64,000 bases of DNA, taken from Loktanella sp. (lineage in GTDB: Bacteria > Pseudomonadota > Alphaproteobacteria > Rhodobacterales > Rhodobacteraceae). Position 1 is the stretch's first letter; every line of letters starts with the position of its first letter. The stretch covers positions 20,689-84,688 of the forward strand of contig JAFPBO010000052.1 of assembly GCA_017390475.1 (NCBI GenBank), in the 5' to 3' direction. Shown one piece after another: positions 1 through 64,000 of the stretch. The position numbers were made by a program, and so were the translations under genes. The notes under the pieces are model-generated. The model saw nothing but the letters and a program-made list of their open reading frames with translations. It was not told the origin of the DNA and made no database searches.

Positions 1-28
1 AATTCGCTGCATAGAACAAGGATTAACC

Positions 29-628
29 ATGCTCGATTCCAAACCATCGCTCGACAACAACGCGATCTCCCAGCTTTTCACCGAGGCCCGCAGCCAGAAC
101 GGATGGCGGGACAAAAAGGTGTCAGACGAAACATTGCACGCGCTTTGGGATATCCTGAAATTCGGTCCGACATCGGCCAATTGTTCGCCGGGCAGGTTCG
201 TGTTCATCACCAGCGATGCGGCAAAGGAAAAGCTGCGCCCTGCACTGTCGGGCGGCAATCTCGACAAGACGATGTCTGCGCCGGTCTGCGCAATCATCGC
301 ATGGGACCCTGCGTTTTATGACAAATTGCCCAAGCTTTTTCCCCATACTGACGCCCGCCCATGGTTCACCGGGTCAGAATCTGTGGCCCATGAAACGGCA
401 TTCCGCAATGGTACGCTGATGGGTGGCTATCTGATGCTGGCCGCACGCGCGCTGGGCCTTGATGTCGGGCCGATGTCGGGCTTTGACGTCGGCATGGTCG
501 AAAATACGTTCCTCCCAGAGCGTGGCTGGAAAGCGAATTTCCTTTGCAACATCGGCTATGGCGACCCTGAAAAGCTGTTCGACCGCCTGCCGCGCCTCGC
601 TTTTGATGAGGCTTGCGCTATCCTCTGA
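29..628 (+). CDS. rutE: Malonic semialdehyde reductase RutE (nitroreductase family)
   Basis: This 199-residue protein is of the FMN-dependent nitroreductase fold, RutE subgroup. RutE is known to reduce malonic semialdehyde to 3-hydroxypropionate in the Rut pathway of pyrimidine catabolism, in the cytoplasm. The N-terminal FMN-contact motif [14 protein letters not shown] lies near residues 47-60, and a helix-glycine segment [18 protein letters not shown] lies near 136-153. The length matches the family (about 195-200). The ATG at 29 is preceded by AAGGA at a normal distance. Other rut genes are not visible; they could lie left of the window. The 3' end overlaps the convergent hydrolase gene by 11 bp. 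Confidence 0.85.
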
Positions 629-1250
629 TGCCTAATCCAGCGAGGTGTTTAAGCGCTGCCGCCTCGCTGACGACATCGGCATATTTCGCATTCATATCAA
701 ACAGATTTGCCTGATGCGGCGCATCATGTCTGTCCCCGCAGGCATCGGCGACAACGATGGTTCGAAACCCGTGGCTCATTGCATCGACACAGCTGGCACG
801 CACGCAGCCGGATGTGGTCAGCCCCGTCAGCAATATGCTGTCGCAGCCAAGAAAAGTCAGGGTCGACGCCAAAGACGTGCCGAAAAATGCGCTGGGATAC
901 TGTTTTTCCAGGATGATCTCACCGGGTTGCGGTACAAGCCCCTTTGCAAAATCGCCCGTCGTGCGTCCGGGCAGGAACGCTTCCAAAGGTTTCGCTTTCT
1001 CAAAAAAGCGACCCCCTGTCACACCTGCCATATCATAAGTCACCTTTGTCAGGACAATAGGGATATTGGCGGTCTGTGCAGCCCTACGCAGCCGCAAGGC
1101 CGAGGCTAGTGCGCTGTCAATCTGTGCATAGAGCGGGCAGTCTGGATCAAAGTAAGCCTGCGCAAAATCGACAAGTATCAAGCAGGGATGGCGTCCAAAA
1201 CCGACGGAGTTGTTATAGACATGCGCATAATTCTGCTGAAGGTCGGTCAT
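618..1250 (-). CDS. Cysteine hydrolase, isochorismatase / N-carbamoylsarcosine amidase-like
   Basis: A 210-residue isochorismatase-superfamily cysteine hydrolase. The N-terminal pattern [19 protein letters not shown] resembles N-carbamoylsarcosine and maleamate amidohydrolases and supplies the catalytic Asp. A Lys lies in [17 protein letters not shown], and the nucleophilic Cys lies in [18 protein letters not shown], so the Asp-Lys-Cys triad is complete. The frame stays open upstream to 1436, but those residues are Arg/Pro-rich and unlike the family, so the ATG at 1250 is chosen. The natural substrate is unknown; hydrolysis of a C-N amide bond is expected. Neighbouring rutE makes a nitrogen-heterocycle catabolic role plausible, but this is not a clear RutB. 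Confidence 0.8.
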
Positions 1251-1429
1251 CTGAATCCCACTGTTTTTCCTTCTCTTTAATGTACGGACAAAAGATATGT
1301 TCGCAATAGGATTCATGCGGCGTTTCCGAAGCAATGGCTGCTGGATCCTTACCCAATTAAGCGGGTTCCGCTGCGGCAAGGGTGGTGGCCAATTCCGCAC
1401 TGGCTGTGATGCGCTGCACAAAAGGTCGT

Positions 1430-1897
1430 TTTGCATCAGCCAAGCCGTTGATGATCATGGCAGGCTCCGTCGATGACGTGTCGGATTACGCCGCCATGCG
1501 CCAGATTTTTGAACAGGCCAGCGGGACGACACGGCATCTGCTGACGTTTCAAAATGCTAACCACAACGCCGCCGCCCCGATGCCCGCGCCTTCCGAAAGC
1601 TGGCAAGGCCCTGATGGCGCGGGCGGCACTTCGTTTGATCACTATGCCGATCCCGTCTGGGACAGTTTGCGGATGAACAATATCGCCCAGCATTTTGCCA
1701 CCGCCTTTCTGGACCTGCATTTGAAGGGCGACACCGACAAGGTCGCCTACCTCGATCTTATCCCCGAGGCGGCTGACGGGGTCGTGGCCTTGAACGAGGA
1801 CGGCACAGAACGGCCCGACCATAGCTACTGGCGCGGCTTTGCGCCACGCACTGCCGCCGGTCTCAGCTTTGAGACATTGGCACCAGATACGGAGTAA
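1430..1897 (+). pseudogene. 3' fragment of an alpha/beta hydrolase (dienelactone hydrolase / PAF-acetylhydrolase-like)
   Basis: The reading frame encodes a typical C-terminal half of a secreted or cytoplasmic alpha/beta hydrolase. A strand PLMIMAGSVDDVSDY carries the catalytic Asp region, and a later FQNANHNAAAP carries the catalytic His region. A stop follows at 1895-1897. The nucleophile-elbow half (GxSxG) is absent: upstream sequence between 1251 and 1430 is not homologous-looking and contains stops. This is best read as a 3' remnant left by a deletion. A short in-frame ATG exists at 1382, but expression as a functional enzyme is unlikely. Confidence 0.6.
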
Positions 1898-1950
1898 AGG
1901 ACGCTGCGCAAATTTCGCTATGGTGGCTGCGGCTTGTCGGCACCTTGCTG

Positions 1951-2062
1951 AGAATTCCAGCTTGGCGGTGTCAGCCTTACCGTGAAACACAAAGGTGCAG
2001 ACGGCAGTACCATCCGGATGAAGGCAACTACGGATAAGATCGGCAAGTTATACATCAGTTAA
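1951..2062 (+). pseudogene. Short coding-like tail of an unidentified gene
   Basis: A 36-codon open stretch starting near 1952 and ending in TAA at about 2062 has good coding character (EFQLGGVSLTV ... ATTDKIGKLYIS) but no start codon and no neighbouring domain. It looks like the 3' end of a deleted gene, adding to the scar next to the truncated hydrolase. The family was not recognised. Confidence 0.25.
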
Positions 2063-2107
2063 CTTAACGTGGCAAAAACGATAGCCACGTCAGCGCGGAG
2101 CGTAAAA

Positions 2108-2833
2108 TTACTCGCTACTGAAATAGGATCTGATCTGCCCATCATCGCGTTGAAATAGCACGCATGGGCCCACGGACCCTCGTGGGTCATACGAAAAGCC
2201 CAGTTTGTCCATGGCAACAAAAATGTTTCTCACACCGGACAGACCATAAAGGTGATCATGCAGTTCAAGAAAAACCCGATCTACACCGTTCAGGCATGCC
2301 GCAGAGAGAAGCTCGCGCTCTGCTCCCTCGATATCCATTACGAGTACGTTCACTGCTTTTTCTGAGATAAATTCATCAATATTTGAAGATGTGATTGAAA
2401 TTGTTGTTTCGTATGGCCCTTGGCTTTCTAGCAGTGATGACATCCAGAAATCTTGGCGTATATAAAAAGTATGGTCGGTGGCTTCGCTCGCAGTTAGTAG
2501 CCCATGTTCGAACTTTGTATTTTGAACTCCATTAACTTCAGCGGTTTTTCGCGCCAAGTTGATAACATGTGGATTGGCATCAAATGACCATATTTGTACG
2601 TCTGGTGTCTGAGCCATGACAGTGGTTATTATTCCTAAACCGGAACCTAGCTCAAGAACGCGATCCCCAGGACGCAGAAGCGTACGAACGCTGCGCACCT
2701 CTTTTGCTTCATATTGTCCACTGACTATAGATTCCCAGATAATCGGTGACACGTCAGACTTTGAAATTGGGACGCTGATCCCGTGAATCATAAGCGGTGA
2801 GAATATAGTCTCATCATATTGGGTAGAAGTCAT
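2108..2833 (-). CDS. FkbM-family SAM-dependent methyltransferase
   Basis: A 241-residue methyltransferase. The SAM-binding motif I VLELGSGLGIITTVMA lies near residues 62-77, an acidic strand WSFDANPH follows, and the FkbM hallmark VLVMDIEGAERELL lies near 165-178. FkbM enzymes usually O-methylate glycans or small molecules. The ATG at 2833 has AAGG six bases upstream. It lies 15 bp downstream of the GGDEF-EAL gene on the same strand, so it is probably the third gene of that operon. Base composition is low in G+C: positions 2701-2760 have 25 G+C of 60, against 41 of 60 at 12001-12060 in the arc operon. That suggests acquisition together with its two upstream partners. Confidence 0.8.
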   Translation of the reverse strand: MTSTQYDETIFSPLMIHGISVPISKSDVSPIIWESIVSGQYEAKEVRSVRTLLRPGDRVLELGSGLGIITTVMAQTPDVQIWSFDANPHVINLARKTAEVNGVQNTKFEHGLLTASEATDHTFYIRQDFWMSSLLESQGPYETTISITSSNIDEFISEKAVNVLVMDIEGAERELLSAACLNGVDRVFLELHDHLYGLSGVRNIFVAMDKLGFSYDPRGSVGPCVLFQRDDGQIRSYFSSE

Positions 2834-2848
2834 TGTTGCCTTTCGAGT

Positions 2849-4831
2849 TTATGCTTGAGCCCAGCAGTGGCTATTAAGTTGAGACGACAAAACAGGGTGC
2901 CCAAAAAGGAAGCCTTGCACAGTGTTACAAGATAGCTGCCGAACGATATCATATTGCTCAACAGTCTCAATTCCCTCTATGATAACTTCTTTTTTCAACA
3001 ATGCTGCTAGGTCACTTACGAGTATAAGAAAATCCCGAGCCCTTTGATCCGATGCGATGTCTTTAGCAAATGATCTGTCGAGCTTAATTGTGTCGAACGG
3101 CATATCACGCAAAACTGCTAGCGAAGAATATCCTGTGCCGAAGTCGTCTAGTGCTACAGTGATGCCTGTCTGTCTTAGGCGCTGGATGACTTGAAAAACG
3201 TCGTCCCTCCCTTCCAATAGAACTGACTCTGTAATTTCCAACTCAAGGCGCCTAGGATCAAGACCGGTGGACTCTAGAATTTCATGAACAAGGTCGGGGA
3301 AATTTGGTGCTCGCAGCTGTATTGATGATAGGTTTACTGCGACCTTTGCAAACTGCGGCCAACTAGAGGCTTCTGTGCAAGCCTTCATCAGGACGCTACG
3401 TCCTAGATCATTAATAAGACCAATCTGTTCCGCCAGAGGAATGAACACCAACGGTGGAACAGGCCCTTGCGTAGGATGTTCCCAGCGCGCAAGTGCCTCG
3501 GCACCGCAAACTTGACCCGACTTGGCATCAACTTGAACTTGATAAGCAACGTCGATTGCATTGTCTGCAACTGCAATCCGCAAATCATCCTCTAACATCT
3601 TGAGCTCGTCAAATTCAGTCTGCATGTAGCATTCAAATAGACAAATACTGTCTTTGGTAGACTCTTTTGCGCGATAGAGCGCAATATCTGCCTGTTTCAA
3701 CAACAAATGAGCATTGAATTCAGATTGTGGTGTACTCGTGACGATGCCTATACAACAACCGATCTGTATTGTTCTATCAAAAATTCGATAAGGCGCACTT
3801 AATGTCTCTACTAATTCTTGAGCATAGATTCTACTTTCTTCGGCAGTTTTATCTAGCGCTAGACAGGCAAATTCATCTCCCCCCAATCGGCAGAACGTAT
3901 GCAAATTGTTGCCAAAGAAACGAATTCTCTCTCCTACTTGATAAAGTAAGGCATCACCCACATCGTGTCCCATCTTGTCGTTGACGGCTTTGAACTCATC
4001 AAGGTCGATGAGGATCAAGCTCATCGACGACTTTTGGGTAAGAGCGGACTGTCCGGCTGCCTCAAGTTTCTTCCAGAACAGTGTTCTATTCGGAAGGCCA
4101 GTTAGTGCGTCGTGGTGGGCTGCATGTTCTAGCCTGAAATTCTTCTCGCGAAGCTCTTCTCCCGCTGCATTCAAGTTACTGTTAAGAAGTATACTCTCTT
4201 CTTGCGCATATTTGAGAAGTTTGTTTTGGCGAAGCAAAAGCAGAAGAAGGCCACACCAGCACGAGATCAAAATGACAACAACCAGGCCAAAGGTAGTCTG
4301 CAGCCTTTCAAGTTCTTGAAGGTTGTCTTCTACCAAAATCCAGCTTCTTTGTATGGCTTGTGAAGACAAGCCAGTCATTGGCCCGATCGAGGAGGAAAGC
4401 CGGACGAAGCTTTGATAAAGCTCCTGATCACTTATCGTCTCGAGGCTTCTATCTAGATCCGCTAGAGCACTTTCGAGAGTGCTGAATGGCTGCTGTTGCC
4501 TGTCTAGATTTTCAATGAAAGTCCTTAACGTACCTTCTTTTGAAGATTCCAACCGACTGATTGCTATGTCTAGCCGTAGGCGAATATCTGAACGCGTCGA
4601 CTGCTGGTCATTTAGCAGATAACTCGCTATCGCCACTTCAACACGTAACATTTCCTGCACAGTCTGGCTGAGTGCCCAAGCGTCGTTATGATGAACAACG
4701 TCCCTAAGAACCGCCTGACGCTGGCCTACTGTGATCATAAGTAGAAATGTTGCCGCAATAAAGACGGCAATCAAAAGGTAAAGTATGCGGGTCAAAGATC
4801 TTACCTTATAATTAGTCGTGTTACCTGCCAA
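2849..4831 (-). CDS. Membrane-bound GGDEF-EAL c-di-GMP turnover protein
   Basis: 660 residues. A TM helix (about 14-34) is followed by a helical periplasmic sensor region (about 35-180), a second TM helix (about 180-200), a short coiled stretch, a GGDEF domain and an EAL domain. The cyclase motif RLGGDEF is intact; the RxxD inhibitory site is not present. The EAL domain has GAEALARWEHP, LEITES, DDFGTGYSS, KLD, EGIET and QGFLFG, so phosphodiesterase residues look complete. Either activity or a switch between them is possible. The start is TTG at 4831, overlapping the end of the upstream gene by 31 bp; another TTG lies about 12 codons in. The periplasmic sensor probably works with the secreted molybdopterin-fold protein encoded upstream. 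Confidence 0.85.
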   Translation of the reverse strand: MAGNTTNYKVRSLTRILYLLIAVFIAATFLLMITVGQRQAVLRDVVHHNDAWALSQTVQEMLRVEVAIASYLLNDQQSTRSDIRLRLDIAISRLESSKEGTLRTFIENLDRQQQPFSTLESALADLDRSLETISDQELYQSFVRLSSSIGPMTGLSSQAIQRSWILVEDNLQELERLQTTFGLVVVILISCWCGLLLLLLRQNKLLKYAQEESILLNSNLNAAGEELREKNFRLEHAAHHDALTGLPNRTLFWKKLEAAGQSALTQKSSMSLILIDLDEFKAVNDKMGHDVGDALLYQVGERIRFFGNNLHTFCRLGGDEFACLALDKTAEESRIYAQELVETLSAPYRIFDRTIQIGCCIGIVTSTPQSEFNAHLLLKQADIALYRAKESTKDSICLFECYMQTEFDELKMLEDDLRIAVADNAIDVAYQVQVDAKSGQVCGAEALARWEHPTQGPVPPLVFIPLAEQIGLINDLGRSVLMKACTEASSWPQFAKVAVNLSSIQLRAPNFPDLVHEILESTGLDPRRLELEITESVLLEGRDDVFQVIQRLRQTGITVALDDFGTGYSSLAVLRDMPFDTIKLDRSFAKDIASDQRARDFLILVSDLAALLKKEVIIEGIETVEQYDIVRQLSCNTVQGFLFGHPVLSSQLNSHCWAQA

Positions 4832-5319
4832 GCAGAACGACCATAGTAGGTCTGATTTTTAAGATCACTATTACTGTCGAAGGGGTATATAACAAATATG
4901 GGCCCTTTATCACGAACGCTCATAATTTCACCATTGCGTTTGATCGCGAAAATAAAACCAGTGTCCAATGCGTCTGACAAAGGAATTTCGACCTCGTAGT
5001 CGTTCAATGCGATGGCTCTAATCGTTTCACCTTGCGCTCCAACAAGTCGGAGGAGGTCTGTCGCCAATACTCCCGCAAAGGTCACTTCACCGTCAAACCA
5101 AGGCGTTGTAGTGGTAATATCGACTAGCCCGATTTGTTCGAGCATATTTCGGTCAAATTGAGCTGTATCGCCTTCGTTTGTATTGGCAATATTTCCAGAT
5201 ATAGTCAGAATAACTTCACCAGAAGGAATAGGGAGCGCGTCAGCTGTGACTGCTGTCACTGAAAATAAAATACAGTAACTGACAATTATCACATGCAATA
5301 GTCTGAATGGTTTAAACAT
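4801..5319 (-). CDS. Secreted molybdopterin-binding-fold protein (sulfite-oxidase-like domain), probable periplasmic sensor partner
   Basis: 172 residues with a Sec signal peptide (hydrophobic 8-25, probable cleavage near VTA-DA). The mature part reads as a stand-alone oxidoreductase molybdopterin-binding domain: FDRNMLEQIGLVDITT, then TFAGVLATDLLRLVGA, NDYEVEIPLSDAL, GPIFVIYPFD and a final WQVTRL strand. The only Cys is in the signal peptide, so the mature protein cannot supply the Cys that ligates molybdenum in sulfite oxidases. A redox enzyme is therefore unlikely and ligand binding is more plausible. It overlaps the GGDEF-EAL gene by 31 bp, which suggests translational coupling and a joint sensing role. 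The start is the ATG at 5319. Confidence 0.7.
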   Translation of the reverse strand: MFKPFRLLHVIIVSYCILFSVTAVTADALPIPSGEVILTISGNIANTNEGDTAQFDRNMLEQIGLVDITTTTPWFDGEVTFAGVLATDLLRLVGAQGETIRAIALNDYEVEIPLSDALDTGFIFAIKRNGEIMSVRDKGPIFVIYPFDSNSDLKNQTYYGRSAWQVTRLIIR

Positions 5320-5522
5320 ATCTATAAATTTCCTGCTGTCAGCTACCTCTAGCAGCGCTGTGCAGAGTTAGCTTTTTTGCTTGATGTGGTCTTGTCTTGG
5401 AACTACCGAGGTTCGTTTTGAACTATTGATGCTCCCGTTAAAGAGTTGATGTCAAGCAGCTCAAGCCTAATTTCCTTACGATCAGATAAATGTATCGGAC
5501 AAATTTCTATCAACCTTTCGCG

Positions 5523-6590
5523 TCAACGCACATGGATCAACGAAGCGAACAGTTTGGGGTCGAAGCTCTGCTGTTCAAATGTAGGCCCCTCAGTGAGGAC
5601 AGATACTGCGTCATGAGAGTGTAGCGATTCCTGATGGCTAGCTAGAACGCGGAAGTAACCAACACGTTTATTTGCTTTTAGTGAAGCGCAAAAAGAACGC
5701 GCGGCATCCTCGACAAAGATTGGGTTGGCAGCGTTCAACTCGGCAAAGGCTTGTTCATCCTCCCGCTTGACCATGACCTGCGTTTCGGTTGGGACGGCTG
5801 ACCTGGCCATCTCAATCAGGTCTTCAAACCAAAGCTGTTCGCCAGGCATTTCAAGCGACAGGCGCGCGACAGAACGTTGTGAATGAGGTGTTGCCAGTTG
5901 ACCCCGTGTCCTGCGGGCATGCTCTGAAAGCTCGAGTGAACACGGGCAAGTGGAAGAATAAACGTAGTCCAGATGGATCATCCTCTTGCGCTGGCCTTCC
6001 ACCTCCACCAGCTCCAGGGCAAGATCGTAGTACTGCCAACCCGAAAGACCAGAGCGTAATGAACTGATCCGGGCGGGAAACGAAAACCTCAGTTGAATAC
6101 GTGCATCAAAACTGTCTAAGTCACGTTGATAATCGTCTAGTGCATGCTCAATTACTTTCATAGAAAAGGTGCGTTCAGCATGAACATAGAACGACCTCAT
6201 TATTCGGCTCATGTTGATGCCTTTTCGTTCGGCTGCAAGACTTACGGTTCCGGTGACTGATGTTTCTAGCCCTATCTCTCCGCCGTCTTTAAGGCGGTAT
6301 CGGATTGGAAGTCGAAAGTTCGAGATACCAACATGCTGGATAGTAGTTGGAGCACCTACAATGAGGCTAGTGGGGCCATTTTGCAGGTCAGGAAGAGAGC
6401 CGCGATAGGCGTCATCCACGACAAAATCAGCGGGGTAGGCGGAACTCAACACAGGATATGCAGCTAACACATGAGGAGAATCCAATGCAACAAGGTCGTC
6501 ATCACTCGCTTGATTGGCATAGTCACGCAGGACCTTGATTGCAGCCAGAGCCTGTTCGCGCGTAGGTCGTATTTCAGGGCGTAAATTCAT
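5523..6590 (-). CDS. folE2: GTP cyclohydrolase FolE2 (type IB)
   Basis: A 355-residue FolE2-type GTP cyclohydrolase, making 7,8-dihydroneopterin triphosphate for folate (and possibly queuosine precursor) synthesis in the cytoplasm. Family signs are the N-terminal GISNFRLPIRY region, GINMSRIMRSF, the metal-ligand motif STCPCSLELSEHARR, and a final FRVLASHQESLHSHDAVS segment. FolE2 is less dependent on zinc than FolE and is often kept for metal-limited growth. The frame opens at a GTG at 6620 with another ATG at 6605. The ATG at 6590 is preferred because GGAG lies nine bases upstream. A 13-bp inverted repeat lies 75 bp upstream. Confidence 0.85.
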   Translation of the reverse strand: MNLRPEIRPTREQALAAIKVLRDYANQASDDDLVALDSPHVLAAYPVLSSAYPADFVVDDAYRGSLPDLQNGPTSLIVGAPTTIQHVGISNFRLPIRYRLKDGGEIGLETSVTGTVSLAAERKGINMSRIMRSFYVHAERTFSMKVIEHALDDYQRDLDSFDARIQLRFSFPARISSLRSGLSGWQYYDLALELVEVEGQRKRMIHLDYVYSSTCPCSLELSEHARRTRGQLATPHSQRSVARLSLEMPGEQLWFEDLIEMARSAVPTETQVMVKREDEQAFAELNAANPIFVEDAARSFCASLKANKRVGYFRVLASHQESLHSHDAVSVLTEGPTFEQQSFDPKLFASLIHVR

Positions 6591-6664
6591 TGCTTGTTTC
6601 TCCATCGATAGCTCAGCCACAGCTATCCAACGAATATGCTGCTACTTCAAAACAAATTAGCAAA

Positions 6665-6677
6665 CTATCACTGATAG
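6665..6677. promoter_or_regulatory. Perfect inverted repeat upstream of folE2 (candidate operator)
   Basis: CTATC-ACT-GATAG is a perfect 5-3-5 inverted repeat in the A/T-rich leader about 75 bp before the folE2 start. Metal-sensing repressors such as Zur often control folE2, but this site is shorter than a typical Zur box. The assignment is open. Confidence 0.25.
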
Positions 6678-6737
6678 GCTAGGTGTTTGATCCAATGGTT
6701 TGACGGTGCGATACTTTGTCAGGAATGGAAGAAGGCA

Positions 6738-6959
6738 TTATGTGACAGGGTCGTCATGGGGCTGCCGTATGTCCGGCACCCCACATGCAATCCACACCTT
6801 CGTGCCCGCCTGAAATGAGACAATGCCCGCAGCCTCGGCCCCGGCGTCATCCGGGTGCAGGTCGGGGTGCCTTTTGCGCACCAGCTTGCGATAGGCCTTT
6901 TTGATATCCGCCGAAGGGGCCGATTTGGTCAGGCCAAGCGTCTGATATGGGTCGGTCGT
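6738..6959 (-). pseudogene. J-domain (DnaJ-like) gene with dead start and IS66 Orf2-like tail
   Basis: The minus strand encodes [10 protein letters not shown], then [19 protein letters not shown], a clear J domain with the HPD motif. The expected ATG is ACG at 6957-6959, behind an AAGG ribosome-binding site, consistent with a mutated start. After GAEA, about 40 codons in, the J-domain helix IV is missing. The frame instead continues with [17 protein letters not shown], which resembles the N-terminus of IS66-family Orf2 (TnpB), and stops at 6738. An IS fragment or a deletion has evidently replaced the 3' part. It is not expected to be functional. Confidence 0.6.
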
Positions 6960-7129
6960 CTGTCAACCTTTTCTATGCGGCGGCATTGCCACGCTCAGCA
7001 GATATATTCCATTGTCGGTCCGGCCCTTCATGCACATCAGGGCCCGGCAAGACGCGCAGTGCTAGCGAAGACGATGGTCGCTGGGCCGTCGCCCGGCCTT
7101 GGCCGCGCGTCGATGGAGTGCAAAATGGT

Positions 7130-7334
7130 ATCACCAGACTTGCCAACGGCATCTGCGCCGCCTGTACTTTCGCCGCAGCCCGGCATCGCCGCTTTGCCCG
7201 CGGGGCGTCTATCTGTCATCGTCTGGCCTAAGGCGTGTCTGATCGTGACAGACGGTCTGAACCCCGGCGATGCGTTGATCGTGGATGCGGCACATATCAC
7301 CGACGGACAAACGGTGCGGGTGGCGCAGCCCTGA
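7130..7334 (+). pseudogene. C-terminal fragment of an RND/HlyD-type membrane fusion protein
   Basis: The last 40 or so codons before the TGA at 7332 read LIVTDGLNPGDALIVDAA and TDGQTVRVAQP. This is the typical end of an efflux membrane fusion protein (a 'GL.PGD.V' strand followed by 'DGQ.VRV'). The upstream frame is open but without adaptor-like sequence, and the barrel-sandwich and hairpin parts are absent. It is a deletion remnant. Confidence 0.45.
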
Positions 7335-7341
7335 TGCTCTA

Positions 7342-7505
7342 AGTGCTCAAGATCGTCAGCGGCTATCTGACCGCCAGCACCGAACGCCGAAATCAACCGC
7401 GATGAAGGCACGACTTTCCTGATCTCAACTCATGATAAAAAGATCGCAGGTCCTTGCCGTCGGCAGATTGTGGTGGGCGAAGGCGTGGTGAAGGGTGACT
7501 GGTTG
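7342..7505 (+). pseudogene. Internally deleted ABC transporter ATPase remnant (MacB/LolD-like)
   Basis: A first piece (about 7345-7380) reads LKIVSGYLTAS, as just after a Walker A helix. A second piece (about 7384-7500) reads EINRDEGTTFLISTHD followed by CRRQIVVGEGVV, the H-loop end of a MacB/LolD-type ATPase. The Walker A, signature and Walker B parts are gone. Its position directly after an RND-adaptor remnant suggests a former macA-macB-like operon. Confidence 0.45.
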
Positions 7506-7510
7506 CGGGC

Positions 7511-10195
7511 CTACCCTAGATTTCCCCTGAATGCTGACAGCCTCAGGCGGATCTGCTTCTCGATCTCCACAATGGCAAAGAACACAATCCCTGTCGCGAG
7601 GATGAGTAACCCATCGATCACCGGGACCGCAGCGGTGCCGAAAATGCGCTGCGCGATGGGCCAGTAAGTGACAAGCAATTGCGCTGACACCGCAATGGAA
7701 ACACAGATCCAGACTGCCTTTGTCCCTTTGATTGCTGACCATTTCAGTGATGTGCCACGAACATTGCGGATCAGGAACAGATAGAAAATCTCCAGCACCA
7801 CGATCATGTTCATCGCCATCGTCTGTGCCAAGGCGTGGTCATGGCCTTTGTCGATTGCGTAAAAGAAGATCCCGAAGATTGCCGCAACGAAAAGCGACGC
7901 GACAAAGATCACCTGCCAGACCAGCGCCCCCGTCAGCAAAGGCGCATGGCGTGGGCGGGGCGGGCGGCGCATGGTGCCGGGCTCTGTCGGCTCAAAAGCC
8001 AAAGCCAGCCCCAGCGTCGTTGCAGTGATCAGGTTGATCCACAGGATCTGCACGGCAGAGATCGGCAGCGCCATTCCGAGCAGCAGGGCAATGATGATCG
8101 TGCCTGCCTCGCCTGCATTGGTGGGCAGGGTCCAGGAAATCACCTTGCGGATGTTGCTGTAGACCGTGCGCCCTTCACGCACAGCAGCGGCGATGGAGGC
8201 GAAATTATCATCGGCCAGTACCAATGCGGCGGCTTCCTTTGCCGCCTCTGATCCGCGCAGGCCCATGGCAATACCGACATCGGCCCGTTTCAGCGCGGGC
8301 GTGTCGTTCACGCCGTCGCCGGTCATGGCGACGGTCAGCCCCTCGGCCTGCAAAGCCGTGACCAGGCGCAGTTTATGCGCGGGCGAGGTGCGGGCAAAGA
8401 TGTTGGTTTCCATTGCCGCAGTGGTCAGCGTGGCATCGTCGAGATCATCAAGATCAGCACCCGTCAACACTGAGCCGGGGTTTTTCAGCCCGATCTGCCG
8501 TCCGATAGCGGCGGCAGTGCCGGCATGGTCGCCTGTGATCATCTTGACCGCAATGCCCGCAGCATGACAATCGGCCACGGCTTCAATTGCTTCGGCGCGC
8601 GGGGGATCGATCAGGCCAACAAGGCAGATCAAGGTCAATTGTCCGTCCAGATCGCCTTTGGTCAACCTGTCCTGTGGGGCCTCGCGCAGGGCCAGCGCCA
8701 GCACGCGCTGACCTTGGTTGACGATCTGTTCGACTTCCTCAGTCCAGAACGCAGGCACCAAGGGTTCGGGTCCATCCGCGCCAGCTTGATGGCTGCACAT
8801 CGCCAGCACGCGTTCAGGCGCGCCTTTGATAAGGACAAGGCGCTCGTTTTCCGGCCCCGTGACCAGCACCGCCATGTAGCGATGGACAGCGTCAAACGGG
8901 ATGTCATCCTTTCGTGTCCAGTCGTCAGAAATAGTGCCGGTCTTGGCGGCAAAGGCCAGTAAGGCACCCTCCATCGGGTCGCCTGCGACCTGCCATTCAT
9001 CTTCCTTTTGCGACAGATCCGCGTCATTGCAGAGCAGCGCCACCAGACCAGCCTCATGCAGCAACCCCTCATCGGGGGCAGGGGTGATGTCACCCAAAGG
9101 GGCATAACCGTTGCCTGCCACAGTGAAACGTTCATCGGCGGTCACGACACTGGCGACCATCATTTCATTGCGCGTCAGTGTGCCGGTCTTGTCGGTGCAG
9201 ATGACGGATACCGCCCCGATCGTCTCGATCGCCGGTAAGCGGCGCACGATAGCATTGCGCCGCGCCATGGCCTGCACACCGACCGACAGGGTGATGGTCA
9301 TGACAGCGGGCAGACCTTCGGGAATGGCGGCGACGGCAAGCCCGACGACAATCATGAAAAGATCGGCAAAGGCCATTTGCGCGACGAAATAACCAAAGGC
9401 CAGCAGGGACGCCGAAACCAGCAGGATGACCAGCGTCAGCCATTTTGCGAAACGGTCCATCTGCGTGACCAGAGGTGTCGTCAGAGTCTCGACATTTCCC
9501 AGCATCCCACTGATCTGGCCAATTTCGGTCGCAGCCCCAGTGCTGGTCACGACACCCCGCCCGGTCCCTGCAGCAACGAGCGTGCCGCTGAAAGCAACAC
9601 CCGTCCGATCACCCAATGGCGCGATGACAGGCACCGCGTCGGTGGATTTTTCGACCGCGATGGATTCTCCGGTCAAAATAGCCTCCTGCACTTGCAGGCC
9701 CCTGACCTCGATCAGGCGCAGGTCTGCGGGCACTTTGTCGCCCGGCTCCAAAAGGACCAGATCGCCCGGCACTATATCTGCCGCATCGACATCCATGCGC
9801 CTGCCGTCGCGCAGGACCGAGGCATGCGGTGCCAGCATCGACCTAATCGCCGCCATCGCCGTTTCGGCGCGGCCTTCCTGCACGAAGCCGATAATGGCGT
9901 TCACCAGAACGACGGCAAGGATCACGCCGGTATCAATCCAATGACCAAGTGCTGCCGTGACAATGGCCGCAGCAATCAGCACATAGATCAGCACATTGTG
10001 GAAATGCCCAAAGAACCGCAGCACTGCAGATTTGCGTGGTCCTTCTGGCAACATGTTGGGGCCATGCGCGTCAAGCCGTTCTGCCGCCTCGGTCACGGAC
10101 AAACCGTTTGACGTGGTCGAGAGCGCAGACAGTACGTCATCAATCTCTGCCGCATGCGGGTGCTGCGTTTCAGACAGGGCAACATGTCTATTCAT
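7511..10195 (-). CDS. P-type cation-transporting ATPase (P2A / CtpF-like)
   Basis: An 894-residue inner-membrane P-type ATPase with the SERCA/PacL-like architecture. It has an N-terminal cation-ATPase domain, TM1-2 near 65-105, an actuator with the TGES motif in LTGESIAVEKS, TM4 with VAAIPEGLP, the phosphorylation motif CTDKTGTLTRNE (Asp near residue 335), and a hinge MTGDGVNDTPALKRADVGIA. The TM6 segment reads NLITATTLGLALAFEP, lacking the Asp of SERCA TM6, as in CtpF-type bacterial pumps. The ion (Ca2+, Na+ or another) therefore cannot be told. The ATG at 10195 has AAGGAAG upstream. It is divergent from the arginine deiminase operon, 144 bp apart. Confidence 0.85.
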   Translation of the reverse strand: MNRHVALSETQHPHAAEIDDVLSALSTTSNGLSVTEAAERLDAHGPNMLPEGPRKSAVLRFFGHFHNVLIYVLIAAAIVTAALGHWIDTGVILAVVLVNAIIGFVQEGRAETAMAAIRSMLAPHASVLRDGRRMDVDAADIVPGDLVLLEPGDKVPADLRLIEVRGLQVQEAILTGESIAVEKSTDAVPVIAPLGDRTGVAFSGTLVAAGTGRGVVTSTGAATEIGQISGMLGNVETLTTPLVTQMDRFAKWLTLVILLVSASLLAFGYFVAQMAFADLFMIVVGLAVAAIPEGLPAVMTITLSVGVQAMARRNAIVRRLPAIETIGAVSVICTDKTGTLTRNEMMVASVVTADERFTVAGNGYAPLGDITPAPDEGLLHEAGLVALLCNDADLSQKEDEWQVAGDPMEGALLAFAAKTGTISDDWTRKDDIPFDAVHRYMAVLVTGPENERLVLIKGAPERVLAMCSHQAGADGPEPLVPAFWTEEVEQIVNQGQRVLALALREAPQDRLTKGDLDGQLTLICLVGLIDPPRAEAIEAVADCHAAGIAVKMITGDHAGTAAAIGRQIGLKNPGSVLTGADLDDLDDATLTTAAMETNIFARTSPAHKLRLVTALQAEGLTVAMTGDGVNDTPALKRADVGIAMGLRGSEAAKEAAALVLADDNFASIAAAVREGRTVYSNIRKVISWTLPTNAGEAGTIIIALLLGMALPISAVQILWINLITATTLGLALAFEPTEPGTMRRPPRPRHAPLLTGALVWQVIFVASLFVAAIFGIFFYAIDKGHDHALAQTMAMNMIVVLEIFYLFLIRNVRGTSLKWSAIKGTKAVWICVSIAVSAQLLVTYWPIAQRIFGTAAVPVIDGLLILATGIVFFAIVEIEKQIRLRLSAFRGNLG

Positions 10196-10339
10196 AGCAT
10201 TCTTCCTTTCAGACCCGCGGAGCGACCATCAAGACAACGTTTACCCCTCAGGATGTTTCTATGTCCTAATCTACGTCAGCCCGGCCCATTCTCTGCCTTG
10301 GTAGTGTCGCTTGAACATGTCACGTTCAGGAGCCGACTA

Positions 10340-11773
10340 ATGCCAACCACCAAAAAACGCGGGTTCCGTTTCCCTTCGGCCTTCACGATCCTGTTTGCAT
10401 TGATTGTGCTTGTCGCGGCTTTGACCTGGATCATCCCCGCCGGACAATATGAACGTGTCGCATCAGAGGCTTTGGGCACCGATGTTCCGGTTGCGGGCAG
10501 CTATGCGCGCAGCGATGCCAATCCGCAGGGCTTTTTCGATGTGATCCTTGCCCCCATCGCGGGCTTTTATGATCCGCTAGAATATACCGCCCGCGCCATT
10601 GATGTGTCGTTGTTCGTGTTGATCATCGGTGGGTTCATCGGCGTGGTGACCGCATCTGGTGCGATTGATGCAGGCATTGCGCGTGCCATGCTGCGCCTCA
10701 AAGGGCGCGAAAACTGGATGATCCCGATCCTGATGGCGCTTTTTGCACTGGGTGGCACGACCTATGGCATGGCCGAGGAAACGCTCGCCTTCTACGTCTT
10801 GCTGATCCCGGTGATGATCGCCGCGAAATATGACGCAGTCACAGCCGTGGCCGTGATCCTGCTGGGTGCGGGCGTGGGCGTCTTGGGGTCCACGGTGAAT
10901 GCGTTTTCAACCGTCATCGCGTCCGATGCGGCGGGCGTCAGTTTCGCCGATGGGTTGCTGTTGCGGCTGATCATTCTGGTGCTGGGCTGGCTGGTTACGG
11001 TGGCCTTCGTGATGCGTTATGCCGCCAAGGTCCGCGCTGATCCGTCAAAATCGCTGGTCTTTGACAAGAAATCCAGCAACGAGGCGCATTTTCTGGCCGA
11101 AACCCAGACCGAGGCTTCACCTTTCACCGGGTTGCACAAGATCGTTCTGATCCTTTTCGCGCTGACCTTTGCGGTCATGATCTGGGGCGTTGCTATCGGC
11201 GGCTGGTGGATGGCGGAAATGAGCGGGCTGTTCCTTGCCGCCGCCATTCTGATCGGCATCATCGCCCGGCTGGTCGAGGGTAAACTGGTCGAAAGTTTCG
11301 TGAATGGTGCGCGCGATCTGCTGGGCGTGGCGCTGATCATCGGGCTGGCGCGTGGCATTGTGGTGATCATGGATGCCGGGCTGATCACCGACACGATCCT
11401 GCATGCGGCAGAAAACAGCGTGACGGGTCTGTCGCAGACGGCCTTCATCATCGTGATCTACTGGATCGAGGTCGGGCTGTCGTTCTTTGTGCCCTCCACC
11501 TCTGGTCTGGCTGTTCTGTCGATGCCCATTCTGGCCCCGCTGGCCGACTTCGCGGGCGTCCAGCGTGAACTGGTCGTCACCGCCTTTGTCACCGCCAGCG
11601 GCATGGTCAATCTGATCACCCCCACATCTGCCGTCGTCATGGGCGGCTTGGCCATTGGCCGTGTCCCTTATGAGCGCTGGCTACGCTTTGTCTGGCCACT
11701 TCTCGTGGTTCTGACTCTTATCGTCATGGCAGCCCTTGCCCTGGCCACCTTGTTAGGAGGCACACCAATATGA
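10340..11773 (+). CDS. YfcC-family transporter, probable arginine/ornithine exchanger of the ADI operon
   Basis: A 477-residue, about 12-TM protein of the YfcC/ArcD-like group. It opens with [15 protein letters not shown], and the family motif [18 protein letters not shown] lies near residues 135-152. It ends with a conserved [17 protein letters not shown] and [15 protein letters not shown]. Within an arginine deiminase operon, such proteins are taken to import arginine and export ornithine. This inference comes from context, since YfcC family substrates vary. The frame is open from 10154, but the ATG at 10340 with GGAG nine bases upstream fits the family N-terminus. The stop overlaps arcA by four bases (ATGA). 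Confidence 0.8.
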
Positions 11774-12993
11774 CCCTCACCTATGGCGTTCATTCCGAAG
11801 CGGGGCAGCTGCGCCGTGTAATGCTGCACCGGCCCGGACCGGAAATGGCGCGGTTGACCCCCGCCAATGCCGAAAGCCTGCTGTTTGACGATGTGCTTTG
11901 GGTCAAACAGGCGCGTGCCGACCACATGGCCTTTGTCGATATCCTGCGTGAACGCGGTGTCGGCGTCGTCCTGCTGCGTGAAATGCTGCAAGAGGTCATG
12001 GTGATCCCCGAGGCTCGCCGCTGGCTGCTGGATGCCCGGATCAACGACAATGCCGTGGGCGTCGGCCTTGCCGCTGACCTGCACGCCTGCCTGATGGAAA
12101 TGCCAGCCGAGGCGTTGACCCATATCCTGATCGGCGGGATGAGCCGGGCCGAACTGCCGATCCCGATGGCAGGCGTCGTCGCCCCGATGCTCCGGGACGA
12201 GGATTTCCTGCTCGCGCCCATGCCCAACCAGATATTCACGCGCGATTCTTCCTGCTGGATCTATGGCGGCGTGACGCTGAACCCGATGTTCTGGCCGGCA
12301 CGGCGTCTTGAGACGCTGAACCTTGCCGCGATTTACCGGTTTCACCCGGATTTCGCGCAGGCGGATTTCCCGATCTGGTATGGCGATCCGTTGGTCGATC
12401 ACGGCCTTGCGACCTTGGAAGGCGGCGATGTGATGCCTGTCGGCAACGGCGTCGTCCTTGTCGGTATGGGCGAGCGCACGACGCCGCAGGCGGTCGGTCA
12501 ACTGGCGCGCGCACTTTTTGCCAAGGGCGGGGCCACGCGGGTCATTGCCTGCCAGTTCCCACGCGCGCGGTCGTCGATGCATCTGGATACCGTCTTCACC
12601 TTTTGCGACCGCGATCTGGTCACCGTCTTTGCCGAGGTGACAGACGCCATCGTCACCTATTCCCTGCGCCCCGATGACAAAGGCGGGGTCGCCGTGACGT
12701 CCGAGAAATCTCCGTTCCTGGATGTTGTGGCCGAGTCGATGGGGATCAAGAAACTGCGCACCGTTGCGACCGGCGGCAACGCCTATCAGAGCCAGCGTGA
12801 ACAATGGGATGACGCGAACAACCTTCTGTGCATCAGCCCGGGCGTGGTGGTTGGGTATGAGCGCAATGAACATTCCAACACCCTGCTGCGCAAGGCGGGG
12901 GTCGAGGTCATCACCATTTCCGGCGCAGAACTCGGGCGCGGGCGTGGCGGATCGCATTGCATGACCTGCCCACTGATCCGCGACCCCATTTAA
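11770..12993 (+). CDS. arcA: Arginine deiminase
   Basis: A 407-residue cytoplasmic enzyme that hydrolyses L-arginine to citrulline and ammonia, the first step of the ADI pathway. Visible family motifs are [13 protein letters not shown] near 17-29, [12 protein letters not shown] near 156-167, [22 protein letters not shown], and the C-terminal nucleophile motif [15 protein letters not shown] with the catalytic Cys near 397. The length matches known ArcA. Translation is coupled to the exchanger gene (ATGA), and arcB follows after 13 bp. Confidence 0.95.
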
Positions 12994-13006
12994 AAGGATT
13001 ATTCCC

Positions 13007-14008
13007 ATGCCTCAGAACCTCCATGGTCGCAGTTTTCTCAAACTGCTGGATTTCACCGCCGATGAATTGCGCTTTCTGCTGCGCCTTGCCGCCAGCCTGA
13101 AAGAGGCGAAATCCACCGGGACCGAAAAACGCCTGCTTGAGGGTAAGAATATCGCCCTGATCTTTGAAAAAGACAGCACCCGCACCCGGAGCGCGTTTGA
13201 GGTCGCGGCCTTTGACCAAGGCGCGCATGTCACCTATCTGGGCCCATCGGGCAGCCATATCGGCACCAAGGAAACCATGAAAGACACCGCCCGCGTGCTG
13301 GGCCGGTTCTATGACGCCATCGAATATCGCGGTTTCGGCCAGACCGAGGCAGAGGTGCTGGCGCGTTTCGCCGGTGTGCCAGTCTATAACGGGCTGACGG
13401 ATGAATTTCATCCCACCCAAATCCTAGCAGATCTGATGACGATGCGGGAATATACGCATAAGCATCTGTCGGATATTTCGTTCTGTTTTGTCGGCGATAC
13501 CGGCAGCAATATGGGGTCATCGCTGATGGTCGGTGCGGCGCTGATCGGCATGGATATAAGGCTCTGCGGCCCGCAGAGCCTCTGGCCGGATCAGGACTTG
13601 GTCGATCAATGCCACAAACTGGCCGAGGTCAGTGGCGCGCGGATCACCCGCACCGAAAAACTCGCCGAAGGGGTGCAGGACTGCGATTACATCTATACCG
13701 ATGTCTGGGTCTCGATGGGTGAACCAGAGGAAGTCTGGGCCGACCGCATCGCGCTATTGTCACCCTATACGGTGACCCAGGATGTGATGGACCTGACGGG
13801 CAACCCGCATACAAAGTTCCTGCATTGCCTGCCTGCTTTCCATAACCGCGACACCAAGACGGGCGAGGCGACCTTTCAGACCTACGGCATCGATTGCATG
13901 GAAGTCACGGATGAGGTGTTTGAATCCCCAGCCTCCGTCGTCTTCGATCAGGCGGAGAACCGGCTGCATTCTATCAAGGCGGTGCTTGTCGCCACGATAG
14001 GGGCGTAA
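13007..14008 (+). CDS. arcB: Ornithine carbamoyltransferase (catabolic)
   Basis: 333 residues. The carbamoyl-phosphate motif STRTR lies at 57-61, HPTQILADL follows in the middle, and the ornithine-loop motif [10 protein letters not shown] lies near 272-281. In the ADI pathway it phosphorolyses citrulline to ornithine and carbamoyl phosphate. The catabolic role is inferred from position between arcA and arcC; the protein fold is shared with ArgF. The start ATG has AAAAGGA upstream. One base separates its stop from arcC. Confidence 0.93.
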
Positions 14009-14009
14009 G

Positions 14010-15008
14010 ATGCGGATCGTGATCGCCTTGGGCGGCAATGCCCTGCTGAAACGGGGTGAGCCGATGACGGCCGCGGCGCAGCACACCAATGTGCGCATTG
14101 CTGCTGCGGCCCTCGCGGATCTCGCACAGGATCACCAGATCATCGTGGCCCACGGCAATGGCCCGCAGGTCGGGCTGATGGCGCTGCGATCAGCCGCCTA
14201 TGCGCCGGATAATCCCTGGCCTTTGGATATTCTGGGTGCCGAAACCGAAGGCATGATCGGCTATCTTATCGAACAGGAGTTGATGAACGCCCTGCCCAAA
14301 GGCACCGACTGCGCCACCTTGCTGACCCGGGTCGAGGTGGACCCGGATGACCCTGCCTTTGACCGCCCCACCAAACCCATCGGCCCGGTCTATACGGCGG
14401 CAGAGGCGGAGCTTGCCCGCAGCAAAAACTGCTGGTCGATGGTTGAGGAAGCCAAAGGCGCTTTGCGCCGCGTCGTACCATCGCCCTTGCCCATCGCGAT
14501 CCTCGGCATCGCCCCGATCCGCCTGCTGGTCGAGGCGGGGGTCTGCGTGATCTGCGCCGGTGGCGGTGGCATCCCGGTCGTGCGCGGGCTGGATGGCCAG
14601 ATGGAGGGGGTCGAAGCGGTGATCGACAAAGATCGCACATCGGCCCTGCTGGCACAGGCGCTGGACGCGGATATCCTGCTGATGCTGACTGATGTCGCCG
14701 CCGTTTTCCGCGACTGGGGCGGGCCGGATCAGGCCGCTATCGGCTGTGTCACGCCGGATGAATTGGACGAGATGTCATTCGCCGAAGGCTCGATGGGGCC
14801 TAAAATCACATCAGCCTGCGATTTCGTGCGCGCAGGTGGTGCTATGGCGGGTATCGGGCGCTTGCAGGATGCGCGCAAGATCGTCGAAGGGCTGGCTGGC
14901 ACGCAGGTGCGGATGGAACCGTTGGGCGTCGAAAATCAGATGCCTGACGGCAAAAATATCGACCATATCCCAAAAGACCAACCTGCATCAGTGCAGAGCA
15001 GCGCGTAA
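14010..15008 (+). CDS. arcC: Carbamate kinase
   Basis: A 332-residue amino-acid-kinase-family enzyme that converts carbamoyl phosphate plus ADP to ATP, carbon dioxide and ammonia, the energy-yielding step of the ADI pathway. Motifs are VIALGGNALLKRGEPMT at the N-terminus, VAHGNGPQVGLM near 46-57, CAGGGGIPVV near 185-194 and FAEGSMGPKI near 256-265. It lies one base after arcB, so the operon is exchanger-arcA-arcB-arcC. Confidence 0.94.
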   Translation: MRIVIALGGNALLKRGEPMTAAAQHTNVRIAAAALADLAQDHQIIVAHGNGPQVGLMALRSAAYAPDNPWPLDILGAETEGMIGYLIEQELMNALPKGTDCATLLTRVEVDPDDPAFDRPTKPIGPVYTAAEAELARSKNCWSMVEEAKGALRRVVPSPLPIAILGIAPIRLLVEAGVCVICAGGGGIPVVRGLDGQMEGVEAVIDKDRTSALLAQALDADILLMLTDVAAVFRDWGGPDQAAIGCVTPDELDEMSFAEGSMGPKITSACDFVRAGGAMAGIGRLQDARKIVEGLAGTQVRMEPLGVENQMPDGKNIDHIPKDQPASVQSSA

Positions 15009-15162
15009 ACCGTCATCGTGAACCATGTCCTGCGTTTCCCTCCCTCTCCCAAAGGGCAGGCATTGATCGACCCGCTTCACCCGATGTGTCCTGTTCCATT
15101 CAGCGCATCGGGTGGGCGCACCCAACGCCAGGTCGCATATTTGCGCAGAAAAGGATTACCCG

Positions 15163-15936
15163 ATGACCCATTCCATGACCGGCAAGATTGCCCTGATCAC
15201 CGGGGCGGCAGGTGCCATCGGCCTTGCCACCGCGAAATTGCTGGCATCCCAAGGTGCGACAATCGCCGCGACTGACATGGTGGGCGCTGACTTCGGCCCG
15301 CTGCGCGCCGCGATCCCGGATGCCGACCGCTTGCTGGTGATCGAGGCGGATGTGACCGATGAAGCCGCCTTTGGCGCTGCGGTCAAAGCGACGGTCGAAA
15401 AGTTCGGCACCATTGACATTTTCTTCAATAACGCCGGCATCGAAGGCCCGGTCGCCCCGATCCCCGATTTTCCCACTGATGGGTTCCGCAAGGTGCTGGA
15501 TGTGAATGTCACTGGCATCTTTCTTGGGCTGAAACTGGTCATCCCTGTCATGGCCAAGGCAGGGCGCGGCAGTATCATCAATTCGTCCAGCGTTGCCGGA
15601 TTGACCGGCTCGGCGGGGCTTTGCGCCTATATCGCCAGCAAACATGCGGTGCTGGGCCTGACACGGGCGGCTGCGGTCGAATGGGGTGCGAAAGGCATCC
15701 GCGTCAATTGCATCAACCCAGGTCCCATCGAAAGCCGGATGATGTCCTCCATCGAGGAAGGTGCCAGCCCTGGTGCCGGTGCCGCCGTCCATGACGGATA
15801 TGCCGCAACAATCCCGATGCAGCGTTACGGCACGCCCGAAGAGGTGGCAGGTGTCGTCGTTTTCCTCGCCTCTGACGCTGCTGGTTATGTCAATGGCGCG
15901 GCATATACGATTGACGGTGGCATGACTGCCGCCTGA
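15163..15936 (+). CDS. SDR-family oxidoreductase
   Basis: A 257-residue classical short-chain dehydrogenase. The cofactor motif TGAAGAIG is at 13-20, an Asp after beta-2 (ATDMVG) favours NAD over NADP, NNAG lies near 89-92, the catalytic Ser is in INSSSVAG, and YIASK lies near 156-160. The substrate is unknown. The frame opens at 15112, but the ATG at 15163 has AAGGA eight bases upstream and matches the family start. It lies 154 bp after arcC on the same strand and may be read with the ADI operon. Its stop abuts the stop of the convergent regulator in the hexamer TGATCA. Confidence 0.85.
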   Translation: MTHSMTGKIALITGAAGAIGLATAKLLASQGATIAATDMVGADFGPLRAAIPDADRLLVIEADVTDEAAFGAAVKATVEKFGTIDIFFNNAGIEGPVAPIPDFPTDGFRKVLDVNVTGIFLGLKLVIPVMAKAGRGSIINSSSVAGLTGSAGLCAYIASKHAVLGLTRAAAVEWGAKGIRVNCINPGPIESRMMSSIEEGASPGAGAAVHDGYAATIPMQRYGTPEEVAGVVVFLASDAAGYVNGAAYTIDGGMTAA

Positions 15937-16668
15937 TCAGCGCAGCAGCGGGCCGTCGTGATCCAGATAGGTTTTGTCGAAATCCGCCAGCAATACGAGG
16001 CCGTCAAGATCGTGGATCGTGACCTGCCCGTGCTGAAAGGTCAGCAAATCATCCTCGCGCAATTCGCGCAGAACGCGGTTCACATGGACCGCGCTGAGCC
16101 CCATCGCATCGGCAAGCAGATATTGGGTTAGCGGGCAGGCAAAACCAGTCGCCGATCCAAGCCCTACCAGTTTCAGTCTGGCACCCAGTTCCAGCAGAAA
16201 ATGGGCCATACGTTCCTTGGCATCGCGCCGCCCGATCCCGACCAGATGCTCGACCACCATCGCCTCATCCCGCGACGCGGCCCAAAGGACGGCGGTGGCA
16301 AGACGCGGCATTGTGCTGAAGGTTTCAAACAGATCCTTGGCGGGAACCTCTGACGCCTCGACCTGTGTGATCGGCTCGATATTGTGGTCGGCGGTGCGGA
16401 AGAGGACCGACCGCAGGCCGAGAAAATCACCGGGAATCTGAAAATCGACAATCTGCCGCGAACCGCTTGTCTGGATTTTGTACGAACAGACCCAGCCTGA
16501 CGCCAGAATATAGGCAGATTGCGCACTCTGGCCCTGATGCACGATATCGCGCCCGGCAGGAAAGACCTTGCGACGGCCATAGAGCCTGTCCAGCGCGGAC
16601 AATTCTGTGTCCGACAACGCCACAAAGGCCCCGAGTTTGCGTGCGAATGGGCTTTGAACGGCTAGCAC
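15937..16668 (-). CDS. Crp/Fnr-family transcriptional regulator
   Basis: 243 residues with an N-terminal cyclic-nucleotide-type beta-roll (about 20-135) and a C-terminal winged helix with YLLADAMGLSAVHVNRVLREL as recognition region (about 175-195). The N-terminus lacks the Cys cluster of FNR, so direct oxygen sensing through an Fe-S cluster is not expected. Its place beside the arginine deiminase operon suggests it could control arc genes, but no convincing FNR-type box was found there. The start is GTG at 16668 with GGAG nine bases upstream. Confidence 0.85.
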   Translation of the reverse strand: MLAVQSPFARKLGAFVALSDTELSALDRLYGRRKVFPAGRDIVHQGQSAQSAYILASGWVCSYKIQTSGSRQIVDFQIPGDFLGLRSVLFRTADHNIEPITQVEASEVPAKDLFETFSTMPRLATAVLWAASRDEAMVVEHLVGIGRRDAKERMAHFLLELGARLKLVGLGSATGFACPLTQYLLADAMGLSAVHVNRVLRELREDDLLTFQHGQVTIHDLDGLVLLADFDKTYLDHDGPLLR

Positions 16669-16866
16669 TATGGGTGCTCCTGTTTTGGGTGAATTTGGGG
16701 CGCGGGATTCAACCTAACAATCCTGCGCGGCAAGTTACGTTCCCAAAAAGAGCGAAACCGCTGATCTGCCTCAGTGCGGCAGAATGCAAAGCTGCGATGG
16801 TCTAACGAAAGCCGGTAGGTCAAACACTCCGGCTGCCTTCTCATCCATCCGCGAAAGGTCTGTCCC

Positions 16867-17103
16867 ATGCCTGACATCCCCGACACTGCTGGAACCGCAG
16901 CGCTCGCGATCTGTGAATCTTTGCTGTTGGCAATGAATGACCGCAACATCCTGCCGGAACATGAAATTGTCGGCATCCTGCGTGATGCAGCGGCGGCCCA
17001 TGCGCATGATCCGGGTGATGACGGCAAGGGAGATCTGCACAAGGCTGTCGCCGAGCTTATCAACGGCATCCTTGCTGGAGGAAACTCCGTCCGCCGCAAG
17101 TAA
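16867..17103 (+). CDS. Small conserved-looking protein of unknown function
   Basis: A 78-residue, mostly helical, acidic protein (MPDIPDTAGTAALAI then ESLLLAMNDRN and a later DLHKAVAELINGIL). No signal peptide or TM segment. I do not recognise the family; similar small proteins accompany stress genes in Rhodobacterales. The coding frame is clean and the start ATG lies 10 bases after GCGAAAGG. It is divergent from the Crp/Fnr gene by 198 bp and could be its target. Confidence 0.55.
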   Translation: MPDIPDTAGTAALAICESLLLAMNDRNILPEHEIVGILRDAAAAHAHDPGDDGKGDLHKAVAELINGILAGGNSVRRK

Positions 17104-17173
17104 CATCAGACAAAGCGCATTGTTCGGAACACTCTGACCTGTTCGTCAGTTTACACATAAAGGAGATATCATC

Positions 17174-17359
17174 ATGAACTGGGATCAGATCGAAGACAAT
17201 TGGCAGGCCATGACGCGCCGGATCCGGCCAGAGCGGCCCGAAACGACGACACCACAGCTAGCTGCTATCCCGACTGCCGTCGATATGGGCGAAACCGCCG
17301 TTGATTGGCCCGAGTCGACGGAAATCTCGCCCGTATCCGCCGCGCGCATGATTGCGTAG
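17174..17359 (+). CDS. Very small protein with CsbD-like N-terminus
   Basis: 61 residues. The first 17 or so (MNWDQIEDNWQAMTRRI) match the start of CsbD-type stress proteins (MNWDxIExNWKQ), but the rest is Pro/Thr-rich and does not follow CsbD. The ATG has a strong AAAGGAG eight to nine bases upstream. Its last eight bases overlap the proposed TTG start of the glucan synthase gene, so it may be a leader that couples translation of that giant gene. It could also be a degenerate CsbD gene. Confidence 0.45.
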   Translation: MNWDQIEDNWQAMTRRIRPERPETTTPQLAAIPTAVDMGETAVDWPESTEISPVSAARMIA

Positions 17360-20300
17360 GTCGTCATCACGTGTCGGCAGACCAGAGGCGCCTTTGCGTC
17401 ACTGGTCTGGCTGGCTGACCGCAAAGCCTGATCTTTGGCAGGACGGGACGGTTGTCCGGTCAGAGCTGTTCGGCACCGAGAGGCTTGAACACCACGCGCT
17501 TTCACTGGCGGCAGCGCAGGTCGTGGCAAAACATGCGCGGGGGTGGGGCAATCCCTTTGCGGGTGGTTTGCCCCGTGTGCAGCCCTTGCCAAAGCGTGTC
17601 AGGGATAATGCTGCCGTTTTATTGAGCGCTTACCGTGCAAGCGCGCGAACTTCGCAAGCCGGGCGCGCGATCGCCCCAGCCGCAGAATGGCTGCTGGATA
17701 ACTTTCATCTTGTTGAACAGCAGCTTTGCCAGATCGAGGCCGATCTGCCGATAGGTTACTACCGGCAATTGCCGAAACTATCGGTAGGTCCCTTTGCTGG
17801 CTATCCGCGGGTTTTTGGCCTGACCTGGGCCTATGTCGCCCATACCGACAGCCTGTTATCCGGCCCTGTGCTGGCGCGATTTGTGGCGTCTTATCAGACC
17901 GTCAGCCCGCTTTCGATTGGCGAGCTTTGGGCGGTGGCGATCACATTGCGCATCGTGCTGGTCGAAAACATGCGCAGGCTGGCCGATCAGATCACCAAGG
18001 GCGAGGCATCGCGGCTGATCGCAGATGATATCGTTGACCAGGTTCTTGCCGCGCGCAAAGTATCCGCAGGTGCTGCGCAGGACGCGCTGTTATCTGCCGC
18101 GGCTGATCTGCCTAAGGATTCTTTGGATGAAATTGTGGCCGCCCAGATCGCCAAACGCTTGCGTGGCTTCGATCCGGCAGAGACCCCGCTGCATGCTTGG
18201 CTCGAAAGCCGGTTGCACGATCAAGACTCATCGATAGAGACAGTCGTGCAGCACGCACAGCAAAGGCAAGGCGCATCAAATGTGACCATGCGCAATATCG
18301 TTACTTCAATGCGGCTGGCGTCAGAACTTGATTGGGCGGATTTTGTCGAAGATGTCAGCCTGATCGATAAGCGGCTGCGTGCCACGTCCGAATTCGCCGC
18401 AATGGATTTCGCGACCCGCAACAGCTATCGCACCGCAATCGAGGTGCTGGCGCGCGGGTCAGACCTGAGCGAGATTGCTGTGACTGATGCCGCGCTTGAC
18501 ATGGCGGGGCAGGGTGATGGCGCCGCTTCTGACCCCGGCTATGGCCTGATCGGCCCGGGGAGGCCGCTGCTGGAACGGGCCGTACGTTTCAAGAAGACGC
18601 TACCGGTGCGGCTGGGCCGCTGGCTGCTGAAGCTCGGTCTTGCAGGCTATCTGGGTGCGATTGCGCTGACCTCTGTCGTTGTTCTAGCACTTGCGCTTTG
18701 GGCTGCGGGGGCGGACAGTTCCGCGCTGATTATACTTGGGCTGACAGGTCTGTTCGCCGCATCCGAGGCCGGAACGGCGCTGGTCAATCTGGCCGTCACG
18801 CGGATCAAGCGTCCGCGCTTGCTGCCGGGGCTGGATCTGGCCAAGGGCATTCCACCTGATCTGCGGACCATCATCGCCGTGCCGGTTTTGCTGAACGATC
18901 TGGATGATCTGGCCGCACAGGTCGCGCAGTTGGAGGTGCATCACCTGTCCAGCACTGATGGCGCCTTGCACTACGCCCTGCTGTCTGACGGACCGGATGC
19001 CGACGCCGAACATCAGCCCGGTGACGCCGCGCTGTTGGCCGCGGCAAGGGCCGCGATGGACCGGCTGAACGCAACCTATCCCAGTGAAGATGGCGACCGA
19101 TTTGTGTCTCTGCATCGTCGCCGGCAATGGAACCCCGCCGAGGGCGTCTGGATGGGCTGGGAACGCAAACGCGGCAAACTGCACGAGCTGAACCGCCTGC
19201 TGCGCGGCGCACCGGACACCAGCTTTCTGCCACATCCAGCTTTGCCGAAGGGCGTGCGTTTCATCATCACGCTGGATGCGGATACCCAGCTTTTGCGCGA
19301 TACCGTGGCAAGGCTGATCGGCAAGATGGCGCATCCGCTGAACCGCGCCGTGTTTGATCCGGTCACGCAGCGTGTCAGCTCTGGCTACGGCATCATCCAG
19401 CCGCGCGTGACCCCGGCCTTGCCTTTGGGCCGAGAAGGGTCAATGTTCCAGCGCGTTTTTTCCAGCCCAGGCGGAATCGAACCCTATGCCCGCGCGGATT
19501 CCAACGTCTATCAGGACCTGTTCGGCGAAGGATCATTCACCGGCAAGGGTATCTATGACGTCGACGCTTTCACCGCCAGCCTTGCCGGGCGGGTGCCGGA
19601 TAATACGATGCTGAGCCATGACTTGTTTGAAGGCATCTTTGCACGTGTTGGTCTTGCCTCTGACATCGATGTGGTCGAGGCGTTTCCTGCGCGTTACGAT
19701 GTCGCGACCAAGCGGCAGCACCGCTGGGTGCGGGGTGACTGGCAATTGCTGCCATGGCTGATCCGGCGAGGCAGCGGTCTGTCGCGGCTGGGGCGTTGGA
19801 AAATGGCCGATAACCTGCGTCGTGCGCTGGTCGCGCCGCTGAGTGTCTTGTCGCTGTTTGCAGGATGGCTGATGCCTTTGCCGGTTGCGACCGTCTGGAC
19901 CATTGTGGTGCTGATGATGCTGGCACTGCCGCATCTGGTTGGTTTGCCCTTTGCTGTGTTGCCGGGCCGGGCGGGCATCACGTCGCGCAGCCATGTCGCG
20001 GCGCTGGCCGCTGATGCACGCAGGGCAGCGGCGCAGATCGGTCTGAACATCGCATTTCTGGCCGATACCGCATGGCAGATGGCGGATGCCTTTTTGCGCA
20101 GCTTCATCCGGCTGACGATGACACGCAAACATCTGCTGCAATGGGTGACAGCGGCGGCATCAGGCGCGGGGACCCGTCCGGGGTTTTGGGCGCAATACGC
20201 CAGAATGACAGGAGGCGTTTTGCTGGGTCTTTGCACATGCGGTCTGGCACTGGCGCTGAACCCCGCCGCATGGTTGGTGATCGTGGCTTTTGCGCTGCTC

Positions 20301-23300
20301 TGGCTGGCTGCCCCGGCGCTGGCTTATCACGTCAGCCGCCCGATGGCTGCAATGGTCAAACAACCATTGCAAGAAGCCGAAGCCCAGCACCTGCGCCTGG
20401 TCGCGCGCCGCACCTGGCGGTATTTTGAGACCTTCGTGACCGAAGCTGACAATTATCTGCCGCCTGACAATTTTCAGGAAATCCCGGTGCCAAAAGTGTT
20501 TCACCGCACCTCCCCCACCAATATCGGGCTTTACCTGCTATCAACCACCGTAGCGCGCGACATGGGCTGGATATCTCAGGCCGAGGCGCTTACCCGAATA
20601 GAACAGACCCTGCACACTATAATGAGGATGCCGCGGTTTCGCGGCCATCTCTACAACTGGCACGACACGCTGGACCTGAGCGTGCTGGACCCGGCCTATG
20701 TCTCATCCGTCGACAGCGGCAATCTGGCCGGGCATCTGATCGCCGTGGCACAGGCCTGCCGTGAATGGCAAAACACGGCTTTGTCCAGGGCTGAAAGGCG
20801 CGCTGGACTGGCTGATGCTGTGCTGCTGGCGCAAGCGGCGCTGCGTCCCGGTGATGAGGCTGTCGCCAAACTGCTAGAGCAATTGCGCGCGGACCAAATG
20901 TTGCGCGATCTGATACCGCTGGCGGTGCAGGCGCGCAAGATCGCTGCGCCGGACAGCGAGCTTGGTTTCTGGTGTCAGGCAGTTGAGGCATGTATCGCAG
21001 CGCATCTTGCCGATACCGCGCTGGATGCCGAAAGACTGACCACCGTCGAAACCCTGGCCCGCGATTTGGCGATGGAGATGGATTTCGCCTTCCTGCTCGA
21101 CCCGGAAAAGAAACTCCTGTCCATCGGGTTCTCCGTCGCGACCAATACAATCGACGCCAATTGCTATGACCTGCTCGCGTCCGAAGCGCGGCTGGCCAGT
21201 CTGTTTGCTATCGCCAAAGGTGATGTCCCAACACGGCATTGGTTCCGGCTGGGGCGGGCCGCGACGCCGGTGGGCACCGGATCGGCGCTGATTTCATGGT
21301 CGGGCAGCATGTTTGAATATCTGATGCCATCCTTGGTGATGCGCGCCCCGGCGGGGTCGGTGCTGGATCAGACCAATAGGCTGATCGTGGACCGCCAGAT
21401 CGCCTATGGCGCGGATCACGTCATGCCTTGGGGCATCTCTGAATCTTCGTACAACGCCCGTGATCTGGAAATGACCTATCAATATTCCAATTTTGGCGTG
21501 CCGGGTCTGGGCCTCAAACGCGGGCTGAACGCAAACCGGGTGATTGCGCCCTATGCCACCGGCCTTGCCACCATGGTCGATCCGCAAGCAGCCTTGCAGA
21601 ACTTTGCCCGGCTTGCTGATATCGGTGCAGAGGGGCGCTATGGTTTTTACGAAGCTGTCGATTTCACGCCGTCGCGTCTGCCTGCCAAGGCGGGCCACGT
21701 CATCGTGCAAAGCTTCATGACGCATCATCAGGGCATGACCATCACCGCAATTGCAAACGCGCTGGATGATGGCCGTTTGCGCGCCCGCTTTCATGCCGAA
21801 CCAATGATCCGCGCTGTGGAGCTTTTGTTGCAGGAACGCGTGCCGCGCGACGCCAACGCCACGATTCCCCGCCCCGAGGAGGTGCCGAGCAAAGCAATTG
21901 AGGCGGCGAATACGCCCGTGCTGCGCCGTTTCGATCACCCGGGCACCAGCGCCCCGACGGCACACCTTCTCTCGAACGGCACCTATGGCGTCATGCTGAC
22001 GCCCACCGGCGGTGGGTTCAGCCGCTGGCGCGATCTGGCGGTCACGCGCTGGCGGTCGGAGCCGGGGCAGAGCAGCCATGGTACTTTCATCTTCGCGCGC
22101 GACGTGAGATCAGGTGTGCGCTGGTCCGCTGCTTTGCAGCCTTTGCCTGGCACGCAAGCCCATCATGCGGCAGTCTTTGGTGAACATCACGCAGCCTTCA
22201 CCTGTCAGGATGGCAAGCTGGCGATGACCACCGAAATCGTCGTGTCAGCCGAAGATGATGCCGAGGCGCGGCGTGTCACCCTGACCAATACCGGCAATCA
22301 GCCGCGCGAGATTGATCTGACCTCCTACGTCGAACTGGTGCTGGCCCCGCCTGCCGCCGATCTGGCACATCCGGCCTTCAGCAAGATGTTCGTGGTCACC
22401 GATTTCATGCCCGAACTGGGCGCGCTGATCGCCACTCGTCGCCAACGCTCACCGCATGATCCAGAGGTCTGGGCTGCCCATATCGCTGTTGTCGAAGGGG
22501 CCGAGGCGGCACCCTTGCAATATGAAACCGACCGCGCGCGGTTTATGGGGCGCGGGCGGACCATCGGCAACCCGGCAATGGCGGACAGCGCGCTGTCGGA
22601 CACGACCGGCACCGTGCTGGACCCGATCTTTGCGCTGCGCCGCCGCGTTATCGTGCCGCCGGGTGGCATAGCGCGGGTGACCTTCTGGACGATGATCGCG
22701 GATACGCCGGAATTGCTGCTTGATCTGGTCGACCGGCACCGCGACCCATCCGCCTTTGCCCGAGCGGAAACCCTGTCATGGACACAGGCGCAGGTGCAGT
22801 TGCGCCATCTTGGCATCACGCCTGCCAATGCGGCTGATTTTCAGCGTTTGGGCGGCATGATCCTGCGCAGTGACACAAGGTTGCGCCCCAAAGGTGCCGA
22901 TAGCGGCGCTGGCCCGCAATCATCGCTTTGGGCGATGGGGATTTCCGGCGATCTGCCGATCATCCTGTTCCGCATCAGCGATACCGAGGATGCGAGCGCC
23001 TTGCATGACGTGCTGGCGGCGCATGAATATCTGCGGATGCGCCAGTTGGATGTCGATCTGGTGGTGCTGAATGACCGCGCCTCATCCTATGTGCAGGATA
23101 TGCAGGTGCTGATCGAGGTGGCTGTGCGGTCCGCCCAATTGCGCCCGCGCAGCGCAGGACAGCCGTTCGACACCCAAGGCGCGATCCATATGCTGCGCGT
23201 TGATCTGATCAGCGATGCGCAACACGCGCTGCTGTTGTCGGTGGCGCGGGTCAGCCTGCTGGCCAGCCGTGGCACGATCGGGTCGCAGCTTGACGGGCTG

Positions 23301-25787
23301 GCACCTGGATTGCCCGGCATCGTCAGCGGGCAGGCACTGCCGATCACAGCCCGCATTCCGCCCGAGGATCCGCCGCTGCCCGCGCTGGAGTTTTTCAACG
23401 GCACCGGCGGTTTCGCCGAGGATGGCCGGGAATATGTCTCCATCCTGCGCGACGGGGCGACCACGCCCGCGCCATGGATCAATGTGATCGCCAACCCCGG
23501 TTTCGGTTTTCAGGTTTCCGCCGAAGGCAGCGGCTCTGTTTGGTCCGAAAACAGCCGCGAAAACCAGATCACGCCGTGGTCCAACGACCCGGTCAGCGAT
23601 CCTGCGGGCGAGGCGATCTATCTGCGCGATCTCGACAGCGGTGCCATCTGGACACCGACAGCCCTGCCTGTCCGCAGCAACGGCACCTATATCGCGCGGC
23701 ATGGCTTTGGTTACAGCCGGTTTGAACACAATGCCCATGGGATCGCTGCCGAGATGGTGCAGTTCGTGCCGATGGATGCCCCGGTCAAGATCACCCGCCT
23801 GACCCTGCGCAACACAGGCGACAAGATGCGCCGTTTGTCTGTCACCGGCTATGCCGAATGGGTGCTTGGCACGTCGCGCAATGCGACGGCGGCGCATCTG
23901 ATCACGGCGCGGGACGCAGAAACCGGAGCGATCTTCGCGCGCAATCCTTTTGCCACCGCCTTTGCCGGCCGCGTGGCTTTTGCCGATCTGGGTGACGGTG
24001 TGACGCAGTATAGCGCCGACCGCGCAAATGTACTGGGCCCTTTGCGCGACATGGCCAGACCTACAGGTCTGGGCGATCTGTCGGGGCGCAGCGGTGCTGC
24101 CCTTGATCCCTGCGCCGCTTTGCAACGCGACGTGATGCTCGCACCGGGTGAAAGCGTCGAAATCGTCTTCCTGCTCGGCCAGACCGCCACGGAAGATGCC
24201 GCCCGCGATCTGATCCTGCGCCATCGCGCGGCTGACCCTGACCAGACTCTTGCGGCGGTGCGGCAGCATTGGACCGATCTGCTGGGCGCGGTGCAGGTCA
24301 CCACGCCCGACCGGGCGATGGACATCATGCTCAACGGCTGGCTGATGTATCAGACACTCGCCTGCCGGATCTGGGCAAGGGCGGGGTTCTATCAGGCCAG
24401 CGGTGCATATGGTTTCCGCGATCAGTTGCAGGACGGCATGGCGCTGACCGCCCTGCGGCCAGAGATGACGCGCGCGCATCTGCTGTGCGCCGCCGGACGG
24501 CAATTCCCCGAAGGTGACGTGCAGCATTGGTGGTTGCCGCATTCGGGCCAAGGCGTGCGGACCCGAATATCAGACGACCGGATCTGGCTGGGCTATGCGG
24601 TGGCCGAATATATTTCGGTCTCGGGCGATGATGCGGTGCTTGATGAGCAGATCCCGTTTCTTGATGGGCCAGCCTTGCCACCCGGCGCGCATGATGACTT
24701 CTTTCAACCCGGCACCTCGGACACAGGGGCGAGCTTATTTGAACATTGCGCGCGCGGCATCGACCTTGCCATCGGCCTGACCGGCGCGAACGGGATGCCG
24801 CTGATCGGCACGGGTGACTGGAACGATGGGATGAACCGGGTCGGCGAAGCCGGGCAGGGGACCTCGGTCTGGCTCGGCTGGCTGCTGATCGCGAAGATTG
24901 ACCGGCTCGCCCCTTTCGCCGATATCCGCGACCCTGCCCGCGCCGCAGCTTGGCGCGCGCATCGCAGGACCTTGGTGCAGGCGATCGAGCGCGACGGCTG
25001 GGATGGCGCATGGTATCGGCGCGGCACCTATGACGATGGCACCTTGTTCGGATCAGCCAGTTCCGACGAATGCCGCATCGACAGTATCGCGCAATCCTGG
25101 GCGGTGCTGTCGGGCGCGGCGGACCCCGCACGCGCAACGACAGCCATGGCCAGCATGACGACGCATCTGGTGCGCCCGGACCCCGGTCTGGCACTGCTGT
25201 TCACCCCGCCCTTTGACCGCACCGCTCAGGACCCCGGCTATATCAAAGGCTATCCGCCGGGCCTGCGCGAAAACGGTGGCCAATACAGCCATGCTGCGAT
25301 GTGGGCAATTCTGGCGCAATGCCGATTGGGTGACGGCGATGCGGCAGCCGCGCTCTTCGCGCTGGTCAATCCTATCAACCATGCGCTGACCCCGGACGAT
25401 GCCGCGCGTTACAAGGTCGAACCCTATGTCGTGGCCGCCGATGTCTATGGTGCCGCCCCGCATGTAGGGCGCGGCGGCTGGACATGGTATACGGGATCAG
25501 CGGGCTGGATGTATCGCGCGGGAATAGAAGGGCTGCTGGGCCTGACCCGCCAGGGGCCGGACTGGGTGTTGAACCCCGGTTTCCCCAAAGCTTGGCCCGC
25601 GCTCAAGGCTACCATCGACATTGGCAACGCGCGGTTGGAGATCACGATCCAGAATGAAGATGGCGCCGGGTTTGGCATTCTCTTTGCCATGCTCAATGAT
25701 GCGCCTGTAGTGCTCGACAAAGGCGCGGTGCGGCTGCGCCTGATGGACGGGCACCATAGCCTTGTCATCACCATGAAGGCCCGTTGA
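17352..25787 (+). CDS. ndvB: Cyclic beta-1,2-glucan synthase (NdvB/ChvB-like)
   Basis: A 2811-residue inner-membrane enzyme, the usual NdvB length. Order: N-terminal helical region, TM pair near 430-470, GT84 glycosyltransferase domain with ITLDADTQ near 636-643 and RQHRWVRGDW near 786-795, further TM segments near 830-870 and 955-995, a glucoamylase-like middle, two beta-sandwich carbohydrate-binding parts, and a C-terminal GH94-like phosphorylase domain with GTGDWNDGMNRVGEAG near 2484-2499. NdvB initiates, elongates and cyclises periplasmic beta-1,2-glucans for osmotic adaptation and host interaction. The longest frame starts at TTG 17352; GTG 17373 is an alternative. No frameshift is seen. 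The convergent corA stop abuts its stop in TGATCA. Confidence 0.92.
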   Translation: MRRSSSRVGRPEAPLRHWSGWLTAKPDLWQDGTVVRSELFGTERLEHHALSLAAAQVVAKHARGWGNPFAGGLPRVQPLPKRVRDNAAVLLSAYRASARTSQAGRAIAPAAEWLLDNFHLVEQQLCQIEADLPIGYYRQLPKLSVGPFAGYPRVFGLTWAYVAHTDSLLSGPVLARFVASYQTVSPLSIGELWAVAITLRIVLVENMRRLADQITKGEASRLIADDIVDQVLAARKVSAGAAQDALLSAAADLPKDSLDEIVAAQIAKRLRGFDPAETPLHAWLESRLHDQDSSIETVVQHAQQRQGASNVTMRNIVTSMRLASELDWADFVEDVSLIDKRLRATSEFAAMDFATRNSYRTAIEVLARGSDLSEIAVTDAALDMAGQGDGAASDPGYGLIGPGRPLLERAVRFKKTLPVRLGRWLLKLGLAGYLGAIALTSVVVLALALWAAGADSSALIILGLTGLFAASEAGTALVNLAVTRIKRPRLLPGLDLAKGIPPDLRTIIAVPVLLNDLDDLAAQVAQLEVHHLSSTDGALHYALLSDGPDADAEHQPGDAALLAAARAAMDRLNATYPSEDGDRFVSLHRRRQWNPAEGVWMGWERKRGKLHELNRLLRGAPDTSFLPHPALPKGVRFIITLDADTQLLRDTVARLIGKMAHPLNRAVFDPVTQRVSSGYGIIQPRVTPALPLGREGSMFQRVFSSPGGIEPYARADSNVYQDLFGEGSFTGKGIYDVDAFTASLAGRVPDNTMLSHDLFEGIFARVGLASDIDVVEAFPARYDVATKRQHRWVRGDWQLLPWLIRRGSGLSRLGRWKMADNLRRALVAPLSVLSLFAGWLMPLPVATVWTIVVLMMLALPHLVGLPFAVLPGRAGITSRSHVAALAADARRAAAQIGLNIAFLADTAWQMADAFLRSFIRLTMTRKHLLQWVTAAASGAGTRPGFWAQYARMTGGVLLGLCTCGLALALNPAAWLVIVAFALLWLAAPALAYHVSRPMAAMVKQPLQEAEAQHLRLVARRTWRYFETFVTEADNYLPPDNFQEIPVPKVFHRTSPTNIGLYLLSTTVARDMGWISQAEALTRIEQTLHTIMRMPRFRGHLYNWHDTLDLSVLDPAYVSSVDSGNLAGHLIAVAQACREWQNTALSRAERRAGLADAVLLAQAALRPGDEAVAKLLEQLRADQMLRDLIPLAVQARKIAAPDSELGFWCQAVEACIAAHLADTALDAERLTTVETLARDLAMEMDFAFLLDPEKKLLSIGFSVATNTIDANCYDLLASEARLASLFAIAKGDVPTRHWFRLGRAATPVGTGSALISWSGSMFEYLMPSLVMRAPAGSVLDQTNRLIVDRQIAYGADHVMPWGISESSYNARDLEMTYQYSNFGVPGLGLKRGLNANRVIAPYATGLATMVDPQAALQNFARLADIGAEGRYGFYEAVDFTPSRLPAKAGHVIVQSFMTHHQGMTITAIANALDDGRLRARFHAEPMIRAVELLLQERVPRDANATIPRPEEVPSKAIEAANTPVLRRFDHPGTSAPTAHLLSNGTYGVMLTPTGGGFSRWRDLAVTRWRSEPGQSSHGTFIFARDVRSGVRWSAALQPLPGTQAHHAAVFGEHHAAFTCQDGKLAMTTEIVVSAEDDAEARRVTLTNTGNQPREIDLTSYVELVLAPPAADLAHPAFSKMFVVTDFMPELGALIATRRQRSPHDPEVWAAHIAVVEGAEAAPLQYETDRARFMGRGRTIGNPAMADSALSDTTGTVLDPIFALRRRVIVPPGGIARVTFWTMIADTPELLLDLVDRHRDPSAFARAETLSWTQAQVQLRHLGITPANAADFQRLGGMILRSDTRLRPKGADSGAGPQSSLWAMGISGDLPIILFRISDTEDASALHDVLAAHEYLRMRQLDVDLVVLNDRASSYVQDMQVLIEVAVRSAQLRPRSAGQPFDTQGAIHMLRVDLISDAQHALLLSVARVSLLASRGTIGSQLDGLAPGLPGIVSGQALPITARIPPEDPPLPALEFFNGTGGFAEDGREYVSILRDGATTPAPWINVIANPGFGFQVSAEGSGSVWSENSRENQITPWSNDPVSDPAGEAIYLRDLDSGAIWTPTALPVRSNGTYIARHGFGYSRFEHNAHGIAAEMVQFVPMDAPVKITRLTLRNTGDKMRRLSVTGYAEWVLGTSRNATAAHLITARDAETGAIFARNPFATAFAGRVAFADLGDGVTQYSADRANVLGPLRDMARPTGLGDLSGRSGAALDPCAALQRDVMLAPGESVEIVFLLGQTATEDAARDLILRHRAADPDQTLAAVRQHWTDLLGAVQVTTPDRAMDIMLNGWLMYQTLACRIWARAGFYQASGAYGFRDQLQDGMALTALRPEMTRAHLLCAAGRQFPEGDVQHWWLPHSGQGVRTRISDDRIWLGYAVAEYISVSGDDAVLDEQIPFLDGPALPPGAHDDFFQPGTSDTGASLFEHCARGIDLAIGLTGANGMPLIGTGDWNDGMNRVGEAGQGTSVWLGWLLIAKIDRLAPFADIRDPARAAAWRAHRRTLVQAIERDGWDGAWYRRGTYDDGTLFGSASSDECRIDSIAQSWAVLSGAADPARATTAMASMTTHLVRPDPGLALLFTPPFDRTAQDPGYIKGYPPGLRENGGQYSHAAMWAILAQCRLGDGDAAAALFALVNPINHALTPDDAARYKVEPYVVAADVYGAAPHVGRGGWTWYTGSAGWMYRAGIEGLLGLTRQGPDWVLNPGFPKAWPALKATIDIGNARLEITIQNEDGAGFGILFAMLNDAPVVLDKGAVRLRLMDGHHSLVITMKAR

Positions 25788-26897
25788 TCAGCGCTTGTCA
25801 TCCTCGCCGCGCCCGATCCAGCCCATGCGGCGGAACCAGATCAAGAGCGCTACAGCGATCCCCGCCATCGTGATCAGCACCGCCGGATAGCCATAGCGCC
25901 AGCCAAGTTCCGGCATCGACCAAGGCCCCGCGGCGGGATCGAAATTCATCCCGTAAACCCCCACGATAAAGGTCAACGGAATAAAGATCGTCGCGATGAT
26001 CGTCAGGACCTTCATCACCTCGTTCATCTTGTTGCTGACGCTGGACAGATGGATGTCGATCAGGCCGGAACAGATTTCACGATAGGTTTCGATCATCTCG
26101 ATCAACTGGGCGATATGGTCCTGACAATCGCGCAGATAGATCAACGTCTGCGCGTTGATCAGAGTCGACTCCTCGCGCAGCAGCGCATTGAGCATGTCGC
26201 GCATCGGCCAAAGCGTGCGGCGCGCGGTCAGCAGATTGCGTCGGAGCGTATGGATCTGCGCCATCTGCCTTTTGCCGGGCTGTGTGATGACGTCATCTTC
26301 CAGATCCTCGACCTGTTCGCCATATGTTTCGAGGATCGGAAAGAATGCGTCAATCGCGGCATCAATCAAAGCATAAGCCAGATAATCCGCGCCGCGCTGC
26401 CGGATCTGACCGCCATGTGCGCGCAGGCGGTGCCGCACCGGATCGAAACTGTCGCCCGGACGTTCCTGAAAGGTCACGACATGATCGTGCCTCAGCACCA
26501 TGGTCACCTGTTCGGTTTCCAGCCGCGACGCGCTGACCACCGGCATCCTCAAGACGATGAATAGATAGCCGTCATAAGCCTCGACCTTGGGGCGTTGGTG
26601 CAGGTTGACGATGTCTTCCAGCGCCAGCGGATGCAGGCCAAAAGTCCTGCCGATCTGTTGCAACGTCGGAATGTCGCCCAGCCCGTCGATATTGATCCAG
26701 CGCACGGCCGGGCCTTTTGCGGTGACCGCAATCTCGCTGGCCGTAACCGCAGCTTGCTCGGCAAAACCGTCAGGCCCATAGGTCATCAGCTGAATCTGCG
26801 GCGGCACCGCCTCGGGTGCCACCGTCATAGTGCCGGGGGCGGCCCCCGGTTTGGTCCGGCGTCGGTGTTTGTTCCGTGACGGTTTGGGGTGGGACAA
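25788..26897 (-). CDS. corA: CorA-family magnesium/cobalt transporter
   Basis: 369 residues, with a long soluble N-terminal funnel and two C-terminal TM helices. The pore motif YGMNF lies near 316-320, just after the first TM, and the family end WFRRMGWIGR follows the second. It forms inner-membrane pentamers that take up Mg2+ or related divalent cations. The longest frame starts at TTG 26897 with AGAG upstream; an ATG at 26828 is the alternative. The first 23 residues are basic and low in complexity (HRRRTKPG), so either start is possible. Confidence 0.88.
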   Translation of the reverse strand: MSHPKPSRNKHRRRTKPGAAPGTMTVAPEAVPPQIQLMTYGPDGFAEQAAVTASEIAVTAKGPAVRWINIDGLGDIPTLQQIGRTFGLHPLALEDIVNLHQRPKVEAYDGYLFIVLRMPVVSASRLETEQVTMVLRHDHVVTFQERPGDSFDPVRHRLRAHGGQIRQRGADYLAYALIDAAIDAFFPILETYGEQVEDLEDDVITQPGKRQMAQIHTLRRNLLTARRTLWPMRDMLNALLREESTLINAQTLIYLRDCQDHIAQLIEMIETYREICSGLIDIHLSSVSNKMNEVMKVLTIIATIFIPLTFIVGVYGMNFDPAAGPWSMPELGWRYGYPAVLITMAGIAVALLIWFRRMGWIGRGEDDKR

Positions 26898-27185
26898 GGT
26901 GAATCTCTTTTCAGGTGCAGGTCAGATATAACCTAACCCTGCAAGGTAACGATAGTCCGCGCGATAGGGGCAAGCAGATAGGTGACCACCTGAGACGATC
27001 TGGGCATGGAAGGCGATTTTACGAACCAGCAGAACTCGCTTTATGGCCGCAACTCTGCCTCCAGCACATATGGTTATTCCGGCATTGACTGCATGACTGC
27101 CGACGTGCGCGCAGCCATCTGCCACAGATCGATGCAATCATCGGCATGTCAGAAGCTATCCGCGACAAAACCCTGTCTACCTTCC
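26898..27185. other. Intergenic stretch, no intact gene
   Basis: This stretch holds the corA leader and then sequence that is open in several frames without a recognisable domain. It leads directly into the pstA remnant and may hold further decayed pst sequence, but I could not confirm it. Confidence 0.4.
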
Positions 27186-27186
27186 C

Positions 27187-27511
27187 GATGGGGCGAGTTC
27201 CTGACGACCGAGCCACGTGAAGCCAACACCCAAGGCGGCGTGCTGCCCGCTATCTTCGGGACTGTTGCCATGACCGTGCTGATGGTTGTCGTCGTGGTCC
27301 CATTCGGAGTGATCACGGCGCTCTGTCTGCGGGAATATGCCAAACAGGGCAAATTGGTGTCTATTGGCGGATCTCGGTCAACAACCTTGCTGGTGTGCCG
27401 TCTATTGTTCACGGCGTTTTTGATCTGGGTTTCTTTGCCTAAACGATGGGCACGACGATTGACTAATTATTCTATCCTGAACGATTGCCATCGCCGACCT
27501 TCGGGACGGGC
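27187..27511 (+). pseudogene. pstA: Phosphate ABC transporter permease pstA, internal fragment
   Basis: The fragment begins with WGEFLTTEPREANTQGGV and VLPAIFGTVAMTVLMVVVV, clear PstA sequence around TM1. After GKLVSI one base is missing; the frame shifts and continues RISVNNLAGVPSIVHGV, the permease EAA-like loop. It then carries two in-frame stops, TAA at positions matching a Tyr (GFFA*TMGTTID) and a Gln (TID*LFYPE), and ends PSPTFGTG at 27511. Both ends of the gene are missing. It is dead through deletion, frameshift and nonsense. Confidence 0.75.
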
Positions 27512-28148
27512 GACCAGGTTCTGTCGTATCATCTGACCGCGGACGGCTTTGATGGGTTTTCAGCGGGCACGGGTGACAAGGCGGTTCTTCTGGTTGCCGA
27601 AAAGTCCCCGATATCTTCGTCTTGGACTGGATGATACCAAATCTTTCCGGGTTTGAAGTCTGCCGCCAACTTCGTGCGAACCCTGAAACCCGGTCCATCC
27701 CAATCACGATGTTTTCTGCGTGGTCGGAAGACCGGATCATGTGCGTGTTTTGCAGGTCGGTGTGGATGATTACGTCAAGAAACCCTATTTTGTGGTCGAA
27801 CTAATGGCGCGGAACAGATCCTTGCTGCGTCGGACAAACCCGGTGCTGTTAGGCGAGATACTGGAATTTGAAGACATCAGGGCCGATGCTGAAAGCCACC
27901 GTGTTTATCGCGGCGATATTGAGGTGCATCTGGGACCAACGGAATACCGCCTGCTATTGGCGCTATTGGAGCGACCTCGCCGGGTTCTGAGCCGGGAACA
28001 GTTGCTGGATGCGGTGTTTGGCCAGGATATCTATGTTGGGTCCCACACGGTTGATGTACATGTCGGGCGGCTGCGCAAATCATTGATGATCAAGAACAGC
28101 TCCAACCCTGTGCGCATTGTGATCGGCGCAGGCTATGCTTTCGGCTAG
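27512..28148 (+). pseudogene. phoB: Response regulator phoB, N-terminally truncated and twice frameshifted
   Basis: Directly and in frame after the pstA fragment comes DQVLSYHLTADGF, which corresponds to about residue 15 onward of PhoB; the first acidic pocket residues are lost. A one-base deletion in TCCCCGATATC separates EKSP from FVLDWMIPNLSGFEVC (phospho-acceptor Asp region). A second shift near 27728 separates SAWSE from PDHVRVLQVGVDDYVKKPY. The winged-helix DNA-binding half from about 27850 to the TAG at 28148 is intact (HLGPTEYRLLLALLE, VDVHVGRLRKSL). It cannot make a full receiver-effector protein. Confidence 0.78.
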
Positions 28149-28276
28149 GCACGCAATAACGGGATTGAAGCTGGCTGCGTTTCCCCGGCACTATGACGGC
28201 TTGCGTCGTATACGATGCGACGCCCCCCATCACAGACCTGAATTGCCGCGCGACCGTCACGGACAAATTTTGCCCT

Positions 28277-28294
28277 CCGTAACGAAACTGTCAC
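28277..28294 (+). promoter_or_regulatory. Candidate Pho box upstream of the ABC importer operon
   Basis: CCGTAAC-GAAA-CTGTCAC has the Pho-box layout: two 7-base CTGTCAT-like half-sites separated by four bases. The second half matches six of seven, the first fewer. It ends 57 bp before the start codon of the substrate-binding protein. If real, PhoB from another locus would activate this operon under phosphate limitation. Confidence 0.4.
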
Positions 28295-28351
28295 AACGAT
28301 TCTCTAGGGATGGCACGGATAGATGAACGCGTAACCCTAGGAGATATAAAG

Positions 28352-29377
28352 ATGAAGTTTAAGCAAACATTTTTGGCATCAACCATCGTTACCGGTCTGA
28401 TGCCCTTCGGCGCGGTGATTGCGCAAGACGGTGGTCAAGTCAATGTTGTCTGCGTGGTATCTGAATGGTGTGACGCGATGAAAGCCCCGTTCGAGGCCGC
28501 GACCGGCTATCGCATGGAATACCTGAACCTGCGGTCCAACGAAAGCCTTGTGCGTCTTCGTGCCGAAAGCTCGAACCCGACCTTTGACGTATTCTATGGT
28601 GGCACCGGCGATCCGCATCTGGTGGGTTTCAACGAAGGTGTCACCGAATTTTATCGCCCGGCAAATTATGAAGAGCTGAACGAGCAGTTCCGCAATGCCA
28701 TCGGGGAAACATATCTGCCGCTTTACGCGAACCCCATTGCTCTGGTCGTGAATCCGCAAGTGCTGGAAGATGCCGGTGCGCCGATGCCCGAAAGCTGGGC
28801 CGACCTGACCAACCCAGCCTATCGCGGTTTGATGGGCATGGCTGATCCGAACAGCTCTGGCACCGCCTACACCGTGATCGCGACGCTTGTGCAATTGCTG
28901 GGTGAAGAAGAAGCTTTTGAATTGCTGGCTGGGATGCATCAGAATATGGCCGAATACACGCAGTCCGGTTCCGGTTCCCTGGGTCCTGTGGGGCAAGGCG
29001 AATTGGGGATTGGTGTGATCTTCATGGCCAGTGCTGTGCGTGACAAGGCAATGGGTTTCCCGATTGAAATCGTCGTGCCATCCGAAGGCACCGGATATGA
29101 AATCGGCGGGATTTCTCTGGTCGCCAATGGCCCGAACCCCGAGGGCGGCAAAGCTTTCATCGAATATGCGCTGTCGGTTGAAGGGCAGGAACTGGGCAAT
29201 GCCGCTGAACAATTGCAGATCAAGGCCAACGTGAATGCGACGCAGGCAGAAGGCACACCGGATCTGTCTGCGATCAACGTCATTGACTACGATTTCGCTA
29301 CCTATGGCGACCCTGAGCTGCAAGGCCGTCTGATCGCGCGCTGGACCAACGAAATCTTCCCCGTGCCACGCCGGTGA
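28352..29377 (+). CDS. Periplasmic substrate-binding protein of an AfuA/FbpA-type ABC importer
   Basis: 341 residues with a Sec signal peptide (KFKQTFLAST to about residue 25, GAVIAQ). The mature protein belongs to the cluster of Fe(III), phosphonate, thiamine and hexose-phosphate binding proteins: ANPIALVVNPQVLEDAGAP in the middle and FIEYALSVEGQELG near 265-278. The paired Tyr motif used by FbpA for iron is not seen. AfuA of Actinobacillus, of similar size, binds sugar phosphates. Together with the Pho-box-like site and the downstream phosphatase, a phosphorylated organic substrate is inferred. The start ATG has TAGGAG seven bases upstream. Confidence 0.75.
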   Translation: MKFKQTFLASTIVTGLMPFGAVIAQDGGQVNVVCVVSEWCDAMKAPFEAATGYRMEYLNLRSNESLVRLRAESSNPTFDVFYGGTGDPHLVGFNEGVTEFYRPANYEELNEQFRNAIGETYLPLYANPIALVVNPQVLEDAGAPMPESWADLTNPAYRGLMGMADPNSSGTAYTVIATLVQLLGEEEAFELLAGMHQNMAEYTQSGSGSLGPVGQGELGIGVIFMASAVRDKAMGFPIEIVVPSEGTGYEIGGISLVANGPNPEGGKAFIEYALSVEGQELGNAAEQLQIKANVNATQAEGTPDLSAINVIDYDFATYGDPELQGRLIARWTNEIFPVPRR

Positions 29378-29397
29378 ACAGCGTGAACCACATTATA

Positions 29398-29423
29398 CAT
29401 GCCGGGCGGAGACGTCCGGCATG
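29398..29423 (+). promoter_or_regulatory. Intercistronic hairpin with ribosome-binding site in its loop
   Basis: CATGCCGG and CCGGCATG form a perfect 8-bp stem around a 10-base loop GCGGAGACGT. The loop displays the GGAG ribosome-binding site, and the stem contains the ATG of the permease gene. Such a hairpin may protect the upstream binding-protein mRNA and reduce permease translation, giving the usual excess of binding protein. Confidence 0.55.
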
Positions 29424-31673
29424 ACTTTTATCACCCTGCGCGATAGCCTGACCGCCCACCGCGGGCTGACAACGCCTGTGGTCTGGGCCCTTGTCGCTCT
29501 TGCACTGTGGTTGCTGTTGCCTTTGGGTCGACCAGGGCGGGCGTTTTTTCCGCTGAACTATGATTTCCACGCTTTTGCGCTGCCGCCGGGGTTTTATTGG
29601 CTGGTGCCGGTCGCCGCTGTGGCAATCTGGTTGCTGCAAACGACGCGGCTGATTTCAATGGATCGCATCAGCGACTGGCAAGCTGCCTTGGCACTGAGCG
29701 CTGCGGGCGGGGTGATCTTTTTCTTGTTCGGCACAGGCACGCATTTCGGCTGGGGCGCTTTGGGCACCGTTTTGGCGCTACTGGTTTCCGCAGGATCCGC
29801 GCTCAGCAGCAATTCGCGGATCAGAGGCGACACCTTTGTCGGCGCAAGCGTGTTTATCGCGCTGGTTTTTGTAACCGTCTTTATCGTCTTCCCGCTTCTT
29901 TTGGTGCTACGCACCGCCGTGTGGATTGACGGCACACTGACGCTAAGCCAATTCGCACGAACATTTGCCAGCCCGTTATTCTTGTTTCTTGACAACCCGT
30001 TCACCGAGATTTCCGAGATGGGCCGCGTTACCACCATGATCTGGATCGGTGCAGTGACGGGCGCTGGCCTGTCGGTATGGCGTACGGGGCGAATTGCGCT
30101 GTCATGGCGGATGATCCGCCCGATCGTGATCTGGACCCTGTCCGGTATGGCGATCGGCTGGGCGCTGGGCATCATGATCTGGGGGCGCGGCGCGCTTCCG
30201 TCATCTTTGCTGGTCGCCTGTATCGCGGCACCGGGCGGCACAGCGCTGGGATTTGCTTTGGCGTTGTTGGGCCAACGCACCCGCAGCAAGCCGCTGCGCG
30301 GGATGCTGAGCGTTGTCAGTGTACTGCCTTTTATCACTCCGCCTTTCGTCATCGGTTTTGCGATCATCTTTCTGTTGGGGCGGCGTGGCATGGTCACCTA
30401 TGATCTGCTGGGGATTTCACCTATCGATAACCCGCTTTATGGTATTCCCGGTGTGGCGCTGTCACAAATCCTTGGGCTTGCTCCTGTCGCCTATCTGATC
30501 CTGCGCGGGTCGCTGAACGGGCTGAACCCGGCCCTGGAAGAGGCGGCCCGGACATTGGGCGCAAGCCGCTGGCGGGTATTTTGCGATATCACATGGCCGC
30601 TGGTCCGCCCAGGCATTGCTGCATCAATGTTGCTGGCTACTATTGAATCCATCTCTGATTTCGGTACTCCGTTGGTGCTGGGCGGGGACCGGAATTTCCT
30701 GGCGACCGAAGTTTTCCTTGCCCTGACGGGGCGCTATTCCCAACCGGAAGCGGCGGTTTATGGCACAGTCCTGCTGGCCATCGTCGCGCTTGTCTTTGTC
30801 GGCAGTCGCGTCGTTCTGGGCGCGCAAGGCTTCACCACCGTCACTGGCAAGCCGGCCAGTGGGGCGTTTCTGCCGCTGCCTGTCTGGTTCGAGGCCATCC
30901 TGACCGCTGTCGCACTGTTCTGGTTCGTGTTCATTTTGGCGTTGTATCTGACGATTTTCTACGGAAGTTTTGTGCAATTGTGGGGTATCAACAACACCCT
31001 GACCTTCCAGCACTACCGCGAGTTCTGGCAGGTCGGCTGGCCGGTGTTGTGGTATACGATCAAGCTGTCCGCCGCATCTGCTGTGCCTGCGATGATGCTG
31101 GGGGGGCTGATCGCCTATTTGGTAACGCGGCATCGCTTTTTGGGGCGCAGCTATCTGGAACTTGGGTCGCTGCTGTCATTTGCCACACCCGGCACGGTAA
31201 TGGGGCTGGCCTATATTCTGGCCTTCAATGACGGTGCTTTGCTGATGACCGGCACGTCCGCCGTGATCGTGCTGGCGCTTGTGTTCCGCAACATGCCGGT
31301 GGCGATCCGCGCGTCGATGGCGGGGTTAAGCCAGATTGACCGCAGTCTCGAAGAAGCCTCATCAACTCTGAAAGCCGGGTCTGGTGTCACGATGGTCAAG
31401 GTGTTGGCCCCGTTGCTGCTGTATCCGCTGCTTGCCGGGCTGATCTTTGCCTTTGTGTCGGCGATGACCTCGGTCAGCCAGGTGATCTTTCTGGTTGGTG
31501 CGGGCAATAACCTTGCCACGGTGCTGCTGTTATCCTGGGTCGAACAAGGGCGGCTGGGGCGTGCTGCGGCAATGGCGACAGTAATGATCTTTGGTCTGTT
31601 GGCGTTGATCCTGCTGCTGCTGGTCGTGTCGCGCCGGGTTGATGTGCGCAATAGTAAAAAAGGAATGAAATAA
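29421..31673 (+). CDS. Fused two-domain ABC permease (AfuB/FbpB type)
   Basis: 750 residues containing two copies of the BPD-transport permease domain in one chain, with at least 12 TM helices. The first EAA-type loop is near 368-390 (EEAARTLGASRWRVFCDI) and the second near 645-665 (EEASSTLKAGSGVTMVKV). Fused permeases of about 690-750 residues are typical of AfuB/FbpB systems. The start ATG lies inside a hairpin. The stop overlaps the ATPase start by one base (TAATG). Confidence 0.82.
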   Translation: MTFITLRDSLTAHRGLTTPVVWALVALALWLLLPLGRPGRAFFPLNYDFHAFALPPGFYWLVPVAAVAIWLLQTTRLISMDRISDWQAALALSAAGGVIFFLFGTGTHFGWGALGTVLALLVSAGSALSSNSRIRGDTFVGASVFIALVFVTVFIVFPLLLVLRTAVWIDGTLTLSQFARTFASPLFLFLDNPFTEISEMGRVTTMIWIGAVTGAGLSVWRTGRIALSWRMIRPIVIWTLSGMAIGWALGIMIWGRGALPSSLLVACIAAPGGTALGFALALLGQRTRSKPLRGMLSVVSVLPFITPPFVIGFAIIFLLGRRGMVTYDLLGISPIDNPLYGIPGVALSQILGLAPVAYLILRGSLNGLNPALEEAARTLGASRWRVFCDITWPLVRPGIAASMLLATIESISDFGTPLVLGGDRNFLATEVFLALTGRYSQPEAAVYGTVLLAIVALVFVGSRVVLGAQGFTTVTGKPASGAFLPLPVWFEAILTAVALFWFVFILALYLTIFYGSFVQLWGINNTLTFQHYREFWQVGWPVLWYTIKLSAASAVPAMMLGGLIAYLVTRHRFLGRSYLELGSLLSFATPGTVMGLAYILAFNDGALLMTGTSAVIVLALVFRNMPVAIRASMAGLSQIDRSLEEASSTLKAGSGVTMVKVLAPLLLYPLLAGLIFAFVSAMTSVSQVIFLVGAGNNLATVLLLSWVEQGRLGRAAAMATVMIFGLLALILLLLVVSRRVDVRNSKKGMK

Positions 31674-32722
31674 TGGCCGCCGCCGCTGTGTCGCTTAACG
31701 CTCTGACCAAGCGGTTCAATGCCGCTCCACCGTCGGTGAATAACATCAATCTGGACATCAAGCCGGGCACCTTGGTCACTTTGCTGGGGCCGTCAGGCTG
31801 CGGCAAGACAACGACGCTGCGGATGATCGCCGGGCTGGAAATCCCGAGCGAAGGCCGGATCATGATCGGTGATACCGATGTGACCCGTATGCCACCCGAA
31901 CGGCGCGATGTGACAATGGTGTTCCAATCCTATGCCCTGTTTCCGCATATGGATGTCTATTCTAACGTCGCTTACGGCTTGCGCGTCGCCCGCCGTCCTG
32001 TAGCCGAGGTGAAAGAGCGTGTTGCGGAGGCGCTTGCGCTCGTCGGCCTTGGCGGTTTCGGGGACAGGCGTGTGGATGCCTTGTCCGGTGGTCAGCAACA
32101 ACGCGTGGCCTTGGCGCGTGCGCTGGTGATGAAGCCCAAGGTGGTGCTGTTTGACGAACCTCTGTCCAACCTTGACGCCAAATTGCGTCGTCGGGTGCGT
32201 GGTGAAATCCGTGCGCTGCAACAGCGGTTGGGGCTGACGGCGGTCTATGTCACCCATGATCAGGAAGAGGCGCTCGCGATTTCTGACAAAGTCGTCGTGA
32301 TGAACGCAGGCCGGATCGAACAGATCGGCAGCCCGCATGACCTGTATCACCGCCCCGCCAGCCTGTTTGTCGCCGATTTCGTCGGCCGTGCAAATGTGTT
32401 GCAAGCGCAGTGGGATGGACATGCCGTGCAACTGGGAGAAATGTCGTTGCCGATGGACAGCCCCTTACCTGCAGGGCCAGTGCAGTTGATCCTGCGGCCC
32501 GAAGGCGTGCGCCTTGCCCGCAACGGCGAGGCTGGCCTGTCCGGGCGTATCACCGACCTGGCTTTTGTTGGTGGCGCCACTGAGGTCAGTTTTGACACAG
32601 CCCTTGGTCAGGTCGAAGCGGCCGTGCTGGAAACCGAAGCTGCAGGGCTTTGTGTGGGGGACACCTATCGGCTGGCTTTTGATCGGTCGTCTACCCATAT
32701 TCTGCCGGCCAATGCGGTCTGA
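31673..32722 (+). CDS. ABC transporter ATP-binding protein (AfuC/FbpC type)
   Basis: 349 residues. Walker A GPSGCGKTT is at 39-47, a Q-loop lies in VFQSYALFPHM, the signature is LSGGQQQRVALARAL near 139-153, Walker B is VVLFDEPLSNLD, and the H-loop is in YVTHDQEEAL. A C-terminal TOBE-like regulatory domain spans about 240-349 (SPLPAGPVQLILRPEGVRL). It energises the importer encoded upstream. RBS AAAAGGAATG precedes the start. Confidence 0.88.
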   Translation: MAAAAVSLNALTKRFNAAPPSVNNINLDIKPGTLVTLLGPSGCGKTTTLRMIAGLEIPSEGRIMIGDTDVTRMPPERRDVTMVFQSYALFPHMDVYSNVAYGLRVARRPVAEVKERVAEALALVGLGGFGDRRVDALSGGQQQRVALARALVMKPKVVLFDEPLSNLDAKLRRRVRGEIRALQQRLGLTAVYVTHDQEEALAISDKVVVMNAGRIEQIGSPHDLYHRPASLFVADFVGRANVLQAQWDGHAVQLGEMSLPMDSPLPAGPVQLILRPEGVRLARNGEAGLSGRITDLAFVGGATEVSFDTALGQVEAAVLETEAAGLCVGDTYRLAFDRSSTHILPANAV

Positions 32723-32775
32723 ATAATCTGTCACGGTGCAACAGGATTTGCTGCGCCCCTTACAAGAAGAAACAT

Positions 32776-33351
32776 ATGTCTGCCAAGCGCCTACACCTGA
32801 TCCGCCATGCCCAATCCTTGCATAATGCCGCCGCACTGGCCGTCCCCGACGAAGAGTTGATCAAACGCGATCCGGCTTTGCGCGATGCCGCCCTGTCGCC
32901 GCTGGGCCACCACCAAGCAAAGGCCTTGGCGGACGAGATGACGGCGGTCAAAGACATCGAACTGATTGTGATTTCACCCTTCACCCGCGCGATCCAGACC
33001 GCGCAGCATGCTTTTGGTGATGCGGACATCACAAGGCTGATCCATGATCTGCCGCGCGAAAGACTAGACAGTTTCTGCGATGTGGGGCGCCCGCCTGCAC
33101 AACTTGCGCAGGATTTCCCGCATTTGAGTTTTGCGCATCTGGATGATCCGTGGTGGTATCACGACCCCGCGACCGATGACCCGTTCACGCAGGAACCATG
33201 GGATGTGCTGGATCAGCGGATCAACGGTTTTGTCGCGTGGCTGCAAGCGCGGCCTGAAAGCTGCATCGCCGTTGTCGCCCACAGCACCTTTCTACGGGTC
33301 TGGACCGATACGCCTTTCGCGAATGCACAGCGCTTGGAAATTACGCTCTAA
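32776..33351 (+). CDS. Histidine phosphatase family protein
   Basis: A 191-residue cytoplasmic phosphoglycerate-mutase-like phosphatase. The phospho-His motif HLIRHAQSLHN is near residues 6-16, and the second His is in VVAHSTFLRVW near 166-176. Length and motif order fit the small phosphatase branch rather than a mutase. It follows the ABC ATPase gene by 53 bp on the same strand, so it may dephosphorylate the imported compound. That link is inference. The start ATG has AAGAAGAAAC upstream. Confidence 0.8.
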   Translation: MSAKRLHLIRHAQSLHNAAALAVPDEELIKRDPALRDAALSPLGHHQAKALADEMTAVKDIELIVISPFTRAIQTAQHAFGDADITRLIHDLPRERLDSFCDVGRPPAQLAQDFPHLSFAHLDDPWWYHDPATDDPFTQEPWDVLDQRINGFVAWLQARPESCIAVVAHSTFLRVWTDTPFANAQRLEITL

Positions 33352-33957
33352 AGATGCTTTCTAACAATGTGCCTTTTGACCAAGACAGGGCGAGAAGAGG
33401 TGTTGGCCGTGCCAGAATGGTTCCTGTCGCGAAATACGGACAGGGCCAATTTGCGGCGCTGAGAGGTTCCAACAAGGCCAAGGGATGTGTTTTCGTTTGT
33501 GGTCTCACAAACCATTGTCGGGTCGGCGATCAGATCACCAAATGCGCGCGCCGATTGAGCGACCAGCGACTGTTTTGCGCCGATTTTTGGTGCGACGGAA
33601 ACAATTGTCTCACCGCCAAGAATACGCTCAACAGCTTTATCTTTGAGCGCGGCAGGCCACTGGAACCTGCCATTCGCCTGTCGCGACACCACGATGCCCC
33701 AGACCACCTGGGTCTCATTCTGCGCAGTATCCAACACAATCAGCCCCTGTCGATGAACATGCTGAGTATCGCAAATACCTTATTTCATTGAAACATGGGG
33801 TCTATGTCAGGTTTGCCTATCAACAATGACGCGGGTGAATCGGCTGGATTGAAACGTCACAGCCTGGCGTCGGAAGAACACGACGATGGGCAAGACCACT
33901 TGACAGATGCGTGGCGCTGACGTGCCAATGTTGGTGTATTTGGAAAGGAACGTGCCG
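33352..33957. other. Gene-poor stretch with an IS remnant
   Basis: Between the phosphatase and the antiporter genes only the transposase Orf1 remnant is recognisable. Other frames here are open on both strands without family-like sequence. Confidence 0.4.
33520..33737 (-). pseudogene. IS66-family Orf1-like (helix-turn-helix transposase subunit) remnant
   Basis: The minus strand reads ETQVVWGIVVSRQANGRFQW and then PAALKDKAVERILGGE, VSVAPKIGAKQSLVAQ. This is the pattern of IS66-type Orf1 proteins (a basic strand, W-P-x-x-K-x-x-x-V, then a helix-turn-helix ending in SLV). The continuation after residue 70 is unrelated, no Orf2 or Orf3 follows, and no inverted repeats are evident. It is a dead fragment; an Orf2-like piece occurs at 6738-6830. 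Confidence 0.5.
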
Positions 33958-35739
33958 ATGGCAACAGAAGGGTTAGGGCAGGTTATCGGGCCTGCCATTG
34001 TGCTGATGGGGGCTGCGGTAGTTGCCGTGCCGCTTTTCCGGCGTCTCGGACTGGGATCAGTGCTGGGTTATTTTGCTGCTGGGGCGCTCGTCGGCCCGTC
34101 GTTGTTGGGGCTATTCACCGACCCTGACGCAATCTTGCATTTCGCTGAACTTGGCGTCGTGATGTTTTTGTTCGTGATTGGGCTGGAACTGCGCCCGCAA
34201 AAGCTTTGGGCGCTGCGCGGGCAGATTTTCGGGCTGGGACTGGTGCAGGTCAGTCTGGCGATCATCTTGTTGTCACTGGCGGGTATGGCGATTTTTGCGC
34301 TGCCGCCGGTCACTGCGTTTATTGCTGGTGCAGGTTTCGTGCTGTCCTCGACCGCGGTGATCATGTCCACCCTGCAAGAGAGGGGCGAGATTGCCAGCCC
34401 TGAGGGACAGAAATCCGTCTCGATCCTGCTGTTCGAGGATCTGCTGATCGTGCCGCTGCTGGCGGTCGTCGCGTTTCTGTCACCGGTCGCACAAGGCGAC
34501 GGCGGAGTCATTGCGCTTGTCATTGCGCTTGGCGGTCTGCTGGCGCTGCTTATGGCAGGACATTGGTTGCTTGATCCGTTCTTTGCCTTGCTCGCCCGTG
34601 CCCGGGCCCGTGAGGTGATGAGCGCGGGTGCCTTGCTGGTCGTGCTGGGTGCCGCACTCTTGATGGAGACGGTCGGACTGTCGATGGCGATGGGGGCCTT
34701 TGTGGCGGGTGTGCTTCTGTCCGGTTCCAGCTATCGCCACCAGATCGAAAGCGATATCGAGCCGTTCAAGGGCCTGTTGATGGGCCTGTTCTTTCTGGCG
34801 GTTGGCATGTCGCTCAATCTGGCGGTGGTGGTGGTGGAATGGCCACTGCTGCTGGCCATGCTTGTCGCCTATGTGCTGGTCAAGGCAGTCGCAATCTACG
34901 CGACAGCACGAGTCTTTGGCGGGGCCAATCTGCCCGCCTTGCGCCGCACCGTGATGTTCGCCCAAGGTGGAGAGTTCGCCTTTGTCCTTTATACTGCGGC
35001 TTTGGCCGGTGGCGTGATCGACGCGCGCGAGAATGCGATCTTTTCGACTGTTGTGATCCTGTCCATGGCAATCACCCCGCTGATACTGATCATCGCGGAC
35101 CGGCTGCTGCGCGAGTCTGATTCATCGCTGGACGGCGTAGAGAAAGCGGATGGCCTGCGCGGTCAGGTGCTGGTGATCGGCTTTGGCCGCTTTGGCCAGA
35201 TTGCCCTGCAAATGCTGCTGGCACGCGGGGCACAGGTTTCGGTCATCGAAAACAACCCCGACCGTATCCGTGATGCGGCACGCTTTGGGTTCAAGGTCTA
35301 CTACGGTGATGGCACGCGGCTCGATATCCTGCATGCGTCGGGGGCTGACAAGGCGCAGGTGATCCTGATCTGCGTGGATGACCGCCGCGCGGTCAGCACG
35401 ATTGCCGAACTGATCCAGCACGAGTTCCCGAATGCCAGCGTACTGGCGCGCAGCTATGATCGGGGTCATGCGATGGAACTGATCCGCGCTGGCGTGGATT
35501 TTGAAATCCGCGAGACGGTTGAATCGGCGCTGATGATGGGGACAGAGGGGCTGCGCCGCCTTGGCTGGGACGAGGCCACAGTGACGGAGGCGCTCGAGGA
35601 TGTGCGCCGCCGCGATGCACAGCGGCTGACTGAACAGGTCCAAGGCGATATCATGTCAGGTCGTGACAATATACTGACAGCGCCGGTACCAGAACCTTTG
35701 ATCTCGGCCAAACCCGCTTTGAAAGGAAATTTGCAATGA
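33958..35739 (+). CDS. KefB/KefC-type monovalent cation:proton antiporter with RCK domain
   Basis: A 593-residue inner-membrane protein, with an N-terminal CPA2 antiporter domain of about 12-13 TM helices (1-390) and a C-terminal TrkA-N domain starting at about 400 with the NAD-binding motif GQVLVIGFGRFGQI. Motifs FVLSSTAVIMSTLQERGE and MFAQGGEFAFVLY are characteristic of KefB/KefC potassium efflux systems. The frame opens at 33907, but the ATG at 33958 has AAGGA nine bases upstream and fits the family start. The stop overlaps the flavin reductase gene (ATGA), which matches the Kef plus KefF/KefG arrangement. Confidence 0.85.
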   Translation: MATEGLGQVIGPAIVLMGAAVVAVPLFRRLGLGSVLGYFAAGALVGPSLLGLFTDPDAILHFAELGVVMFLFVIGLELRPQKLWALRGQIFGLGLVQVSLAIILLSLAGMAIFALPPVTAFIAGAGFVLSSTAVIMSTLQERGEIASPEGQKSVSILLFEDLLIVPLLAVVAFLSPVAQGDGGVIALVIALGGLLALLMAGHWLLDPFFALLARARAREVMSAGALLVVLGAALLMETVGLSMAMGAFVAGVLLSGSSYRHQIESDIEPFKGLLMGLFFLAVGMSLNLAVVVVEWPLLLAMLVAYVLVKAVAIYATARVFGGANLPALRRTVMFAQGGEFAFVLYTAALAGGVIDARENAIFSTVVILSMAITPLILIIADRLLRESDSSLDGVEKADGLRGQVLVIGFGRFGQIALQMLLARGAQVSVIENNPDRIRDAARFGFKVYYGDGTRLDILHASGADKAQVILICVDDRRAVSTIAELIQHEFPNASVLARSYDRGHAMELIRAGVDFEIRETVESALMMGTEGLRRLGWDEATVTEALEDVRRRDAQRLTEQVQGDIMSGRDNILTAPVPEPLISAKPALKGNLQ

Positions 35740-36278
35740 CAAAGAAAATCCTTGGCCTCAGCGGCAGTTTGCGGCGCGCATCCTTTAATACAGGATTATT
35801 GCGCGCTGCAGCCGAAGTAGAGCTGGACGGCGTGACGATTGAGGTGGGATCAATCCGCAACGTGCCGCTTTACGATGGCGATCTGGAGCAAGCCAACGGT
35901 TTGCCGCCTTCGGTCAAAACCCTGCAATCACAGCTTCAGGCCGCGGACGGAATCCTGTTGGTCACACCCGAATACAACAATGGCATTCCCGGCGTGTTTA
36001 AAAATGCGATCGACTGGATGTCACGTGGGCCAGGATTGGCGATGTGGGTCGGCAAACCGGTGGCGGTCATTGGCGCCTCGCCCGGCGCATTTGGCACGAT
36101 CATGGCGCAGGATCACTGGTTGCCTGTGCTGCGCACCCTCAAGGTCGATTTCTGGGCCGAGGGACGGCTGATGGTCTCACGCGCAGGCGGTCTTTTTGAT
36201 GCTGATGGAAACCTGACCGATACCACCAGCCGTGAACGGCTGGCGGATTTTCTGCGTAGTTTTTCCAAGGGCATCTGA
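35736..36278 (+). CDS. NADPH-dependent FMN reductase, probable Kef ancillary quinone reductase
   Basis: A 180-residue flavodoxin-like flavoprotein of the ChrR/SsuE-type FMN-reductase family. The FMN phosphate loop ILGLSGSLRRASFN lies at residues 5-18, and the isoalloxazine motif TPEYNNGIPGVFKNAIDW near 77-94. Translation is coupled by ATGA to the antiporter gene. In Escherichia coli, KefF is a quinone oxidoreductase that activates KefC, so a similar ancillary job is likely here although the subfamily differs. Confidence 0.8.
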   Translation: MTKKILGLSGSLRRASFNTGLLRAAAEVELDGVTIEVGSIRNVPLYDGDLEQANGLPPSVKTLQSQLQAADGILLVTPEYNNGIPGVFKNAIDWMSRGPGLAMWVGKPVAVIGASPGAFGTIMAQDHWLPVLRTLKVDFWAEGRLMVSRAGGLFDADGNLTDTTSRERLADFLRSFSKGI

Positions 36279-36487
36279 TCAGATATCAAGGCAGCCTTCA
36301 TGCAGGTTGCCAAAACAGAGTGCGCCTCAGACGGCAATTTGCTGTCCAACCAAGTTGCAGCCACAGCCAGATCGAATGTGCCAAGTTCATGGTGAGTATT
36401 CGTTCTGGAAGTGTGTCGCACATCTCGCGGCATTCAAAGCCCCCATGGGTACTGCATGAACCAACGCAACGAAATTGGGTTAGCTGG

Positions 36488-37135
36488 CTACATCGCGGCG
36501 CCCTGTGGCGCGCTAACGGCGGACCAGATCATTAGGGCTCCGAAAGCTACAAAGATGATACCAGTTAGCATCCGTCCACGCCTCGCATGCTTAGGGTTGC
36601 GCAGTAGCCGAACGAAGTGGCGGGCTCCGTAGGCATAGCCGCCAAGAATGATGAGCTTCACGATGACGAAGGTTGCAACCAGAAGGGCGAGCACGGATGC
36701 TCCGCTGCCGACCGGGAGGAACTGGGGGAACAGCGCGGCAAAAAACAGGATCGCTTTCGGATTGCTGATGCCGACACCGAAGGAGTGAAGCCAAAGCCCC
36801 AACCCGCTGTCCCCACGCGATGCCTCTGGGTCCGTCGGGTCCGATTGTGGCGCAGGATGACGCAGAAAGCTCCATCCAAGCCAGATGATGTAGAGCGCGC
36901 CTGCAAGTCGCAGGGCAAGGAAGGCAACCGGATAGGCCAGCAGCAGCGCCCCCAGCCCGATGATGGAAAGCGTGGCCAGTAACGCGATCGCCAGCAAATC
37001 ACCGCTCAATGCGGCCAGCGCGCGGCGCCACCCGTGGGTGATGGCGTTGTTCACGATAAACACTGTTGACGGGCCCGGCGTCGCAGCTTGGGCCGCGCTG
37101 ACGAAGAGAAAGGTCAGATAGGCTGAAAGTTCCAT
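36488..37135 (-). CDS. LysE/RhtB-family exporter
   Basis: A 215-residue membrane protein with about six TM helices, beginning MELSAYLTFLFVSAAQAATP and with the family motif ATPGPSTVFIVNNAITHGWR. It is expected to export amino acids or related metabolites. The frame is open to 37321, but the ATG at 37135 with AAGGAA upstream gives the standard RhtB N-terminus. The divergent LysR-type regulator starts 258 bp away and is the likely controller. Confidence 0.85.
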   Translation of the reverse strand: MELSAYLTFLFVSAAQAATPGPSTVFIVNNAITHGWRRALAALSGDLLAIALLATLSIIGLGALLLAYPVAFLALRLAGALYIIWLGWSFLRHPAPQSDPTDPEASRGDSGLGLWLHSFGVGISNPKAILFFAALFPQFLPVGSGASVLALLVATFVIVKLIILGGYAYGARHFVRLLRNPKHARRGRMLTGIIFVAFGALMIWSAVSAPQGAAM

Positions 37136-37393
37136 TCTCGTTTCCTTCTGAGACGCTGACATGGCGGACGTGAACTGGGCTGGCGCAGCCTGTCCGCTTT
37201 GCTGCGTAGTCTTGCGGCGACCAAAGCCAAGGATCGCGCGTTGGGTGAACATTCCATACTTCCCCATTGCTCCACGATTATGGCCGCGGGCACGTACGCG
37301 GGCGTTGTTTCCTGCAAGCAATTTGTCGTTCCGTTGGGCAACAAGTTAGTGGCATACTCGGGCAAGCTGTGTCGCGAAACGGGGAACGTCAAA

Positions 37394-38302
37394 ATGGATA
37401 TAGAGGATCTGGATACATTCGTCGCCGTGGCCGATACCGGGGGTATATCGGCCGCAGCGCGTCGGCTTGGCGTCTCCAAATCCATCGTCAGCCGGCGGCT
37501 ATTTCGGATCGAGGCGGAACTCGGCACACAGCTTCTCGCACGGACGACCCGCGGCGCCGCGCTGACCGAGGCGGGATCGACATTCAGGGACCATGCGGCC
37601 CGCGCCAGCGCCGAAATCAACATGGCCAGAGAGACGATCCTGCCGACCGGCGGATTGCGGGGCCGACTTAGGATCGCCATGCCGCTGTCCATCGGCCCGA
37701 CGCATTTCGCACCGGTACTTGCCGAAATGGCGCATCGCCACCCGCACCTTCATATCCAGAGCTCTTACAGTGATCGCTTCGTTGATCTCATCGCAGAGGG
37801 TTTCGATTGCGCGCTTCGGGTTGGATATCTTCCGGATTCCAACATGATTGCGAAGCGCATCGTCACAATCCAAGGAAGGCTTGTCGCAAGCCAAGACTAT
37901 ATCACTACACACGGCTCGCCAGAGACCCCAGACGAAGTCGTCGCCCATGAGGCGCTCATGCAAGGCACCGAGAGCTGGCAATTCATGGATGACGGCAAAA
38001 TCGTGACAGTCCAGCCGCAGGGCAGGTTCAAGGCCGACAACGCTGTGGCGCTTGCTGCTGCTGCGGCCTCGGGGCTTGGTATCGCCTTTCTTCCCGATTG
38101 CATCACCCATGACTATATCAGGTCAGGTGCCCTTGTCCCGATAATGACGCGCTATCCCCCACCGCTGGCTGGTGCCTTTGTCGTCAGACCGCCAGGTCTG
38201 CATCCCGCACGGAAGATCAGGGTGCTGATTGACACTCTGGTTGACCATTGCATACGGAACCCGGACATCTGGGGTCTCGGCCGCGAGGACCTGCAGGCCT
38301 AA
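37394..38302 (+). CDS. LysR-family transcriptional regulator
   Basis: 302 residues, with an N-terminal winged helix (MDIEDLDTFVAVADTGGISA, then RRLGVSKSIVSRRLFRIEAE near 25-44) and a C-terminal effector-binding domain with HRHPHLHIQSSYSDRFVDLI and SGLGIAFLPDCI. The pattern is that of the AaeR/DsdC-like branch with SIVSRRLFRIE. It is divergent from the LysE-type exporter gene, a classic LysR-target pairing. The frame opens at 37199; the ATG at 37394 matches the family start, with GGGGAACG upstream. Confidence 0.87.
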   Translation: MDIEDLDTFVAVADTGGISAAARRLGVSKSIVSRRLFRIEAELGTQLLARTTRGAALTEAGSTFRDHAARASAEINMARETILPTGGLRGRLRIAMPLSIGPTHFAPVLAEMAHRHPHLHIQSSYSDRFVDLIAEGFDCALRVGYLPDSNMIAKRIVTIQGRLVASQDYITTHGSPETPDEVVAHEALMQGTESWQFMDDGKIVTVQPQGRFKADNAVALAAAAASGLGIAFLPDCITHDYIRSGALVPIMTRYPPPLAGAFVVRPPGLHPARKIRVLIDTLVDHCIRNPDIWGLGREDLQA

Positions 38303-38537
38303 TCTGCAAGGAACTGGGTGGCGGTTGGTCGCCATCCATGGACACGGCCGAAGCGTTCCGTATTTCGCGACACAGTTTGATGCATAGCATGGCTAGCCAC
38401 CGGGATGCGGCTTCGCCAAACTCGGAACCAGACGAAACCACAACGCCCCATCGCGCGGGCAGGTTGGATGAGTCATGATCAGGCCCTGACATCGGCAGGC
38501 AAAGTGTCGGTTGCGAGCAAACGAGAGGACGACGCGC

Positions 38538-39473
38538 ATGAGTTGGAACCCCGCACTTGACCCCGGCTGTCCCGATGAGACCGGCATTGACGCAATCGAG
38601 ACACTCATAGTCCCGCGGTCCCGCGATCTGGGCGGGTTTGAGGTCCGGCGCGCCCTGCCAGCACCCAAACGGCAGATGGTTGGGCCGTTCATCTTCTTTG
38701 ATCAGGCTGGGCCAGCCGAATTGCTGACCGGGCAGGGCGTCGATGTGCGTCCGCATCCGCATATCGGGCTGGGCACCGTGACCTATCTTTTTCGCGGCGA
38801 TTTTCATCATCGCGACAGCACCGGTGCCGATCAGATCATCAGTCCCGGCGCGCTGAACTGGATGGTGGCCGGGCGCGGCGTGACCCATTCGGAACGCACC
38901 TCGGCCACGGCCCGCAGTGGACCAAACAGCCTGTTCGGGATACAGACATGGCTGGCCCTGCCCGACAGCCATGAAGACATGGCGCCCAGTTTCGAGCATC
39001 ACGGTCAGGAGGCGCTGCCGATGATCGAGGATCATGGCGTTTCCGTTCGGCTGATCCTTGGCAGCGCTTATGGGAAAACCGCGCCTGCAACTATGCTCTC
39101 GGAAACCTTCTATGCCGACGTGAAACTTGAACCCGGACGCCGCTTACCGATGCCGGATGATCACGAGGACCGGGGCATCTATATTGTTGAAGGCTCTATT
39201 TCGGTTGCGGGGCAGGATTTCGACGCTGGTCGGATGATGGTTTTCCGCCCAGGCGACAGGATCACCGTCGCCGCAGGCGAACGGGGCGCACGGCTCATGA
39301 TCCTTGGCGGCGCCACCTTTTCCGGACCCCGCTACATCTGGTGGAACTTCGTCGCCTCGTCGCAGGAGCGCATAGAACACGCGAAGGCCGAATGGCGTGC
39401 CGCAAACTGGGGCAAGGGACGTTTCGATCTTCCGGCCGATGACCGCGACGAACATATTCCCGCGCCGGAATAG
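38538..39473 (+). CDS. Pirin family protein
   Basis: A 311-residue bicupin of the pirin family. The N-terminal cupin has the metal-site motif HPHIGLGTVTYLFRGDFHH near 73-91 and a later His/Glu pair in GRGVTHSER. A second cupin follows with IYIVEGSISVAG. Bacterial pirins act as quercetinase-like dioxygenases or as regulatory partners, and no choice can be made here. The ATG at 38538 has GAGAGGAC upstream. The next gene follows after 66 bp. Confidence 0.85.
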   Translation: MSWNPALDPGCPDETGIDAIETLIVPRSRDLGGFEVRRALPAPKRQMVGPFIFFDQAGPAELLTGQGVDVRPHPHIGLGTVTYLFRGDFHHRDSTGADQIISPGALNWMVAGRGVTHSERTSATARSGPNSLFGIQTWLALPDSHEDMAPSFEHHGQEALPMIEDHGVSVRLILGSAYGKTAPATMLSETFYADVKLEPGRRLPMPDDHEDRGIYIVEGSISVAGQDFDAGRMMVFRPGDRITVAAGERGARLMILGGATFSGPRYIWWNFVASSQERIEHAKAEWRAANWGKGRFDLPADDRDEHIPAPE

Positions 39474-39539
39474 CGGGCGTTGATGACGTAAAGTGACCTG
39501 ACCGCGCAATTGACAGATGCCGCATGGAGAAGACCCATA

Positions 39540-40796
39540 ATGACGATCAACTGGCCCCAGCTTGACTACCTTGGGTGGCGCGACACCTGTTCTGCGCTGC
39601 ACCTGTATCTGCAGATTGTCGGCAAATACAGGTTGGCGCATACGCCATGGCTAAACCATTCCTGGAATGCGACATTCTATGTCACGCCGACCGGCCTCGC
39701 GTCCTCGCCGATACCGGACGGTCCGGGCATAGAGATCCGGTTTGATTTCCACGAGCACAAGGTCGTGGGCACATGCGGCAACGGCCGGATGGCAAGCTTC
39801 GCGCTGGGGCCGACAACGGTGGCGGCGTTTCGCGCGAATTTTGTAAAGCTGATCACAGACCTCGGTGGCACGCCGACCTTCAACGATACGCCGAACGAGG
39901 TGCCCGATCCCGTCCCGTTCAGCGAGGATCATCGCGACCGGCCCTACGACCGGGACGCCGTACAGCGCTATCACCAGGCGTTGGTGGCGATCGACCGGGT
40001 CATGGGCAGGTTCCGGACTTCGTTTCTTGGCAAGTCCAGCCCGGTTCACCTGTTTTGGGGCGCGCTGGATCTCGCGGTCACCCGTTTTTCGGGTCGGCGC
40101 GCGCCACTGCACCCTGCCGGTATCCCATCGCTGCCGGATGATGTGGCGCAGGAAGCCTATGATCGGGAAGTCTCCTCTGCAGGTTTTTGGCCGGGCGGGA
40201 ATGGCATCGACTATCCCGCCTTCTATGCCTATGCCTATCCGGCGCCCGGTGGGTACCGGGCTGCGTCGGTCCAGCCTGATGCGGCATTCTGGCATGATGG
40301 CCTGTCGGAATTCCTGCTGCCTTATGATGCCGTTCAGAGTGCAGCCGATCCCGACGAGGCGCTGATGGCTTTCCTCGTCTCAACCTACGAGGCCGCCGCC
40401 GATCTGGGAGACTGGGACCGCGATCTTCTGGAATGCGCGCAGGGGCAGCCGCGCCAAGTCCGGCGGCCCAGTGCGGAACTGACAAAGGACGCATCATCGC
40501 CAGGCAAAATCCCGGTCGAACGAGAAGATGGCGCGTCGAAGGGACGTTACAGCGTGGTTATCGACGGCCACGCGGCCGAAATGACCTACAGTCGGGCTGG
40601 TGACGGGTTGATCATCATCGACCACACCGAAGTGCCCGCCGCCTTGCGAGGCCGCAAAGTCGGAGAGCGGTTGGTGCGACAAGCGGTCGAAGATGCGCGG
40701 CGCGACAAGGTCGCCATTGTTCCGCTTTGTCCGTTCGCCAAAGCACAGTTCGGACGCCATCCGGAATGGAGGGACGTACTGCAATCGAACACCTAA
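39540..40796 (+). CDS. DUF5996 protein fused to a C-terminal GNAT-like acetyltransferase domain
   Basis: 418 residues. Residues 1 to about 305 are a DUF5996 domain, recognised by YLGWRDTCSALHLYLQIVGK, LAHTPWLNHSWNATFYVTP and, later, GIDYPAFYAYAYPAPGGY and FLLPYDAV. After a linker (about 306-330), residues 335-418 form a short YjdJ/Gtn-type N-acetyltransferase (COG2388-like) with the acetyl-CoA loop VPAALRGRKVGERLVR and the terminal IVPLCPFAKAQF. DUF5996 function is unknown; the fusion suggests small-molecule or protein acetylation. The ATG at 39540 has GGAGAAG upstream. Confidence 0.75.
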   Translation: MTINWPQLDYLGWRDTCSALHLYLQIVGKYRLAHTPWLNHSWNATFYVTPTGLASSPIPDGPGIEIRFDFHEHKVVGTCGNGRMASFALGPTTVAAFRANFVKLITDLGGTPTFNDTPNEVPDPVPFSEDHRDRPYDRDAVQRYHQALVAIDRVMGRFRTSFLGKSSPVHLFWGALDLAVTRFSGRRAPLHPAGIPSLPDDVAQEAYDREVSSAGFWPGGNGIDYPAFYAYAYPAPGGYRAASVQPDAAFWHDGLSEFLLPYDAVQSAADPDEALMAFLVSTYEAAADLGDWDRDLLECAQGQPRQVRRPSAELTKDASSPGKIPVEREDGASKGRYSVVIDGHAAEMTYSRAGDGLIIIDHTEVPAALRGRKVGERLVRQAVEDARRDKVAIVPLCPFAKAQFGRHPEWRDVLQSNT

Positions 40797-41029
40797 TGTT
40801 CACCGAACCGGCGATGACGGCGACTTGCCTTACAGAAACTCTCCACTTGAATAGCACGGTTTTTGGGGAGGCACGCCAGTGTCGCCCGGGGGTGCCAAAT
40901 TATCAAAGCCTTTGTGAACAAACGGCAACACTGCGACGGGAGAATTCATATTTGAGCATTCGATGCTTGCATTAATATGAATATGACGCAGTTTGTGGCC
41001 ATTAAGTTTGGTGATTGAGGACGTTTGCA

Positions 41030-42187
41030 TTGGGCATTAACACGGCAGTGAGCCAGCTTGTCGTGACAATCCTGCAAGGCGTGGGTTTGCTCGCGATCAT
41101 TGTCGTTATCTTCGGTTTCCTACGAAAGTTGCAATTGGACTCGCTGAAGCAGTCACTGCTGCTTGGCGCAATGTTCGGCCTTTCGATATTATTGCTTGAT
41201 GTCATCTCATACGCAACGATGACCGGCCTTCATTTGAATGGCAGGTTCATGTGTGTCGCTCTGGCGGCGGCTTTTGGTGGTCTTCCCGCCTTGATCGTCG
41301 CAGCACCAATTGGCGCGCTGTCACAAAGTTGGTCAACCGATCTTGCCGGACTCGCCAATCTGTTTGGCCCGACGCTTTGCGGTGTTGTCGCGTTAATCTG
41401 GCGTTGGAAAATCAGATCGCTGACCCGCGGTCCCGTCAGCGCGATGATCGTGCTTGGCCTGATGCTCACTGTCCCGCTGGTGGTTCTTCACGTCGTTTCA
41501 AGCGACGGTGCACATCCTCCGCTGCTTTTGTTGTCGGGCGGCGCGACGATCGCCGCCGTGCTCCTGACAACGATGGTAGGGCTTTCCCTGGAGCGGCAAA
41601 AAGACAGTCTATTGCGTGAGCAGGCCCTGCTGAAAGCGTCGCTTCGCGATTCCTTGACCGGCTTGCATAATCGCCGCAGCTTTGATGCCGAACTTGCCCG
41701 CGTGCTCGCCCGGCCAGGTAGCCACTATCTTCTCTATGTCGACATTGATCACTTCAAGGCACTAAACGACCGGTTCGGTCACGTTTTCGGCGATGTGGTT
41801 CTGCAGAAAATCGCCGGTGCGATGAGTCAGTCAGTGCGCCATGATGACATCGTTGCGCGGATTGGCGGCGAAGAATTCGGCATTATTCTCCCGGATATCT
41901 CTCGCGATGCGGCACAGGCTCTGGCTGAACGTCTGCTGGCCGTCGTCTCTGCGTGCAATTTTGATGTTGCAGGAGAGCGTGTCGCGATAACCGTCAGTAT
42001 CGGGGCCGCCCACGGACAGCAGGTACAGACCGCCAATGCGCTTGTCGGGATCGCTGATGCAGCGCTCTATGAGGCAAAGAACCTTGGAAGGCGGTGCGTT
42101 GTCTTCAGTACGGATGACCCGCAGGCCTCTACCTGTCCTGCTGAACCGATCGTGAATCTGCATATTGCGGAGGAAAAGGGTATTTGA
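41030..42187 (+). CDS. Diguanylate cyclase with 5TM-type membrane sensor
   Basis: 385 residues. Five to six N-terminal TM helices (to about 190) resemble the 5TMR-LYT sensor (GRFMCVALAAAFGGLPAL), followed by a GGDEF domain with DSLTGLHNRRSFD, DIDHFKALNDRFGH and RIGGEEF. An RxxD inhibitory site (RHDD) lies five residues before GGEEF, so product inhibition by c-di-GMP is expected. It should be an active cyclase. The frame opens at TTG 41015 without a ribosome-binding site; TTG 41030 is preferred because GAGG lies eight bases upstream. Confidence 0.82.
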   Translation: MGINTAVSQLVVTILQGVGLLAIIVVIFGFLRKLQLDSLKQSLLLGAMFGLSILLLDVISYATMTGLHLNGRFMCVALAAAFGGLPALIVAAPIGALSQSWSTDLAGLANLFGPTLCGVVALIWRWKIRSLTRGPVSAMIVLGLMLTVPLVVLHVVSSDGAHPPLLLLSGGATIAAVLLTTMVGLSLERQKDSLLREQALLKASLRDSLTGLHNRRSFDAELARVLARPGSHYLLYVDIDHFKALNDRFGHVFGDVVLQKIAGAMSQSVRHDDIVARIGGEEFGIILPDISRDAAQALAERLLAVVSACNFDVAGERVAITVSIGAAHGQQVQTANALVGIADAALYEAKNLGRRCVVFSTDDPQASTCPAEPIVNLHIAEEKGI

Positions 42188-42441
42188 TCGAAGTGATGAA
42201 GCGGGACATGTATCTTTTCAGACGCGGCTTCTTTACCGGCAAAACGAAATCTAAGACCTGAGGTCACGGTGTTTTAGTCAGCCATCAAGGCTCGTCGCAT
42301 CGTGTGCTATCGCTATAAATTGGTGCTGGATGAAACAGTCATCTTAGTCAATAATGTGATTATCAGAATTTTTTCGTGTTTTTTGTAAATGTATGTGTGT
42401 GTCGCCACTTGTTTGGTTCATGAAGAGCCCTTCCATAGAAA
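42188..42441. other. A/T-rich gap between two c-di-GMP genes
   Basis: 254 bp with T-rich runs near 42365-42385 and no open frame with coding character. It probably holds the promoter of the large PAS-GGDEF-EAL gene. No operator was identified. Confidence 0.4.
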
Positions 42442-45400
42442 GTGGCAGCCTTGAAAAAGGACATAGACAGTGAATCTGTTGCAATCTCTGTATTGGATGC
42501 GGTTGCGCATCCCGTCTGGATATTTGCACGCGATACATACCATATTCTTTATGCCAACCCCAAAGCGCTAGACTGGCTTGGCTATGACAGGTCGGAACTG
42601 GAAACGCTTACGATCATCGAGCTTCGGCCTGAAGAAGAACGTGAGCGCCTCAAGCAACAAGTCCAGAACTTTACTCAGGAATCCTGTGATGCAGGGCTTT
42701 GGACCATTACCGCAAAATCGGGCCACCAACATCGTGCCACCTTTTATTGGCATCGGATGCAGTTGCGTGGAAGCGATCTTGTTCTGGCTACGATTATTGA
42801 TCAAAACCAGACATTGCAGGCGCAGCATGCATCACTGACAAAAGCTATTCAAGTCGCGGAGCAGGAAGCGCTATGGGCGGAAGATGCATATCGAAAAATA
42901 TTTGAAGCAGTTCCAGGCAAAATGCTGGTTCTGGAACCCAAAACCTATCGCATAATTGCTGTGACTGACGCGTTTCTTCCGATCATGATGAAGGAACGGT
43001 CAGAGATCTACGGAAAGCTTTTATTTGATATCTTTCCGGACAATCCTGATGATCCAGATGCAGACGGCGTCAGTCACTTGCGGGCGTCACTTCGGAAGGT
43101 CGAAACGCTTGGTTTGCAGGATGCAATGCCGGTTCAGCGGTATCCGATACGCAATCGCGATGGTGTGTTTGTCGATCGGTTCTGGATGCCGTTCAACAAA
43201 CCGGTCTTTGATAGCGCGGGCAAACTTATCTACATTATTCACCGCACAGAAGATGTGACTGCGCTACAGACTGTTGGTCCGCAGAACCGGCCAGACGAAA
43301 GTGACCAGCGATCCGGATCGCAAATCGATGTTTCACAGGCGCAGGAACTACAATCCGCAGTGATGTTGCTGCATGAATACGAAACGCGGTTGCGAACAGT
43401 CAGGCGGCTGTTCAAATTAGGCTCATGGGAATTCGATGTCGAACGTAACATCTACCACTTCTCGGACCGTGTGCTTGAAATCTTTGGGATTTCACCGGCA
43501 GATCGTGCACCGTTTAATGATTCTGTGTTCATGTCGCTTGTTCATCCCGATGATCGCGAGCGGATAAAATCAGAATTCACGCAGTTCCGGCAGAACCGAG
43601 AGCCGATTATCGCGTTCGAGCACCGTATCAAGCGACATGATGGCAGCATCGCTTATGTCAAAGGAATGGCAGAGCGGCATCACGTCGGCGCGCGCGAACT
43701 TGTTTTAGGATATATTCAGGACATTTCGGAATTTGCTTTAACTGAAACCAAACTGGCGGCAGCCCAGGAACTGATCCAGATCGCAGGCGAGAAACTCCAG
43801 ATCGGCGGCTGGCGCATTGATCGGGACATGCAGAGTTTGGTGTTGTCGGACAGCATGTATCGCATGTTTGAAGCTGATCCCGGCATTGAACCAGATTTTG
43901 GTGAAGGGTCAGACCTTCTTCAGTCGCCAGACCGGGACCGAATTATGAACCTGCTGCGCCGCTGTATCATGGATGGCCTCAGCTTTGACGAAGCTTTCAC
44001 AATTAACACTGTGAAAGCGCGGCCTATCAGGGTCAGGTTGCTGGGTTGGCCACATCTGGATCAGGCTGGTCGAATCATCGGGATTCAGGGTGCTGCGCAA
44101 GATCTCACTTTGCTGTACGAAGCTGAAGAACGGGTGGCAGAGGCGGATAGCCAAAGGCGCACAATACTGGAAAGCATCAGTGACGCCTTCTTCACGCTCG
44201 ATCATGATTTCCGCTTTACCTATTTGAATTCTCGTGCGGAAGATCTGTTGTTGCGTGGCCACGATAGTTTGATCGGTAAAGACATCTGGCAGGAATTTCC
44301 GCAGGCGATTGGGTCGGCATTCGAGTCGAGTTACCGTCGCGCAATGCGCACGGGCAAGACACAGCATTTTCAGGACCATTTCGCATTACTTGAGAAATGG
44401 TTTGATGTCTCGGCATATCCGGTCGCAGACGGACTGGCTGTATATTTCCGGGACGCGACAAAGGACGTCGAGAAAGCGCAGCATCTCAAATTGTTAGAAG
44501 CCGCCGCTTCACGCCTGAACGATGCTTTGGTGATCACAGAGTCAACGCCAACCGACAGCACGAAATGGCCAAAAATTGTCTACGTAAACCCCGCCGCAGA
44601 AAGAATGACAGGCTTTTCTCAAGCCGAGCTGGTCGGCACGAGCCCAAGCATTATGCAAGGGCCAGATACACCCGGACCCGAGCTGGAAAAACTGCATCGT
44701 GCGATGCGCGCGCACTTGCCAGTCAATGTCGAACTCAAGAATTATAACAAAGCAGGCCGCCCATATTGGGTCGACATCAGCATGTCGCCAGTCTTCGATG
44801 ACGCTGGCAATTGCACCAATTTTGTTGCTGTTGAACGCGATGTATCGGACTGGAAGAAAGCACAGGCCAAGCTTGAATTTGCTGCGGCCCATGATGCCGT
44901 CACCGGGCTTTGCAATCGTGCCCGATTTGAAGAGAATCTGAAGCGTGATCTGCAGCGTATGAAGTCTCGAGGGCAGCGTCTTGCGCTGATATTGATCGAT
45001 TGTGATAACTTCAAAGCAGTGAACGACACACTTGGTCATTCCGTAGGAGATGCCTTGTTACGCGCAATTGCTGAGAGACTCTCTGCGATTTTGCGCCCGG
45101 ATGCTGTTTTTGGTCGCCTTGGTGGTGATGAATTCGTCATATCTGTACCTGATATTGAAATAGCAGACGCCATGCAGTTTGCTGAATGGCTGCGTCGTGC
45201 GATGTTAGATCCCTTTATCGCTGACGGTGAACGCCTGTCAGTCACTGCAAGTATTGGCGTCGCAATATCACCCCACGATGCACAGGATGCCGACCAGTTG
45301 ATCCGCAATGCCGATATGGCGATGTACCGTTCAAAGGCGACTGGTAAAAATCAGGTCACAAGGTTCGACAAATCGTTGCGTGACGCGACTATCCGGCAAG

Positions 45401-46173
45401 CCGGTCTGACACAGGCATTACATGTGGCGCTTACGGAACAGACGGGCTTTCGTCTTGCGTATCAGCCCTTGTTTTGCGCAAGACGCAATCGGGTGATCGG
45501 CGCGGAAGCCTTGCTGCGCTGGGATCACACAGAACGTGGCAGCGTCAGCCCGGCCGAGTTTATCCCGGCCGCTGAAAATGCAGGGCTCATTCGGATGCTT
45601 GATCGTATGGTCATCGACAATACGATTGAACAATTGGCCCAATGGCGGCGGAACGGTTTGGCTTTTCCTATCTCAATCAATCTGTCGGCAATCAGCCTTC
45701 AGGATGCAGGGATCGGCGATGACATCGTGACCAAACTTGCCGCATCGAATGTCGCCGCAACACTTTTCGGTGTGGAAATCACCGAAAGCCTGTTTCTGGA
45801 AAGCTCCCAAAGTGTGTTGACCAACCTGCATGTGTTACGGCAGGCGGGGGTGAGGATTTCAATTGATGATTTTGGAACGGGACATTCCGCGCTCAGCTAT
45901 CTGCAGAAACTGCCTTTGGATGCGATCAAGATCGATCGCAGCTTTGTTGAACGCATCGAACATGCCGAGGGCGTTGGGAACCCATTGATCACAGCCATCA
46001 TCGCCATTGCAAATGCCTTGCAGTTGCGTGTTGTCGCCGAAGGCGTAGAAACGCAGGACCAAGCGGATTGGCTCATTCAAAACGACTGTGACGTACTTCA
46101 GGGATTTTTACTGGGCAAGCCGGTGGATGCGATTCGTTTTATAGAAAAATACGGCGATCTTTTGGGGCGCTAA
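42442..46173 (+). CDS. Multi-PAS GGDEF-EAL protein
   Basis: A 1243-residue cytoplasmic sensor-regulator without TM helices. About six PAS/PAC units occupy 1-800; examples are VLDAVAHPVWIFARDTYHI near 13-31 and TPSIMQG in a late LOV-like PAS near 730-790. A GGDEF domain follows with RLGGDEFVIS near 893-902, then an EAL domain with GAEALLRWDH, EITES, DDFGTGHSALSYL, KID and QGFLLGKPV, all phosphodiesterase residues present. There is no RxxD site. The late PAS lacks the LOV Cys motif NCRFLQ, so flavin light sensing is unlikely. The start is GTG 42442 or TTG 42451; ribosome-binding site support is weak. Confidence 0.85.
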   Translation: MAALKKDIDSESVAISVLDAVAHPVWIFARDTYHILYANPKALDWLGYDRSELETLTIIELRPEEERERLKQQVQNFTQESCDAGLWTITAKSGHQHRATFYWHRMQLRGSDLVLATIIDQNQTLQAQHASLTKAIQVAEQEALWAEDAYRKIFEAVPGKMLVLEPKTYRIIAVTDAFLPIMMKERSEIYGKLLFDIFPDNPDDPDADGVSHLRASLRKVETLGLQDAMPVQRYPIRNRDGVFVDRFWMPFNKPVFDSAGKLIYIIHRTEDVTALQTVGPQNRPDESDQRSGSQIDVSQAQELQSAVMLLHEYETRLRTVRRLFKLGSWEFDVERNIYHFSDRVLEIFGISPADRAPFNDSVFMSLVHPDDRERIKSEFTQFRQNREPIIAFEHRIKRHDGSIAYVKGMAERHHVGARELVLGYIQDISEFALTETKLAAAQELIQIAGEKLQIGGWRIDRDMQSLVLSDSMYRMFEADPGIEPDFGEGSDLLQSPDRDRIMNLLRRCIMDGLSFDEAFTINTVKARPIRVRLLGWPHLDQAGRIIGIQGAAQDLTLLYEAEERVAEADSQRRTILESISDAFFTLDHDFRFTYLNSRAEDLLLRGHDSLIGKDIWQEFPQAIGSAFESSYRRAMRTGKTQHFQDHFALLEKWFDVSAYPVADGLAVYFRDATKDVEKAQHLKLLEAAASRLNDALVITESTPTDSTKWPKIVYVNPAAERMTGFSQAELVGTSPSIMQGPDTPGPELEKLHRAMRAHLPVNVELKNYNKAGRPYWVDISMSPVFDDAGNCTNFVAVERDVSDWKKAQAKLEFAAAHDAVTGLCNRARFEENLKRDLQRMKSRGQRLALILIDCDNFKAVNDTLGHSVGDALLRAIAERLSAILRPDAVFGRLGGDEFVISVPDIEIADAMQFAEWLRRAMLDPFIADGERLSVTASIGVAISPHDAQDADQLIRNADMAMYRSKATGKNQVTRFDKSLRDATIRQAGLTQALHVALTEQTGFRLAYQPLFCARRNRVIGAEALLRWDHTERGSVSPAEFIPAAENAGLIRMLDRMVIDNTIEQLAQWRRNGLAFPISINLSAISLQDAGIGDDIVTKLAASNVAATLFGVEITESLFLESSQSVLTNLHVLRQAGVRISIDDFGTGHSALSYLQKLPLDAIKIDRSFVERIEHAEGVGNPLITAIIAIANALQLRVVAEGVETQDQADWLIQNDCDVLQGFLLGKPVDAIRFIEKYGDLLGR

Positions 46174-46215
46174 CCTGACCCACGCCTCGCCGTCAGACTT
46201 GAGCAATAACGTCAA

Positions 46216-47307
46216 TCACAGGCCGAACCCGTCGAAACGAAGCCGAAAGCTGGCATCGACCTGGTCAAAAATATCGACTGTCGAATCGCGGCTGGTCACA
46301 CCGATCTCGACTAATGGTCCGCCGCTTGCTTGCCATTGATAGGTCAGCCCGATTGACTGGTCTTCTCTGCTGGTGCCCAGGAAACTGCCACCGCGTGCGG
46401 TGACGCGCCACAAACTTAGGCTGACCGGCTGGCGTGCCATCAGCCAGTGAACATCCAGAGCCATCCGATGCGCAAGCGCAGTGGTCCCGTCAACCGGAAC
46501 ACCAAACGTAACTGATGTTTCGGTGACAACCCTGTCCCAGACAGACTCTATGCCAAGGGTGGTGGTGATCTGCGCATATTCATCAAATTCGGTGCGGGCA
46601 AGCTGTCCGCTGACCTCGTGCCAGCCATGGTCTGTTTCAAAGATGGTCGACAGTGCCATACTGCCCCGTGTGATGCTTTGGTTGGTCAGGTCACGCGCGC
46701 TCCACCCTTGCACAAGGCAGGCATCAAGGAAGTTCCAGCGCACAAGATGGTCACGCGCGCAGAGTTGCACCGATCCATCAAAAACGCCAAGCGTGCTGGC
46801 TGGTGCCCATCCGGCCGCGCTACTGACTGTGGCTTCAAGATAGCTGCCCCGAGACAATGCCAGGCGCCCGACTCCACCGGCACCGAGCCCCAGAACTATG
46901 CCGGGGATCGCAAGCAGATCAGGATCCGCGTCGAACACCAGACCACCGAGCGAAAAACTGTCCTGGGCCAGTCCGCCGTTGATGTTTCTGTCATAGGCAA
47001 GGGTAGGACCCGCCGAGCTGTCCAGCAGAATGATGTTCGGCGTGTCGGCGTCGTGGTAAAAGCCTTGACGCGTCAGCCCGCTGCGCATCGCATCAACGAT
47101 TTCGCGCGGGGCTTGACCGGTCTCGATCCATTTCCCCCATACAAACATCCGCAGCCGTTCAGACCGTGCCAGTTGCGCGACCTGTGCGCTTGACGCGAAA
47201 GACTGCTTATCGACGCTATAGTCTGTTTCGGCACTGGCCATACTGCCCGCCGCTGACGCGGCCAGCACACCGGCAAGCAGACATTTAAGGTGTTGGCGCA
47301 AGGGCAT
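46216..47307 (-). CDS. Putative outer-membrane protein of unknown family
   Basis: 363 residues with a signal peptide (LRQHLKCLLAGVLAASAAG, cleavage near MASA-ET). An N-terminal soluble part (about 35-110) is followed by many alternating amphipathic strands (GSYLEATVSSAAGW, GIESVWDRVVTETSVTFG, IGLTYQWQASGGPLVEIGV). The chain ends FRLRFDGFGL, like the aromatic C-terminus of beta-barrel proteins. I do not recognise the family. It starts inside the end of the lipoprotein gene (23-bp overlap), so the two form one transcript divergent from the cellulose operon. It might supply an outer-membrane pore, as an inference. The ATG at 47307 is chosen because it gives the best signal peptide. Confidence 0.55.
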   Translation of the reverse strand: MPLRQHLKCLLAGVLAASAAGSMASAETDYSVDKQSFASSAQVAQLARSERLRMFVWGKWIETGQAPREIVDAMRSGLTRQGFYHDADTPNIILLDSSAGPTLAYDRNINGGLAQDSFSLGGLVFDADPDLLAIPGIVLGLGAGGVGRLALSRGSYLEATVSSAAGWAPASTLGVFDGSVQLCARDHLVRWNFLDACLVQGWSARDLTNQSITRGSMALSTIFETDHGWHEVSGQLARTEFDEYAQITTTLGIESVWDRVVTETSVTFGVPVDGTTALAHRMALDVHWLMARQPVSLSLWRVTARGGSFLGTSREDQSIGLTYQWQASGGPLVEIGVTSRDSTVDIFDQVDASFRLRFDGFGL

Positions 47308-48142
47308 TGGGATCGACACCGGCGAAAGCGCCATCAATCTTCACCACAGCGCCCTGATCAGTGCCGGATGCGGTGTAAAGGCCGGCAGTCGACAGCCCGT
47401 GCTGGCTGTTCGCATATGCCGGAGTGCCCCCGACATTGCCACGCAGGGTGCCATTAACCTTGTAAATCTCAGGGCCGACAGGATTGTGTACATCCACCGT
47501 GATCGGCCCGCCAAAGGCGCCACTGCGTTTATCAAACGGCAAACCGGCGACCACAATTTCCGTCCGTACCACTGATGCACCTGCTTGCCCGGTACGCAGA
47601 TTAAGATCGGCCGTGCCCGCGTCGAAATCGAGCACCAGATCGACTAGTCCCCTGCTATCGCTACCCGACAAAAGCGGGCCATCGTCAATCGTCACCCAGA
47701 CAAAGTTATCGCCCCGCAAATAGTAGAGACCTGTAGCGCCTGCCATCTGTTCCAGCGGTGCCTGATCCGTTGTCAGCCGCAACAGCCGGGTCGCGCTTGC
47801 GTCCGGTGCCGTGCCGGGGACTTCGGCGATCACTTCGATCACGACATTATTCGCATAAATCTGATCGTTCAGCGCAATCAGGCTGCGATAGCCGTCGGGC
47901 GAGTCCGGGTTCGTATCCTCGAATTGGGCCAGAATTTCTGCGTCACCTGGTTGCGACCGATTGACGCGGACCCGGTTGGCTCGCGTCGCATCGGTCAGAT
48001 AAACCTCGAATGCCGGGTCATCAGGCACATTAACCGCCGGTTCATCAGGTTCGGCCACATCCGGGGCCGGTGCCGTTGATGAGGAGCAGGCCGTCGCGAA
48101 AAGCAGCACGACTGCAAGCCGGAAAAAAGGAATTTTGTTCAT
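47285..48142 (-). CDS. Putative lipoprotein with TbpB-like beta-rich C-terminus
   Basis: 285 residues with a lipoprotein-type signal (NKIPFFRLAVVLLFATAC, Cys near 19) and a Pro/Asp/Glu-rich tether (about 22-45). Beta-rich repeats follow, ending with GAFGGPITVDVH and NGTLRGNVGG. The end resembles the small barrel of transferrin-binding-protein-like lipoproteins, but I cannot confirm that by eye. The frame opens at 48178; the ATG at 48142 fits the lipoprotein signal. The downstream gene overlaps it. Both are divergent from bcsN and may be part of the surface and biofilm programme. Confidence 0.55.
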   Translation of the reverse strand: MNKIPFFRLAVVLLFATACSSSTAPAPDVAEPDEPAVNVPDDPAFEVYLTDATRANRVRVNRSQPGDAEILAQFEDTNPDSPDGYRSLIALNDQIYANNVVIEVIAEVPGTAPDASATRLLRLTTDQAPLEQMAGATGLYYLRGDNFVWVTIDDGPLLSGSDSRGLVDLVLDFDAGTADLNLRTGQAGASVVRTEIVVAGLPFDKRSGAFGGPITVDVHNPVGPEIYKVNGTLRGNVGGTPAYANSQHGLSTAGLYTASGTDQGAVVKIDGAFAGVDPNALAPTP

Positions 48143-48178
48143 GTGGTTCTCATGAAATGTCAAATTTAAGAAATACAA

Positions 48179-48529
48179 AACAATGGTATAGTAACAAACA
48201 ACGGTGTTCGGATGTGGCGGAAATATCTGTCGGCGATGTCTGTAGTTTGCCGTCTTGGTTGCATCGCCTGTGTTGCGCGTCGGCTCGCTGCAGTAGGCAT
48301 CATGGGAATAGTCCGGTCAAGCGATGAATGCGAGTGCGGGGCGTTGTCATCGCAGCACGGCGGGACCGGCAGTGGCGGTTTTCAGTCACAGTTGTCAAAA
48401 AAACTTTAATTAGCCTTATGGTAGGCGTCATGTCCAGATACAGTCGAGACGTTACGAGTGCTGCCCGCTTCGACGGCAATTTTTACGATCAGCGTTTCAA
48501 TAGTGTGATTATTAGAAAAGTATTTGCCG
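48179..48529. promoter_or_regulatory. Divergent intergenic region between lipoprotein and cellulose operon
   Basis: About 350 bp with no convincing gene. It must hold promoters in both directions. A TTGTCA at 48392 followed 18-19 bases later by TTATGG/TATGGT is a weak sigma-70-like candidate on the plus strand. The A/T-rich run near 48395-48415 lies just before it. Confidence 0.3.
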
Positions 48530-49234
48530 ATGAGATGGTTGGCTCTATTACCCGTGTGCAAACATCGGGCTGTTTTAACATGGTTGACTAGACGGCCGTT
48601 TTTGGGTCGTTTGGGTCTGGGATCGGTGGTTTTACTTGCTGGATGCACAGCAATACCATTGCTGCCCAGCCTACCTGCAGGTGTTTTGCAGACGTCCCAG
48701 CAGTTTTTCATCACGCAACTTCGCCAGACCTGGGCAACACCGGATGGAGCCTTGATCGCGATCGAACGCAATCTGGGCGCAGAACGAGAGCAGGTCATCG
48801 GACTTCAGAACGATACAACAATGGCGGGCGACAATTATCTGTGGCTTCGCGCCCGCGTATCGCGCAACCGCTTTGATCTGGGTGATCTTTTATCACGCGC
48901 ACCTGCGGTTTCGACACCGTTTGCTGCGGTCAATGACCGCGATCTCAAGAGTGCACGCGATTCACTGGGAACCTACTTTTTTCTCGAATATCGCAGTGGC
49001 GGGCAAACGAACTGCGTCCTTGCCTTCCGGCAAATCGACAACACGTCGCGGCTGTTGCCAGCAGGCACAAATGTGCTTGAAGCGATGCTGCGCAACTGCG
49101 TCATCGGTGATTTCGCGCAGGCCCTGAGACCGATCACAGATCAGCAGATTTCAGTATCTGCGAATGCCACAGTCAGTGCGACGACCGGTGAAAGCCGGAT
49201 GCTGTCACCGCTTGCTGCTCCACAACTGCAATAA
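48530..49234 (+). CDS. bcsN: Cellulose biosynthesis protein BcsN
   Basis: 234 residues. A lipoprotein signal (RLGLGSVVLLAGCTA) is followed by a soluble periplasmic domain with QTSQQFFITQLRQTWATPDG and later GTYFFLEYRSGGQTNCVLAF. BcsN proteins occur in alphaproteobacterial cellulose operons directly before bcsA, as here (18 bp before it), and their molecular role is not known. The start is uncertain: TTG 48524, ATG 48530, or TTG 48584, which would give a compact lipoprotein signal (TRRPFLGRLGLGS). Confidence 0.7.
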   Translation: MRWLALLPVCKHRAVLTWLTRRPFLGRLGLGSVVLLAGCTAIPLLPSLPAGVLQTSQQFFITQLRQTWATPDGALIAIERNLGAEREQVIGLQNDTTMAGDNYLWLRARVSRNRFDLGDLLSRAPAVSTPFAAVNDRDLKSARDSLGTYFFLEYRSGGQTNCVLAFRQIDNTSRLLPAGTNVLEAMLRNCVIGDFAQALRPITDQQISVSANATVSATTGESRMLSPLAAPQLQ

Positions 49235-49252
49235 ACGTGAAAAGCTAATCAA

Positions 49253-51586
49253 GTGGGCATTGTCAAAAATTCATCGCGCAACCGGTTCTCTGCAACGCTC
49301 TTGTTGTGGGTCATCATCATCATCCCGTTCATTGCACTGGTCAGTGTGCCTACCTCGACCGGCGGTCAGGCATTCTTGTCGATAGTGGCGGTGGCGGTCG
49401 TAGCGCTGCTAAAGCCCTTTGCACGGTTGATGGTTGCGCGCTTTTTCCTGCTGGCCACGGCAAGCCTGATTGTGATGCGATACTATCTCTGGCGCGTGTT
49501 TGAGACGCTGCCTGAAGCTGGTTTCAACATTTCCTTTGTCTGCGCGATCCTGCTTCTGATCGTCGAAACCTACTCTATCGCGGTGTTTTTCCTCAGCGCC
49601 TTCATCACCGCCGATCCGACGCGCAGGCCGCTGCCGGAGACGGTCAAGCCGGAAGACCTGCCCACGGTCGATATTCTAATCCCCAGCTATAACGAACCGG
49701 TCGAAATGCTGAGCCTGACGATCGCTGCTGCAAAGAACATCATCTACCCACCTGAAAAACTGCGGGTGGTCCTGTGCGATGATGGTGGCACGGATCAACG
49801 CTGCAATTCCTCTGACGAAGTGCTGGCCAGAAACTCCCGTGCCCGGCGCGCAGAGCTGCAGGCGCTATGCCTCGAACTCGGCGCCACCTACAACACCCGC
49901 GCGCGTAACGAGAAGGCCAAGGCCGGCAATATGAGCGCGGCACTGGAAAAACTGACGGGCGAACTGGTTGTGGTTTTCGATGCCGACCACGTGCCCAGCC
50001 GCGACTTTCTGGCACGCACTGTCGGGTATTTTGCGGAAGATCCAAAGCTGTTCCTGGTGCAGACACCGCATTTTTTCATCAACAAGGATCCGATCCAGCG
50101 TAATCTTCAACTCAGCCCGGCTTGCCCGCCAGAAAATGAGATGTTTTATAGCAGGATTCACCGTGGCTTAGACCGTTGGGGCGGCGCGTTCTTTTGTGGC
50201 TCTGCGGCGGTGTTGCGGCGATCAGCGCTTGACAGTGTGGGCGGCTTCGCAGGCGAGACGATCACCGAAGATGCAGAGACGGCGCTTGAAATTCACGCCT
50301 CTGGTTGGAAAAGCCTGTATATAGACCGCGCGATGATCGCGGGCCTGCAGCCGGAAACATTCGCATCATTCATCCAGCAACGTGGGCGTTGGGCGGCGGG
50401 GATGATGCAGATGCTCATGCTCAAGAACCCGCTGTTCCGCAAAGGTCTACGGCTGCCGCAGCGGCTTTGCTACATCAACTCCATGAGCTTTTGGCTGTTT
50501 CCGTTGATGCGGCTGGTTTATCTATATGCTCCGCTTGTCTACCTGTTCTTCGGGTTGGAAATCTTTGTGTCCACCGTTCAGGAAGTCATGGCTTACATGC
50601 TGGGCTATCTGGCCGTTTCGTTCATGGTGCAGAACGCCCTATATGGCAGTTCCCGCTGGCCATTGATCTCCGAGATATACGAGGTTGCTCAGGCCCCATA
50701 TCTGGCAAGAGCGGTGTTGCGCACTGTGTTGCGTCCGCGCGGGGCAAAGTTCAACGTCACGGCCAAGGATGAAACACTGAACCAGGATTACATCTCACCG
50801 ATCCATTGGCCCTTGACGATCCTTTTTCTGACCATGCTGGCCGGTATTGTTGCACTGGTCATCCGCTGGATCGCATTTCCGGGCGACCACGCGGTGCTGA
50901 CCGTTGTTGGCGGCTGGGCGGTGTTCAACTTTATCCTTGTTAGCGTTGCTTATCGCTCGGTGGCAGAGCGCCAGCAGCGCCGCGCATCACCACGGATAGA
51001 AATGGATGCGGCGGCAGAGGTCTGGCTTGAAGGCACAGCCGATCAGAAACTGTCAGGTCGCATCAGAGATGCGTCAACCAGTGGGGCAAAGCTTTTGCTG
51101 CCAACAAGTTTCGAGAATTTCAAGGTCACGGACCTGCAGGGCCTGGAAGTTCGCTTCATGCCCATTTTTCCCGATGTTCCACGTCTGCAAACCCCGGTTC
51201 GTGCAACGATCATGTCGGCAAAAGTCACGCAGGAGGGTATCGAGATCGGCACCCTGATCGCCGCCGAACAACCTGCTGCTGTGCGCGAAGCGGTCGCATT
51301 CCTGATTTTTGGCGACAGTGAGAACTGGCGCAAAGTGCGGAATTCCACGCGCACGCCCAAAGGCTTGATTGCAGGACTGATTTACGCGTTCTGGCTTTTT
51401 GTCAGCGGGTTTCCTTTTTTGCTGCGTGATCTAGCACGTGAACCCGGCCGTAAGGCGAACCAGGGCACAGAGGATGAATCAAAATCCGTGCCTGTGCATC
51501 TGTTGGCCTTCGGGGTCGATATCGAGAACCGCGAACAGATGGTTGCCGCTGCGCGCGATGCAGATCTGTTGGAGAAAAAGGCATGA
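49253..51586 (+). CDS. bcsA: Cellulose synthase catalytic subunit (UDP-forming) with PilZ domain
   Basis: A 777-residue inner-membrane GT2 processive synthase that makes and translocates beta-1,4-glucan from UDP-glucose. Two N-terminal TM pairs, then the D,D,D,QxxRW set: DDGG near 176-179, DADH at 243-246, TED at 338-340 and QQRGRW at 375-380, with FFCGS at 313-317. More TM helices follow to about 570. The PilZ domain carries QQRRASPR (574-581) and DASTSG (607-612), the two c-di-GMP-binding motifs, so c-di-GMP activation is expected. The start is GTG at 49253. The stop overlaps bcsB (ATGA). Confidence 0.95.
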   Translation: MGIVKNSSRNRFSATLLLWVIIIIPFIALVSVPTSTGGQAFLSIVAVAVVALLKPFARLMVARFFLLATASLIVMRYYLWRVFETLPEAGFNISFVCAILLLIVETYSIAVFFLSAFITADPTRRPLPETVKPEDLPTVDILIPSYNEPVEMLSLTIAAAKNIIYPPEKLRVVLCDDGGTDQRCNSSDEVLARNSRARRAELQALCLELGATYNTRARNEKAKAGNMSAALEKLTGELVVVFDADHVPSRDFLARTVGYFAEDPKLFLVQTPHFFINKDPIQRNLQLSPACPPENEMFYSRIHRGLDRWGGAFFCGSAAVLRRSALDSVGGFAGETITEDAETALEIHASGWKSLYIDRAMIAGLQPETFASFIQQRGRWAAGMMQMLMLKNPLFRKGLRLPQRLCYINSMSFWLFPLMRLVYLYAPLVYLFFGLEIFVSTVQEVMAYMLGYLAVSFMVQNALYGSSRWPLISEIYEVAQAPYLARAVLRTVLRPRGAKFNVTAKDETLNQDYISPIHWPLTILFLTMLAGIVALVIRWIAFPGDHAVLTVVGGWAVFNFILVSVAYRSVAERQQRRASPRIEMDAAAEVWLEGTADQKLSGRIRDASTSGAKLLLPTSFENFKVTDLQGLEVRFMPIFPDVPRLQTPVRATIMSAKVTQEGIEIGTLIAAEQPAAVREAVAFLIFGDSENWRKVRNSTRTPKGLIAGLIYAFWLFVSGFPFLLRDLAREPGRKANQGTEDESKSVPVHLLAFGVDIENREQMVAAARDADLLEKKA

Positions 51587-53772
51587 AATCTCATTTTTGC
51601 CTGCTTTCCCTTGTGGCGCTACTGTGCACCGGCCAGCTTCAGGCACAAGTCACTGCTGACCCTGCGACGCCGGCTGACAATGGGCGCATTGACCTGCGAT
51701 CAATGATCGACAGCATGACACCCACCCCGGTGCCACCAGCGCAGCAGACGCTGGGACAGACCGATCCGGCCATCCTGCCTTCTTTGCCTGTCCTTGAACG
51801 CAGCGCGGCTGAGGTTGATCCTGACCAGGCAGCGGCTGCTGACGTTGCGTTTTATCCGGCGCTGTCCGATCTGGGTGCTGGCGTGATCCGCCTTTCTGGC
51901 GAGTTTGCCGAGGCAAACCTGGTTATTGATGTGCCGGTCGTCACGGATGTTCAGGAACTGCGCATCGCTTACCGCACCAGTATCAATGTCCTGCCGGAAC
52001 TGTCGTCGGTCACCGTTCTTTTGAACGGGCGAGAGATCGCGCAGTTCAGCCCGCGGTCTTTCGAAGGTTTTGCCACTGTGCAACTGCCTATGGAAAACCT
52101 GATAGAGGGCCAGAACCAGTTGATGGTTCAGATATCGCAGTCGCACCGTATTTTCTGTGGACCAGAAGCCAGTTTCGATATCTGGACAGAAATTGACCTG
52201 CGTCAAAGCGGCATCAGTGTAGCGGCGCAAACGGGTATACCCGATCAGGCTGCTTTGCGGCGCGCATTGATTGCTCAGCTTGCAACAGGCGAACCCGTCT
52301 ATGTCGTCGCCGCACAACCTCCGACGCAGGATGAACTGGCCGAGCTGAGCCTGCGGCTGGGTGGGCTGACACCGCAACTTACCCCGAAAGTTGTCGTTCA
52401 GAACCCATTCGCGCCAGCACCAACCAATGCCGGGCTCTCGCGGATTGCGATAATTGACCGGGCAGGCCCGGATTTTCAGATCAGGCGCGCGCGCGATGGT
52501 GCTTTGGTGCTGGTTATGCGCAGCCTGTCAGATACAGATGTGCTGGACAGTTTCCTGCCGCGACCTGACCCGATCACAGGGCCAGTACGTTTTGTCCCCG
52601 GTTCGGATGTAACATTGGCCCAGATGGGGCTGCCACCTGTCGCTATGCGCGGCCGGTATGGACGGTCCGATCTGAATTTTCTTTTGCCACCCGACTGGCT
52701 GCTACTGGCATCGCAAAGTGCTGAAATCGGGCTGATTTATGATTACGCAGAAGGTTTGCCGGAAACCGCGCTGATGCTGTTGAAAGTTAACGACACGACC
52801 GTGCGACTGTTGCCGCTGTTCGGGCAGGGCGGCGAAGAAATTCCCGTGCTGCAGGTCAGTTTCCCCGCGCGGCTGCTGTCACCCGGCATCAATGCGCTGA
52901 CGGTCGAAACGATCATTCCTGGCGAGCCACCGGATATGCCCTGTCCGCGCATCGAGGGCGAATTGCTGCGTGTGTCTGATCAGACAACCCTGCGAATTCC
53001 TGCGTCACCAAGCATGCAGTTTCCCGATCTTGGTGCCCAGCTTCTGAGGCTGGCCCCTGAGAATATCGCTGCAGTCACCCGTGATACTCGCGAAAATGTC
53101 GCAACATCGGTGGCTGATGCGCTGCACGTTCTGTTCCGGCCCTTGGCAGAAACAGCCACCACCGGAAGCCTTGCGATCACAAGCGTGTTCCATGCTGATG
53201 CGGTGCCTCTGGAACAACTGGGCCTGACTCGCCAGATGGTCGAGACAATGCTGGTGCCTGCAGCCATGATGACAGAAAGTGATACTGTTGCCGAAAACAG
53301 GTCACTGGGTGCCCGTGTGATCGGTTTTGTGGGAAACACGATAACTGCGATATCGGGTTTGGCGCGTCCGCGTGATCCTGCATTGGCGGATTGGGTGGAC
53401 GGGCGGCATGGTGACGCTTTGTTGCTCATGCCTGATCTGCAGGACCGCGATGTGCTGTGGCTGGTCGTAGCACAGGGGGCCGACCCCGAACGTGTCGCCG
53501 CAGCTGTGACCGCTGGCCGTATCAGTGCGACAGGTCCCAGCGGTCAATTGTCAATCCTGACTCACGACGGTACATGGCAAAGCTGGATGTCCCCCGCGCA
53601 GGGGCCGGAATTGCTTGAACCGCTGTCAATCGCCAATGTCCGGACGGTTGCAGGAAATTATGCATCCTGGTCGCCGCTGGGCTATGCGACACTCATGGGT
53701 GCTTTGTTGATTCTATCCGTCATCGTCGCGCTTTTGTTCGTTGTCCGAAACCGTGGGAGCCGAAAACGATGA
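51583..53772 (+). CDS. bcsB: Cellulose synthase regulatory subunit BcsB
   Basis: A 729-residue periplasmic partner of BcsA, with a signal peptide (to about 22, GQLQAQ), an acidic/Pro-rich stretch (about 40-90), alternating carbohydrate-binding and flavodoxin-like modules (LRIAYRTSINVLPELSSVTV near 126-145, DFQIRRARDGALVLVMRS), and a C-terminal TM anchor (TLMGALLILSVIVALLFVV near 704-722). BcsB guides the glucan into the periplasm and is required for BcsA activity. It overlaps by ATGA with both neighbours. Length and order fit the Rhodobacter-type BcsB. Confidence 0.92.
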   Translation: MKSHFCLLSLVALLCTGQLQAQVTADPATPADNGRIDLRSMIDSMTPTPVPPAQQTLGQTDPAILPSLPVLERSAAEVDPDQAAAADVAFYPALSDLGAGVIRLSGEFAEANLVIDVPVVTDVQELRIAYRTSINVLPELSSVTVLLNGREIAQFSPRSFEGFATVQLPMENLIEGQNQLMVQISQSHRIFCGPEASFDIWTEIDLRQSGISVAAQTGIPDQAALRRALIAQLATGEPVYVVAAQPPTQDELAELSLRLGGLTPQLTPKVVVQNPFAPAPTNAGLSRIAIIDRAGPDFQIRRARDGALVLVMRSLSDTDVLDSFLPRPDPITGPVRFVPGSDVTLAQMGLPPVAMRGRYGRSDLNFLLPPDWLLLASQSAEIGLIYDYAEGLPETALMLLKVNDTTVRLLPLFGQGGEEIPVLQVSFPARLLSPGINALTVETIIPGEPPDMPCPRIEGELLRVSDQTTLRIPASPSMQFPDLGAQLLRLAPENIAAVTRDTRENVATSVADALHVLFRPLAETATTGSLAITSVFHADAVPLEQLGLTRQMVETMLVPAAMMTESDTVAENRSLGARVIGFVGNTITAISGLARPRDPALADWVDGRHGDALLLMPDLQDRDVLWLVVAQGADPERVAAAVTAGRISATGPSGQLSILTHDGTWQSWMSPAQGPELLEPLSIANVRTVAGNYASWSPLGYATLMGALLILSVIVALLFVVRNRGSRKR

Positions 53773-54839
53773 ATCGTCGAGAAATACTGCTTGCAGCGGG
53801 ATGCTGTTTGCTTCCGGGGGCCGGTTTTGGACAGAGTGGCGCTGCCATTCTGACGCATCCGCTGATGCCTGCATGGACAGCCTGGAAAGAAACCTATCTT
53901 GCGCAGGACGGCAGGGTTGTCGATAGCCTGCAACAAGGCGCAAGCCATTCCGAAAGTCAGGGATATGGCCTTCTTTTGGCTGCCACTGTTGGTGACGAAA
54001 CCGCATTTGACCTGATCGACGATTGGACAGTGGCGACACTGGCGGTCCGGGACGATAACCTTCTGGCATGGCGTTGGCTGCCAACTGATCCGCGCGGGGT
54101 GTCGGATTTCAATAATGCAAGTGACGGTGATCTGTTCTATGTCTGGGCGTTGCTGCGGGCTGCTGACGCTTTTGATCGGCCTGAATTGCGTGACCGCGCA
54201 TCTGCAATGGCCAGTGATCTGGCCACTAGCTGTATTGTGCCACATCCCGATCAGGGCGGGCGGTTGTTGTTTGCGCCGGCGGCGTCCGGGTTCAATCGCG
54301 ATACCGGCATCGTCATGAATTTTTCCTATTACATGTCGCGTGCAATGTTCGACATCGCCACACAGACCGGCATCACTGCATTTGCCACCTGCGCCACGGA
54401 TGGCGAAGCGTTGCTGGCAGACCTGGCTGCGACCGGCCTGACACCCGATTGGACAGAAGTCCGCGCAGGCGACCTGGTCACTGCCACTGGTTTGTCGGAT
54501 GCTCATGGCTATGAAGCCTTGCGGGTACCATTGTTCTTGATCTGGTCGGGCAGGGCATCGCATCCGGCGGTCGCACGTCAGGCGGCCTTTCATCAGATGG
54601 CAGGTCTTTCCGGCTCTATGACCCCAACAGTGATGGACCGTCTGACAGGTGAAGTCCGTGAAACCAGCCCCGATGCCGGTTACGCGGCCATTGTCGCCCT
54701 GACTAACTGTGCCCGTCAGGGCCTTGACGGATCAAGCGTGCCGTTTTTCACGGTCGATCAACCCTATTATCCCGCAACATTGCACCTTATGACGCTTCTT
54801 GCGATTATCGAGGCAAATCCCAATTGTATTGTCACATGA
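53769..54839 (+). CDS. bcsZ: Periplasmic endo-1,4-beta-glucanase, GH8 (BcsZ)
   Basis: 356 residues with a signal peptide (NRREILLAAGCCLLPGAGFG, ending near GFGQ). The GH8 catalytic acid is in SHSESQGYGLLLA (Glu near 62), and the conserved Asp pair in NNASDGDLFYVWAL (near 119-121). BcsZ trims mislocalised or newly made cellulose in the periplasm and is part of most bcs operons. It overlaps bcsB and the next gene by ATGA, so all five genes are likely one transcript. Confidence 0.92.
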   Translation: MNRREILLAAGCCLLPGAGFGQSGAAILTHPLMPAWTAWKETYLAQDGRVVDSLQQGASHSESQGYGLLLAATVGDETAFDLIDDWTVATLAVRDDNLLAWRWLPTDPRGVSDFNNASDGDLFYVWALLRAADAFDRPELRDRASAMASDLATSCIVPHPDQGGRLLFAPAASGFNRDTGIVMNFSYYMSRAMFDIATQTGITAFATCATDGEALLADLAATGLTPDWTEVRAGDLVTATGLSDAHGYEALRVPLFLIWSGRASHPAVARQAAFHQMAGLSGSMTPTVMDRLTGEVRETSPDAGYAAIVALTNCARQGLDGSSVPFFTVDQPYYPATLHLMTLLAIIEANPNCIVT

Positions 54840-56275
54840 CCCCTATATCGCGCTTTTGTCTCAGCCTTGGATTTGTGGTCTTTGGATCCATTGCACAGGC
54901 TCAATCAACCCCGAACGCCGATGATTTGCGCGCCTTGCGGTTCTACATTCAACAGGAAGACACGCCATCGGTCACGGCCGAAATCCGGAGACTGCAAACT
55001 GTTTATCCCGAATGGTCGCCGCCAGAGACCTTGACCGATCTGTTGCAGACACAGCCAACAACTGAACTCGACGATATCTATGCCCGGATCGCCCGTAACG
55101 ATCTGGATGGTGCAAGGCGCGTTCTAGCTGAAACACGTACGGCATTTCCGTCATGGACACCGCCGGACAACATCAATGGGCTGATTAACCTTGCGCAAGG
55201 GCAGATCGACTTTAACGCAGCCATTGGGCGGCGCGACATACCGGCTGCCATTGCGCTGGCATCAGAAATCCCCGATCTTTTGCGCTGCGATCGGATCAAC
55301 AACACTTGGCAACTGGCGGATTTGCAGATTGCTGCGGGCAATGATGCGGCGGCGTTGGCTGCTTTCTCGCAGATCGTGCGGACCTGCACATCAGCGCCAG
55401 ACCTGATTGCGACGATCGAAAAGGCAAATGCGCTTGCCGATGTTGAAGAGCTTCGCGATCTGGTCGCGACAGCACAGCGGCGTCTACCTGCTGCGACCGC
55501 GCAATTCGCGGCGCTCGAAACCCGGTTACTGGCCGGCCGCGGGGTGGCTGCAACTACACCGGCAACCACAGCGACGACCACACCGGCAACACCAAGCCCC
55601 ACAGCGACACCGACGCCGCCGACAACACCGTCAACAACGACACCTGCCAGCACTGTCACGGCCCAGCCCACCGCTGCCAGCCCCGCGCCAGCGACCGCCC
55701 CACCGCTGTCGGCGCTGCGTTTGTCGGGGGATAATCGTCTCAATGCTGTCAGATCCGCAGCACAGGCCGAGAACTTTGCCGAATGCGCTGCAAGATCAGC
55801 GCAGCCGCGTTCGTTGGACGTGGCCTATGAACGTGCATGGTGCGTGTTCAACCTCGACAGACCGCTGGAGGCGCTGGCGCTGTTCACGGCGGCTTCATCC
55901 ATGTCCGGTACTGTGGGGCGCGATGCCCGCTATGGGATGGCATTGTCATATCTGCGGCGCGACATGACCGATGCGGCGTCACAGCTTGCGGCAACGACTG
56001 ATTTTCTCCCCGAACAAAGACGCACCGTCGAAGCGATCATTCTCGATCAGCGCGGTGTCAGGGCCTATCAGCAGGAAGATTACCCAAGCGCGATCCTGTT
56101 CTTTGACGGGCTTGAAAGACTTGAGGGCGGTCTGCGTCGTGATCTCGCGATCCTGCGCGCCTATGCCTATCTCAATTCAGGGGACCGCAGCACCGCGCGG
56201 GCTGAATTTCGGCGTCTGGACGCAGAACTGTCAACAGAGGAAACACGCACCGGGATGCGGGCTTCGCTGGGGTAG
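54836..56275 (+). CDS. Periplasmic TPR-like protein ending the cellulose operon (BcsC/BcsK-type substitute?)
   Basis: 479 residues with a signal peptide (ISRFCLSLGFVVFGSIAQAQ). The N-terminal part (25-235) and C-terminal part (295-479) are made of helical repeats with TPR-like spacing (DVAYERAWCVFNLDRPLEAL, DQRGVRAYQQEDYPSAILFF). A low-complexity Thr/Pro/Ala linker at about 237-291 joins them. BcsC-type exporters carry TPRs plus a C-terminal barrel; here no barrel exists. The position at the end of bcsN-A-B-Z makes it the likely periplasmic scaffold. Some alphaproteobacterial operons use a TPR protein in place of BcsC, from general knowledge. Confidence 0.72.
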   Translation: MTPISRFCLSLGFVVFGSIAQAQSTPNADDLRALRFYIQQEDTPSVTAEIRRLQTVYPEWSPPETLTDLLQTQPTTELDDIYARIARNDLDGARRVLAETRTAFPSWTPPDNINGLINLAQGQIDFNAAIGRRDIPAAIALASEIPDLLRCDRINNTWQLADLQIAAGNDAAALAAFSQIVRTCTSAPDLIATIEKANALADVEELRDLVATAQRRLPAATAQFAALETRLLAGRGVAATTPATTATTTPATPSPTATPTPPTTPSTTTPASTVTAQPTAASPAPATAPPLSALRLSGDNRLNAVRSAAQAENFAECAARSAQPRSLDVAYERAWCVFNLDRPLEALALFTAASSMSGTVGRDARYGMALSYLRRDMTDAASQLAATTDFLPEQRRTVEAIILDQRGVRAYQQEDYPSAILFFDGLERLEGGLRRDLAILRAYAYLNSGDRSTARAEFRRLDAELSTEETRTGMRASLG

Positions 56276-56299
56276 GAGAGGTGGATGTGCAAGGCCATG

Positions 56300-56325
56300 T
56301 GGGTTAGCTGTCTTTGGCTGACCCA
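56300..56325. terminator. Hairpin at the convergent junction after the cellulose operon
   Basis: TGGGTTAGC and GCTGACCCA form a 9-bp stem with one G-U pair around an 8-base loop, 24 bp after the operon stop and 22 bp before the end of the convergent GGDEF gene. No strong T run follows, so it may be a weak bidirectional terminator. Confidence 0.4.
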
Positions 56326-56347
56326 ATGGGACCTGAAAAGCTGTTTC

Positions 56348-57352
56348 CTAACGCTGGACCGCCATTGTCGGCGGTGTCACGGACTGTGACAGGCGCACGC
56401 AATTGCGGCCATGCCGCTTAGCCTCATACAGCGCTGCATCGGCCATTTCCATCCAGGCGTGACCATCGTGACTTGCGTGGCGCATGGCTATGCCGACGCT
56501 CGTGGTAACGACGAGGTCGGGATAATCAACCAACGCCAGCGCAGCGATGCTCCTGCGAACGGTTTCAGCGACCTCCTGGGCTGCATCTTCATCGTAACCG
56601 GGCAAGATCATCGCAAGTTCTTCGCCGCCAAGCCGACCGGCAGTGGCAATATCCGGGCAATTGTCTAGCAAGACGCCAGCCACGTCCTGCAGTACAGCAT
56701 CACCAGCGGCATGACCAAATCTGTCATTGATCGCCTTGAAATGATCCAGATCCAGGAAAAGCAGCGCGGCGTCACGTTGTTGACCCATCACTGCCTCGAT
56801 TTCCTGTACCAAGGCCCGCCGCGTGGAAAGCCCGGTCAATGCATCAACCGAAGCAACCTGACGCAATTCAAGCTCGTTCATTACCAGATCCGCAAAGCTG
56901 ACCAACATCCGCTCTTGTTCGGGGCTGAAACTGCGCGGCTTGTAGTCAATCGCGCAAAGCGCGCCGATGGCATAGCCATCCGCAGTGATGATCGGCGCAC
57001 CAAGATAGGACCGGATGTAAGGCTCGCCGGTCACCATCGGGTTATCCGCAAACCGCGGATCAAGGGTTGCATCTGCAATGTTCATACATTGCGTTTTGCG
57101 GATGGTGTGATCGCAAAATGCGATTTCACGCTTGGTTTCGGTCCCATCCAGGCCCTGAACCGACTTGAACCATTGCCGGTCCCGGTCAATCAGCGTGACC
57201 GCCGCAATCGGTACATCGAATATTGTTGTAACCAGTCTGGTGATCTTCTCGAATTCCGGCTCGCGCGGTGTGTCGAGAACGTGCAGGCGGTCCAGTGCGC
57301 ATTGGCGCCCGAATTCGTCGTCTGGCCTGAATTTGATTGGACGGCTTGTCAA
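56348..57352 (-). CDS. GAF-GGDEF protein with GGEEL active-site motif
   Basis: 334 residues. A GAF domain (about 25-165; FDVPIAAVTLIDRDRQWFKS, EIAFCDHTIR, SYLGAPIITADGYAIGALCA) is followed by a GGDEF domain with DALTGLSTRRAL, DLDHFKAINDRFGH and RLGGEELAMIL. The last residue of the signature is Leu rather than Phe, which in some cyclases is tolerated. There is no RxxD site. The start is TTG 57352, overlapping the stop of the small upstream gene by four bases (TTGA), so translation is coupled to it. Confidence 0.82.
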   Translation of the reverse strand: MTSRPIKFRPDDEFGRQCALDRLHVLDTPREPEFEKITRLVTTIFDVPIAAVTLIDRDRQWFKSVQGLDGTETKREIAFCDHTIRKTQCMNIADATLDPRFADNPMVTGEPYIRSYLGAPIITADGYAIGALCAIDYKPRSFSPEQERMLVSFADLVMNELELRQVASVDALTGLSTRRALVQEIEAVMGQQRDAALLFLDLDHFKAINDRFGHAAGDAVLQDVAGVLLDNCPDIATAGRLGGEELAMILPGYDEDAAQEVAETVRRSIAALALVDYPDLVVTTSVGIAMRHASHDGHAWMEMADAALYEAKRHGRNCVRLSQSVTPPTMAVQR

Positions 57353-57606
57353 GGACGATCCTCCGCCATTTGTGCTACGACCTTGACCAGTTCCTGTTCG
57401 TAGCTTTCGATAATCTCACGAATGCTGTGGCGCACAATGCTTTCGTCCACGCCCGCCGCCCGCATCGTCTCGACGAGGTTCAGAACTTTTTCCAGGTGGC
57501 GCTCTGTCAACGTCTGGAGCGTCGGCGGAACAGCCTCTCCCAAGGCACGTTCCGCTACAGCCTTCATCGTCTTTTCAAGTGTCTCGGTCTCAACAATTTC
57601 GGTCAC
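57349..57606 (-). CDS. Small helical protein coupled to the GAF-GGEEL gene
   Basis: 85 residues, entirely helical by composition and charged (ETLEKTMKAVAERALGEA, HLEKVLNLVETMRAAGVDE, SIREIIESYEQELVKVVAQ). No signal or TM segment. The family is not recognised. The frame opens at TTG 57633, but GTG 57606 with AAGGA ten bases upstream gives a cleaner start. The TTGA overlap with the cyclase gene suggests a two-protein module, for example a direct regulator of the cyclase. Confidence 0.6.
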   Translation of the reverse strand: MTEIVETETLEKTMKAVAERALGEAVPPTLQTLTERHLEKVLNLVETMRAAGVDESIVRHSIREIIESYEQELVKVVAQMAEDRP

Positions 57607-57633
57607 GGCAAAGCATCCTTCCGAACACCACAA

Positions 57634-58289
57634 TGCATCAACAATATCTTATGGTAACAGCATAATGTTTCCAAGTTACCACCGCACATGCGCAAAGGCT
57701 AGCGTTTAACAAACGCCGCTGGGTCGTCCGACAACGCTCAGCGCCTAAGCTACGGCTTCGATGCTGACTTTCAGATTCAATAGAACCTCATAGTAGCGCA
57801 GCATGAAACAAGCTCATCCTTGAGTATAAAGATCGACAATTTAGAAAGTCTCAAACAACCGCTATAGATATTGGTGCTGCCTTTGTCGCAGGCCAAGTGG
57901 CCGTATGCGAGAATATCATCAGCCACAAAGAATAAAACGCTGGTCACTTTCAAGCGGTCGGGCGAAAGTTACGGCGTTTCATAGCTCTCTCCGTCAATCG
58001 TTAAGGCGAAGGTCTAAATTTTTGTAGGTTTTCAGGGAGTGGTGGCGTATATCTCGACACAAAGTGTTATCCTACGAACAACAGTCGTGATTTATCTGTC
58101 ACTCCGCCACGAATTTTTTGTACTTTACACTTTTGACTTGTGATGCTGACTGACCAGAGTATCCGTTGTATATAACAACGTGATGTTAGCGCTGGTAAAC
58201 ATGAAGTCATAAAATTTTGCCCATTGATTGACCTGATTTAACACCGCTTGTCCGTTCGCGCTTGTTAGGCGAAACTCTCACAAATTATC
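57634..58289. other. Long A/T-rich intergenic region with a palindrome
   Basis: About 650 bp without a credible gene on either strand. The only structured element noted is a 17-bp palindrome at 58164-58180. It separates two divergently transcribed c-di-GMP genes and must contain both promoters. A small RNA cannot be excluded. Confidence 0.4.
58164..58180. promoter_or_regulatory. Palindrome upstream of the PAS-GGDEF-EAL gene (candidate operator)
   Basis: CGTTGT-ATATA-ACAACG is a perfect 6-5-6 inverted repeat, 110 bp before the TTG start of the next gene, in A/T-rich promoter-like DNA. The size and A/T spacer suit a dimeric regulator. The regulator is unknown. Confidence 0.35.
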
Positions 58290-60437
58290 TTGGCATGGTT
58301 TATCGTCTTGACTGATTTTGGAACAACCGACAAGTTTTATAGGGATGCACTAGACAGCGCACAGCAAGGCGTGTGGGACTACAACATCGAGACTGGCGCA
58401 AAGTTTTACTCAAGGACCTGGTATCAGATCCGGGGACTTAACCCGGATTCCTTGCCTTATAGCAACGATGATGCTGAGTGGTTGAATACAGTTCATCCCG
58501 ACGACCGAAAGTTGGCAGAACAGCAGACACGGCAACTTAACGCTGGCCAGATTGACGAAGTGAACTATGAGTACAGAGAACGGCACGCAGATGGTCGTTG
58601 GATTTGGATCATGTGTCGCGGCCGGGCGGTAGAGTGGGATGCAAACAAGGATCCTGTTCGGTTTGTTGGAACCGATACAGATATCAGCGCAGTCAAGGCG
58701 TCAGAAGAAGAACTTCAACATACACATAAGAAGCTTCAGCTTGCTCTGTCATCCATTGACGCAGGCATATGGGAATACCGCAGTACCGACAATTCTGTCT
58801 TTTGGGATGCCAGACAAAGGCTGATTTATGGTGTACCGCTAGACCTATCTCCTCTGCCTCGCGACGTATGGGAGAAGTCAATACATCCTGATGATCTGGA
58901 CGATGCAGTGAGGAAGGCAGACGAAGCTCTTGTCCAACGATGTGATTATTCGCTTTCATACAGAATTATACGTCGTGACGGTGAGATGCGTCATATCGAC
59001 AGTCACGTCAGCTTTCTTCACAGGGACGATCAAGGATATTCGTTGGTCGGTCTTGACCTTGATGTCACAGAAGACTGGCTGCGGTCACAGGAATTAATTT
59101 TGGCCAACCAAAATGCTGAAAACCGAAATATAGAGCTTGAGAAGACACGTCAGAAACTTGAAAATACGTTGCTTTATGATACGCTTACTGGTCTCGGCAA
59201 CCGACGCTCTCTTGAAAACCTGCAAAAGGCGACATCTTTAAATCCCAGCATTCACAAGTCAGGTCCAGCGGTCATGTTGATGAACCTGGACGGTTTCAAA
59301 CAGATTAATTCGGTCTTTGGACACGACGCTGGTGATTATGTTTTGCGCCATACCGCAGACATCCTAAAAAATGTAAATCACTTTGATACGTTTCCTGTCA
59401 GAACTGGTGGTGATGAGTTTGCGCTTTTTCTACCTGATCCGCCCGATGACAATGCTATCTTGGAGTTGGCAACGGATTTGATTGCGCAAGTGTCACAACC
59501 CGTAAATTACCAAGGCTTTAAATGCAGGGTAGGGATAAGCATTGGTGTGGCAAGGACCGATCCAGATGTTGGTGACAGCTCGCAATTGTTGCGTGATGCT
59601 GACCTTGCGCTCAACAAAGCGAAATCAACCGGCAGAAAACGTGTCGCATTCTGCGAACCTGCCTTACGTAACGAAGCGGCACGCGTTAAGGGGCTGGGTG
59701 ACGAGCTCCTGATTGCTGTTGAACGACGGGAATTTACCTGCGCTTACCAGGCCCAGTTCGATATGCAGACCGGAGAACTCAGTGGTATCGAGGCGCTTGC
59801 GCGTTGGCCACGTCGCGATGGGTTCATCAGACAGCCTTCTGCTTTTCTACCTGTTGCTGAAGTCATGGACCTTATTGCTTTGGTAGATAAAATTATTCTT
59901 GAGAAAGCTGTTGCTGATTTTCAATCCTGGAACAAAACTGGACTAAAGGTACCTAAACTTTCGGTAAATATATCCAAGTCACGGTTGAGGGATGGAAATC
60001 TGATAAATGACATCAAGTCCTTTGATATAGATTACACTACATTGTGTCTTGAACTACTAGAGTCCAGCTTTTTGGAAGAATATGATCCTTATATTTCAAA
60101 TAACCTTGAAGGCTTGAAATCGCTTGGGATAGAATTTGAAGTTGATGATTTTGGAACAGGCCATGCATCAATTCTAAGTCTTGTCCGCCTTGAACCCAAT
60201 AGACTGAAAATAGACCGAGCGTTTATTGAGCCAATACAACAATCACAGCAGCAGGCTCAACTTGTGAAATCAATTATTGAAATTGGGCATCTTCTTGGTA
60301 TGAAAATTATTGCTGAGGGTGTTGAAACAACAGATCAGTATGACATCCTGCGCGGGATGGGATGCGATTACTGTCAAGGCTATCTATTAGCACGTCCAAT
60401 GTCTTTCGCCGAGTTTACCAGGAAATTCACAGTGTAA
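58290..60437 (+). CDS. PAS-PAS-GGDEF-EAL protein
   Basis: 715 residues, no TM helices. Two PAS_3-type domains (about 15-130 and 145-275; WDYNIETGAKFYSRTWYQI, then REKHADGRW-like RERHADGRWIWIMCRG) lead into GGDEF (TGLGNRRSLENL, MNLDGFKQINSVFGHDAGD, RTGGDEFALFL) and EAL (GIEALARWPRRDG, LELLES, DDFGTGHASILSL, KID, EGVETT, QGYLLARPM). No RxxD site. Phosphodiesterase residues are complete. Base composition is lower in G+C than neighbouring housekeeping genes. The start TTG 58290 lacks a clear ribosome-binding site; TTG 58308 is an alternative. Confidence 0.83.
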   Translation: MAWFIVLTDFGTTDKFYRDALDSAQQGVWDYNIETGAKFYSRTWYQIRGLNPDSLPYSNDDAEWLNTVHPDDRKLAEQQTRQLNAGQIDEVNYEYRERHADGRWIWIMCRGRAVEWDANKDPVRFVGTDTDISAVKASEEELQHTHKKLQLALSSIDAGIWEYRSTDNSVFWDARQRLIYGVPLDLSPLPRDVWEKSIHPDDLDDAVRKADEALVQRCDYSLSYRIIRRDGEMRHIDSHVSFLHRDDQGYSLVGLDLDVTEDWLRSQELILANQNAENRNIELEKTRQKLENTLLYDTLTGLGNRRSLENLQKATSLNPSIHKSGPAVMLMNLDGFKQINSVFGHDAGDYVLRHTADILKNVNHFDTFPVRTGGDEFALFLPDPPDDNAILELATDLIAQVSQPVNYQGFKCRVGISIGVARTDPDVGDSSQLLRDADLALNKAKSTGRKRVAFCEPALRNEAARVKGLGDELLIAVERREFTCAYQAQFDMQTGELSGIEALARWPRRDGFIRQPSAFLPVAEVMDLIALVDKIILEKAVADFQSWNKTGLKVPKLSVNISKSRLRDGNLINDIKSFDIDYTTLCLELLESSFLEEYDPYISNNLEGLKSLGIEFEVDDFGTGHASILSLVRLEPNRLKIDRAFIEPIQQSQQQAQLVKSIIEIGHLLGMKIIAEGVETTDQYDILRGMGCDYCQGYLLARPMSFAEFTRKFTV

Positions 60438-60514
60438 GTTAAATTTTCTGTTGTCACCCTTCCTAGGCCTATGCTTTCCTGAAATAACAAAGCAAAATTT
60501 TAGGCTTTCGAAAA

Positions 60515-63500
60515 CTATAGACCTTTCACCAAATATTCGTCTACAAACGCCGCGACTTTCAATGGTCGCCCTACAAAGTGACCCTGAACGATGTGGCACC
60601 CGTTCTGGTCCAGCCACTTAAACTGCGCTTCGGTTTCGACCCCTTCCGCCACACAACGCAGCTCCAGCGCCTCTGCCATCGACAAGATTGCGGAAACAAT
60701 CGCATCGCCGCTGGAATTGCCGCAGCCAATTTCTGCGATGAAACTGCGGTCGATCTTGAGCTCGGCCAACGGAAGTTGCTGCAGATAGTTGAACGATGAA
60801 TAGCCAGTTCCAAAATCATCAATAGACAATTGAATGCCCTCAGCTTGCAGTCGGCGGATGTTCGCAAATGTCACTTGCGTGCGTGTCATCAGCATGGTTT
60901 CGGTGATTTCGATGAGGACTAGTTCGTTGGGCACGCCGCGTAGACGCAGATGGTCCAACAGCTCGGCGGCAAAATTTTCCCGATGGAAACTTTGGGCAGA
61001 GACATTGATGGCAACGCACAGACGGTGACCCTGCTCTAGCTGCGCAGCGATCACACTGGACACCAGATCAAGGACCAGAAAATCGATTTCGGCCATCAGG
61101 CCCATGCTTTCCGCCAACGGAATAAACTTATCTGGTGGTACATCCCCATATGCAAGATCATGCCACCGCAGCAAAGCCTCTGCACCAACGAGCCGAGAGA
61201 CAGAACCTGTTGTGAATTTGGGCTGCAAGACAAGCTGAAACTGCCTCTCTGACACGGCCCGGAACAGCGCTTGCATCATTTCACTACGTTGGTGTTGCTC
61301 AACCCGAAACTTGCTTTCGAAAAAGGTAAATTGGCACCGCCCGGCTGCTTTTGCCCGATACATCGCAATATCGGCATTCTGTAGAAATTCAGATGCGGTG
61401 CTTGCATCCTGCGGTAGCAAAGCTATGCCGATGCTGACAGTTGCGTACAGCGCTTGGTCCTGCAAAATGAAAGGTTGCGACATGTGATCTATTAGCCTGT
61501 TGGCAAGATCCCGCGCCTCTTTCTCATGCGCCTGTGGCAACAGTATGGTGAATTCATCGCCACCCAGACGCGCGACAAGATCGGTCTCGCGAACGTGCGA
61601 AACCAGCCGCTCTGCGACAAGTTGCAGCAGGCTATCCCCTGCATCATGTCCAAGGCTGTCGTTGATCGATTTGAAGTTATCAATATCCAGCAGCATAAGA
61701 GCCGCAGAATTTGCAGTATACTGGTCGCCAAATTCTAACCGTTGCAGATGATCCTGTAGTACCGCGCGGTTCGCCAACCCAGTCAGCGGGTCATGTGTAG
61801 CCAAATGTTCGGCAAAGGCCTTGGCTTTGTAAAGCGATGTCACATCAGACCCGACACCGCGATAGCCAAGAAAAGACCCGTCGCGATCGAAAAACGGCGC
61901 GCCGCTCAGCCTAATCCAGATCTGATCATCCGGATCGTCAGATAACTGAAAGATGACGTTCTGGAATGGCTGGCGCGTAGCGAGTGTTTCGCTGAACGCC
62001 CGCAAGTTCGTATCGGTGCGCATCCAGGGCCGCGGCCCGACGATCTCTGCGAGTGTGACGCCCAGAAAATCTCCTTGCAGGCGTCCGGTTGTGCTTTCGA
62101 AACTTTTTGAAAGATAGGTGAAGCGCAAATTGTTGTCCTGTTCCCAGAACCAATCTGAACTGATCTCTTCGATGTCGAAAAACCGCTTTTGGGCGTCGTC
62201 CCGTTCCGCCACCGCTTTTTCAAACTGGAGGTTCACCGCAAGAAGGTTTTGTTCGCGCGCCATTTGATCGCTGATGTCGATGTGAACGCCAGCCATCACC
62301 TGCGCATTTCCATCCGTTCCACGGCTGACGACCCGCCCGCGTGACATGATCCAGACCCAATGGCCTGCCTTGTGACGCATCCGTATTGTGTGTTCGAACT
62401 GCTGCCCGGCGTCGGAGAAGACACGCTTGAGCGCTTTTCGCGCTGCGACGATGTCGTCAGGATGACCAAGACGCTCCCAGGTGTCGATTGTGATCGGCGC
62501 AAGCTCTTCGACGTGATAACCGAGCATGCTTGCCCAAAGTGAATTCACGCTGTTCACGCCGGTTGCAATGTCCCACTCCCAGGTGCCGACCTGCGCGCCC
62601 TCGATGACATCCGTCAGTCGTCGTTCGGCACGTTTGAGATCGGTGATATCGATCCGCATGCCGACCCTGCCACCGTCAGGCGTCTTGCGGTTCAGTATCC
62701 TGACCCACCTTCCATCGGCCAGTTGGTGTTCGTGATCGGAAAGAGTGCCGCGTTCAACATTTGGGCTCTCGGCGTGTTCCATCTCTGCTTGCAGGATGTC
62801 CTCATATGCCGCGCCCTGGACAAGAGCGGTCGCGGCATTTGGTGAAAAATCGCGGTAGCGTTCATTGCAAAGCACCAACTTGTTGTTGCTGTCATAAAGC
62901 ACGAAACCATCCGGCAATGCATTGATGGCGATGTCGCGTTGACTGCGCGCCTCGTTGGCCACGGCGGCCAATTTTCGCTGTGTTTCGATATTTGCATCAG
63001 CGATGGCTATCGCACGGACCTTCAGCAACAGCGCAGCGATCCCGTTCGCGACCGAGCGCATGAAAAAGACATCCCGTTCGTCAAGTTGTCGCTCTGCAAC
63101 GACGGCATCATATCCGACGAACCCGATTACTTTCGTATCGTCCTGCATCGGCACAACAAGTAGGGACTTGATGTCCTGCATCTGCAGCGTCGCCTTTTGG
63201 AGGTGATCATCAGGCAGGTTATCAACCTGCGGGATATGGATGACGTCGCCGCGCGCAAAAGCCACGAACCAATCCGATATCAGACTGGTAGGCAGGCCCT
63301 GCAAGGCATCGATCATCGGTTCGATGCCGGGTCCGGTCCATTCATGCGAGTTATCGACGAACACGTCATCGCGAAGCACGAATACATATGTGCGGTCAAA
63401 ACCACAAAGTTCGCCGATCATCTTCAGCGCGATATTGATGACGTTGTCCACGTCGTCAGGCCTGCCGCGCGACAGGATGTTCAACACCTGAACGGTACTG

Positions 63501-63553
63501 TGGTCTATTCCGGCACGAAAGCCACCCCTGGCGGTATCAGCCATCATTTTCAT
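60515..63553 (-). CDS. GAF-PAS-GGDEF-EAL protein
   Basis: About 1012 residues, soluble. An N-terminal GAF domain (about 20-180; MIGELCGFDRTYVFVLRDD) is followed by a PAS (INALPDGFVLYDSNNKLVLC), a PAS_3 (GTWEWDIATGVNSVNSLWAS), a third PAS (SSDWFWEQDNNLRFTYLSKS), GGDEF (DPLTGLANRAVLQDHL, LDIDNFKSINDSLGHDAGD, RLGGDEFTILL) and EAL (GAEALLRWHD, IEITET, DDFGTGYSSFNYL, KID, EGVETE, QGHFVGRPL). An RxxD site (RETD) precedes RLGGDEF, so the cyclase may be product-inhibited. The frame opens at TTG 63562; ATGs at 63553, 63547 and 63544 are alternatives. Confidence 0.85.
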   Translation of the reverse strand: MKMMADTARGGFRAGIDHSTVQVLNILSRGRPDDVDNVINIALKMIGELCGFDRTYVFVLRDDVFVDNSHEWTGPGIEPMIDALQGLPTSLISDWFVAFARGDVIHIPQVDNLPDDHLQKATLQMQDIKSLLVVPMQDDTKVIGFVGYDAVVAERQLDERDVFFMRSVANGIAALLLKVRAIAIADANIETQRKLAAVANEARSQRDIAINALPDGFVLYDSNNKLVLCNERYRDFSPNAATALVQGAAYEDILQAEMEHAESPNVERGTLSDHEHQLADGRWVRILNRKTPDGGRVGMRIDITDLKRAERRLTDVIEGAQVGTWEWDIATGVNSVNSLWASMLGYHVEELAPITIDTWERLGHPDDIVAARKALKRVFSDAGQQFEHTIRMRHKAGHWVWIMSRGRVVSRGTDGNAQVMAGVHIDISDQMAREQNLLAVNLQFEKAVAERDDAQKRFFDIEEISSDWFWEQDNNLRFTYLSKSFESTTGRLQGDFLGVTLAEIVGPRPWMRTDTNLRAFSETLATRQPFQNVIFQLSDDPDDQIWIRLSGAPFFDRDGSFLGYRGVGSDVTSLYKAKAFAEHLATHDPLTGLANRAVLQDHLQRLEFGDQYTANSAALMLLDIDNFKSINDSLGHDAGDSLLQLVAERLVSHVRETDLVARLGGDEFTILLPQAHEKEARDLANRLIDHMSQPFILQDQALYATVSIGIALLPQDASTASEFLQNADIAMYRAKAAGRCQFTFFESKFRVEQHQRSEMMQALFRAVSERQFQLVLQPKFTTGSVSRLVGAEALLRWHDLAYGDVPPDKFIPLAESMGLMAEIDFLVLDLVSSVIAAQLEQGHRLCVAINVSAQSFHRENFAAELLDHLRLRGVPNELVLIEITETMLMTRTQVTFANIRRLQAEGIQLSIDDFGTGYSSFNYLQQLPLAELKIDRSFIAEIGCGNSSGDAIVSAILSMAEALELRCVAEGVETEAQFKWLDQNGCHIVQGHFVGRPLKVAAFVDEYLVKGL

Positions 63554-63562
63554 TTGAGGCAA

Positions 63563-63857
63563 CAGTTACCCAACCTTTCTGGCTGCCGCGCGGATACCCA
63601 AATACGGCGCTTCGACAACTTTTTGCCGACAATCCTATGATCGCATATCGAATTGTTTCGATTTTGCCTTAAGACGCGACTCGATCAAGCGTTATTTTCT
63701 CTTTGTAGCGTCGGTTATTGCAAATGCTTAAATGGCGTCTCACTTGCGGCGGAGTGGTCCCTTGTTAATTCGCGCATATCAGTCACCGACCTATCGATAG
63801 GTTATCTGCAGAACCGACTATCGCTACGATCCGGACATGAGCGATCCACACTGATCA
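63563..63857. other. Intergenic region before the IS element
   Basis: About 295 bp holding the leader of the GAF-PAS-GGDEF-EAL gene. A 75-codon frame runs through it on the plus strand into the IS end but shows no family-like sequence. Nothing else is recognised. Confidence 0.4.
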
Positions 63858-63906
63858 GAGCTAGGGTCAGGATGCATTGATTTCTGCTGCGCCGCGTGAT
63901 TCACGG

Positions 63907-63920
63907 CTCCGAAAACGGAG
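63907..63920 (+). promoter_or_regulatory. Hairpin sequestering the transposase ribosome-binding site
   Basis: CTCCG-AAAA-CGGAG is a perfect 5-bp stem with a tetraloop. Its 3' arm contains the GGAG ribosome-binding site, seven bases before the transposase ATG. Folding would lower transposase translation, a known style of IS self-limitation. Confidence 0.5.
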
Positions 63921-63927
63921 TGGCGAC

Positions 63928-64000
63928 ATGAGCGATCTATACTGGCTGAGCGACACGCAGATGGCCAAGCTGGAACCCTTTTTCCCAAAGTCCCACGGCA
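63928..64000 (+). CDS. IS5-family transposase, N-terminal part (runs off the window)
   Basis: The 24 visible codons start MSDLYWLSDTQMAKLEPFFP and continue KSHG, the standard N-terminus of IS427-group IS5 transposases. GGAG lies seven bases before the ATG. The DDE catalytic region lies beyond the right edge, so intactness cannot be judged. Confidence 0.85.
   Translation, partial: MSDLYWLSDTQMAKLEPFFPKSHG

Follow-up and report, generated by a model that had tools for sequence, protein, structure and literature searches.

A predicted TPR-less Slam-like barrel and a surface lipoprotein candidate beside a BcsC-less cellulose operon in Loktanella sp.

The bcs operon and the gene pair that diverges from it

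We analyzed a 64,000-nucleotide stretch of DNA from Loktanella sp. (hereafter, "the window"), which is part of an 84,688-base contig in a 4.1 Mb genome of 56 contigs. The window contains a bacterial cellulose synthesis (bcs) operon and, transcribed away from it, two genes that encode a predicted outer-membrane barrel and a predicted lipoprotein (Table 1). The open reading frames lie at the positions given in a first-pass annotation of the same DNA, which had also proposed that the two divergent products and the last protein of the operon together form a split cellulose exporter.

Table 1. Genes and features at the bcs locus, in window coordinates
Feature	Position	Strand	Basis
TPR-less Slam-like outer-membrane barrel (predicted), 363 aa	46216..47307	-	structure model; profile-profile match to PF04575-family proteins
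Predicted surface lipoprotein, likely cargo of the barrel, 285 aa	47285..48142	-	lipobox Cys19; C-terminal TbpB-like 8-strand barrel
Intergenic region separating the bcs operon from the divergent pair	48143..48523	.	ORF coordinates; head-to-head layout also in G205 (L067)
BcsN-like lipoprotein gene	48524..49234	+	homologues precede bcsA in other bcs loci; some match PF17038
bcsA, cellulose synthase catalytic subunit	49253..51586	+	TIGR03030, 891 bits, above cut-off
bcsB	51583..53772	+	PF20916 and PF03170, both above cut-off
bcsZ, GH8 endoglucanase	53769..54839	+	PF01270, E 2.2e-41
Periplasmic TPR protein replacing BcsC, BcsK-like by position and content, without a barrel	54836..56275	+	TPR matches

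The operon has the type III layout, in which a bcsN-like gene, bcsA, bcsB and bcsZ are followed by a gene for a TPR protein where bcsC would otherwise stand. The same gene set, with the TPR protein BcsK for BcsC, has been described in strain N1B (PMC6559018), and in this respect the window's operon is ordinary; the divergent pair, in contrast, is absent from the description in the available portion of that paper. The gene preceding bcsA is BcsN-like, an assignment made through its homologues only. The window's protein itself gave no match to PF17038 (BcsN), whereas this model matched five of ten proteins scanned as BcsN homologues from bcs loci elsewhere (two reach or exceed its cut-off), in a set that includes one ABC-transporter ATPase (L086) that is not a true homologue. 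BcsS belongs to some type III operons, and a search with PF17036 matched none of the 28 bcsA-carrying genomes described below, yet the control genomes gave no match either.

Counted from the ATG at 54836, the last gene of the operon encodes 479 residues, and its Pfam matches at E < 0.01 are to TPR models only, among which TPR_19 alone exceeds its cut-off. A homologue of this gene is found at 25 of the 28 bcsA loci, and the remaining three loci are truncated by contig ends. The BcsC barrel, which has 16 strands, was searched for with PF05420 (BCSC_C): this model matched an E. coli control, nothing in the window's genome, and none of 149 genomes of the same bacterial family, eight of which carry bcsA above the TIGR03030 cut-off. 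The earlier description of an operon that lacks BcsC and ends in a repeat protein without a barrel is therefore upheld.

The barrel protein and its lipoprotein neighbor

The 363-residue protein has a signal peptide, seen by eye, and is predicted to form 14 strands (residues 92-358) after three short helices (residues 34-80), so that the modeling agrees with the first-pass suggestion of an outer-membrane barrel. The model, built from three sequences, has a mean pLDDT of 72.2, with residues 107-135 below 50; two cysteines, at positions 183 and 197, are invariant. When the model was compared with known folds, many unrelated outer-membrane barrels scored alike (OccD, TamA, FhaC/CdiB, CymA and PelB). 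As far as the model goes, this comparison confirms the barrel and does not name its family.

Direct sequence scans of the protein against Pfam and NCBIfam gave nothing meaningful. PF04575, the model for the DUF560 or Slam proteins of type XI secretion, did not match it at E ≤ 1, and in the window's genome this model detects one other gene only. Matches to the barrel protein were found at 12 places in 11 of 149 genomes, its own included. A longer relative with TPR-like sequence (L011, in G077) exceeds the PF04575 cut-off and was excluded from an alignment of 11 barrels, none of which PF04575 matched at E ≤ 0.1.

The relationship becomes visible in the comparison of profiles. Aligned with hhalign against PF04575-family proteins from the same bacterial family (27 of 30 loci read, with L030, L035 and L036 omitted as poor or duplicate frames), the 11-barrel set scored 99.2% over 252 columns, compared to 1.5% for a control with reversed columns. 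The ten cellulose-linked barrels alone, set against nine PF04575-family proteins, scored 98.1% over 273 columns. Neither the barrel profile nor the lipoprotein profile found a meaningful match among PDB sequences; for a profile of nine PF04575 relatives, the matches listed (60 of 204) were TPR or other repeat proteins, reached through the N-terminal part, and no solved Slam structure was among them.

By sequence, then, the protein looks like a TPR-less Slam-type variant and not a standard member of PF04575, because it fails to match that model directly and has no TPR domain (no TPR match, and helices at residues 34-80 only), both of them defining tests of the family. With the Slam proteins it would have in common a barrel of 14 strands (the number given for the PF04575 family in the available part of PMC8406197), a collinear profile match, a similar C-terminal end and an adjoining lipoprotein gene. 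It differs from them in having three short helices where the N-terminal TPR domain would be, in its two invariant cysteines, and in belonging to a clade that is tied to cellulose genes.

The divergent lipoprotein of the first-pass annotation is also borne out: its lipobox cysteine, Cys19 (identified by eye), is invariant in all ten aligned members of its family, the window's included. The C-terminal half models as an 8-strand barrel of the TbpB fold, according to both the model and a fold search, and the N-terminal half is poorly modeled. Pfam and NCBIfam scans of the window's protein gave nothing meaningful, and PF01298 matched none of the ten members at E ≤ 1. A lipobox followed by a C-terminal 8-strand barrel of similar fold is likewise found in TbpB, NHBA, fHbp and hemophilin (PF01298), which we take, in part from the available portion of PMC8406197, to be Slam cargo; the window's protein is unlike them in lacking a PF01298 match, in its poorly modeled N-terminal half, and in its tie to bcs genes. 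The lipoprotein gene adjoins the barrel gene in all ten complete copies of the family. On the start codons chosen, the window's two genes share 23 bases, and in all ten members the genes overlap or sit at most 16 bases apart. A giant lipoprotein in G051 was rejected as an open frame that crosses a stretch of N.

TPR-less relatives of the barrel also exist outside the cellulose-linked group. Seven copies were found in six genomes without bcsA above the TIGR03030 cut-off (one each in G030, G046, G057, G086 and G090, and two in G107), and one further copy lies in G273, which has bcsA. A predicted lipoprotein adjoins six of these eight relatives, or five of the seven in genomes without bcsA above the cut-off; none was recognized next to the first G107 copy or the G030 copy. 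Five of the six lipoprotein neighbors were scanned, with three matching PF01298 (two above its cut-off) and two matching nothing, and the neighbor in G273 was judged by eye only. A barrel gene with a lipoprotein gene next to it is what one expects of a secretor and its cargo. Relatives in genomes that have no cellulose genes lack TPRs as well, so the missing domain does not speak for the operon's TPR protein as the partner of the barrel.

Co-occurrence of the pair with cellulose genes

A profile search, in which at most six candidates per genome were scored, found the lipoprotein family in 10 of 394 genomes of the bacterial family. With the window's BcsA as query (E ≤ 1e-100), bcsA was found in 28 of 394 genomes drawn likewise; six more genomes with BcsA-like matches below the TIGR03030 cut-off (358-422 bits, G077 being one) were excluded from this count. 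All ten lipoprotein genomes are among the 28 (p 6e-13), and six of them lie outside the seed alignment (p 3e-8 for those six alone), where both p values, like the one for position given below, assume independent genomes, which they are not. The ten genomes represent ten different genera. The pair is strongly tied to cellulose genes and co-occurs with them far beyond chance (10 of 10, against 28 of 394 overall), so that neither outcome named in the first-pass annotation as counting against its reading, a missing barrel or a lack of co-occurrence, was obtained.

The tie extends to position. In six of the ten genomes, no more than 14 kb separates the pair from bcsA (p 2e-11 under a simple model whose distance limit was set once the data were known). 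The arrangement varies: in the window and G205 the pair stands head to head before bcsN, in G050 it lies upstream in the same direction, in G175 it follows the TPR gene tail to tail, and G361 and G356 have further arrangements near bcsA. The G051 pair is on a different contig from bcsA in a 7-contig assembly; linkage was not seen in G091, G222 and G325, whose assemblies are fragmented. Genomes with the pair are scattered over the BcsA tree, and their distribution requires 7 changes compared to a mean of about 8.5 after shuffling, with 88-101 of 500 shuffles as low. The cellulose-linked barrels form one clade (98/97) in a tree that has seven PF04575 loci as outgroup and in which eight barrels were assigned to no group. 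A wider sample took in 385 genomes of the class; there the lipoprotein search, again with at most six candidates scored per genome, gave, besides the window's own protein, one weak match only (E 2e-4). The sole other genome of the same genus that was sampled (G294) shows neither bcsA nor the lipoprotein.

The converse does not hold, as many genomes with bcsA have neither member of the pair. The lipoprotein was found in none of 18 of the 28 bcsA genomes, and the barrel profile gave no match at E ≤ 0.001 in 16 of them, including G018, G303, G386 and G239, which are assembled into 4, 5, 8 and 10 contigs, respectively. The 12 genomes with a barrel-profile match are the ten linked ones, G273, and G037, where the match is weak and overlaps a PF04575 gene. 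Because of these 18 and 16 genomes, the pair is probably no general cellulose exporter. Since the 16 are bcsA genomes of the family without such a barrel, a neighboring barrel is also probably not the general answer to BcsC-less cellulose export in alphaproteobacteria.

A candidate secretion module and the alternatives to it

Given the homology and predicted folds of both proteins, the pair is very likely a Slam-like module devoted to secreting one lipoprotein. If that identity is granted, the lipoprotein probably serves cellulose: its genetic linkage points this way, because every searched genome in which the family was found also has cellulose synthase. Taken together, the full reading, in which a type XI (Slam-like) module delivers a single lipoprotein that in turn serves cellulose, seems to us reasonably probable.

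We infer the following route. Sec would export the lipoprotein, which, once lipidated at its invariant cysteine, would be transferred to the outer membrane; the 14-strand barrel would then shift it to the cell surface. There its C-terminal 8-strand barrel would fold, leaving the N-terminal half displayed. The job of the lipoprotein at the surface would most likely be to hold, organize or sense (most simply, to anchor or organize) the cellulose secreted by the bcs machine, a role for which the dedicated matrix adhesins of other exopolysaccharides offer an analogy. The cellulose itself would cross the outer membrane by a separate route in which the TPR protein takes part. If the lipoprotein does bind surface cellulose, it would provide a handle on bacterial attachment and flocculation, and a Slam without TPRs could reveal the purpose of the TPR domain in Slam proteins.

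Among the closest described systems are also the marine cluster 3 type XI secretion (T11SS) loci of Rhodobacteraceae, reported in the available portion of PMC12282271 with thymidylate synthase, lactoylglutathione lyase and DUF1194. These loci probably come from the same bacterial family as the window, whose genome has the Rhodobacteraceae Wenxinia marina and Cereibacter changlensis among its same-family relatives, and they too have a barrel gene near a cargo lipoprotein, of 282-375 aa; however, the word cellulose appears nowhere in the main text of that paper, whereas the window's pair is tied to cellulose genes. In the accessible parts of the open-licence literature, no link was found between Slam, DUF560, T11SS or surface lipoprotein assembly and cellulose or exopolysaccharide. 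Relative to the literature searched, a Slam-like module that has its cargo tied to a polysaccharide system, as opposed to animal hosts or metal uptake, would be new.

An alternative that we consider unlikely is that the pair is a T11SS module unrelated to cellulose (e.g., for metal or haem capture) and that its co-occurrence with bcsA stems from shared ancestry or a genomic island. Known cargo of the TbpB fold do act in metal or haem uptake, according to the available part of PMC8406197, and the separate contigs in G051 and the unseen linkage in G091, G222 and G325 speak for this alternative. However, the co-occurrence is complete over ten different genera, the six pairs near bcsA are arranged differently, and the scatter of the pair on the BcsA tree means that it is not the baggage of one clade.

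The split exporter of the first-pass annotation, with the barrel as pore, the operon's TPR protein as scaffold and the lipoprotein assembling or plugging the pore, fares worse, and we regard it as quite improbable. It draws on the lack of BcsC in the genome, on the predicted barrel of the 363-residue protein, on a lipoprotein seen only alongside bcsA, and on the presence of the polysaccharide exporter PelB among the many barrels with a similar fold score. The available portion of PMC7112194 notes that some alphaproteobacteria have lost BcsC and suggests a novel export mechanism, and in a published network PF04575 touches the PNAG exporter PgaA (PMC8406197, in the part available). But the barrel groups with Slam-type barrels and the lipoprotein has a Slam-cargo fold, and the members of the pair are missing from 16 (barrel match) and 18 (lipoprotein) of the 28 bcsA genomes. 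The TPR-less relatives in genomes without bcsA, five of seven copies beside predicted lipoproteins, argue against a tie between cellulose and the loss of TPRs, and the predicted 14 strands differ from the 16 reported for PgaA (PMC8406197, same portion). In a narrower version, the TPR-less Slam-type barrel and its TbpB-fold lipoprotein were recruited into cellulose secretion, and in the pair-carrying lineages the barrel is the cellulose exit, or part of it, together with the separate TPR protein; a barrel for protein secretion would then have become a polysaccharide pore. This version keeps a slim chance because that portion of PMC8406197 notes some PgaA homologues within PF04575 and sees possible parallels between secretion of the one kind and of the other.

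That the pair regulates cellulose output, for instance by sensing surface polymer and signaling to nearby diguanylate cyclases, is highly improbable: several loci do have GGDEF-type genes next to the pair or to the operon, but neither protein has a signaling-domain match, and such genes also flank bcs loci that are free of the pair (L079, L084 and L085).

Invariant cysteines in the barrel

The predicted TPR-less Slam-like barrel (46216-47307) has two invariant cysteines, at positions 183 and 197, present in 11 of 11 proteins in alignment A1 and in 10 of 10 barrels in alignment A7. A disulphide probably forms at the barrel.

Related loci in this and other genomes

Another genome, G130, carries two cellulose-synthase operons (L053 and L054) on the same contig, separated by ~47 kb; each contains a TPR gene, and the barrel-lipoprotein pair was found at neither (0/2). 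The genome of the window itself encodes a normal Slam, which matches PF04575 at E 4.9e-22 and bears TPR-like sequence; it lies immediately downstream of a gene that by eye resembles TbpB. A partial second member of the lipoprotein family lies on a separate contig in G051 (L075), where it continues into a stretch of N.

Surroundings of the cellulose operon

The cellulose operon of the window is flanked by three c-di-GMP proteins.

Coordinates of the c-di-GMP proteins and of the normal Slam locus
Feature	Location	Coordinates	Remark
PAS-GGDEF-EAL protein	window	42442-46173	
GAF-GGDEF-like protein	window	56348-57352	judged by eye
Second PAS-GGDEF-EAL-like protein	window	58290-60437	judged by eye
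Locus with the normal Slam and the TbpB-like gene (by eye)	L021 (G000:C46)	3-809 and 928-2259
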